The notes under the pieces: model-generated
Told to the model about the DNA's origin: nothing
Seen by the model: only the letters and a program-made list of their open reading frames with translations
Database searches by the model: none
Source: a virus
DNA: 31,490 bases
Virus record (IMG/VR): IMGVR_UViG_3300032275_000249
Span: 1-31,490 of that record
Reading direction: 5' to 3' (one strand)
Translations under genes and position numbers: made by a program
In this document: piece by piece, positions 1-31,490 of the stretch
How the letters are laid out: each line of letters begins with the position of its first letter
Position numbering within the stretch: position 1 is the stretch's first letter

Positions 1-127
1 ACGGTCCTGACTCTGAGCTTGGACGATCTTGGAGTCACGTACCCCACCGTGTTTGGCTCGCCGGGTAAGACCGGGAATACCTCGTGGGTACCGGGTACTC
101 AAGGCGTGTGGGCGATTCATCAGGGTG
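1..127. repeat. 127-bp terminal direct repeat (copy at 31364..31490)
   Basis: The first 127 bases are identical, base for base, to the last 127 bases of the window. The reading frame of the gene that runs off the right end continues without a break into the gene that begins at the left end. The simplest reading is a circular molecule, or a circularly permuted phage genome, assembled from short reads with an overlap of fixed length; 127 is a common maximum k-mer in de Bruijn assemblers. A genuine short terminal repeat of virion DNA is less likely because the repeat lies inside a coding sequence. Confidence 0.95.
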
Positions 128-1380
128 AGGGCGCCGGCGGATCGCTCAACTATCTCCGGCTGATTCTCGCTGGCCACCACGTGACCGGAAAGTGGGTAAC
201 GCTGACCGGGGACGCGGACCTGAATCCCAGCGGCCACCGGTTCCCCGTGTTCAATACGTTTGATCTTCTTGGTCAGCCCGTGGCTATGTGCTGGGAGGGC
301 GTAGACTGGCTGCTGGGTATAGAACCCAAGAACGTGCTAGACGCGACGGGCGACAACCAGAACGGCGTGGACGCCAACCCCGAATCCGCCGGGCATTATT
401 TCGGGCTTGGAGAACAACATCGACCCAACGTAGCGGACCTCAACCCGAATCTGGATCCCGCGCTGTACCAGCCTTCCACGGTGGTCCCGGCTGCGGCCAC
501 GCCGTCCAACCCCGTGACCATGCCTACCACGTCCTCCCTGTTCGCCGCGTGGCGGGAGTACACGAGCTCCACGTACACCGGGGACGGAATCGTAGGTTTG
601 TCCCCCCTTGCTGGCGACGTGATCCAGTACATGCTCGAGCGCGCCGGGCTGGTAGTCGATTACGGGCGCATGTTGACCGCGGCCAAGGCGTTGAACCTTT
701 ACCGGTTCGACTGTGTGATCGACGGTCGCGTAAAGCCGTTGGAGTGGTTGGAAAGCGCGATCATGCCATTCGTCCCGGCCAGTATCGTCTATGGCGTAGA
801 CGGCTGGTACGTGGTGGTCTGGCGTCAGGATGCAACGTACGCGGACGCCACGGCGGTGTTGGACGTTGACGTGGACAGCGCGATCCGGCTTGTCGGGGAC
901 GTGGACTTTGACAGCGACGTGGTGAACCAGTGCAGCCTTCAGTACCGGTACGACGTCCAGCACAGTAGGTACACCTCCACCATCTGGCGAGGTGGGCGAC
1001 CGAATGACCAGCCCGTGGTCTCGTCCACGGTGGACACCGGCGCCACCACGTACGATCCGAGTCAGGACGCGTACAGTCGGATCTCCCAGGCGGTGTTTGG
1101 GGTACAGAACCGAGCGTACACGAGCGCCAATATCTATGACAGCGCGACGGCTGGACGTGTCCTCGCAGACAAGATCCGAGCGTTCAGCCAGCCCCGGATG
1201 CGCGGCACGTACACAGTCCCTCGGTCCTACGCGCTCGAGCTGGGACAGGTAATCACGCTAACCGATCCTCAGCTGTCGCTCTCCAAGCGCGTGGCACTGG
1301 TGGAGCAGCTCGAGATTGATAGCACCGGTCTGGATGGTGTGCGGCTGTTGTTCATCGCGGATCCACTCCGAGATTCATGA
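1..1380 (+). CDS. Tail tip / baseplate-type protein, C-terminal part (gene starts at 30905)
   Basis: These 459 codons plus stop are the downstream part of a 612-codon gene whose first 153 codons end exactly at the sequence repeated at position 1; position 1 is the first base of a codon. An ATG-like internal start near position 19 should not be used. The protein is rich in beta structure and aromatic residues, with no signal peptide or membrane segment. It lies after the tape measure and a 1102-aa tail protein and before the lysis genes, where siphophages encode tail-tip hub or baseplate components. The middle part (around positions 540-800) has mixed alpha/beta character, as in tail-associated hub proteins. 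No catalytic motif is recognisable. The tail role rests on position and size; the exact part is unknown. Confidence 0.75.
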   Translation, partial: TVLTLSLDDLGVTYPTVFGSPGKTGNTSWVPGTQGVWAIHQGEGAGGSLNYLRLILAGHHVTGKWVTLTGDADLNPSGHRFPVFNTFDLLGQPVAMCWEGVDWLLGIEPKNVLDATGDNQNGVDANPESAGHYFGLGEQHRPNVADLNPNLDPALYQPSTVVPAAATPSNPVTMPTTSSLFAAWREYTSSTYTGDGIVGLSPLAGDVIQYMLERAGLVVDYGRMLTAAKALNLYRFDCVIDGRVKPLEWLESAIMPFVPASIVYGVDGWYVVVWRQDATYADATAVLDVDVDSAIRLVGDVDFDSDVVNQCSLQYRYDVQHSRYTSTIWRGGRPNDQPVVSSTVDTGATTYDPSQDAYSRISQAVFGVQNRAYTSANIYDSATAGRVLADKIRAFSQPRMRGTYTVPRSYALELGQVITLTDPQLSLSKRVALVEQLEIDSTGLDGVRLLFIADPLRDS

Positions 1381-1423
1381 CACATTGTCCCGCTGTGTTA
1401 TCGTCCCGCTTGGAGCTTTGATC

Positions 1424-1753
1424 ATGCCTGACTCAACCATTGACCGTTTGTTTCTCATGCTTGAAGCTCAGGCCAAACTGGCAAGCTCAGAACGCGCCGA
1501 GCTTACGAAGGCGTTTGAGCGCCAACTGACGGGGCTCCGTTGGGAGCTCCGCGGGATCGCGTTGACCGCGGCGGTGATTGTCCTCGCTCTGTCTGGTATT
1601 GGAGTCCGGATCAAAGCTCCGGGCGTTGACGTCACAACCTCGCCGGACCAGTCCGTGGTCTCGGTGAACGTTGATCCCGCTACACCCGCCGAGGCCGAGC
1701 CGGCGCCCTACGTGCCCGATCCCGCGGACGCTGACCACGCACCTCTGGAGTAA
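1424..1753 (+). CDS. Single-pass membrane protein of the lysis cassette (putative holin)
   Basis: This 109-aa protein starts at an ATG preceded by a GGAG ribosome site at 1412-1415. An upstream in-frame start would overlap the tail gene and lacks a comparable site. Residues 1-42 form a charged, probably amphipathic helix. Residues 44-62 are a clear hydrophobic membrane segment (GIALTAAVIVLALSGIGV). The C-terminal 45 residues are acidic and proline-rich. It sits two genes upstream of the M15 endolysin. One membrane helix close to an endolysin that lacks a signal sequence suggests a holin; a spanin-like protein is the alternative. No family was recognised with certainty. Confidence 0.6.
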   Translation: MPDSTIDRLFLMLEAQAKLASSERAELTKAFERQLTGLRWELRGIALTAAVIVLALSGIGVRIKAPGVDVTTSPDQSVVSVNVDPATPAEAEPAPYVPDPADADHAPLE

Positions 1754-1755
1754 CT

Positions 1756-1929
1756 ATGGACGCCATGCACCTAACGCCCACGATCATAAATCTGATCCAC
1801 GACCTCGCCAAAGCCATTGGGCCGCGTTCTCCGGGTGGTCGCAAGGTGACTCCCGACGAGGGCCGCGCTATCGCTCAGGACGCATACAAACTGGCTGAAG
1901 CGCTGCTGAAGATGGTCGGCAACAAGTGA
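1756..1929 (+). CDS. Small hypothetical protein in lysis cassette (57 aa)
   Basis: A 57-codon frame starts at ATG 1756, two bases after the stop of the membrane protein, with GGAG at 1747-1750 as ribosome site. It ends at TGA 1927-1929, which overlaps the GTG start of the endolysin at 1926, so the two genes are probably translationally coupled. The product has two short helices separated by a basic, glycine/proline-rich turn, and no membrane segment. No function can be assigned. Its tight packing between a membrane protein and the endolysin argues that it is a real gene of the lysis unit, perhaps an accessory or regulatory protein. Confidence 0.65.
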   Translation: MDAMHLTPTIINLIHDLAKAIGPRSPGGRKVTPDEGRAIAQDAYKLAEALLKMVGNK

Positions 1930-2372
1930 ACCTGTCCCCTCACTTCACGCTGGCGGAGTTGACCAGAACGAGCTCCGGCCAGCCCAACGTTCCCAACGCC
2001 GCCGACACCAAGTCGCTGGTGGCGTTGTGCTCCTCGCTGCTCGAGCCGATCCGCACCAAGTTTGGCCCGGTCTCGATTCACAGCGGGTTTCGCTCCAAGG
2101 CCGTGAACGAGGCCATAGGGGGGTCCAAAACCAGCCAGCATATGAAGGGCGAGGCCGCGGACTTTCACTGTCCAGCGGCCAAGCTTGAGGACATCATGCG
2201 CTGGATCGTCACCGAGTCCGGATTGAAGTACGGACAGGTGATCCTCGAGGGACACACAGCCGGCAACCCAACATGGATCCACCTCTCGTTGGGCGCACCG
2301 TGGCGGCTCGGGAGCGCGTGCATGCAAGCTCTCACCTTTGACGGCAAGAGCTACCACCCATACAAACCCTAG
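1926..2372 (+). CDS. M15-family peptidase, endolysin
   Basis: This 148-aa protein matches the M15A / DD-carboxypeptidase-like fold used by many phage endolysins and cuts peptide cross-links in peptidoglycan. The zinc-site signature S-x-H-x-x-G-x-A-x-D is present at residues 70-79 (His72, Asp79), and a third zinc ligand is probably His119 in the WIHL motif. A conserved GFRS turn is at residues 54-57. The whole protein is a catalytic domain with no wall-binding repeats, as usual for phages of Gram-negative hosts. There is no signal peptide, so export would depend on a holin. The GTG start is supported by the 4-base overlap with the preceding stop. The gene converges on the minus-strand regulator and shares a CTAG stop tetranucleotide with it. 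Confidence 0.9.
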   Translation: MNLSPHFTLAELTRTSSGQPNVPNAADTKSLVALCSSLLEPIRTKFGPVSIHSGFRSKAVNEAIGGSKTSQHMKGEAADFHCPAAKLEDIMRWIVTESGLKYGQVILEGHTAGNPTWIHLSLGAPWRLGSACMQALTFDGKSYHPYKP

Positions 2373-2779
2373 CGGTTCGTTTCATAGACTGCGAGCTGCT
2401 CCAGCCCTTGGACCAGCAAGAACCGGAACGGCCTAACGGTTGAGTCCACTTCGATGCGGCCCTTGCGCTCGAGCTGCGCCAGAATGCCACAAACTGTGCG
2501 ATCTGCGACTCCAAGCGCCGCCACGTCCTTCCGAGTCAGTGGCCCAAAAGTTCGGAGCGCGTCCAAGATCTGAAGCGTGGTTGACGGCTCAAACTCGCCA
2601 ACCACGGAGTACACGTCATGGCGCCGGGTGATCACGCCGCGGCGAAGAAGCTCGCTCAGCTTCTGCTGAGTCCATAGCAACGTGTGACCGCTGACCAGCT
2701 GGAGCTCGCGGTCCGTTCCGGGCATGCGCTGGATCATGTCGATCACCTCGGGCAAGCGAGGGCGGTAAGGCTTGTTCAT
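2369..2779 (-). CDS. Tandem winged-helix DNA-binding protein
   Basis: The 136-aa product looks like two winged helix-turn-helix units. The first spans roughly residues 8-60, with a Q-Q-K-L-S-E-L-L-R-R-G-V-I recognition-like stretch. The second spans about 68-130, with L-T-R-K-D-V-A-A-L-G-V-A-D-R-T-V and a following wing. It is the last gene of the leftward early operon. Its ATG overlaps the upstream stop (2776-2779) and has a strong GAGGTGGAAG ribosome site. The stop lies in a CTAG shared with the endolysin on the other strand. It may regulate transcription of the lysis/late boundary or the early operon itself, or act in DNA replication; which is not visible from sequence. Confidence 0.65.
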   Translation of the reverse strand: MNKPYRPRLPEVIDMIQRMPGTDRELQLVSGHTLLWTQQKLSELLRRGVITRRHDVYSVVGEFEPSTTLQILDALRTFGPLTRKDVAALGVADRTVCGILAQLERKGRIEVDSTVRPFRFLLVQGLEQLAVYETNR

Positions 2780-3252
2780 GCTTCCACCTCGGGAGGCATA
2801 TCAGCATCGGTGCCCCAGACGCGCCCACCGGGATTGGCTTGATAGGCCAACTTGCGAGCGTGAAGGAAACGCGGGATCAAGATTGTGGACATGTTGAACC
2901 CATGCGGTCCTTTTCCCATGCGATCAATGTGACGTCCGATCCAGATCCGTTTCTTCTGCATAGCGTCCACCGTCCGGGACTCTTCAGTAAACCAGCCCAC
3001 GTGAAAGTCTCGGGCCATAGCGCCGTACCGCTGCTCAAGCCATTCCACGCCACGAGGCGGAACCGCCACGAAGTCTTTGACGGCCAAGGTTTCCAGATCA
3101 TGGAGCATGACAAACGCCACGCGCTGGTCCGGCTTGATCTCACGAGGTGGGCCGTAGCCACCGGGAAGCGGAGCAATAGGGGTGCAGTCTGGAAACTGGT
3201 TGTTGACGCCAAAGCGCCAGATGCACTCTCGAAGCATGTCACGCGGGACCAT
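2776..3252 (-). CDS. Hypothetical phage protein (158 aa)
   Basis: A 158-aa frame in the leftward early operon. The ATG at 3252 has a good GAGGTG ribosome site five bases upstream and overlaps the end of the previous gene by 14 bases; the next in-frame ATG at 3237 has none. The product is basic, with many arginine, histidine and tryptophan residues and a KKRIWIGRHIDRMGKG segment in the C-terminal half, and has no membrane segment. No family was recognised. Its place between recombination genes and a winged-helix protein suggests an early DNA-related or host-takeover function, but that is only positional inference. Confidence 0.65.
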   Translation of the reverse strand: MVPRDMLRECIWRFGVNNQFPDCTPIAPLPGGYGPPREIKPDQRVAFVMLHDLETLAVKDFVAVPPRGVEWLEQRYGAMARDFHVGWFTEESRTVDAMQKKRIWIGRHIDRMGKGPHGFNMSTILIPRFLHARKLAYQANPGGRVWGTDADMPPEVEA

Positions 3253-3475
3253 TGGTCACCTCGTGATCATGTCCGCCGCGTTCAATGCACGCGGCAAACA
3301 CCAACAACAGACTACGTTCTGAGTGGCTCAGCATCGGTCTATCTGGCTCAGCTGGGTGCATGGCGCTGGCCTCACGCCGCAACCACGCCACCACGTTCTG
3401 GCGCTCCTCACGAGCGCCGTCCTCCCACGCGTGATCGATGTACTCACCAAGGGTCTTGATCGGTTCGTTGCTCAC
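3239..3475 (-). CDS. Small hypothetical protein (78 aa)
   Basis: The frame is open further upstream, but the best start is GTG at 3475, overlapping the TGA of the Gp157-like gene in a GTGA and preceded by a GGAG ribosome site. The 78-aa product is mostly helical and polar. It has a WEDGAREERQNVVAWLRRE helix and a second helix near SHSERSLLLVFAACIE, and no membrane segment. Function unknown. Translational coupling to Gp157 places it in the recombination operon. Confidence 0.65.
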   Translation of the reverse strand: MSNEPIKTLGEYIDHAWEDGAREERQNVVAWLRREASAMHPAEPDRPMLSHSERSLLLVFAACIERGGHDHEVTNGPA

Positions 3476-3978
3476 TTGGAGCTCCGAATCACCACAGAGC
3501 GCGTGGTCAACAGTCCACAACCATCCACAAGCTCACCGGCCTTGAGCGCGTCCTTGAGCTTGGTCTTGTTGGCTTCGACCTTGACGCGTTGAAACGCCAA
3601 CGGAAGGAGCGTGGCGTCCTCGGGCGCCGTGACGGACTCAGTGGCCAACAGCCAGGCGGAGAACGTGGGCCGCTTTACCTTGGGCTCCTCACCCAGCTGT
3701 TCCATGGCGAGGAGGAGAAGCGTGGCCAGATCGCGGACACGCTCGGACTGTTTGGCCATGCGTTTCCGGGCTGCGGAGATCGCGTCTGCTTCAGCCTTCA
3801 GCGCCACGTCCTCAATCTCCAGACGCTTGAGGACGGCGTGGTACGCTCCGATCTTGTCGTCGCACGAGTCCAGCCACGCGGCCAGCTGCGGGTCCAAGAT
3901 CTCGGGATCGGCTCCCTCCAGGCTCTCGATAGTCGCGATTATGTGCGCGGCTTGGGCGTACAGTTCATATCCGGTCAT
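3472..3978 (-). CDS. Siphovirus Gp157-like protein
   Basis: The 168-aa product has the architecture of the Sipho_Gp157 family (PF05565): a long N-terminal coiled coil (about residues 1-95, beginning MTGYELYAQAA) and a conserved C-terminal region with an ALKAGELVDG stretch before a short beta tail ending SVVIRSSK. Family members usually lie next to ERF/RecT and SSB genes of temperate-type phages, as here, and have been linked to recombination or phage-resistance phenotypes; the molecular role is not settled. The start is ATG 3978, overlapping the pentapeptide stop in ATGA. The frame upstream of it is open only because of the 15-base repeats of the neighbouring gene. Confidence 0.85.
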   Translation of the reverse strand: MTGYELYAQAAHIIATIESLEGADPEILDPQLAAWLDSCDDKIGAYHAVLKRLEIEDVALKAEADAISAARKRMAKQSERVRDLATLLLLAMEQLGEEPKVKRPTFSAWLLATESVTAPEDATLLPLAFQRVKVEANKTKLKDALKAGELVDGCGLLTTRSVVIRSSK

Positions 3979-4283
3979 GCGCGCACCAAATGCCAGCCGG
4001 ATACTATTGTCGCGCCGGTCAGGTTCGCGTCGGTCAGGTTCGCGCCGCACAGGTTCGCGCCGATCAGGTTCGCGTCGGTCAGGTACGCGCCGCACAGGTT
4101 CGCGTCGGTCAGGTTCGCGCCGGTCAGGTACGCGCTGGACAAGTACGCGCTGGACAGGTCAGCGCTGGACAGGTCAGCGCCGGACAGGTACGCGCCGGTC
4201 AGGTTCGCGCGCTGTCCAGTAGTAGGGTCCGACAACCATAGCGCGTGTTGGTCAATAATGTTTTTGAGTTGCTCAGAGGTCAT
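3975..4283 (-). CDS. Pentapeptide-repeat protein
   Basis: From about residue 25 to 94 this 102-aa protein consists of roughly 14 consecutive five-residue units of the form (T/S/C)-(G/D/S)-A-(N/D/Y)-L. Such repeats fold into a right-handed quadrilateral beta helix; 14 units give about 3.5 turns. The first 24 residues form a helix carrying an LWLSDPTTGQ lead-in, common in phage pentapeptide proteins. Some family members (Qnr, MfpA) mimic DNA and bind gyrase, but this one is shorter than those and no such role is shown. The ATG at 4283 has GGAG seven to eight bases upstream. It sits between the SSB-like and Gp157 genes in a recombination operon, which is unusual. Confidence 0.9.
   Translation of the reverse strand: MTSEQLKNIIDQHALWLSDPTTGQRANLTGAYLSGADLSSADLSSAYLSSAYLTGANLTDANLCGAYLTDANLIGANLCGANLTDANLTGATIVSGWHLVRA
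4013..4210. repeat. 15-bp tandem repeats inside the pentapeptide gene
   Basis: The plus strand shows about 13 near-identical 15-base units (type CAGGTTCGCGYCGGT). They are the DNA form of the pentapeptide codons read on the minus strand. Because the period is a multiple of three, other frames also stay open here and give repetitive false ORFs such as one rich in G-Q-V-R-A. The array could expand or contract by recombination without breaking the frame. Confidence 0.9.
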
Positions 4284-4310
4284 TGTTCATTCTCCAAGGC
4301 GGTAATGCCT

Positions 4311-4326
4311 ACGGGCTAAGGCCCGT
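4311..4326. other. Short perfect hairpin between SSB-like and pentapeptide genes
   Basis: ACGGGC, four bases, then GCCCGT form a perfect 6-bp stem in the 79-bp gap between the SSB-like stop and the pentapeptide start. There is no T-run on either strand, so it is not a clear intrinsic terminator. It could be an attenuator or RNA-stability element that lowers expression of the downstream part of the leftward operon. Confidence 0.35.
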
Positions 4327-4362
4327 CCTCTCTCGAGGTACGGGCCAGATTGGCAGAAACGA

Positions 4363-4809
4363 TCAGAACGGAAGATCGTCGTCCTCGGACAACGCCGCCG
4401 CCGGCGCGGACTGGTCAGATGCTGACCGATCAACGAGACCCGGAAGGCGGTTGGTCCAACGAACCTGAGTCCGATTCTTGCCCGCGTACTCCGAGGTCTC
4501 CACCACGATCTGAAGCTCCTGACCGAGGAGCACGTGGTTCCGGCTGGTAGCATCGTTTGGCTCAAACGGTGCGTTCCAGCCCACAGCGCGGAGCAGGTTT
4601 GCGGTCACGAACCCGCGTGTCCCTTCCACCGGGTACCAGCCCCGGATCGTGGCGTTGCCGTTGCTGAACGTCACCACGAGCTGATCGCGGCCACCGTCCC
4701 ACTGGACGTCCTCAATCGTGACTCGGTGCTTTCCGTCCGCGATCATGCGGGAGCCGCCACCACCGGACGGTTTGGACTTTTCGGGGAATGCGTTGGGATT
4801 GAATGCCAT
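4363..4809 (-). CDS. SSB-like single-stranded DNA-binding protein (DUF669-type)
   Basis: This 148-aa protein begins MAFNPNAFPEK, carries a glycine-rich loop, then a region with the pattern of a small beta barrel (about residues 22-110) that resembles phage DUF669 proteins, which are thought to bind single-stranded DNA. It ends in an acidic tail closing with DDDLPF, almost the same as the protein-docking tip of bacterial SSB (DDDIPF), through which SSB recruits repair proteins. It follows the ERF annealing protein by five bases. The start at ATG 4809 has AAGGAA upstream; an upstream in-frame extension would overlap ERF and is not protein-like. The SSB role is inferred from the tail and the operon. 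Confidence 0.75.
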   Translation of the reverse strand: MAFNPNAFPEKSKPSGGGGSRMIADGKHRVTIEDVQWDGGRDQLVVTFSNGNATIRGWYPVEGTRGFVTANLLRAVGWNAPFEPNDATSRNHVLLGQELQIVVETSEYAGKNRTQVRWTNRLPGLVDRSASDQSAPAAALSEDDDLPF

Positions 4810-4814
4810 GGTAG

Positions 4815-5471
4815 TTATTCCTTGTTTGCTTCGATGGAGAGAAGGGCCATGTGGCCTTGTTCGGTGGCGAGGTACGCCAGAAACTTGGTGCGGCTGGCTT
4901 GATCCAGCAGGTGAGGCGCGGGACGCTTGAGCAACGTACATACAAGCTCCGCGTCTTTGGGCTCAACCTCAAGGCGTTTGAGCTCCGCGTGGTACGCGTC
5001 ACGGTGTTGGGTCCAGCTCGAGTGTGACGCGGTAACCGGAACAGGTGCTGGCGAGCTCGCCGGCTTGACCGCCACGCCTTGGGCCGCGTTCCCGTCGTCG
5101 TCCGAGTTGTCGCCCGGAGCGATACCACAGGCCAACATAACGCCGTACCTGCGGGCGTACGTGATCGCACTGGCCACAGACTGGGGACCGCCGTCTTTGG
5201 CCACCATCGTGACCGCGCCGCAGTCCAGCTGTTCGCCGCTGGAGTGCCGGAGGACCGTGTGGAGCGAGACCACGCGGGGATCGGCTTGCGCCACCACGTA
5301 GTGAGTCACGGCGATACCGTGGCTGGCCAGCGGGCGCACCGCGTCCAGAACGCTCGCAAGGTCCGCGTACTGCGACCGGAACGCGGGGTTCGTGCGGTCC
5401 TTGACCGCGTGTTGGAGTTCGGCTTGAGCTTTGGCCAGTGCGGCGTTCAGAGCGGGAGTGGGTTCAATCAT
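4815..5471 (-). CDS. erf: ERF-family single-strand annealing recombinase
   Basis: The 218-aa product has the ERF signature. Near the N-terminus is a KAQAELQHAVKDRTNPAFRSQYADLASVLDAV pattern (residues about 13-44, conserved NPxFxSxYAxLxxVxxA). Further on comes the SAITYARRYGVMLACGIAPGD element and a D-D-D-G-N run typical of the domain end. ERF proteins anneal complementary single strands during phage recombination and genome circularisation. A divergent linker (about 125-160) leads to a helical C-terminal domain. The ATG at 5471 overlaps the stop of the 52-aa membrane protein gene; the longer frame to 5519 is only that gene read out of frame. Confidence 0.92.
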   Translation of the reverse strand: MIEPTPALNAALAKAQAELQHAVKDRTNPAFRSQYADLASVLDAVRPLASHGIAVTHYVVAQADPRVVSLHTVLRHSSGEQLDCGAVTMVAKDGGPQSVASAITYARRYGVMLACGIAPGDNSDDDGNAAQGVAVKPASSPAPVPVTASHSSWTQHRDAYHAELKRLEVEPKDAELVCTLLKRPAPHLLDQASRTKFLAYLATEQGHMALLSIEANKE

Positions 5472-5622
5472 TGACGTGTGCCTCGATGTAGGTTTTGAGC
5501 GCAAGGCCGGGACGGCCATAGGGTAGGGAAGCTGAGCAGCCGGCGAGGTAAGACACGGCGATTATGATCACCGCGCCGACGAGCACGACAGTCGCGACGA
5601 TGCCGAGGTCATCGCGGGTCAT
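5464..5622 (-). CDS. 52-aa single-pass membrane protein
   Basis: This short gene runs from ATG 5622 to TGA 5464. Its start overlaps the stop of the upstream gene (ATGA at 5619-5622) and its end overlaps the ERF start by 8 bases, so it fills the space between two genes exactly. The product begins MTRDDLGIVATVVLVGAV and has one hydrophobic segment at about residues 8-27 followed by AGCS, a possible lipobox-like cysteine, then a short polar tail. Such small early membrane proteins in phages can serve in superinfection exclusion or host modulation, but nothing specific is visible. Confidence 0.7.
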   Translation of the reverse strand: MTRDDLGIVATVVLVGAVIIIAVSYLAGCSASLPYGRPGLALKTYIEAHVND

Positions 5623-5912
5623 GCGATCACCTTCAACGAGTCATAGTCCAGATCTTCCGGCTGCGGGATGCAGACCGCGCCGGCAAATCCGCCAAACGCT
5701 TTGGCCAGTGCGCGGCGAGCGTGGTACCCGCGCTCATCGGCAAGCTGGAGGAGCATCGCGGTGTGGTCGTTGCCGAGGCCGGACGGGAGCGCAGCCAGCC
5801 GGTCATAGTCGTTTTTTGCGTTGTCGCGCTCAATCTCAAGTTGGTGTTGAAGCTCGTCGGCTGCGGCATGGAGCCGAGCAAGGGCGATCAGGATGTCGAT
5901 AGGGGCTTGCAT
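5619..5912 (-). CDS. Hypothetical early protein (97 aa), first gene of leftward operon
   Basis: The chosen ATG at 5912 gives a 97-aa protein beginning MQAPIDILIALARLH with long amphipathic helices (residues 3-45 and 60-80). A GTG at 5954 with AGGA four bases upstream and an ATG at 5945 are alternatives that would add up to 14 residues. It is the first leftward gene downstream of the divergent operator region, so it is probably expressed earliest. The middle contains LPSGLGNDHTAMLLQLADERGYHARRAL. No family was recognised. Confidence 0.65.
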   Translation of the reverse strand: MQAPIDILIALARLHAAADELQHQLEIERDNAKNDYDRLAALPSGLGNDHTAMLLQLADERGYHARRALAKAFGGFAGAVCIPQPEDLDYDSLKVIA

Positions 5913-5982
5913 GTTGTTCTCGTGCTTCGATGTTGCCGGGTTCATTCCCGACACCAGATCCTTACCCGGTCGCTGCGTAGGT

Positions 5983-5999
5983 GTCCAGACATTCCGGAA
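5983..5999. promoter_or_regulatory. Candidate repressor operator, left copy
   Basis: The 17-bp sequence here is matched, on the opposite strand, at 15 of 17 positions by 6025-6041. The 15-bp core is an imperfect palindrome of the form TCCRGA-N3-TCYGGA-like halves. Its centre (5991) is 42 bp, four helical turns, from the centre of the right copy. It is probably bound by the XRE protein encoded at 6081. Confidence 0.6.
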
Positions 6000-6024
6000 A
6001 GAATATGCGCGATTCTGTAAACAT

Positions 6025-6041
6025 TCCCGGACTGTCTGGAC
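6025..6041. promoter_or_regulatory. Candidate repressor operator, right copy
   Basis: Inverted near-copy of 5983-5999 (15 of 17 positions match). The two lie either side of the A/T-rich core of the divergent region and face each other, as expected for two dimer sites controlling back-to-back promoters. Confidence 0.6.
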
Positions 6042-6080
6042 TAAGGCACTCGCCGGGATAGGGAAGGGCTGGAGGTTTCC

Positions 6081-6320
6081 ATGTCCTTGTCCACCTTATT
6101 GAAGCAGCTGCGGGAGCGCCAACGGCTCCGTGTGGCGGACGTCGCTACCATGCTGGACGTCTCGAAGTCCTCGATCTACGCGTGGGAGTCCGGCGAGAAC
6201 GAGCCAGCCCCGGCGCAACTGGTACAGCTGGCTAACGCGTACAACGCCACCAAGAAGGACCGCGCCGAGATCGCCCGGCTGAAAGCGTTTGGACCGGATG
6301 AGGCGGTGGCCAGTGACTGA
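6081..6320 (+). CDS. XRE-family helix-turn-helix regulator
   Basis: The 79-aa product contains a classic five-helix XRE/Cro-CI DNA-binding domain. Helix 1 is LSTLLKQLRERQRLRV, the turn-recognition pair is VADVATMLDVSKSSIYAWESGENEP (residues about 18-42), and helices 4-5 follow in PAQLVQLANAYN. It lacks a C-terminal dimerisation/peptidase domain, so it is Cro-like in size. It is the first gene of the rightward operon and sits 39 bp from the nearer operator copy, suggesting autoregulation and control of the leftward operon. The ATG has CTGGAGG six bases upstream. Confidence 0.88.
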   Translation: MSLSTLLKQLRERQRLRVADVATMLDVSKSSIYAWESGENEPAPAQLVQLANAYNATKKDRAEIARLKAFGPDEAVASD

Positions 6321-6774
6321 GTTCCGTTGCACGATCAACCAAGCGCCGCTCGGGAAAGGACGGCCACGCGCCACGGTGCGAAACGGGAAGGCTCGCGTCT
6401 ACACTCCCGCGGCCACGGCGGACTGGGAGCATTACGCCGCGCTCGAGCTCGGGAGCCGCTACCGAGCGGCCTACGGTGCGGAGCCAGCCAACTACATGGC
6501 CGGCGCGCTCGGGCTGGAGCTCGTGGCCGTGTTTGCGCGCACGAAGGCACTGGCCAGCATGAACACCAAGGGCATCTATAAACACGGCGCCAAACGCTTC
6601 CCACACGGCCAGAAACCCGATCTGGACAACGTGCTCAAGGCCGTCTGTGACGCGCTCGAGAAGGCTGGCGTGATCGAGGACGACAAACAGATCGCCGTTC
6701 ACCACGCGTCCAAGGTCTGGGCCGCGGCGGGTGAAGCGCCGGCGGTTCACCTTCGTGTGTGGGTGCTGTCATGA
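6313..6774 (+). CDS. rusA: RusA-family Holliday junction resolvase
   Basis: The 153-aa product shows the RusA fold signature. Near the N-terminus is G-K-G-R-P-R-A (residues 14-20), and the catalytic acidic cluster is K-P-D-L-D-N-V-x-K-x-x-x-D-A-L at 101-115 (Asp103, Asp105), with a further acidic pair in VIEDDKQI (123-124). RusA enzymes cut four-way junctions and resolve branched DNA during phage recombination and packaging. The GTG at 6313 overlaps the XRE stop; the frame is open upstream but no better start is seen. The next gene starts in the ATGA at its end. Confidence 0.92.
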   Translation: MTEFRCTINQAPLGKGRPRATVRNGKARVYTPAATADWEHYAALELGSRYRAAYGAEPANYMAGALGLELVAVFARTKALASMNTKGIYKHGAKRFPHGQKPDLDNVLKAVCDALEKAGVIEDDKQIAVHHASKVWAAAGEAPAVHLRVWVLS

Positions 6775-7550
6775 CCTGCCAACAGGAAGGATGTACCCGC
6801 AAGGGCGAGCTGGCATGCATGGTGGGCGAGGTCCGAAAGGTGCTCTGTATCGAACACCAAGCCCGCTACCGCCAGGCCATGTCCTGTGGTGGCCGGAAGA
6901 TCGTTATCCACCACGGTGTGGACCTTGAGGACTGGACACCGCCGCGCCCGATCCGCATGGTGCCGGTGGAGGACGTTCCGGACCTCGGGCTTCCGCATGG
7001 CGTTGGCGATCCCGCGCCCACGTTCTCACTGGCCCACGTGCTCCAACAGCTGGACCTCACCCACACGCCGCCACCGGCTCCTCCCGTCCCTCCTCCCACT
7101 CTCCAGGTGATCATGCCCGTTTCCCGTCCCCTCTGTCTTTGGTCCGATTGTGACCGCCCCAATCAGCAAGGCGTCTGCTGCATGATGCACAATGACCGGC
7201 TCCGGAAGTTGTACGGAAGCGCTTCCAGACTCACCGAGGAGCAGATCAACGCCGCGCCTAAGGCGTGGGACAAGCGCATGGAAGAACGCGCCGAAGCATC
7301 TAGGGCACAGCTTGCACAGGCTGGAAAGGCCAAGGTCGCCGCTATTGTCAAGGCGCGACCTGTGGTCCCGGCTGCGGAAGAGGTGCCAACCGTGAAGGCC
7401 GCGCCGGTGGAGCGCGTGGCGAGCTCGCAACCAGCCACCGACGCGCCCAACGTGGCGCTGGCGCTCGTGCTCCTTGATGCGGCTGCTGACCTCATTCTGG
7501 ATCGCAAGCTCCGGGCGTTGTTGGATGCAGCTCGGGCGGTGCTTTCATGA
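6771..7550 (+). CDS. Protein with two Zn-knuckle motifs joined by a proline-rich linker
   Basis: The 259-aa protein has two similar metal-binding patterns, C-x4-C ... C-x2-H. The first is at residues 3, 8, 26 and 29, the second at 122, 127, 136/137 and 140 (CLWSDC ... CCMMH). The second resembles zinc ribbons found in phage HNH/endonuclease VII-type proteins, but no nuclease residues follow. A proline-rich stretch (about 98-110) separates the halves. The C-terminal 100 residues are alanine-rich and helical. An internal ATG at 7111 could give a shorter second product. The gene is coupled to rusA by ATGA. A nucleic-acid-binding accessory role is a guess. Confidence 0.7.
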   Translation: MTCQQEGCTRKGELACMVGEVRKVLCIEHQARYRQAMSCGGRKIVIHHGVDLEDWTPPRPIRMVPVEDVPDLGLPHGVGDPAPTFSLAHVLQQLDLTHTPPPAPPVPPPTLQVIMPVSRPLCLWSDCDRPNQQGVCCMMHNDRLRKLYGSASRLTEEQINAAPKAWDKRMEERAEASRAQLAQAGKAKVAAIVKARPVVPAAEEVPTVKAAPVERVASSQPATDAPNVALALVLLDAAADLILDRKLRALLDAARAVLS

Positions 7551-7756
7551 CCCGCGCCGAAGCGTGGAAGATCTGTCTGGCGCAGCGCGTGGCCGCGTGG
7601 GACCGCCGGGCGTTGGCGCTGGCCGGCGCGACCACTCCAGAACAGGAGCGGGAGATCCGAGCCCAGTACAAAGTGGAGTGGGACGCCGCGGCGGACGAGT
7701 GGAGCCGCAACATGGACGAATGGATCCGGACCTCAAAAGCGGAACAGAAACTGTGA
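7547..7756 (+). CDS. Small helical hypothetical protein (69 aa)
   Basis: The ATG overlaps the preceding stop (ATGA). The product is almost wholly helical and rich in tryptophan, arginine and glutamate (for example EIRAQYKVEWDAAADEWSRN), with no membrane segment. It lies in the rightward early operon just before the terminator at 7906. No family was recognised. Confidence 0.65.
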   Translation: MTRAEAWKICLAQRVAAWDRRALALAGATTPEQEREIRAQYKVEWDAAADEWSRNMDEWIRTSKAEQKL

Positions 7757-7866
7757 TCGCACCGTTCCACCACTCGCTGGCCGGCGTGGCGCTGCTCCTC
7801 TCGGTCTCGGTGCTCTCGTTCGCTCTGGGAATGTGCGTGGGTGTTGCACTCATGTTGTTGAGTTAG
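7753..7866 (+). CDS. 37-aa single-pass membrane protein
   Basis: A very short frame starts at GTG 7753, overlapping the previous stop (GTGA), and runs to TAG 7864-7866. Nearly all of it is one hydrophobic helix (LAGVALLLSVSVLSFALGMCV) with two histidines near the start. An in-frame ATG a few dozen bases upstream would give a longer N-terminus. Its exact fit between the 69-aa gene and the terminator suggests a genuine gene. It resembles small phage membrane proteins of unknown role. Confidence 0.5.
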   Translation: MIAPFHHSLAGVALLLSVSVLSFALGMCVGVALMLLS

Positions 7867-7905
7867 TGACTTGAGCTCACTCCTGAGTGGCCGGGCGTCC
7901 GGTCT

Positions 7906-7943
7906 GGGCTGGTCTGGTGTTGTTCCCAGACCAGCCCTTTTCC
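7906..7943 (+). terminator. Rho-independent terminator after first rightward early operon
   Basis: A 12-bp perfect stem (7906-7917 with 7926-7937, GGGCTGGTCTGG and its complement) with an 8-base loop is followed at once by TTTTTCCGTTTT on the plus strand. It lies 39 bp after the 37-aa gene and is the clearest intrinsic terminator in the window. Confidence 0.9.
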
Positions 7944-7950
7944 GTTTTCG

Positions 7951-7959
7951 TGATATGCT
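7951..7959 (+). promoter_or_regulatory. Possible extended -10 promoter for helicase operon
   Basis: TGATATGCT just after the terminator fits an extended -10 element (TG-N-TATGCT). There is no good -35 at the expected distance, so it is only a possibility, supported by the need for a promoter between the terminator and the helicase gene. Confidence 0.25.
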
Positions 7960-7996
7960 TTCGATGCCGTTGGCGCTCGGGAGTCATGAACCGAGC

Positions 7997-8019
7997 GGGG
8001 GCCAGATTCACTGGCCCCC
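7997..8019 (+). other. Strong hairpin in helicase leader
   Basis: GGGGGCCAG, loop ATTCA and CTGGCCCCC form a perfect 9-bp GC-rich stem 14 bp upstream of the helicase ribosome site. No T-run follows. It may be an attenuator, an RNA-stabilising element or a protein-binding site. The rest of 7867..8042 contains only the terminator and the possible promoter. Confidence 0.6.
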
Positions 8020-8042
8020 TCCGCTGGCGGTCGGAGTCCATC

Positions 8043-9980
8043 GTGATTGATTATCCCGCGCTCTGCGCGCTCTTTGACGCGCCCAGTGCGTCCTCGCTTG
8101 CAGCCTTGAACCTTGACTCCACGGTGGAGTGGGACCGGCTCAACTCGTTCGCTCAGAATCCCAAGCTCCGGAAGTGGCAGAGCGAGGCGCTCCCCGCGGC
8201 GCTCTGCTCCATCTATGCGCGCCGGGCTGGCGTGATCGCGGCCACCACGGGCGCCGGGAAGAGCATCCTTCAAGCGGAGCTGATCCGGCTGTACCTGCTG
8301 GACAACCCAGAAGCCCGCGTGGTGGTCACCGCGCCGTCGATCCGGCTCGTGGACCAGCTGGCCGACACGTTCGCCCAGTGGCTCCCCTCTGGGTGCGTTG
8401 GCAAGTGGTACACGCACGGGAAGCAGGGAGGACGTCAAGTGATCGTAGCATGCAACCCGTCCGCGGTGGCGCTCGCTCAACACCTCGCTGGTCACGGGAT
8501 CGTAGCGGACCTCTGGATCGCGGACGAGTGCCACAAAACCGAGTGCGCCACGTTCGGCGTGGGCGTCAACGTCGACGTGGACCGCGCCGGGTTTCCCAGT
8601 GTGGCCCGTCTGGGCTTCACCGCCACGCCGTTCCGCTCAAGCAACAAGGCCACGATCCAGCTGTTCGACACGGTGACGTACCGGTACCCACCAGCCGAAG
8701 CCATGCGGGACGGCGCCATAGTCGACTTCCAGATCATCCCGTGGGACGAGACCCGGAGCAGCGTGGACACGGACGAGGCGTGCATAACGATGATCCGCGA
8801 GCTCGGACCAGAGCGTGGTCCAGGCGTGGTCAACGCCACCACGATTCAGGACGCGGAGGACTACTGCGCCGTCCTCGAGGCCGCGGGCTTCAAGGCCCGT
8901 CCGCTCCACAGCCGGCTCAACGCTCAGGACAAAGCGGAGACCGTGGAGGCGCTCCGCTCTGGTGGGCTGGACATGATCGTTCATGTATCCATGCTGGTGG
9001 AGGGCGTTGACTTCCCGTGGCTCCGCTGGATCTGTCTGCGCCGGCGCGTTCGGTCCCGCGTCCGCTTCATTCAAGAGGTGGGCCGCGTGCTTCGAGCATC
9101 GCCGGGTAAGACGGTGGCCAAGGTGCTGGACCCCAACGATCTGTTTGGTGAGTTCCAGTTGACCTACGCGGACGCGCTCGGTCTGCTGTTCAATGACGCG
9201 GAGCCGGAGGCGCTTGAGCTCGCCGAGGAGAACGCGGAGGACGCGGAATGCAAAGACAACGAGCGCCCCGCAGAGCAGATCCAAGCGGCGAGGACCACGG
9301 CGTTGGGCCGCTACGTGCGGGAGCTCCGGCTGGCGCTCCTTGCGGAAGGGCTGGCCAAGGACACGAAGCAGCTTGCTGGCCGGCTGTGGCGGGAGCACGC
9401 TCCGAGCGCCAAACAATCCGCGTATCTGGAGAAGCTGAAACCGATGATTCGGGCGGTCTGTCTCGAACATTCTACGGGTCTCCAGCAACTCCTCACATGC
9501 CCGAATCTCACCAAGGGCATAGTCTGCGACATGATCGATATTTTGAGCGGGCTGAAAGACGCCGCCCGCGCCGGGAAGCTCCCGGCTCAATGGCGTCCGA
9601 GCATGGCGATCCGCGTCCCCTGTGCCGATGCGTTCATGCCTGTGTTGGTTCCTCCGGGTCAGCCGGTCCCCGTCTACGTCACCGGCGCCATGAACAAGGA
9701 GAACGCATCCATCGCGCTTGTGCGCCGCGGTGAGGTGCTGTACTCCATGGCTCGAGAGAAGCGGAAAGGGGACACGTGGTCCAGACTCACGGCTAACGCC
9801 ATTCGGTTCGCGGTCAGCCAGTACCAGGCGGAAGAGGTGGCCACGCACGACAAGGACGCGTTCGACGTGTTCAGCGGGCCGGACGGTTGTGACGGCGTGG
9901 GCGTACGGCTGATCAAGCAGAGCGAGAACCCGTCCAGTGGCGCCGCGTGGGGCGCATGCGTCCGGAAAATGACGACATGA
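8043..9980 (+). CDS. Superfamily II DNA helicase (DECH box)
   Basis: The start chosen is GTG 8043, with GGAG at 8033-8036; the frame is open back to 7887 but runs through the hairpins. The 645-aa product has the full SF2 motif set: Walker A ATTGAGKS (67-74), DECH motif II (161-164), TATPF motif III (193-197), a VEGVDFP motif V region, and QEVGRVLR motif VI (344-351). The C-terminal 250 residues are a separate, less conserved region with cysteine and tryptophan residues. Such enzymes unwind or remodel branched DNA in phage replication. It is coupled to the Prim-Pol gene by an ATGA overlap. Confidence 0.9.
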   Translation: MIDYPALCALFDAPSASSLAALNLDSTVEWDRLNSFAQNPKLRKWQSEALPAALCSIYARRAGVIAATTGAGKSILQAELIRLYLLDNPEARVVVTAPSIRLVDQLADTFAQWLPSGCVGKWYTHGKQGGRQVIVACNPSAVALAQHLAGHGIVADLWIADECHKTECATFGVGVNVDVDRAGFPSVARLGFTATPFRSSNKATIQLFDTVTYRYPPAEAMRDGAIVDFQIIPWDETRSSVDTDEACITMIRELGPERGPGVVNATTIQDAEDYCAVLEAAGFKARPLHSRLNAQDKAETVEALRSGGLDMIVHVSMLVEGVDFPWLRWICLRRRVRSRVRFIQEVGRVLRASPGKTVAKVLDPNDLFGEFQLTYADALGLLFNDAEPEALELAEENAEDAECKDNERPAEQIQAARTTALGRYVRELRLALLAEGLAKDTKQLAGRLWREHAPSAKQSAYLEKLKPMIRAVCLEHSTGLQQLLTCPNLTKGIVCDMIDILSGLKDAARAGKLPAQWRPSMAIRVPCADAFMPVLVPPGQPVPVYVTGAMNKENASIALVRRGEVLYSMAREKRKGDTWSRLTANAIRFAVSQYQAEEVATHDKDAFDVFSGPDGCDGVGVRLIKQSENPSSGAAWGACVRKMTT

Positions 9981-12424
9981 GCCAGCTCCTCAAGGTGGCC
10001 AAAGCCTACGTGGCCAAGGGCTGGCGCGTGTTCCCACTGGACGGGAAAGTTCCGTTCGCAAACACCCACGGGCTCCTTGAGGCCACGGTGGACGCGGCGC
10101 AGCTGGACGCGTGGTGGAAGCGCTGGCCAGCGGCCAACATCGGAATCCGGACGGGCGAGCTCGCCGGCGCTGGGTCTGGAATCTGGGTGTTAGATCTGGA
10201 CGCGGACACGGACGCGGAGGAGCGCGTGGAGCTCGCCGCGGCGGGACGTCCCTACCGCGAGACCTTGACCGTTCGGACGGGTGGAGGTGGTCTCCATTTT
10301 GTGTACCGGTTTCCGCTGGAGCTCGCCACGTGGCTGAAGGCCAACAAGCTCCAGCTGCTCACGCGGAACAAGATCGGCGGGAAGGGCTTGGACGTCCGCT
10401 CGGACGGTGGGTACATCGTGGCCGTTCCAAGCGTCCACCCAGATACCGGGCTGGCCTACGCGTGGGCCAACAAGGCGCAGATCGCGGACGCTCCCGACTG
10501 GTTGGTACGGTTCGTGAGCAAGGCAACGGAGGAGCGCCGCGCCGCTCCACCACCACCCAAGGCTGAAGCCGGCGCGGGGTTCGGTGCGGCTGTGCTTCGA
10601 AACGCGGTGGCCAAGATCTCAAGCGCCACGACGGGCGAGCGCCACGGCGTGCTCCTCGCTCAAGCTCGGACGGTGGGCGGGTACCTCGTGAGCGCCGGGA
10701 TCTCAATCCATGACGCGGAGACAGCTTTGATCGCCGCCGGTGAAGGCTGCGGCAAGCCCGGCTCCGAGGTGCGGCGGACAGTGCGGGACGGACTGGGCTA
10801 CGGCCAGAAGCTCCCGCTGTCTGTCCCCGAGCGCCCACAGCTCACGATCATTCGGCCCACACGTTCCGAGTCTGCGCCGCAACTGGACGCCGCGGACGTC
10901 GACATGGAGGAGGAGGCCGTGGCGCTTACGAAACTGGACCAAGGGCGCGAGCTTCTGGCGCGGGCTCTGTCGGTCCTGTACAATGAAGCCACAGCCCGTC
11001 CTCAGCGGCTTGAGCTGGTCCGCGAGCTCACCGGCTCGGTGGACCTGCTGGTGGAGGTGGCTGAGGCCAACGAAGTGGAGTGGACAACGTGGATCGGCGC
11101 CGCCGAAGCTGCGGGCGGGATGGGCGAGCATGTCCGCAACCTGAAACGCTCCGTCAAGGTCAGCCAGGACAAGCTCCGCACCGAGGAGCGCACCGCGAGA
11201 CAAGCCACACGCGGTCAAGCTGTCGGGAAGGAACGGGCGGCGATCATGTCTCGGTTGGCGACCACGGAAGAAGGGAGCGTGAAAACCACGTACGCCAACA
11301 TCGTGACGATCCTCCGCGCTGACCCGCGGTACGCGTCCCTCCGCTGCTCCACACTGGGTGGCGTGGTGGAGGTGGAGGCCGCGGAGCTCGAGGAGGGACC
11401 GGGGACGGCGGACTTGTGCGAGTGGCTACGGGACAGCTACGGGATGGACGCCGGCGAGGTCATGGCAAAGACCGCGCTGTACGCGGTGGCCGCGGGACGC
11501 ATGTACTCGCCGGTGAAAGACTATCTGGAGTCCGTGCGCGGCAAGGCCACAGGAGACACGGTGGGCCAGCTGCTTCGTGACGTGTTGGGGATCACCGAGC
11601 CCACAGAGATGCAAGCGGCCATGGTCGGGCGGTTTCTGATCTCCGCTGTCGCTCGAGCGCTTGAACCGGGATGCAAGGCGGACACCGCGCTGGTCCTTGT
11701 GGGCGAGCAGGGCGCCAAGAAGAGCAGCTTCTTTGAAGGGCTGTTTGGAGAGTTCTTTGGAGACTCCCCGATCCCCATCGGCAACAAGGACGCCGCGATC
11801 ATGATGTCCCGCGTGTGGGGCTACGAAGCCGCGGAGCTCGAGGACTTGACCAGCAAGCGAAGCGCGGAGTCTGTAAAACAGTTCCTTGGCACGCGGAAGG
11901 ATCTGTACCGGCCACCATTCGCCCGGGCGGCGATCCTTCAGCCACGCCACACGGTTCTGTGCGGGAGCGTCAACCCCGTGGGCGGCGCCGGCGGGACCGC
12001 GGCGTTCCTGTCGGACCCAAGCGGCTCGCGGCGGTTCTGGATCCTCACCATTCCGCCCAAACACGTGATCCCGATCCAACGGCTTCGCGAGCTCCGGGAC
12101 GCCGTGTGGGCGGACGCGCTCGAGGCGTACGAAGCCGGTGAGGTCTGGTGGTTCACCCGCGAGGAGGACAAGGTGCGGGAGGAGGACGCCCAGCAGTACC
12201 AGATTGAGGACAGCTGGACCTCCCCGGTGGGCGCATACGTGGAGAACGAGGGCGCGCTGGCCACGTTCAGCACATCGGACGTTCTGAACGCCATAGGGCT
12301 GGACATCGGTCAGCGGACCGCCGCAGCCTCCAGCCGGGTACGGGCGATCCTCGTTCGCATGGGGTGGGTGGAGAAGGCCAGCCCCGCAGGGTTTCGGGGC
12401 TTGCGTGTCTGGCGCAAGGCCTAG
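9977..12424 (+). CDS. Primase-polymerase fused to VirE-type helicase
   Basis: The 815-aa protein has two enzymatic halves. Residues 1-180 are a bifunctional primase/polymerase (PF09250-type) domain: VLDLDAD at 71-77 (catalytic Asp73/Asp75), TGGGGLHFVY at 101-110, and RSDGGYIVAVPSVH at 141-154. Residues about 500-720 are a VirE/D5-like superfamily 3 type ATPase: Walker A GEQGAKKSSF (576-585), acidic motif in YEAAELEDL (616-624), sensor GSVNP (663-667), and DPSGSRRFW (680-688) with the arginine finger. It would prime and unwind the origin. The start overlaps the helicase stop (ATGA), and the stop shares CTAG with the facing gene. Confidence 0.92.
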   Translation: MSQLLKVAKAYVAKGWRVFPLDGKVPFANTHGLLEATVDAAQLDAWWKRWPAANIGIRTGELAGAGSGIWVLDLDADTDAEERVELAAAGRPYRETLTVRTGGGGLHFVYRFPLELATWLKANKLQLLTRNKIGGKGLDVRSDGGYIVAVPSVHPDTGLAYAWANKAQIADAPDWLVRFVSKATEERRAAPPPPKAEAGAGFGAAVLRNAVAKISSATTGERHGVLLAQARTVGGYLVSAGISIHDAETALIAAGEGCGKPGSEVRRTVRDGLGYGQKLPLSVPERPQLTIIRPTRSESAPQLDAADVDMEEEAVALTKLDQGRELLARALSVLYNEATARPQRLELVRELTGSVDLLVEVAEANEVEWTTWIGAAEAAGGMGEHVRNLKRSVKVSQDKLRTEERTARQATRGQAVGKERAAIMSRLATTEEGSVKTTYANIVTILRADPRYASLRCSTLGGVVEVEAAELEEGPGTADLCEWLRDSYGMDAGEVMAKTALYAVAAGRMYSPVKDYLESVRGKATGDTVGQLLRDVLGITEPTEMQAAMVGRFLISAVARALEPGCKADTALVLVGEQGAKKSSFFEGLFGEFFGDSPIPIGNKDAAIMMSRVWGYEAAELEDLTSKRSAESVKQFLGTRKDLYRPPFARAAILQPRHTVLCGSVNPVGGAGGTAAFLSDPSGSRRFWILTIPPKHVIPIQRLRELRDAVWADALEAYEAGEVWWFTREEDKVREEDAQQYQIEDSWTSPVGAYVENEGALATFSTSDVLNAIGLDIGQRTAAASSRVRAILVRMGWVEKASPAGFRGLRVWRKA

Positions 12425-12687
12425 AAAGGCGGCATGTCCGGATCGTCGTCCGCCAGTTCGTCCTCGTCGTCGTCGTCGTTGTCGAGGTCGGGAAGGCCCG
12501 TGTGGAGCAACTGCGGGCGAGGTTCGGGCCGCAGGGCTTCCAGCCCGGGGATCGCGCCGCGGAAGGCCAACCGGACCAGCAGCGTAAGGACTTGCGCTTC
12601 AGCGAGGCCCGACTGGTCGGACATAGCCTTGAGCTCGTGGCGGACCACGGGCTGGAATCGGACGTTGAATCGAGAGTCAGCGGGCAT
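12421..12687 (-). CDS. Probable ribbon-helix-helix DNA-binding protein with acidic tail
   Basis: The 88-aa product begins with a beta strand (RFNVRFQP) followed by a helix, a turn and a second helix (VVRHELKAMSDQSGLAEAQVLTLLVRLAFRG). This is the strand-helix-helix order of CopG/Arc-type proteins, which bind operators as dimers through the strand. The last 30 residues are very acidic (DNDDDDEDELADDDPD) and end MPPF. It is the only minus-strand gene in the 6-31 kb half. It points away from the palindromic array at 12713-12971, whose first unit lies about 35 bp from its ATG. It is therefore the natural candidate to bind that array. Confidence 0.7.
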   Translation of the reverse strand: MPADSRFNVRFQPVVRHELKAMSDQSGLAEAQVLTLLVRLAFRGAIPGLEALRPEPRPQLLHTGLPDLDNDDDDEDELADDDPDMPPF

Positions 12688-12712
12688 GGAGATCCTTCAT
12701 GGTGTTTGGGGT

Positions 12713-12971
12713 GGAGACAACGTATGTACGCTGTACAGACATTGTACCACGGAATGGCGCGGAGTGCGGAGACAACGTATGTACATTGTACAGACATTGG
12801 GACAGGTGGAAAGCGGAGCGCGGAGACAACGTATGTACGGAGTACAGACAATGGACACAGAGCACTGGCGGAAGGCGGATACAACGTATGTACATTGTAC
12901 AGACAATGGACACACGATTGAAACCGCCCGAAGGAGACAACGTATGTACGGAGTACAGACAACGTATGTAC
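12713..12971. repeat. Array of five 19-bp palindromes at about 55-bp spacing, plus a half site
   Basis: The core GTATGTAC-N3-GTACAGAC (dyad GTNTGTAC-N3-GTACANAC) occurs at 12722, 12777, 12831, 12886 and 12942. A left half-site follows at 12964. Spacings are 55, 54, 55, 56 and 22 bp. Each is embedded in a longer conserved unit starting GAGACAACG or GATACAACG and, in four of five, ending CATTG or CAATG. The three central bases are GCT, ATT, GGA, ATT, GGA. Spacing near 5.2 helical turns puts all dyads roughly on the same DNA face. This is typical of an iteron, operator or centromere-like array. No gene is visible here on either strand. Confidence 0.92.
12741..12749 (-). promoter_or_regulatory. 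Possible extended -10 for the RHH gene
   Basis: On the minus strand this reads TGGTACAAT, a good extended -10 (TG-N-TACAAT), with the RHH start about 54 bp downstream and the first palindrome overlapping its downstream side. No -35 at normal spacing was found, so confidence is modest. A promoter here would be covered by a protein bound to the first palindrome, allowing autoregulation. Confidence 0.4.
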
Positions 12972-12992
12972 ACCGAACCGGCGGTGAACACC

Positions 12993-13224
12993 GATCAACA
13001 GAGGGGGGGTACGTAAGTACTCGGAATCATGCGCAACAGATCAACAGACAAAACGTGTTTCTCAACCCCTACAGTCCCGCGGGGGGGGAAAAAGAAAAAC
13101 ACGACTCCCCCGCTACTCCTATACGTGTAAGAAAAACGGTGTTGATCGTGTTGATCACCTTTCAAGCTCCAGAAACCCGTGTTGATCACCGTGTTGATCC
13201 GTGTTGATCGTGTTGATCACCTTT
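12993..13224. repeat. Eight TGTTGATC octamers (two inverted, six direct)
   Basis: GATCAACA occurs inverted at 12993-13000 and 13039-13046. GTGTTGATC occurs directly at 13139, 13148, 13179, 13191, 13201 and 13210, in one case as adjacent pairs. A 24-bp unit made of two octamers and ACCTTT is duplicated exactly at 13139-13162 and 13201-13224. G-runs of 7 and 8 bases (13003-13009, 13081-13088) and an A-rich stretch after the second lie between. The region looks like a second binding array beside the palindromes and runs up to the ribosome site of the gene at 13236. Confidence 0.88.
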
Positions 13225-13235
13225 GGAGGCCGATA

Positions 13236-13517
13236 ATGCAAACCAGACTCTTCCCGCTCACCGCAGAACCGTGGCTGCACGGCAGCGACCTTGAGGAGCT
13301 TCTTCTGGCGTGGGACGCCGCGCCGGGAGACTCGGACCTATTGGCAAGAGTGCGCGCACAGTGCGGACCGACCGACACCGCCAGGGAAGCGCGGGACCAG
13401 CTGGCGCTTCATCGCAGAGAGTGGGCTGTCCGCCGGGCTGCGGTTGACGTAAAGCCGGCCACGGAGTACCCTGACTCACCGCCGGTTGTTGTGCGCGGCC
13501 CTTCGAGGTGCGCGTGA
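13236..13517 (+). CDS. Hypothetical protein, first gene of late operon (93 aa)
   Basis: ATG 13236 has a strong TTGGAGG ribosome site six bases upstream. An in-frame extension to 13179 would run through the octamer repeats and is rejected. The product has a helical middle (LEELLLAWDAAPGDSDLLARV and REARDQLALHRREWAVRR) with a proline-rich end. It precedes the terminase small subunit. No family was recognised; it may be a packaging accessory or regulator. Confidence 0.65.
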   Translation: MQTRLFPLTAEPWLHGSDLEELLLAWDAAPGDSDLLARVRAQCGPTDTAREARDQLALHRREWAVRRAAVDVKPATEYPDSPPVVVRGPSRCA

Positions 13518-13556
13518 ACGGCCAAGAATCCCCACTCAAAAAAAGGACGGCAAGCG

Positions 13557-14006
13557 GTGGCTAAGTCCGGGCCCAAACCAAAGCTGCTGAACCCGGCGAT
13601 CCTTGCTCGCTTGTGTGAGGCCATTCGCACTGGCGCCACGATTGAACTGGCTTGCAAGTACGCTGGAATCAACCCGACCGTCTACTATGACGCCGTGAAC
13701 AAGGGCAAGTCTGGCGATCCGGAATGGCAGGGCGTGATCGCGGAGATCACCGACGCTGAAGGCGCCGGCGCTGTGGAGATGCTCACCACAGTGACCAACG
13801 CCGCGCGGAATGGCACGTGGCCGGCTGCGGCGTGGATGCTCGAGCGCCGGTATCCAATGATGTATGGCCGCTCGGAGTCTCGGTTCATCCAACAGGCTGA
13901 ACCCGTGGAGCCCTACCAGACCCGTGAGGAGCTGATCAAGGCGCTGGCTTCCATTCCGGCGGACGTGCTCTCCGATGCACTGGCCGCACGGAAGCAGCCC
14001 GCGTGA
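13557..14006 (+). CDS. terS: Terminase small subunit
   Basis: The 149-aa product begins with a basic tail and a helix-turn-helix (LCEAIRTGATIELACKYAGINPTVYY, residues about 19-44) as in phage small terminases, followed by a helical oligomerisation region with WMLERRYPMMYGR. The GTG at 13557 is preceded by AAAAGGA. TerS recognises phage DNA and recruits the large subunit for packaging. It directly precedes terL, overlapping it by 4 bases (GTGA). Confidence 0.85.
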   Translation: MAKSGPKPKLLNPAILARLCEAIRTGATIELACKYAGINPTVYYDAVNKGKSGDPEWQGVIAEITDAEGAGAVEMLTTVTNAARNGTWPAAAWMLERRYPMMYGRSESRFIQQAEPVEPYQTREELIKALASIPADVLSDALAARKQPA

Positions 14007-15331
14007 TCGTTGACCTCGCCAGAATCGGTGCCACGCTCACACACCGCCGGCTCCAGCTGTTCCAACCCAGTCCGGCGCTCGCGGGCTTCATGGCCAGTGA
14101 GGACAAGCGGATACTTGTCCGAGCCGCCAACCGCGTTGGCAAGACGAAGCACGCCGCCGCAAAACTCGCGGGGCTCATGCTGGCCACCGGCCACCGCAGG
14201 TATCGGGCCGTCGCCGTCAACTACACTCAAAGTATCGCCGTGGTCGGTCAGTACCTGCGGGACTTCTTGCCACAAGCCGCGCTTGCGCCAGGCTCCCGGT
14301 TCACGCTGGAGAACGGTTGGTCACATCAGCTGATCGTGCTCAACAACGGAACCACGTGCGAGATCCGGTCACAGGACCAAGCGCCTATCGCTCACGCGGG
14401 CTCGGACCTTGACGGCGTGTGGCTGGATGAGATCCCGCCGTCCGACATTCTCCAAGAGAACATCTTCCGCGTCATGGCCAAACAAGGCTGGCTCTGGCTG
14501 ACTGCCACGCCGATAGGTCGACCTGTGGAGTACCTGCGGACCGTGGCCGAAAGCGAGGACTCCGCGTGGACCCAGTACGTGGCGCCGCTCAGCCACGCAA
14601 ACTGTCCATGGTACGGCGGCGAACAGGTCGATGAGTGGCTGACCGAAGCCCGCGCCTTCCCGGACTCGTTCGAGCAACGGATCAACGGCGCTTGGGAAGG
14701 AACTACGATGAGCCGCACGTTCACCGGGTTCGACACCTCGTGTCTGATCGGGGAGGACGATCCAGCGCCGAAGCAGTGCAAGATCGGCGTAGGGCTTGAC
14801 CACGGTGAGCACGCTGGAAGTCAGGTCGCCGTCCTCGTGGCGTGGAACGCGTCCGGTATCTGGGTGCTGGATGAGGCCGTGAGCAAGAGCGCAACGACAC
14901 CGGCTCAGGACGCCGTGGCGATCCGGGAGATGCTGAACGCCAACGGCCTTGACGTACACCAAGTGGACGTGTGGATCGGGGACGTGAACAGCGCCGGGAA
15001 AATGGGCGCCGGGTACAAGGTGAACGAGATCCTCGGGCTGGCGCTTGCTCGTGAGGCCGGGCACCATCGCCAGGGCTTCAAGATCGTGACGCCGCAGAAG
15101 GGCGCCGGCTCGGTGGACATTGGAGAAAAGCTTTTGAACGCCGGGTTCCTACGCCGTCAGGTCCGAGTTCATCCGCAGTGCGTTCAGGTGATCAAAGGCT
15201 TGAAGCACAGCAAGGGGCTAAAGACGGACGAACCTCTGAAGCACGCGCTGGACGCCTTGCGTTACATCGTGCTGGAGCCGTTACAGGCCATGAACACCAA
15301 CCGCGCCGCTCCCCGTCGCTATCAACTCTGA
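14003..15331 (+). CDS. terL: Terminase large subunit
   Basis: The 442-aa protein has the two terminase domains. The ATPase part has Walker A AANRVGKT (41-48), Walker B VWLDE (139-143) and the coupling motif LTATP (166-170). The RNase H-like nuclease part has acidic residues in GVGLDHGE (Asp266), WIGDVNS (Asp327) and KHALDALRY (Asp417). It cuts and pumps DNA into the prohead through the portal encoded next. The GTG start overlaps the TerS stop. The packaging mode (cos or headful) cannot be read from this; a circular contig fits headful or cos-ligated genomes. Confidence 0.95.
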   Translation: MIVDLARIGATLTHRRLQLFQPSPALAGFMASEDKRILVRAANRVGKTKHAAAKLAGLMLATGHRRYRAVAVNYTQSIAVVGQYLRDFLPQAALAPGSRFTLENGWSHQLIVLNNGTTCEIRSQDQAPIAHAGSDLDGVWLDEIPPSDILQENIFRVMAKQGWLWLTATPIGRPVEYLRTVAESEDSAWTQYVAPLSHANCPWYGGEQVDEWLTEARAFPDSFEQRINGAWEGTTMSRTFTGFDTSCLIGEDDPAPKQCKIGVGLDHGEHAGSQVAVLVAWNASGIWVLDEAVSKSATTPAQDAVAIREMLNANGLDVHQVDVWIGDVNSAGKMGAGYKVNEILGLALAREAGHHRQGFKIVTPQKGAGSVDIGEKLLNAGFLRRQVRVHPQCVQVIKGLKHSKGLKTDEPLKHALDALRYIVLEPLQAMNTNRAAPRRYQL

Positions 15332-15340
15332 GGCCGTACC

Positions 15341-16765
15341 ATGCTGATCCCTGACAACGAAGTTGACGCCGCCCGCTGGCAGTACACCAGAATGTGCCGG
15401 AACATTTTGGGCGGCACGTGGGAGCTTGAGATCCTGACCCGGATGAAAGAGCAGTACGGCTTGAACAACGTGAACAACATGGGCCGCCCATCTATGTCGG
15501 TCAATCTGTACGCCAACACAGTGGACCAAGTGGCGATCATCTACACGTCGCCGGGCGTTGTGACCAACGAGCTCCTCACCGACCAGACCGCCGCGATCTG
15601 GACTGACGTTATGGAGGGCTGTCACCTGTGGGCAATGTGCCAGGAGATGAACCGGAAGGTGGTTGGGCTGCGGGAAAGTTTCTACCACATCGTACCCACG
15701 AGCTCGGGACTCCAGCTTCAGATCGTGACGCCGGATGAGATCGTGGTCCTCGCTACCACTGGCGACGCGTCAACGCCCACGGCCTTGAAACGCGCAATCA
15801 CCATCGCCACCACGGATGAGCATGGCCGCGCGGTCCACCGGGACTGTTGGGAGATCTGGGACGTGAGCGATCCAGCCGCGCCGCGCCATGTTGTGATCGA
15901 CGGCGCCGGCCTTGACGTAACGCTTCAGTGCTACCCCGATCACACTGGCGAGTACGTCTACACCGATGAGAACGGCCCGTTCCTTCCGTGGGAGTTGTAC
16001 CGTGGCCGCTACACCGGAGAGACGTTTGACCCGTACTGGGGCTCGGAGCTCGTTCACGGGACGCTGGACATAGCGATCCACTGGACCATGTGGGGCGTGT
16101 GTCTGCGGAACAACTCGTGGCCCGTGTCGTGGCTCATGGATGCGGACGTTCCCGGTATGTCCGCCGTTGACAACGTGAACGGCTTCACGAGCTCACCGCC
16201 GGACTCCATCGAACTCAGCCCAAACAGTATCCTCCGGTTCAAGTCCGAGGGCCAGCCGGGTGTTGGCAAAGTGGGCCAGCTTCAGGCCGCAGACGCCAAG
16301 AGCATGGCAGACGCAATTCTCATGAAGCAAGCCACGATCTTGAACAACGTAGGCATCCACCCCGACGATCTCAGCCAGTCTGGCCAGCCTCAGTCTGGCG
16401 TGGCGATCCAGCTGAAGCGGAGCTACCAGAGGAAGGTGGCGCTTGGCTACGTTCCCATGTTTCAAGCTGCGGACCAGCGGCTGTTCGCAAAAATGGCGCG
16501 CACGTGGAACATCTTCTATGGCGCCGGAGTCAAGCTTCCGGTGGACGGCTGGAAGATTGAGTACAGCCTACCCGAGACTTCCACCGATGAGTTCTTGGCC
16601 GACCTCAAGCGGGATGAAGCCTTGATTGAGCTTGGACTGAAGTCCACGGTGGACCTCGCCATGAAGCTGTACAACCTTGACGAAGCCGCGGCTATTGCCA
16701 AGCTCCAGAGCGTGCGCCAGATGAACACGCTGTTCCCATTCACTCCCCCAACCGTCAAACTCTAA
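15341..16765 (+). CDS. Portal protein
   Basis: The 474-aa protein lies between terL and a coiled-coil scaffold-like protein, where portals are found. The sequence has the mixed wing/stem/clip pattern: an early tryptophan-rich region, a beta-rich middle (residues about 120-240), a long helical stem (ADAKSMADAILMKQATIL to QPQSGVAIQLKRSYQRKVALGYV) and a C-terminal helical region. The conserved Q-x-S-G-x-A-I/L-type stretch in the stem is seen in portal families. Twelve copies would form the head vertex ring through which DNA passes. Assigned from position and pattern. Confidence 0.8.
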   Translation: MLIPDNEVDAARWQYTRMCRNILGGTWELEILTRMKEQYGLNNVNNMGRPSMSVNLYANTVDQVAIIYTSPGVVTNELLTDQTAAIWTDVMEGCHLWAMCQEMNRKVVGLRESFYHIVPTSSGLQLQIVTPDEIVVLATTGDASTPTALKRAITIATTDEHGRAVHRDCWEIWDVSDPAAPRHVVIDGAGLDVTLQCYPDHTGEYVYTDENGPFLPWELYRGRYTGETFDPYWGSELVHGTLDIAIHWTMWGVCLRNNSWPVSWLMDADVPGMSAVDNVNGFTSSPPDSIELSPNSILRFKSEGQPGVGKVGQLQAADAKSMADAILMKQATILNNVGIHPDDLSQSGQPQSGVAIQLKRSYQRKVALGYVPMFQAADQRLFAKMARTWNIFYGAGVKLPVDGWKIEYSLPETSTDEFLADLKRDEALIELGLKSTVDLAMKLYNLDEAAAIAKLQSVRQMNTLFPFTPPTVKL

Positions 16766-16776
16766 GGAAGAACAAC

Positions 16777-17382
16777 ATGGCCGACGATCTGAACAACGCT
16801 GAAGAACGAATCCAAGCTCTGATCCGCGAGCGAAACGCCGCCCGCTCGGACCTTCAGGAAGCACGCGCCGAGATCGCGTCACTCACCGAATCAGGCACGG
16901 CAACCAAAGGCGCGACTGAAGCCGCGGTGAACGCCGCTCGCGCTGAGATGCAAAGCAAGATCACCGAGCTCGAGGGACAAGTTCGAAGAAGTGCAAACCG
17001 CGCCCTGCTCCTCGAGGACAAGATCCCCGCGGACGGAATGGACGATCTGTTGGAGTACCTGGACTACCAGTACGGACGGATCAGCGTGGACGACGGCGCC
17101 CAGAAACCCGAGTTCAGCGACTGGTACAAAGAAGCCCGCAAGACCAACAAGGTTCTGCGCGCCGCCATGAAGCCAAGCGTGGCCGCTGGCGCGCTCGAGG
17201 ACTCCACCGAGGTGAAGCCGGAACCCAAGGCCGCGCCTAAGCCTGTGGCTAAACAGAACGTGGTTCAGCCGAAGCCCGGGGAGACCGGACGGGAAGTAGT
17301 GCTGTCCAAGGTGAAAATGGGAACGCCAGAATGGCAGTCCGCTAAAGACCGGCTGGCAAAGTCCGCGTTCTCGCGTAGTTGA
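16777..17382 (+). CDS. Scaffold protein (coiled coil)
   Basis: The 201-aa product starts with a heptad-rich coiled coil (residues 5-75, rich in E, R, A and L), then an acidic middle, a P/K/A-rich linker (about 145-170) and a basic C-terminal tail. This is the usual plan of prohead scaffolds, which bind the capsid protein through the basic end and leave or are cleaved during maturation. It lies between portal and capsid genes. No protease gene is seen, so scaffold may exit intact or use host proteases. AAGGAAG precedes the ATG. Confidence 0.75.
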   Translation: MADDLNNAEERIQALIRERNAARSDLQEARAEIASLTESGTATKGATEAAVNAARAEMQSKITELEGQVRRSANRALLLEDKIPADGMDDLLEYLDYQYGRISVDDGAQKPEFSDWYKEARKTNKVLRAAMKPSVAAGALEDSTEVKPEPKAAPKPVAKQNVVQPKPGETGREVVLSKVKMGTPEWQSAKDRLAKSAFSRS

Positions 17383-17406
17383 CAATCCGCCGAGTGGTGG
17401 TAGTCT
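17379..17406 (+). promoter_or_regulatory. Strong promoter candidate for the capsid gene
   Basis: TTGACA (17379-17384, perfect -35) overlaps the scaffold stop. After 16 bases comes TAGTCT (17401-17406), which matches the TAG-type -10 common in GC-rich bacteria. Transcription would start about 100 bp before the capsid start and give a leader with the CACGTG repeats. Confidence 0.6.
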
Positions 17407-17507
17407 AAAGAAGAGCGGTCGCCCACGTGACGGGTATCCCACAGCGGTGGCCCACGTGACGGGCGGGAGAAGTCAATCCAACCTTCTACCCGTCAATGGA
17501 GGCCACC
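17383..17507 (+). promoter_or_regulatory. Capsid leader region
   Basis: This 125-bp gap holds the -10 of the promoter at 17379-17406, the two 21-bp repeats at 17414-17463 and the capsid ribosome site TGGAGG at 17497-17502. No short gene was found in it. Confidence 0.6.
17414..17463 (+). repeat. Two 21-bp direct repeats in capsid leader
   Basis: The sequence 17414-17434 is repeated at 17443-17463 with one mismatch (period 29 bp). Each contains GCCCACGTGACGGG, including the palindrome CACGTG and a small GCCC/GGGC stem. They lie between the promoter and the capsid ribosome site and may be regulator sites or RNA elements. A partial CCCGTCA occurs again just before the start. Confidence 0.75.
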
Positions 17508-18431
17508 ATGGCCGCAGATACCTACGCCTCACTCAATTCTGATCTTGGTCTTGCCGCCTACCTCAACATGGCGTTCATCGAACTCCTCCACGAAACCAAA
17601 GACCTGAAGGAAGTAGCTCAGTTTTTCCCGTTTACCGGCGGCGCTGGTTCGGCTGCTATGAAGCTTCGCCAGATCCAGCCCGTGGACGCGTTCACGGCTC
17701 CCGGTGAGGACACCGCTCCGAGCATTACCAACTTTACCACGGCCAACAAGACCTTGACCGTAGCCAAGGCCAACCTGTACCGCTCGGTAACTGACCTCGC
17801 GTTCATCACCGGTGAGATGGAGGCTCAGCAGCTTGTGTCCTCGTTCGCCAAGAGCTTGGTGTACTACCGTTCTTCGCTCATCGCCGCTCTTGGTGCGGGC
17901 TTCACGGCCAACACCGCAGTGGGTACCACCGGCGTGGCGCTGACCGTGGACACCGTGTACGCCGCTATGTTCGCGCTCCGTAAAGCGCTTGTGGTTGGCG
18001 ATCTGGACTTCGTGTCTCACCAGACCGCGATCACCCAGTTCCAGGCGTCCCTCCGTGGCGAGACTGCTACCCCGTTCCAGATCGCACCCGCGACCCAGAG
18101 CGCGCTCAGCACCGCCGACACCGGGAACGTGTTGTTCAACTGGATGGGGATCAACTTCCGCAGCCACGCGTCCGTCCCCAAAACCAACATGAACGCGGAC
18201 TACTCCGGCTTCATGGTGGGCAAGGGCGCTATCGCCTTCACCGAAGCGCCGGTCTCCGGGTTCGTTCGCCAGTACGCGTTCAATCCTCAGACCTTGGCCG
18301 GCGAAGAAGCGATCATCTGTCAAGACCTCAGCACCGAGGCCAAGGGTAGCCGCTCGTGGATCTGCCACTACTACCCCGGCGTCACCGAGCTCGAGGACGC
18401 CCGCGGCGTTCAAGTAGTCTCGTCCGTCTGA
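17508..18431 (+). CDS. Major capsid protein
   Basis: ATG 17508 is preceded by TGGAGG at 17497-17502 at good spacing; an ATG 12 bases earlier overlaps that site and is rejected. The 307-aa product follows portal and scaffold and is the most expected HK97-fold subunit. It has an N-terminal helix (LAAYLNMAFIELLHETKDLKEVAQFF), a beta-rich region at about 60-110, a spine-like helix (MEAQQLVSSFAKSLVYYRSSLIAAL), and a C-terminal A-domain-like segment. The C-terminus is beta-rich with a YYPGVTELEDARGVQVV end typical of capsid subunits. Family similarity is by pattern and position. Confidence 0.85.
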   Translation: MAADTYASLNSDLGLAAYLNMAFIELLHETKDLKEVAQFFPFTGGAGSAAMKLRQIQPVDAFTAPGEDTAPSITNFTTANKTLTVAKANLYRSVTDLAFITGEMEAQQLVSSFAKSLVYYRSSLIAALGAGFTANTAVGTTGVALTVDTVYAAMFALRKALVVGDLDFVSHQTAITQFQASLRGETATPFQIAPATQSALSTADTGNVLFNWMGINFRSHASVPKTNMNADYSGFMVGKGAIAFTEAPVSGFVRQYAFNPQTLAGEEAIICQDLSTEAKGSRSWICHYYPGVTELEDARGVQVVSSV

Positions 18432-18444
18432 TAGTTCAATCACC

Positions 18445-18469
18445 GGGCGCCCCAGTTGTCGGGGCGCCC
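18445..18469 (+). terminator. GC-rich hairpin after capsid gene
   Basis: GGGCGCCCC, loop AGTTGTC and GGGGCGCCC form a perfect 9-bp stem 13 bp after the capsid stop. There is no T-run, so it may act as a partial terminator or RNA-stabilising structure that keeps capsid mRNA high relative to downstream genes. Confidence 0.6.
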
Positions 18470-18482
18470 ACTTCCGGAGCTC

Positions 18483-19175
18483 ATGGATCTAACCGCCAAA
18501 TCATTCTCCCCAGAACGCGTTCGTACCTCAAAAGAGGCGCGGGATTATCTCCCTGTCGAATGGCTGAACAACGTCCACGAGCTGATCCACAAGCCGCTGG
18601 ACTGGGAAGTGAAAGACGGGCGGTGGCTCCCGGTTCTCTCTCCGATCTTTTTCATGCGTGGTCTCAACAACTACGACGACAACGGCCAGACGGACCCCGA
18701 GGCCGTCCGGCGCATCTACCGGGCCAAGGGCTGCGCGTGCATTGTTCCCGACGATGACAGGTTGGGCGAATACAAACACTACATCGCCACGGTCCCCGCC
18801 ACGAACCCGGCCTATGGCTCGGTTGGCAAATATTACCTGACGATCTTTGAGTCTCCCGAAATGGTAGCCGGACGCGTGATCTGGCGCCGCGATGAAAAAG
18901 CGTTTGACGCGTTCCGCGCCCACCTTGTGGACGTTGGGATTTGTGTCATGAACTCCACCATCGCCGAGCTTGTGATCGCGTCAAAACGCGAGGCGCTCAG
19001 CACAATGGAGCAAGTACCGTTGAACACCACGAGCAAGCAGCGCACGATCACCAAGCTCTCCGCGGACATCGCGGCTATGGAGCAGCTGCTGACCGGGCTG
19101 GCCAAACCAAAAGCCGCAAGCGTAAAACGCACCTTCCGCGTCGAACGCGATACTAACCCCCACACTCCGGACTAA
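18483..19175 (+). CDS. Hypothetical structural-region protein (230 aa)
   Basis: ATG 18483 follows CCGGAG; an upstream in-frame start runs through the hairpin. The product is mixed alpha/beta with an aromatic N-terminal half (DWEVKDGRWLPVLSPIFF), a central D/E-rich segment, and a helical basic C-terminus (residues about 165-215). It sits right after the capsid gene, where decoration or head-completion proteins are often found, but no family was recognised. Confidence 0.6.
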   Translation: MDLTAKSFSPERVRTSKEARDYLPVEWLNNVHELIHKPLDWEVKDGRWLPVLSPIFFMRGLNNYDDNGQTDPEAVRRIYRAKGCACIVPDDDRLGEYKHYIATVPATNPAYGSVGKYYLTIFESPEMVAGRVIWRRDEKAFDAFRAHLVDVGICVMNSTIAELVIASKREALSTMEQVPLNTTSKQRTITKLSADIAAMEQLLTGLAKPKAASVKRTFRVERDTNPHTPD

Positions 19176-19179
19176 CCCC

Positions 19180-19446
19180 ATGCCTTACTCTTCTGGCGAC
19201 CTCGTGACCGTTGACGGCGTTGACTACACCGTGTCTGGACCTGCGGACGCGTACACCGTTGTGGACTCGGACGGCAACGAGATGATCTTCAGCATGGCCC
19301 AGCTGGAAGCCGGGCTGGAAGAAGTAGCCGAGCCCGAGGAGCACGACGAGATGGAGATGGAGATGCCGGCCACGATGAAAGACGTGAAGCCCGCGGACCG
19401 ATCCAAAGTCAAGGCCGCGCTGGCTAAGGCGGCGTTCGGTGGCTGA
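19180..19446 (+). CDS. Small acidic protein (88 aa)
   Basis: The first 45 residues are beta-rich (SSGDLVTVDGVDYTVSG ... YTVVDSDGNEMIF), like a small SH3-type barrel. A very acidic stretch follows (EEVAEPEEHDEMEMEMPA), then a basic end. No strong ribosome site is seen before ATG 19180, which follows the previous stop by four bases. It may be a head decoration or assembly factor. Function unknown. Confidence 0.6.
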   Translation: MPYSSGDLVTVDGVDYTVSGPADAYTVVDSDGNEMIFSMAQLEAGLEEVAEPEEHDEMEMEMPATMKDVKPADRSKVKAALAKAAFGG

Positions 19447-19606
19447 GACAAAGTTTGTTGGCACGGGTTCGGGCGAGCAGCCCGGATCGCGTCAGGCCAT
19501 GGACGCGGTTACGCGTGATCTGGTCAAGGGTGGCGTCAAGCCAGCCGAAGCCGAGCGCAAGGCCCGCGAGCTCGCCAGAGACTGGGACCGGAAGAACAGC
19601 CGGTAA
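19439..19606 (+). CDS. Small basic protein (55 aa)
   Basis: A GTG at 19439 overlaps the end of the previous gene by 8 bases. The 55-codon frame runs to TAA 19604-19606. The product has a Gly/Ser N-terminus and one amphipathic helix (QAMDAVTRDLVKGGVKPAEAERKARELARDWDRK). It fills the space to the next gene's ribosome site. It could be a small structural or regulatory protein; nothing firm can be said. Confidence 0.6.
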   Translation: MAETKFVGTGSGEQPGSRQAMDAVTRDLVKGGVKPAEAERKARELARDWDRKNSR

Positions 19607-19645
19607 CAGAAGAGACTTTCAACCCCCTCCCCTTCAGAGGTTTAC

Positions 19646-20221
19646 ATGCCCGCTTCGATCAAGTCCACCACTCCTTTCCAGTTCTACCGCCGGCTTGCGT
19701 ACGCGGGCGACGGCGTAGCGATCCAGACGATCACCGCCGCGTTGACGATCACTCCGTACTACGAAGAGATGATCGCGCTGAACCCGTCCACGGCTAGCCG
19801 CGTGGTCACGCTCCCGACTGTCGCTCAGGGCGCAAAGAAGGGCCAGTGGCACTTGATCTTCAACAGCGGAAGCACCTACAGCCTGACGATCAATCGCCCC
19901 GCGGCCACCACGTTGACCACGCTGGCTCCCGGCCAGAGCTGTCACGTTGTGTTCTCGGGTACCGCTTGGACCGTTGTCCACGCGCCCGCTGGTAGCAGCT
20001 CGCTCCAAGGCGCGGCGGTGTTCAAGTCCACCGAGCAGACCGGTACGGGTTCGCCCCAGACCGTCGCCCACGGCCTTGGCAGCATTCCCGCGCTGTTCTA
20101 CGCGGTCCCCTCGAACCTGACCGGCGGCGCGTACGTGGTCTCGGCTGAAAGCGCCGACGCCACCAACGTGACGCTCACGGTCACTTTGGGCGAGAAGTTC
20201 AAGATCATCGCGTTCAAGTAA
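19646..20221 (+). CDS. Beta-rich virion protein (191 aa), possible decoration/fiber-like
   Basis: The product has almost no long helices. It shows the beta-domain pattern seen in phage fibers and decoration proteins: a region ending SCHVVFSGTAWTVVH (about residues 98-112), then a second small beta domain starting TVAHGLGSIPALFYAVP (about residues 138-154) and ending KFKIIAFK. AGAGGTTTAC precedes the ATG. It is in the head-to-tail stretch of the late operon. Role not proven. Confidence 0.65.
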   Translation: MPASIKSTTPFQFYRRLAYAGDGVAIQTITAALTITPYYEEMIALNPSTASRVVTLPTVAQGAKKGQWHLIFNSGSTYSLTINRPAATTLTTLAPGQSCHVVFSGTAWTVVHAPAGSSSLQGAAVFKSTEQTGTGSPQTVAHGLGSIPALFYAVPSNLTGGAYVVSAESADATNVTLTVTLGEKFKIIAFK

Positions 20222-20230
20222 GGAGCGCGC

Positions 20231-20983
20231 ATGTACTCCATTGACTCACAGCTTCCCTCATTCTATGAGAGGACACGGGCTCAAACCGTGTCCCTGCCTG
20301 TCTATTCGGGCGGTTCTGTCGTGTCAGTGGTGTCCGGCGTGTTCACGCTCAAGGACCAGTCCACGATTACGGTGGTCACCGGCGCCACGGTTCAGACCGG
20401 TGGAGTCCCAAGCTACACCGTGACGGCGCTGGACATTCCGTTGGCCACCTCGCTCTCAGCGTACTGGCAAGAGGAGTGGGTTCTAACCTTTGGGGACGGC
20501 CACGTGGAGACTTTCCGCCGGGACGCGTACCTGTGTCTCCGGCTGCTCCATCCCACCGTAACGGAGCCTTTGCTGATCCGCCGCGTGGCTGACCTCGCCG
20601 CGATTCGTCCGCCCACGATCTCCAGCTACCAGCCTTATTTGGACGAGGCGTGGGGGATGTGCCAACGGCGACTCCTTCAGGACGGCAAGCGGCCCTACCT
20701 AATCATGAATGACTATGCGTTGACCGACTGGCACGCGGCCATGGCGCTGGACTTGATCTTCACGGACTTGTCCACGTACAGCGGTGACGGGCGGTTCGGT
20801 GAGCGCGCCGTGGTCTACCGCGAGGAGGCCGTGGCGGCGTTTGACCGGCTCAGGCTCGAGTACGATATGACCGAGGTCAACACGCGGGCGAGCTCCGCGC
20901 CGTCCGTAGCTGCCAGGCCCTTGATTTACACCAACTACGCACCGAGCATGGCTTACCGCCCGTTCGGACCTCGGAGGATCTGA
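20231..20983 (+). CDS. Putative head-tail connector protein (250 aa)
   Basis: The 250-aa product has a beta N-terminal half (residues 18-100) and a helical C-terminal half with LLIRRVADLAAIRPP, YLDEAWGMCQRRLLQDGKRP, and long helices to REEAVAAFDRLRLEYD. Helical bundles of this kind occur in head-tail adaptor proteins. AAGGAG precedes the ATG. The connector role is inferred from position between capsid and tail tube genes. Confidence 0.6.
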   Translation: MYSIDSQLPSFYERTRAQTVSLPVYSGGSVVSVVSGVFTLKDQSTITVVTGATVQTGGVPSYTVTALDIPLATSLSAYWQEEWVLTFGDGHVETFRRDAYLCLRLLHPTVTEPLLIRRVADLAAIRPPTISSYQPYLDEAWGMCQRRLLQDGKRPYLIMNDYALTDWHAAMALDLIFTDLSTYSGDGRFGERAVVYREEAVAAFDRLRLEYDMTEVNTRASSAPSVAARPLIYTNYAPSMAYRPFGPRRI

Positions 20984-20985
20984 CC

Positions 20986-21387
20986 ATGCCCTACGTTTCT
21001 ACTGTTGTTGGCCCCACGATCTCTGTGATCAAAGGCCGCGCCACCTACCGCTGGACCATCGCAGAAACCGGCGCGGCACCCACGGACACGTTCACGCTGG
21101 CCGGCGCGCCGGCGGTTGGAACCGTGACGTTGTACCGCGCAAACCTGACCGCTGGTACCGGCGTCACGATCAACCCGCGTCTGGGTCGCACGCTGGCTTT
21201 CACGACCACGACCAACGATGTGATCGGGGTGAGCGCAACCACGGCGGCGCTGATCAACGACGGGACCAACCTCAAGTATAGCGGACTCACCGCCGGTAAA
21301 ATCTACGGACGTTCGCTCCCCTCCAACGCCGCAGCCGATCACGCGGTCTCGACCGAGATTGTGGTGGTCGAAGGGATGGACGTATGA
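20986..21387 (+). CDS. Beta-rich structural protein (133 aa)
   Basis: Almost entirely short beta strands with threonine/alanine/glycine-rich turns (VGPTISVIKGRATYRW, TVTLYRANLTAGTGVTI). There is no helix long enough for a coiled coil and no membrane segment. GAGGATC precedes the ATG. The last codons overlap the next gene's ATGA. Such proteins are common decoration or fiber-associated parts in phages; the specific role is unknown. Confidence 0.6.
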   Translation: MPYVSTVVGPTISVIKGRATYRWTIAETGAAPTDTFTLAGAPAVGTVTLYRANLTAGTGVTINPRLGRTLAFTTTTNDVIGVSATTAALINDGTNLKYSGLTAGKIYGRSLPSNAAADHAVSTEIVVVEGMDV

Positions 21388-22277
21388 GCTGGTCACAGAA
21401 CACCGGCGCGAGCTCGAGCACGGGTCTCCCCGCCAACTTCATGTCCCAGCAGTATGGGACTGGAGCTATGGGCGATCTTACCGTTGGAACCGGCATCACC
21501 ACCACGTTAGCTAAGGACAGCTACTACAACAACGTCACGATCCAAGGCACCGGCGCGTTGAAAACCAGCGGCTGGCGTCTGTTCGTGGCGGGTACGCTGA
21601 CTATCAGTAGCGCGGGCTCGGTGAACGACGACGGCGCGTCCGCCAGTGGGTCCAGCGGCGGCGCGGCGTTGGCCGCTCGTGGCTCGCTTGGTGGTGCGTC
21701 AGGCTTGGGCGGCAGCGGCCACAGCGCCATGGCCAACGGCACAAATGGTGGCGGCGTCACCATTAGCAGCTTGAACAACGCAAACGGATTTGCTTCCGGT
21801 GGCGCTGGTGGAGCTGCTTTCAGTGGCGCTCAAGTGGGTGGAGCGGCTGGCGCTGCTACGGGCGGCGCGACGCTCCAGTCTATCTGGGGCTCGTTTGACA
21901 ATGGTCGGTTGAACACCGCAGCCACGTTCACCGGTGGCGGCGGCGGTGGTTCGGGCTCCAACAGCACCGTAACCACGGCAACCTCCGGCGGCGGCGGCGG
22001 TGGCGCGGGCGGTGTTTGGGTGGCGGCGCGGGCGATCACCAACGCTGGCCGGATCAGCGCCAACGGTGGCGCGGGCGCAGCTGCGGCGGGTACCGGCAAC
22101 TCCTCGGGCGGCGGCGGCGGCGGCGGTGGGTTCGTGACGGTGATCACGGACACGCTCAGCAGCGCGGTAGGAACCGTCCAAGCCGCTGGTGGCGCGGGTG
22201 GTGCGGCTATCGGGACGTCGTTTCCCGGAGTGGCGGGTACGGCTGGTCCTACCTGCATTATCGGAATGAACGGGTGA
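21384..22277 (+). CDS. Glycine-rich protein, adhesin-like (297 aa)
   Basis: The first 75 residues are a beta-strand region (YNNVTIQGTGALKTSGWRLFVAGTLTI). From about residue 85 onward the sequence is dominated by glycine, alanine and serine, with blocks such as GGGGGGSGS, SGGGGGGAGG and SSGGGGGGGG separated by short strands. This resembles the polyglycine II sandwich of gp38-type phage adhesins and other Gly-rich tail-tip proteins. It is coupled by ATGA upstream and GTGA downstream. Its place among head-tail genes, far from the other tail-tip genes, is unusual. Confidence 0.75.
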   Translation: MSWSQNTGASSSTGLPANFMSQQYGTGAMGDLTVGTGITTTLAKDSYYNNVTIQGTGALKTSGWRLFVAGTLTISSAGSVNDDGASASGSSGGAALAARGSLGGASGLGGSGHSAMANGTNGGGVTISSLNNANGFASGGAGGAAFSGAQVGGAAGAATGGATLQSIWGSFDNGRLNTAATFTGGGGGGSGSNSTVTTATSGGGGGGAGGVWVAARAITNAGRISANGGAGAAAAGTGNSSGGGGGGGGFVTVITDTLSSAVGTVQAAGGAGGAAIGTSFPGVAGTAGPTCIIGMNG

Positions 22278-22729
22278 GCGTTCGCGAGCGCCAAGATCAC
22301 ACGCTCCGGAGCTTGCTCACGCAAGTGGACTCCGTGCTGTGTGGGACTGGGCTCAAACGTTCGCCCGCTCTGTTTAGCGCCGGCGACCTTCCCAAGAGCT
22401 TGGTGGACAACAGCTACTGCATGGCAATCCAGAGCGCGGACACCCAGCTGTACCGCGAGGGCGGCGAAGACTCGGCTCGCGTGGTCCACGAGCTCAAGCT
22501 GTCGGTGCTCAAGCAAATCCGGCCTATGGCTCAGTTTGAGTCTCTGCTGGCTGCGGGCGACATCGAAGAGCGGATCATGGCCGTCATGCTCCGGCGCTCA
22601 AACCTTCCGTACGCGGTGGTCAAGTGGATGGACACTCGCCGCACCCCTACGCCGTCCAGGGAGTACATGATCCTTGAACTTACGTTCACGTTGGAATGTG
22701 ACTGGTCATGGAGCGGGCTCACCGCTTGA
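22274..22729 (+). CDS. Putative tail terminator/completion protein (151 aa)
   Basis: The GTG at 22274 overlaps the Gly-rich gene stop. The 151-aa product has a helical N-terminus (RQDHTLRSLLTQVDSVLCG), mixed middle and a C-terminal beta strand (YMILELTFTLECDW), which resembles the compact alpha/beta fold of tail terminators. It lies directly before the tail tube gene, the usual site. No conserved motif confirms this. Confidence 0.6.
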   Translation: MSVRERQDHTLRSLLTQVDSVLCGTGLKRSPALFSAGDLPKSLVDNSYCMAIQSADTQLYREGGEDSARVVHELKLSVLKQIRPMAQFESLLAAGDIEERIMAVMLRRSNLPYAVVKWMDTRRTPTPSREYMILELTFTLECDWSWSGLTA

Positions 22730-22768
22730 TCGTTTTCGTGCTACAACCTTTCCACCTCGGAGTCCCTC

Positions 22769-23275
22769 ATGCCTGAATCCACAGTTGTCCGCACGAAGCG
22801 CGACGGCCAGATCTTGTTCGCTGACAACGGCGCGGCCAAAACGTACACTATTGTTCGTGAGGACGGCTCTTTCACGTTGAACATGCCGGATTACTCTATT
22901 GTCCACGTGTTGGACCGTGGCGTGATCGGTGCGATCCCCATGATCCGAATCGGAGACGAAGCTCCGATGTCCGGCGGGTTCTCCGCGTACCTTTCAGACC
23001 TTGGTGACACTGGGAACAGCTACACCAGCCTGAACGATCTGATTATGCGGTTCACGGCTCGCTATGTGGCCACCAACTGGGTCTCCACGATGGGCGCTAA
23101 CTCGGACGTGTTCACCGTGACGTGTACCTACACCATCGACGGAACGCCGTTCGGCGAGGCGGACAAGAGCTTGGTGCTTCCGTTTTGTGTTCTCCGCGGG
23201 AACATCGCAGAAGGCGACCCCAACAAGTTCGCGTGCAGCTTCACGTCCTACGCCGTCCGCCCCACCCTGTCCTAA
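22769..23275 (+). CDS. Probable major tail (tube) protein (168 aa)
   Basis: The 168-aa product is a compact beta-sandwich-like protein with strands spaced as in the tail tube/Hcp fold and one short helix near LNDLIMRFTARYVAT. It is in the correct place between the terminator-like and chaperone-like genes. CTCGGAG precedes the ATG. The next gene (23288) encodes a second beta-rich protein, and either could be the tube subunit. Positional inference. Confidence 0.65.
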   Translation: MPESTVVRTKRDGQILFADNGAAKTYTIVREDGSFTLNMPDYSIVHVLDRGVIGAIPMIRIGDEAPMSGGFSAYLSDLGDTGNSYTSLNDLIMRFTARYVATNWVSTMGANSDVFTVTCTYTIDGTPFGEADKSLVLPFCVLRGNIAEGDPNKFACSFTSYAVRPTLS

Positions 23276-23287
23276 GGAGCTCCGATC

Positions 23288-23833
23288 ATGGGAAACGCTA
23301 CCGCTTCAGTCTCTCTTTCGATCACCGCTCGGGACGTCCTCAGCGCCGGCTTGAAAGCTGGTGTCATTCCGATCCAGTTTGCCACGGCTGTGGAGCTCAA
23401 CAACGGTCTGGCGGACGGCCAGATTGACCTTGCTTGGACAGCCAGCCGCGTGGCCATGCCCGCGTCCGCTACCACCAACATGGACCTGTCTGGCGCGCTC
23501 ACCGACTCGTTCGGGAACGTGGTTCAGTTTGCCGAGGTGGTGTTGATCGCCCTCCGGAACAACCGGACCACGGCGCTGGCCAACCTGACGTTAGCGCCCG
23601 CTGCGGCTAACGGGTTCGGGCGTCTGGCTGCTGGCCTTGGCTTCTGGCCCGCGGACATCGCGGCGGACGCGGACCAAGGAAACGTCTGCTCTCCCGGTGG
23701 CTGGCTTGTCCTGTACGCGGCGGACGGCGTACCCGTCACCCCCGGCACCGCGGACATCCTCTCGATCACCACGAGCGCAGTGGCCGGCTCCACCAACGCG
23801 TGGGACATCCTCGTTCTCGGTCGCTCCGCGTAG
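23288..23833 (+). CDS. Beta-rich tail or virion protein (181 aa)
   Basis: AAGGAG precedes the ATG. The product begins MGNATASVSLSITARD and is rich in A, T and short strands. It has PADIAADADQGNV and PGGWLVLYAADG in the second half, a pattern seen in structural tail proteins. It may be the tail tube or a partner of the 168-aa protein. No definite family. Confidence 0.6.
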   Translation: MGNATASVSLSITARDVLSAGLKAGVIPIQFATAVELNNGLADGQIDLAWTASRVAMPASATTNMDLSGALTDSFGNVVQFAEVVLIALRNNRTTALANLTLAPAAANGFGRLAAGLGFWPADIAADADQGNVCSPGGWLVLYAADGVPVTPGTADILSITTSAVAGSTNAWDILVLGRSA

Positions 23834-23863
23834 TCTCACCCCGCACCATAGGAGGGTTTGTCC

Positions 23864-24172
23864 ATGCACGCCCACTCCCCCGTCATTCTCGAAAAGATCC
23901 AGAAACTTGAAACCGAGATGGATCAGATCTGGCCCGGCTGGCGCCAGAAGCAGCCTTTTGGCGAATGTGCCTACGACCTCAAAGCACGCATCAAATGGTG
24001 TCTGAAGCGTCTGGCGCTCCTCGCTGAAGGCAACGATTGGGACGTTCTAATCGTTCGGGACGCTCGCAACTCTCAGCAGTGCTACGCGCACCCGGTCCTC
24101 CCGGCCACCGAGCGGTTTGAGACCGTGACCAAAGAGCCGCCGTCCCCGCTGGCGCTTGGAGGTGGCGAGTGA
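23864..24172 (+). CDS. Small tail-region protein (102 aa)
   Basis: GGAGGG at 23851-23856 is seven bases before ATG 23864; a TTG two codons earlier is not needed. The product is helical with a W/R-rich core (METEMDQIWPGWRQKQPFG-like start, then LKARIKWCLKRLALLAEG). It overlaps the chaperone start (GTGA). Perhaps a tail-assembly factor; no motif visible. Confidence 0.6.
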   Translation: MHAHSPVILEKIQKLETEMDQIWPGWRQKQPFGECAYDLKARIKWCLKRLALLAEGNDWDVLIVRDARNSQQCYAHPVLPATERFETVTKEPPSPLALGGGE

Positions 24173-24642
24173 AGCCCCGCGTCAAACCGATCTCCATTCC
24201 GTCCCCGCTTCCGGACCGGTACTGGCAGTTGGTGATCGGAGACCACGCCGCGCTCACCTTCCGCCACCCGTACTACGGCGTGGCAAGCTCGGTGGTCCGT
24301 TGTTTGATCGCTCACCGAGACCAGGACAAAGACCTCAGCCCACAGGAGACCGCAGAACGTGTACTTCCGTTTGCCGGGCTGGTGGTCGGTGTGTGCTGGT
24401 ATGACTCGGGCCGCGAGCTTGAGACTCAGCTGGACCTCTCCAAGCTCGAGTTCACGGACCTGTTGGCATACGGGAACAAGGTGGCCGAGGAGCTACAGGA
24501 CAACGGCTTCACGCTGCTGGACTTGATCGAGCTTCTCGCCGGTATTGCTCCAGAGCTGTACCAGCGCCAGAGCTTGATCAACATGGCCATGGCCCGCTCC
24601 AGTTTTTCCGCAGCCCCCACGGACGGTTTGACGCTCTCCTAA
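24169..24642 (+). CDS. Tail assembly chaperone, zero-frame product (157 aa)
   Basis: The GTG at 24169 overlaps the previous stop. The 157-aa product has a beta-rich N-terminus, then helices (FTDLLAYGNKVAEELQDNGFTLLDLIELLAGI). It lies upstream of the tape measure with two small genes between, the place of the lambda G / GT-type chaperone pair. It ends S-S-F-S-A-A-P-T-D-G-L-T-L-S. Near that end a T-run and a downstream stem suggest -1 frameshifting into the frame at 24603. The chaperone identity is from position, size and this frameshift. Confidence 0.75.
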   Translation: MKPRVKPISIPSPLPDRYWQLVIGDHAALTFRHPYYGVASSVVRCLIAHRDQDKDLSPQETAERVLPFAGLVVGVCWYDSGRELETQLDLSKLEFTDLLAYGNKVAEELQDNGFTLLDLIELLAGIAPELYQRQSLINMAMARSSFSAAPTDGLTLS

Positions 24643-24881
24643 TCGAACATGGCGCCAGACACCTTGGGGGCGTACACGCCGCCTACGATCTTCCGGAGGA
24701 CCAGTACGTGGATCTCGTCGCTCACCTGATCACTCGAGACTCTGAGGACGGCTGGCGGAACACGCTGGCTCCGGTCTCCGCGGGTGATCACGTTCGCATG
24801 ACAAACGTCCAGCGCGCTCCGGCCACCACGCCGTCCAGCGATCCAGCTCTGTCCGCGTTCGCAGACTGGGCCGCACGCTAA
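24603..24881 (+). CDS. Frameshift extension of tail assembly chaperone (-1 frame)
   Basis: The gap between 24642 and 24881 is fully covered by an open -1 frame ending TAA 24879-24881, with no good start of its own. Its peptide (FDALLIEHGARHLGG ... YDLPEDQYVDLVAHLITRD ... FADWAAR) looks protein-like, and its stop overlaps the next gene's ATG in TAATG. A slip at the T-run (24603-24607, T-TTT-TCC) would fuse it to the 157-aa protein, giving about 237 aa. A 7-bp stem GCCCCCA (24613-24619) with TGGGGGC (24665-24671) lies just downstream and could promote it. The exact slip site is not certain. Confidence 0.75.
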   Translation, partial: FFRSPHGRFDALLIEHGARHLGGVHAAYDLPEDQYVDLVAHLITRDSEDGWRNTLAPVSAGDHVRMTNVQRAPATTPSSDPALSAFADWAAR

Positions 24882-25315
24882 TGGGACTTGAAGTACCCGT
24901 TCGGCTCGAGTCCATCGAACAGTACATCATTCAGAAACACCGCGGGTTTCGGTATCTGGAGCTCTCCGAGATCCAAGAGCTTGATCAGCTAGCTGAGTTG
25001 ATCGTGGCGGACATTGAAGAAGCGTGGCCGGTGGACACGTCAACCTCAAGGGACGCGTTCCGGTTTGAGCTCATGACCGGCGGACAGGTTGGCTTTACGA
25101 TCTTCAACGACGTGGACTACGTTGAGTTCATCGTGGAGCCCGGCTCCGCGAGCGTGGCGAACGGCGGGACTCCGATCATAGACATCATCATCCCGCAGGT
25201 GATCAGCGACAACCGCGAGCTATTGTTGGCGCAGATGCGGACCGCCGTGGATATTGCTGAAGCCGCGTACGTGGAGCCCACTCCGGGTCCAACGAGGCGG
25301 CGCCGTGTCCGTTGA
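24881..25315 (+). CDS. Tail completion-like protein (HK97 gp10-like pattern, 144 aa)
   Basis: The ATG is in TAATG with the frameshift product's stop. The product has an N-terminal helix, then WPVDTSTSRDAFRFEL followed by strands and NDVDYVEFIVEPGS. This order (P-V-D-T-S/G ... S-R-D-x-F ... N-D-x-x-Y) is characteristic of HK97 gp10-like tail proteins, which finish the tail or its connector. The C-terminus is basic (TRRRRVR). It overlaps the next gene by 11 bases. Confidence 0.65.
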   Translation: MGLEVPVRLESIEQYIIQKHRGFRYLELSEIQELDQLAELIVADIEEAWPVDTSTSRDAFRFELMTGGQVGFTIFNDVDYVEFIVEPGSASVANGGTPIIDIIIPQVISDNRELLLAQMRTAVDIAEAAYVEPTPGPTRRRRVR

Positions 25316-25754
25316 AGCGATCTCCACGTGTGACTTTGGCGACTTTCAGAGGCGCTTGACCGACATTGAACGGCGCGTGTTTGTGAAGCACGAGTCACGG
25401 ATCTTGAAAGCGTTCAAGCGTTCGTGGGTTGGCTGGCTGTACCGTGGACGGCCAGCTGGGGATGAACGGAACGTGTCTCTCAAACAGTGGTCCAGCCGGA
25501 TTGAGACCACGAGCACAACCGCGGTCACACTGTACATCCTCAACACCGCGGACTACTCCGGCGGAGTCCATCGGTCCGGTACTCCCGTGATCGAGTGGGA
25601 GCGCATCTGGGAGGAGGTCCAACTGACTTTGATCCCGGCCATGATCGCGGATCTCAAACGTGCGATAGAGGACGATCTGAACGCGCCGGTGGCGCCTAAG
25701 AAACTCGGACCACGTGGTGGCCCCAACAAAGCTGTGAGGACATTCACCCTATGA
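25305..25754 (+). CDS. Hypothetical tail-region protein (149 aa)
   Basis: Start is GTG 25305 with GAGGCGG upstream, overlapping the previous gene by 11 bases; the frame is open further upstream but starts there are inside that gene. The product has a basic N-terminal half (RRLTDIERRVFVKHESRILKAFKRSWVGWLYRG), a strand region ending LYILNTADYSGGVHRSG, and a C-terminal helix (VQLTLIPAMIADLKRAIEDDL). The ADYSGGVH strand-turn resembles tail completion/minor tail proteins of the gp10 group, so it may be a paralogue of the previous gene. Confidence 0.6.
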   Translation: MSVEAISTCDFGDFQRRLTDIERRVFVKHESRILKAFKRSWVGWLYRGRPAGDERNVSLKQWSSRIETTSTTAVTLYILNTADYSGGVHRSGTPVIEWERIWEEVQLTLIPAMIADLKRAIEDDLNAPVAPKKLGPRGGPNKAVRTFTL

Positions 25755-27607
25755 GCTCCGTCAACATCCCGATCACCGGTGACGCGTCCTCGCTTGTCAA
25801 CGCGACCAACAAGGCAAACGCGGCGCTTAACAACCTGGGAGCGAGCGCTGACAAAGCCAGCGCCAAGGTTACGCCCGCGCTTGGTGGCATGGGAGGCGCA
25901 GCGTCCAAGGCTGCGGCGGCTCTCGGTCCGCTCGGTGGCGTGCTCAGCAAGATCTCACCAGAAGCCGGCGCGGCGGCCAGCTCCATCGCGGGACTTTCGA
26001 GCGCGGGTCAAGGGCTCGCGGCTGCGGGCGCTGCTGTCGGTGTCTCCATGTCGTCCATGCTCGCGGTCATGGGTCCGGTGGCTATCGCTGCGGCGGCGCT
26101 TGGTGCGGTTTACTACGTGCTCTCCAAGGACTTGGAGAAGGTGGAGGAGGCCAACAACAAGGCCGCGGCCAGCTCTGAGGCGGCTACTGCGGCGTTCGTG
26201 AAGCTGGAAGGTCTGAAGCGTTCGATCACGGACCAGAACCTGATCGCCACGGGTCAAGCGACCAAGAAGGAGCTCGAGCTCCGGGACGCGCTCAAGAGCG
26301 TGACCGATGCGTACGGACCTCAGATCAAGAAGCAACAGGAGGCCGTGGACGCGATCACAAAGGGGAACGTCGAATGGATGTATGGGGACACCCAGAAGGC
26401 CAAGGCGTACAAAGAGGCCAAGGCCGGTCTGGACGCGCTGAACGAGCAACAAGGAAAATACCTCCAGCTGACCGTCCAAAACGCGGTCATTGAGCCAAAA
26501 AGCACCAAGGCCAAGAAGGACAACGCCGCGGCCAGCCGCGAACAAGCGGACGCCACCAAGGAGCTGGCGCGGCTCCAAGCCATGGCGGACGCTGCGGACG
26601 CGGAGCGTGTGTCTCGAGCTCGCGCCGCGGTGGAAGCGATCCTGTCCGCGGTGGACGCCACCAACGCGTTGACCGCGGCCACAAGCCAACTCGGAGAGAC
26701 TGAACACGAGCGCGTGGCGCGGGAAGGGTTTGAGCGAGACGCCGCGCTGAAGAAACAGATCGCGGCCAACAAGGCTGTGGGCGTCGACACCGAGAAGCTT
26801 GAGAAGGCCCGCAGAGACAACCACAAATATACCGCGGAGCAGCTGGCCGCGCTGGACAAGCAGACGGCCAAGGACGCGGTGGACGCGGACGACGAAGCCA
26901 CCAAGGCGCGCATGGAGAACGCCAAGCTCCTCGCCGACGCCATGACTGGCTACGCGGTCGAAGGTCTCGAGGCCATGGCCGCGGGGTTTGAGTCAAACTA
27001 CCAGGCGAGCGTGTCCACGGCGAAGAGCTTGACGGACCAGTTGATCGCCGGCGACGAAGTGTACACCCAAGCCCAAAAGCGTGAGCTCACGCGCCGGATC
27101 GCGGACCAACAAAAGCACGCTCAGGAAGCGTTCGCGATCTCCAAAGCGGCCAAGCTCGCGGCGGCGGCGATCACAACGGCCATGGCCGTGATCAACGCGC
27201 TGAACGATGGTCTCGAGGTGGGCGGTCCGGCTGGTCTGATCATCGGTCCAGCGGCGGCTATCGCTGCGGGCGTGGCTGGTGGCGTTCAGATCGCGGCCAT
27301 CGCTGCGGAGCAGCCCAGCTTCCACAGCGGCAAGTCTCCGGACGAGCTCCAAGCCACCATTCTGAAGAAGGAGGCCATACTGAACAGCACCGCCGCGGCG
27401 GCTATGGGCTCACGTCAGATTGAGCGCATGAACAACGGTCAGATGCAAACCCAACAGCCCACCGGACCGGCGCCTATTGTGCTGGGACACCGCGTGTTTG
27501 AAGCTGGACTGAAGCGCTCCATGGAGTCCGCTGGCGTGCTCCGCGAGGCGCTCCACTCCGGCGCGGTATATGGACATCGCAAGAACAGGAGGATCTCCAG
27601 TGTCTGA
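25751..27607 (+). CDS. Tape measure protein
   Basis: The 618-aa product is mostly helical and Ala/Lys/Glu-rich, with hydrophobic segments at about residues 75-125 (AAAGAAVGVSMSSMLAVMGPVAIAAAALGAVYYVL) and 475-525 (AAAAITTAMAVINAL and the following GGPAGLIIGPAAAIAAGVAGG). Long coiled-coil regions lie between. These are hallmarks of tape measures, which set tail length and later form a membrane channel for DNA. At about 1.5 Angstrom per residue it predicts a tail near 90 nm. It overlaps the previous stop (ATGA). The C-terminus contains a basic tail ending RKNRRISSV. Confidence 0.9.
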   Translation: MSSVNIPITGDASSLVNATNKANAALNNLGASADKASAKVTPALGGMGGAASKAAAALGPLGGVLSKISPEAGAAASSIAGLSSAGQGLAAAGAAVGVSMSSMLAVMGPVAIAAAALGAVYYVLSKDLEKVEEANNKAAASSEAATAAFVKLEGLKRSITDQNLIATGQATKKELELRDALKSVTDAYGPQIKKQQEAVDAITKGNVEWMYGDTQKAKAYKEAKAGLDALNEQQGKYLQLTVQNAVIEPKSTKAKKDNAAASREQADATKELARLQAMADAADAERVSRARAAVEAILSAVDATNALTAATSQLGETEHERVAREGFERDAALKKQIAANKAVGVDTEKLEKARRDNHKYTAEQLAALDKQTAKDAVDADDEATKARMENAKLLADAMTGYAVEGLEAMAAGFESNYQASVSTAKSLTDQLIAGDEVYTQAQKRELTRRIADQQKHAQEAFAISKAAKLAAAAITTAMAVINALNDGLEVGGPAGLIIGPAAAIAAGVAGGVQIAAIAAEQPSFHSGKSPDELQATILKKEAILNSTAAAAMGSRQIERMNNGQMQTQQPTGPAPIVLGHRVFEAGLKRSMESAGVLREALHSGAVYGHRKNRRISSV

Positions 27608-30600
27608 TCGTACCCCGACGAATCCCGCCCAGTATCAAGCGATTGTCCGCCAGACCTCCGGAGCAGTCTCCACCAACACGGTCTCGCTTTCCACCGGCGG
27701 GACGTGGGCTCCACCGGTCCGCACGCTGTTGACGTCAACCGGCGGGAGTCCAGTTCAAGGCCCGGCGTACGGCAACCTGTACGCGTCTGGCACGTTGGAC
27801 GGAGCGTCCGCCGCGAGCTTGACGGGCGTCCCTGGCGTTGGCCCCTCGGTGACCGTGGTCAGTACTACCGAGACCCCACGGATCACCATCGCGCCGTACT
27901 CGTTGACCATGCTCCTCCTCCCGACTGCGGGACAGGATCCGCCCACCTCGCTCTCCGGGATGGACATTCTCAGCCTGTCGACCACGGCCACCGAGTGGAC
28001 AGGGATGAGCATTTGTACGCACCCGTCCGGCGCCATGACTGCGATCAGCGTCCACAACGCCGCCTCAATCTCGGTGTGGCATAGGCCACTGGCGGGTTCG
28101 TGGGCGGCGCGGCTGGACCTTCCGATGTACTCGGCTCCAAGCTCTGGTGGCGTTGTTGCCACGCCACTCAAGAACGTGGCTGCTGTCGTGGCGTTGCCTG
28201 ACGGTGGGTGGGTAGCGTTTGGCATTGACGCCAACGGTGAGATCCTGTCGTGGCGTTCGGCTCCGGACGAGGATTCGGTATCTGTCACGGCCAAGCGCTC
28301 GCTGGCTCAGTACGCGGGTGCCAACGTCGCCCCGTACACGTCCTACCAGATGCGCGCCGCGTACCAGAACGGTCAGATCTCGTTTGCGCTCTCGGTGGCC
28401 AACGGAGCAGCCAACGACGTCCGAATGTACGCGAGCTCCGATCTCGGTGGCACGCTCGAGTACATCCAGACCATTGATCACGCGGGGTACGCGGACGTTG
28501 CTGGCTGGAACGGTGGGTTCGTTCTCGCGTACATCGCGGACAACGCAGCCACGGCCAGCGCTTCCCTTGTTCCGTACGTGCGCCGATCCGCCAACGCGTT
28601 TGATGGGTTTGCTGGCGCCGTCCCGTCTTTGGGGACTACCACCACCAACCTCCAAGAATGGGGCTCATTGAGCGGCGGCGGGACGTTCACCGCGGGCGAG
28701 CTCGCGCTGTGTGCTGACGATACGGGGACGCTCTGGCTGTTTGGCAGCGACCACGACGCCGCGGGCGGTGCGCTCCTCGAGGCGTACGTGAACCAGTCCC
28801 TGGACGGTGGGATCACGTGGACAACCGTTGGGACGGGCGTAGGCCCCGGTACCGGTCTCGCGTGGTGGCGCTCGGTGGACGCGGGGACCAACTTCACCGA
28901 CTACGCCATGACCGCTCAAGGCTCGCGGATCGTGGGCGTGGCACAAGCTCATGCCAGCGTGAACAACGCGGCGGACTCCTCGCTGATCACGTTCTCGCTT
29001 GGTGGGCTGACGCTAAACCCGATGCCGCAAACGGGAACCAAAGACCCCACCCCAAATCAAGCCAGCGGCTTCCGGTCCAACTGGGCCGCGATCAACCTGC
29101 CAGAGAACACCGGCGCGCTCTGGACGTTCAGCACCGTTGGAGCTCCCGGGGTCACCATGACCGGGCTTGGGATGCGCTCGCTTGGAACCACGCTCGTGGA
29201 CGTCGCCAACTGGACCTCCGCGCCGGCGTGTAGCTTGTCCGGCGGTATCCGGCTTGAGGCCCGCGGGATTCGAGTGGACTCCGGGTACTTCGAGCTCCGC
29301 GCCCGAATCGGAGACGCCACACCGAGATCGTACGATGTTCGCGTACGTTGCACCCCGACCACGATCACCGTCACGGACATGAACGGCGGTGGCGCGGGTG
29401 TTCCAACAACTCTGTACACCGAGACTGCGGACGTCCAGAGTCTCCGGATATGGCTGTACGAACACAACCCAGCTGGCCCCACGGCCCGCGTGTTGGTGGA
29501 CTATCTCAGCGCCGGGTCCGCCGCGGTCAAGCGTGTTGGAAAGGGCGTGGACGAATGGTTCACTGGCCAGTCTGGCTTCTCCATCGTGCAGCCGGGGACC
29601 GTGACCACGGACCGCGCTTCATTCGCGGTAGGAGGAAACGGGATCAATCTCATGGACGCGTACGTTCGGACGGTCTCGGTAGGCACCAATGGAAACCCCG
29701 GCCTATCCTCCCGGCTGCTGGGTCAGGCGCTGCTCCCTACCACCTCGTTCGTGGGCGAGCTCGGATTGAAGCTCGCCGGAATTGGATTGTTTCCGAGCGG
29801 CGCCGCGTGGCAGATCGATACTTCGTTTCCGTACCCCGCGGTGAACACCAACCCGCAGGTACAATCCAGTCCTCAGTCTGGTGGCCGGTTTGACCAGGCG
29901 ATGGGTGCCAGCATGGTTGTGGCTGGCGAGCACCAAGGCGGGATCATGGCCGTCTGTCTCCGGAACTGCAACTTCGCTTTGGCCACGTTTGACTACGTGG
30001 ACCCCATCGCCGGCGCGGTCTCGCGCACGATTGACCTTCGAATCGGAACCGGGCTGAAGTACACTCGGACCGGCTCCATGATTCAATGCGACCCAACCGG
30101 CGGGAGCAACATCACCGACTACCTGCCAGAGAACACGCTGGCCGGCGCCACGTTCACGTTTGGCGGTGGCGGAAAAATCCGCACCATCGGGCGCAACACC
30201 GGCGGGCGCTGGAGCACTACAGCCACCATGGGCGTGGGTCTCCGTCCCGTGTTGGTCCTCGAGGGCATTGACGGCACCGAGGCCGCTTCCGGAGCTGGTG
30301 GTTCAATCTTGTCTCCAGACGTGACCGTTTTGTTCCGGGACGTAGCCGTAGGCGCTAATGGCTTCACGTTGACTGTGGGGCCAACGTCCACGGCCAGCGG
30401 CTACATTGAGATCGGGAAGTTCTTTGTAGGAACGGCCATGGTGTTCGCCCGTCGCACGTCCCGCGGCGAACAACACTCCATCGCCACGAACCTTCAGATC
30501 ACACAGGCCAAAGACGGGACCAGACGCGTGACCAAAGAGGGACTACCGCGCCGCGCCGAGTCCATGGACTGGGTGGACGGCGTGGACACCAGCGACCTCC

Positions 30601-30908
30601 ACCGGCCCAGTCCAGACTACGTGTCCAGCTACACAGGCGGGACCGTCGTGGGTAACTGGAACGCCACGCCGTTTGATATGTTCGGCTTGATCGCTCAGGA
30701 CGGAGAGAACTGCATGGTGTACCTTCCCAAAGTCCCGGTGGCTGCGGGCGCCGGCATCGCAACCACGATCACGGCCAAGGAGCTCCAGCTGTACGGGCGA
30801 ATCGCGTCCGACACCCTTCAAATGGACGTGGTGGTTGGCAACGCGTGGACGGGCAGCGCCGGTGAGCTGATCCGAATGGGAACCCTGCTGATCGAGGAGG
30901 AGCTGTGA
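27600..30908 (+). CDS. Large tail protein with a beta-propeller-like region (1102 aa)
   Basis: GTG 27600 has a perfect AGGAGG site six bases upstream; a more upstream start lacks one. The first 450 residues hold repeated beta blades with a clear Asp-box S-L-D-G-G-I-T-W at 400-407 (consensus S-x-D-x-G-x-T-W) and a weaker SSDLGG-type turn earlier. Asp-boxes mark sialidase/BNR-type beta-propellers, which often bind sugars. Residues 500-1100 are beta-rich without such boxes, with two similar P-E-N-T-containing stretches (about 500 and 843) suggesting repeated domains. It follows the tape measure and is probably a tail-tip or receptor-binding component. No catalytic residues of a sialidase were identified. 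Confidence 0.75.
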   Translation: MSDRTPTNPAQYQAIVRQTSGAVSTNTVSLSTGGTWAPPVRTLLTSTGGSPVQGPAYGNLYASGTLDGASAASLTGVPGVGPSVTVVSTTETPRITIAPYSLTMLLLPTAGQDPPTSLSGMDILSLSTTATEWTGMSICTHPSGAMTAISVHNAASISVWHRPLAGSWAARLDLPMYSAPSSGGVVATPLKNVAAVVALPDGGWVAFGIDANGEILSWRSAPDEDSVSVTAKRSLAQYAGANVAPYTSYQMRAAYQNGQISFALSVANGAANDVRMYASSDLGGTLEYIQTIDHAGYADVAGWNGGFVLAYIADNAATASASLVPYVRRSANAFDGFAGAVPSLGTTTTNLQEWGSLSGGGTFTAGELALCADDTGTLWLFGSDHDAAGGALLEAYVNQSLDGGITWTTVGTGVGPGTGLAWWRSVDAGTNFTDYAMTAQGSRIVGVAQAHASVNNAADSSLITFSLGGLTLNPMPQTGTKDPTPNQASGFRSNWAAINLPENTGALWTFSTVGAPGVTMTGLGMRSLGTTLVDVANWTSAPACSLSGGIRLEARGIRVDSGYFELRARIGDATPRSYDVRVRCTPTTITVTDMNGGGAGVPTTLYTETADVQSLRIWLYEHNPAGPTARVLVDYLSAGSAAVKRVGKGVDEWFTGQSGFSIVQPGTVTTDRASFAVGGNGINLMDAYVRTVSVGTNGNPGLSSRLLGQALLPTTSFVGELGLKLAGIGLFPSGAAWQIDTSFPYPAVNTNPQVQSSPQSGGRFDQAMGASMVVAGEHQGGIMAVCLRNCNFALATFDYVDPIAGAVSRTIDLRIGTGLKYTRTGSMIQCDPTGGSNITDYLPENTLAGATFTFGGGGKIRTIGRNTGGRWSTTATMGVGLRPVLVLEGIDGTEAASGAGGSILSPDVTVLFRDVAVGANGFTLTVGPTSTASGYIEIGKFFVGTAMVFARRTSRGEQHSIATNLQITQAKDGTRRVTKEGLPRRAESMDWVDGVDTSDLHRPSPDYVSSYTGGTVVGNWNATPFDMFGLIAQDGENCMVYLPKVPVAAGAGIATTITAKELQLYGRIASDTLQMDVVVGNAWTGSAGELIRMGTLLIEEEL

Positions 30909-31490
30909 GCACACCTCGCTACCACGTCCTCCTCGAGCTCCAGTACGCGAGCTCCACCTATCGGATCTCGGACGCGTCTTTTGACGTACCCGACGCGTCC
31001 ACGGGTGACACGCTCACGTTTGAATCCGGGTTTGACAACGTGACCATGCAACAGGCCATGAGCTTTTTGGCTGCGGCGCCGGCGGGAGCGTCTGTCCCGG
31101 TTCAAGCCGTGCTCCCTGTCGACGTGGCACAGCTGTACGCCGAGGGCTGGCACCTCGCCCGCAGCCCGGCCACGCTCGCGGTCTGGCTTGAGGGCACCGA
31201 CTACAGCCAGCGGACCGTCCTAATCAACGGGATCGTGACTGGCCCCAGTTGGCGGTTCGCCGGCGATCCGGTCTCGTTCTCGATCCAGCTCCCGGAGTCC
31301 ACGTACGTGGTGGAGTACCCGCCGCTCACTCAGCAGATCAGCGGAGACACCGTTGGACAGAACACGGTCCTGACTCTGAGCTTGGACGATCTTGGAGTCA
31401 CGTACCCCACCGTGTTTGGCTCGCCGGGTAAGACCGGGAATACCTCGTGGGTACCGGGTACTCAAGGCGTGTGGGCGATTCATCAGGGTG
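30905..31490 (+). CDS. Tail tip / baseplate-type protein, N-terminal part (continues at position 1)
   Basis: The GTG at 30905 overlaps the stop of the 1102-aa gene (GTGA) and has GAGGAGGAG upstream. The frame is open to the window edge and, by the terminal repeat, continues at position 1 to the TGA at 1378-1380; the whole product is 612 aa. The N-terminus (TPRYHVLLELQYASSTYRIS) is a beta-strand region, and the following 120 residues are also beta-rich, as in tail-tip hub domains. Bases 31364-31490 duplicate 1-127, so they should be counted once. The role rests on position. Confidence 0.8.
   Translation, partial: MSTPRYHVLLELQYASSTYRISDASFDVPDASTGDTLTFESGFDNVTMQQAMSFLAAAPAGASVPVQAVLPVDVAQLYAEGWHLARSPATLAVWLEGTDYSQRTVLINGIVTGPSWRFAGDPVSFSIQLPESTYVVEYPPLTQQISGDTVGQNTVLTLSLDDLGVTYPTVFGSPGKTGNTSWVPGTQGVWAIHQG
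31364..31490. repeat. 127-bp terminal direct repeat, right copy
   Basis: Exact copy of 1-127. The coding frame of the 30905 gene passes through it unchanged into the left copy, so joining the ends restores one gene. See the left copy for interpretation. Confidence 0.95.

Follow-up and report, generated by a model that had tools for sequence, protein, structure and literature searches.

A phased array of predicted operator sites that is exchanged, together with the DNA-reading strand of a predicted ribbon-helix-helix protein, among related phages

The array of short repeats described here lies in the window, that is, the whole stretch of 31,490 nucleotides that was analysed. It is rather likely to be the autoregulated operator of the adjacent gene for a predicted ribbon-helix-helix (RHH) protein, with a specificity that is exchanged as a cassette. 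In the proposed mechanism, RHH dimers would bind 9-bp subsites placed every 11 bp, three side by side in each of five units. The gene-proximal unit would cover the −10 box and the start point, by which the protein would repress itself, whereas the other units would build a larger protein-DNA complex next to, but apart from, the repeat region that is likely to be the origin. The array and the DNA-reading strand would form one specificity cassette, the phages swapping the block while keeping the grid. We infer the binding, the autorepression, the cooperativity, and the role of units 2–5. The features are listed in Table 1.

Table 1. Coordinates of the features in the window, with the basis of each assignment
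Feature	Position	Strand	Basis or detail
Primase-polymerase / VapE-like helicase gene	9947..12424	+	Pfam PF09250 (8e-36), PF05272 (1.2e-57)
RHH gene (88 aa)	12421..12687	-	ORF; AF2 model; structure matches; pN/pS
SSB-like C-terminal tip DDDPDMPPF	12424..12450	-	Last seven residues identical in six alleles
Predicted DNA-reading β strand, codons 4–11	12655..12678	-	Alleles; P22 Mnt/Arc alignment
Exchangeable cassette (array, promoter, ribosome-binding site, codons 1–8)	12664..12980	-	Sliding identity, pairwise tables, synonymous saturation; edges approximate (~20 bp)
Operator unit 1	12716..12746	-	Subsites 12738–12746, 12727–12735, 12716–12724
Putative extended −10 box TGG-TACAAT of the RHH gene	12741..12746	-	Inside the first slot of unit 1
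Operator unit 2	12771..12801	-	Subsites 12793–12801 (half), 12782–12790, 12771–12779
Operator unit 3	12825..12855	-	Subsites 12847–12855 (half), 12836–12844, 12825–12833
Operator unit 4	12880..12910	-	Subsites 12902–12910 (half), 12891–12899, 12880–12888
Operator unit 5	12936..12966	-	Subsites 12958–12966 (earlier "half site"), 12947–12955, 12936–12944
Separate conserved repeat region, candidate origin	12990..13224	+	TGTTGATC and GATCAACA copies; conserved in L144

Five exact copies of GTATGTACNNNGTACAGAC occur on the plus strand at 12722, 12777, 12831, 12886, and 12942, in steps of 55, 54, 55, and 56 bp, and a partial sixth copy is located at 12964, 22 bp past the fifth. When up to three mismatches are allowed on both strands, 11 matches are found, all within 12722–12982, against 0.10 expected from shuffled sequences (maximum 2), which bears out the original prediction of palindromes recurring at 54–56 bp. 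Comparable sites were not found elsewhere in the 31,490-nt window. Read on the strand of the RHH gene, the unit consists of three 9-bp subsites with the core AC-NNN-GT at a step of exactly 11 bp, and the whole array (12716–12966) consists of five ~55-bp units with fifteen slots. The 300 bp upstream of the RHH gene contain 12 such cores, with seven pairs at exactly 11 bp (mean 0.03 and maximum 1 in shuffles). In the first slots of units 2–4, the right half (GTC) alone is kept.

The palindrome of 19 bp given in the prediction does repeat, but its limits are not those of the unit, as it comprises the middle subsite plus parts of the neighboring subsites. The supposed sixth half site is an ordinary first slot of unit 5 (22 = 2 × 11). 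The spacing is regular, as was claimed, but the count of 5.2 helical turns on one face is imprecise; since 55 bp is 5 × 11 bp, the constraint looks like an 11-bp lattice. A coding repeat is ruled out: the spacing is not divisible by three, and stop codons occur in these frames among the relatives.

The RHH gene is transcribed away from the array, as predicted. In the AF2 model of its 88-aa product, an extended N-terminus (strand region 5–11) is followed by helices 13–26 and 30–43; the model is a monomer, and the RHH strand pairs only in a dimer. The structure matches are mostly RHH proteins (PutA, CopG, Arc, and NikR), though weak, with a Foldseek E of 0.97 and a Z of 5.6 at best, and the product is a predicted RHH DNA-binding protein on the strength of this model. 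The Pfam RHH models gave no match to the 88-aa protein (E cutoffs of 5 for Pfam-A and 10 for PF01402); such a curated-model match is a diagnostic and does not define the fold. A sequence search of the PDB gave matches to designed armadillo proteins, which were dropped because the fit is limited to residues 43–70 and arises through repetition. Judging from pN/pS values of 0.07–0.40 over codons 9–62, the gene is under purifying selection.

Over the strand and helices, the window allele aligns with P22 Mnt with a score of 43, which is reached by 0.0005 of shuffles (1/2000), and with P22 Arc with a score of 28, which is reached by 0.038 of shuffles. The L128 allele does not align with Arc or Mnt above shuffles. 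Arc and Mnt are phage RHH repressors, and Knight and Sauer are said to have found in 1989 that short N-terminal residues set the operator choice in them. P22 differs in that a single operator is annotated for each of the two, in contrast to the fifteen slots on an 11-bp grid here, and the SSB-like tail and the natural joint exchange of strand and array also distinguish the present protein. From Arc and Mnt, the groove-facing residues of the strand are probably residues 6, 8, and 10.

The RHH protein is encoded by six further viral contigs. As L129 resembles L128 here, the comparison covers six distinct alleles including that of the window, all from one phage group. The grid is kept in all six, which answers a check that had been named beforehand: each has 15 slots, with a step of 11 bp throughout every unit and 54–57 bp from unit to unit. 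The letters of the slots fall into two cassette types, TAC..GT[A/C] (window and L050) and CAC..GTG (L125–L128, type 2). The array and codons 1–8 are 34–48% identical between the types and 75–98% within them, whereas the flanks adjoining them at either end, namely the repeat region and codons 9–60, are 83–97% identical. Between L050 and L128, the sliding identity is 95–100%, falls to 20–60% at about −280 to +20, and is then mostly 90–100%. L050 carries the window-type array, yet its flanks resemble those of L128, and it otherwise groups with L126 and L128; codons 9–60 of the window are nearest to those of L125, whose array is of the other type. The affinities of the flanks thus cross-cut the cassette types, which indicates exchange of the block between lineages. 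Codons 2–8 show saturation of synonymous change, against 0.06–0.33 in codons 9–62, so that recombination is a better account of this end of the gene than point mutation. By these comparisons, a block of ~300 bp comprising the array, the ribosome site, and codons 1–8 is swapped whole among the relatives.

The strand (codons 4–11) reads DSRFNVRF in the window and PATLHVRF or PSTLHVRF in the other type. Arginine 10 is invariant between the types, as is the AC..GT core, while residues 6 and 8 differ (R,N to T,H) in step with a T-to-C change of the flanking base pair. That array and strand are exchanged jointly gives strong comparative support to a reading of the array by the RHH strand. The alleles would then represent a natural specificity swap, with two unrelated ~300-bp operator blocks, each with a matching protein strand, in near-identical flanks. 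As the same 11-bp and ~55-bp grid occurs across the types, the requirements for the grid are separated from those for the letters, and the allele pairs are ready material for studying joint change of an RHH strand and its operator. SmpO of the pWBG749 family is similar in that the first 17 residues of an RHH protein set the DNA specificity and the types cross-cut the phylogeny, but it has two sites within oriT, serves conjugation, and differs by point changes (PMC8136818), whereas a phased array in a phage is exchanged here as a whole block.

The 11-bp/~55-bp grid is confined to the studied phage group among all loci compared. A scan with the type 2 pattern gave the same phage group and eight unrelated single matches. 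A scan of the viral contigs with the pattern GTACNNNGTACN{30,60}GTACNNNGTAC gave more than 100 stretches, and the multi-match contig L067, read in detail, is a repetitive coding region. Neither the RHH protein nor the array plus repeats gave a match when searched in phages and plasmids. On the terminase-ward side (−1800 to −760), identities of 56 to 90% indicate that this side also varies by modules. The region separating the repeats from the terminase genes contains a small ORF (13236–13517) in the window, L128, and L136, and different sequence takes its place in L050 and L125–L127. L140 (1–3227) has a partial terminase large subunit that is 99% identical, with a different left side, and this pattern suggests module exchange at the terminase.

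The position of the first slot of unit 1 is related to autoregulation. In type 2, every slot starts with C except the one corresponding to the proposed −10 box, which keeps TACA[AG]T; all four T's at slot position 1 in this type are in that slot, as a −10 function would predict. A TGGACT is seen by eye 17 bp upstream of the proposed −10 in type 2. A consensus promoter scanner called the proposed −10 of neither type and called one promoter over unit 2 instead. TACAAT in unit 1 is thus a putative −10 box, and its presence in the gene-proximal slot makes autorepression likely. An autoregulatory operator had been one option of the original prediction, and it is well supported by the predicted RHH fold, the overlap with the putative −10 box, and the joint exchange of operator and strand. 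Fifteen slots, however, exceed the need of simple autorepression, which counts against the operator reading. Units 2–5 would most likely act locally, controlling the RHH gene and the neighborhood on its origin side. Interference among relatives that coinfect or are already resident may drive the diversification, as in heteroimmunity or incompatibility.

The replication genes adjoin, as had been claimed: the stop of the RHH gene overlaps that of the primase-helicase gene, whose product is a probable replication initiator. Beyond the array, TGTTGATC occurs as a direct repeat at 13140, 13149, 13180, 13192, 13202, and 13211, and the inverted form GATCAACA occurs at 12993 and 13039. L144, which comes from a Janthinobacterium MAG and has a primase of 67% identity, keeps GTGTTGATC repeats immediately behind the primase stop, with a score of 108.5 against at most 25 in shuffles, and neither the array nor the RHH gene is found there, so that the two are absent together at this place. 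The RHH protein was also not found elsewhere in the L144 genome in a search that had no positive control. Among 399 genomes of the order of the L144 source, 16 including its own have a primase match, and no other is close. From their place after the primase-helicase gene, the GTGTTGATC repeats are likely to be the replication origin; they could alternatively be a packaging site. DnaA boxes were not found, and the cumulative GC skew has its maximum near 15–16 kb and gives no clear origin call.

That the array itself is an iteron origin, as had been suggested, or a packaging site for the adjoining terminase genes is very improbable. It does adjoin the primase-helicase gene, and the gene for the terminase small subunit is ~0.6 kb away, but L144 retains the repeats after its primase gene without the array, and the array is exchanged jointly with the RHH strand, not with the primase or the terminase.

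The exact 127-bp direct terminal repeat (1–127 and 31364–31490), together with a related contig that spans its junction, indicates a complete circular map of 31,363 bp. Neither a tyrosine nor a serine recombinase (integrase) was found in this apparently complete genome, as might suit a phage kept as a plasmid, for which the array would be a centromere-like maintenance site of the RHH ParR/parC type or the single-protein StbA/stbDR type. We consider this quite unlikely. The architecture alone is compatible with the centromere-like option of the original prediction, and the 9-bp subsites with 2-bp gaps around the putative promoter of the RHH gene have the repeat geometry of StbA of R388, a single DNA-binding protein; however, stbDR has two sets of five repeats (PMC3098194) against five sets of three here. 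ParR is an RHH-type protein with repeats near a promoter, 11 bp long in R1, and with divergent specificity types that set plasmid incompatibility without cross-binding (PMC9426499), whereas the units here have three slots at ~55 bp and no partner ATPase is detected. ParA (PF13614) is absent from four records and present in 14 of 14 controls; ParM (PF06406) has no match anywhere, controls included. A relaxase is not among the profile matches of the part of the ORFs that was scanned.

To our knowledge, no published case has this combination of features, and a limited literature search likewise showed none. Precedents exist for its parts: Arc/Mnt, SmpO (PMC8136818), ParR (PMC9426499), and StbA (PMC3098194).

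The C-terminal tail of the RHH protein should also be considered. It is DDDPDMPPF in five alleles and ADDPDMPPF in L127; the final DPDMPPF is constant in all of them despite the varying length of the preceding acidic tract. Its likeness to the docking tip of SSB, DDDIPF in Escherichia coli (PMC5872125), is clear. An acidic tip ending in PF is rare, occurring in 17 of 11,693 ORF segments. Six of these are the RHH alleles; of the remaining eleven, the majority look SSB-like or ssDNA-annealing by inspection, the SSB-like protein of this phage (ending EDDDLPF) among them. This likeness suggests that the tail recruits replication proteins, which would be an unusual route for bringing them to an origin if the tip works. 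The array has the primase-helicase gene to one side and the conserved repeats to the other, and RHH dimers bound to it would then display many tips next to the origin. Replication proteins of host or phage whose usual partner is the tip of SSB would dock there, and autorepression would be a by-product. We regard such a platform as rather unlikely. The six tip-bearing alleles are a single evolutionary observation, acidic tails can serve other roles, and the repeats of L144 without array or RHH gene indicate that the origin can function without the platform. The fuller proposal, that the SSB-tipped protein on its phased array recruits replication proteins to double-stranded DNA and that the cassette is swapped against cross-talk, is tentative and in our judgment unlikely. 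The genome also encodes a 148-aa protein ending in SEDDDLPF (4363–4809, minus strand), directly downstream of an Erf-type annealing gene. PF00436 has no match in this genome, this protein included; with a weak PHROG SSB match (E 0.01) and a low-confidence, mostly β model, it is a probable phage SSB-like protein.
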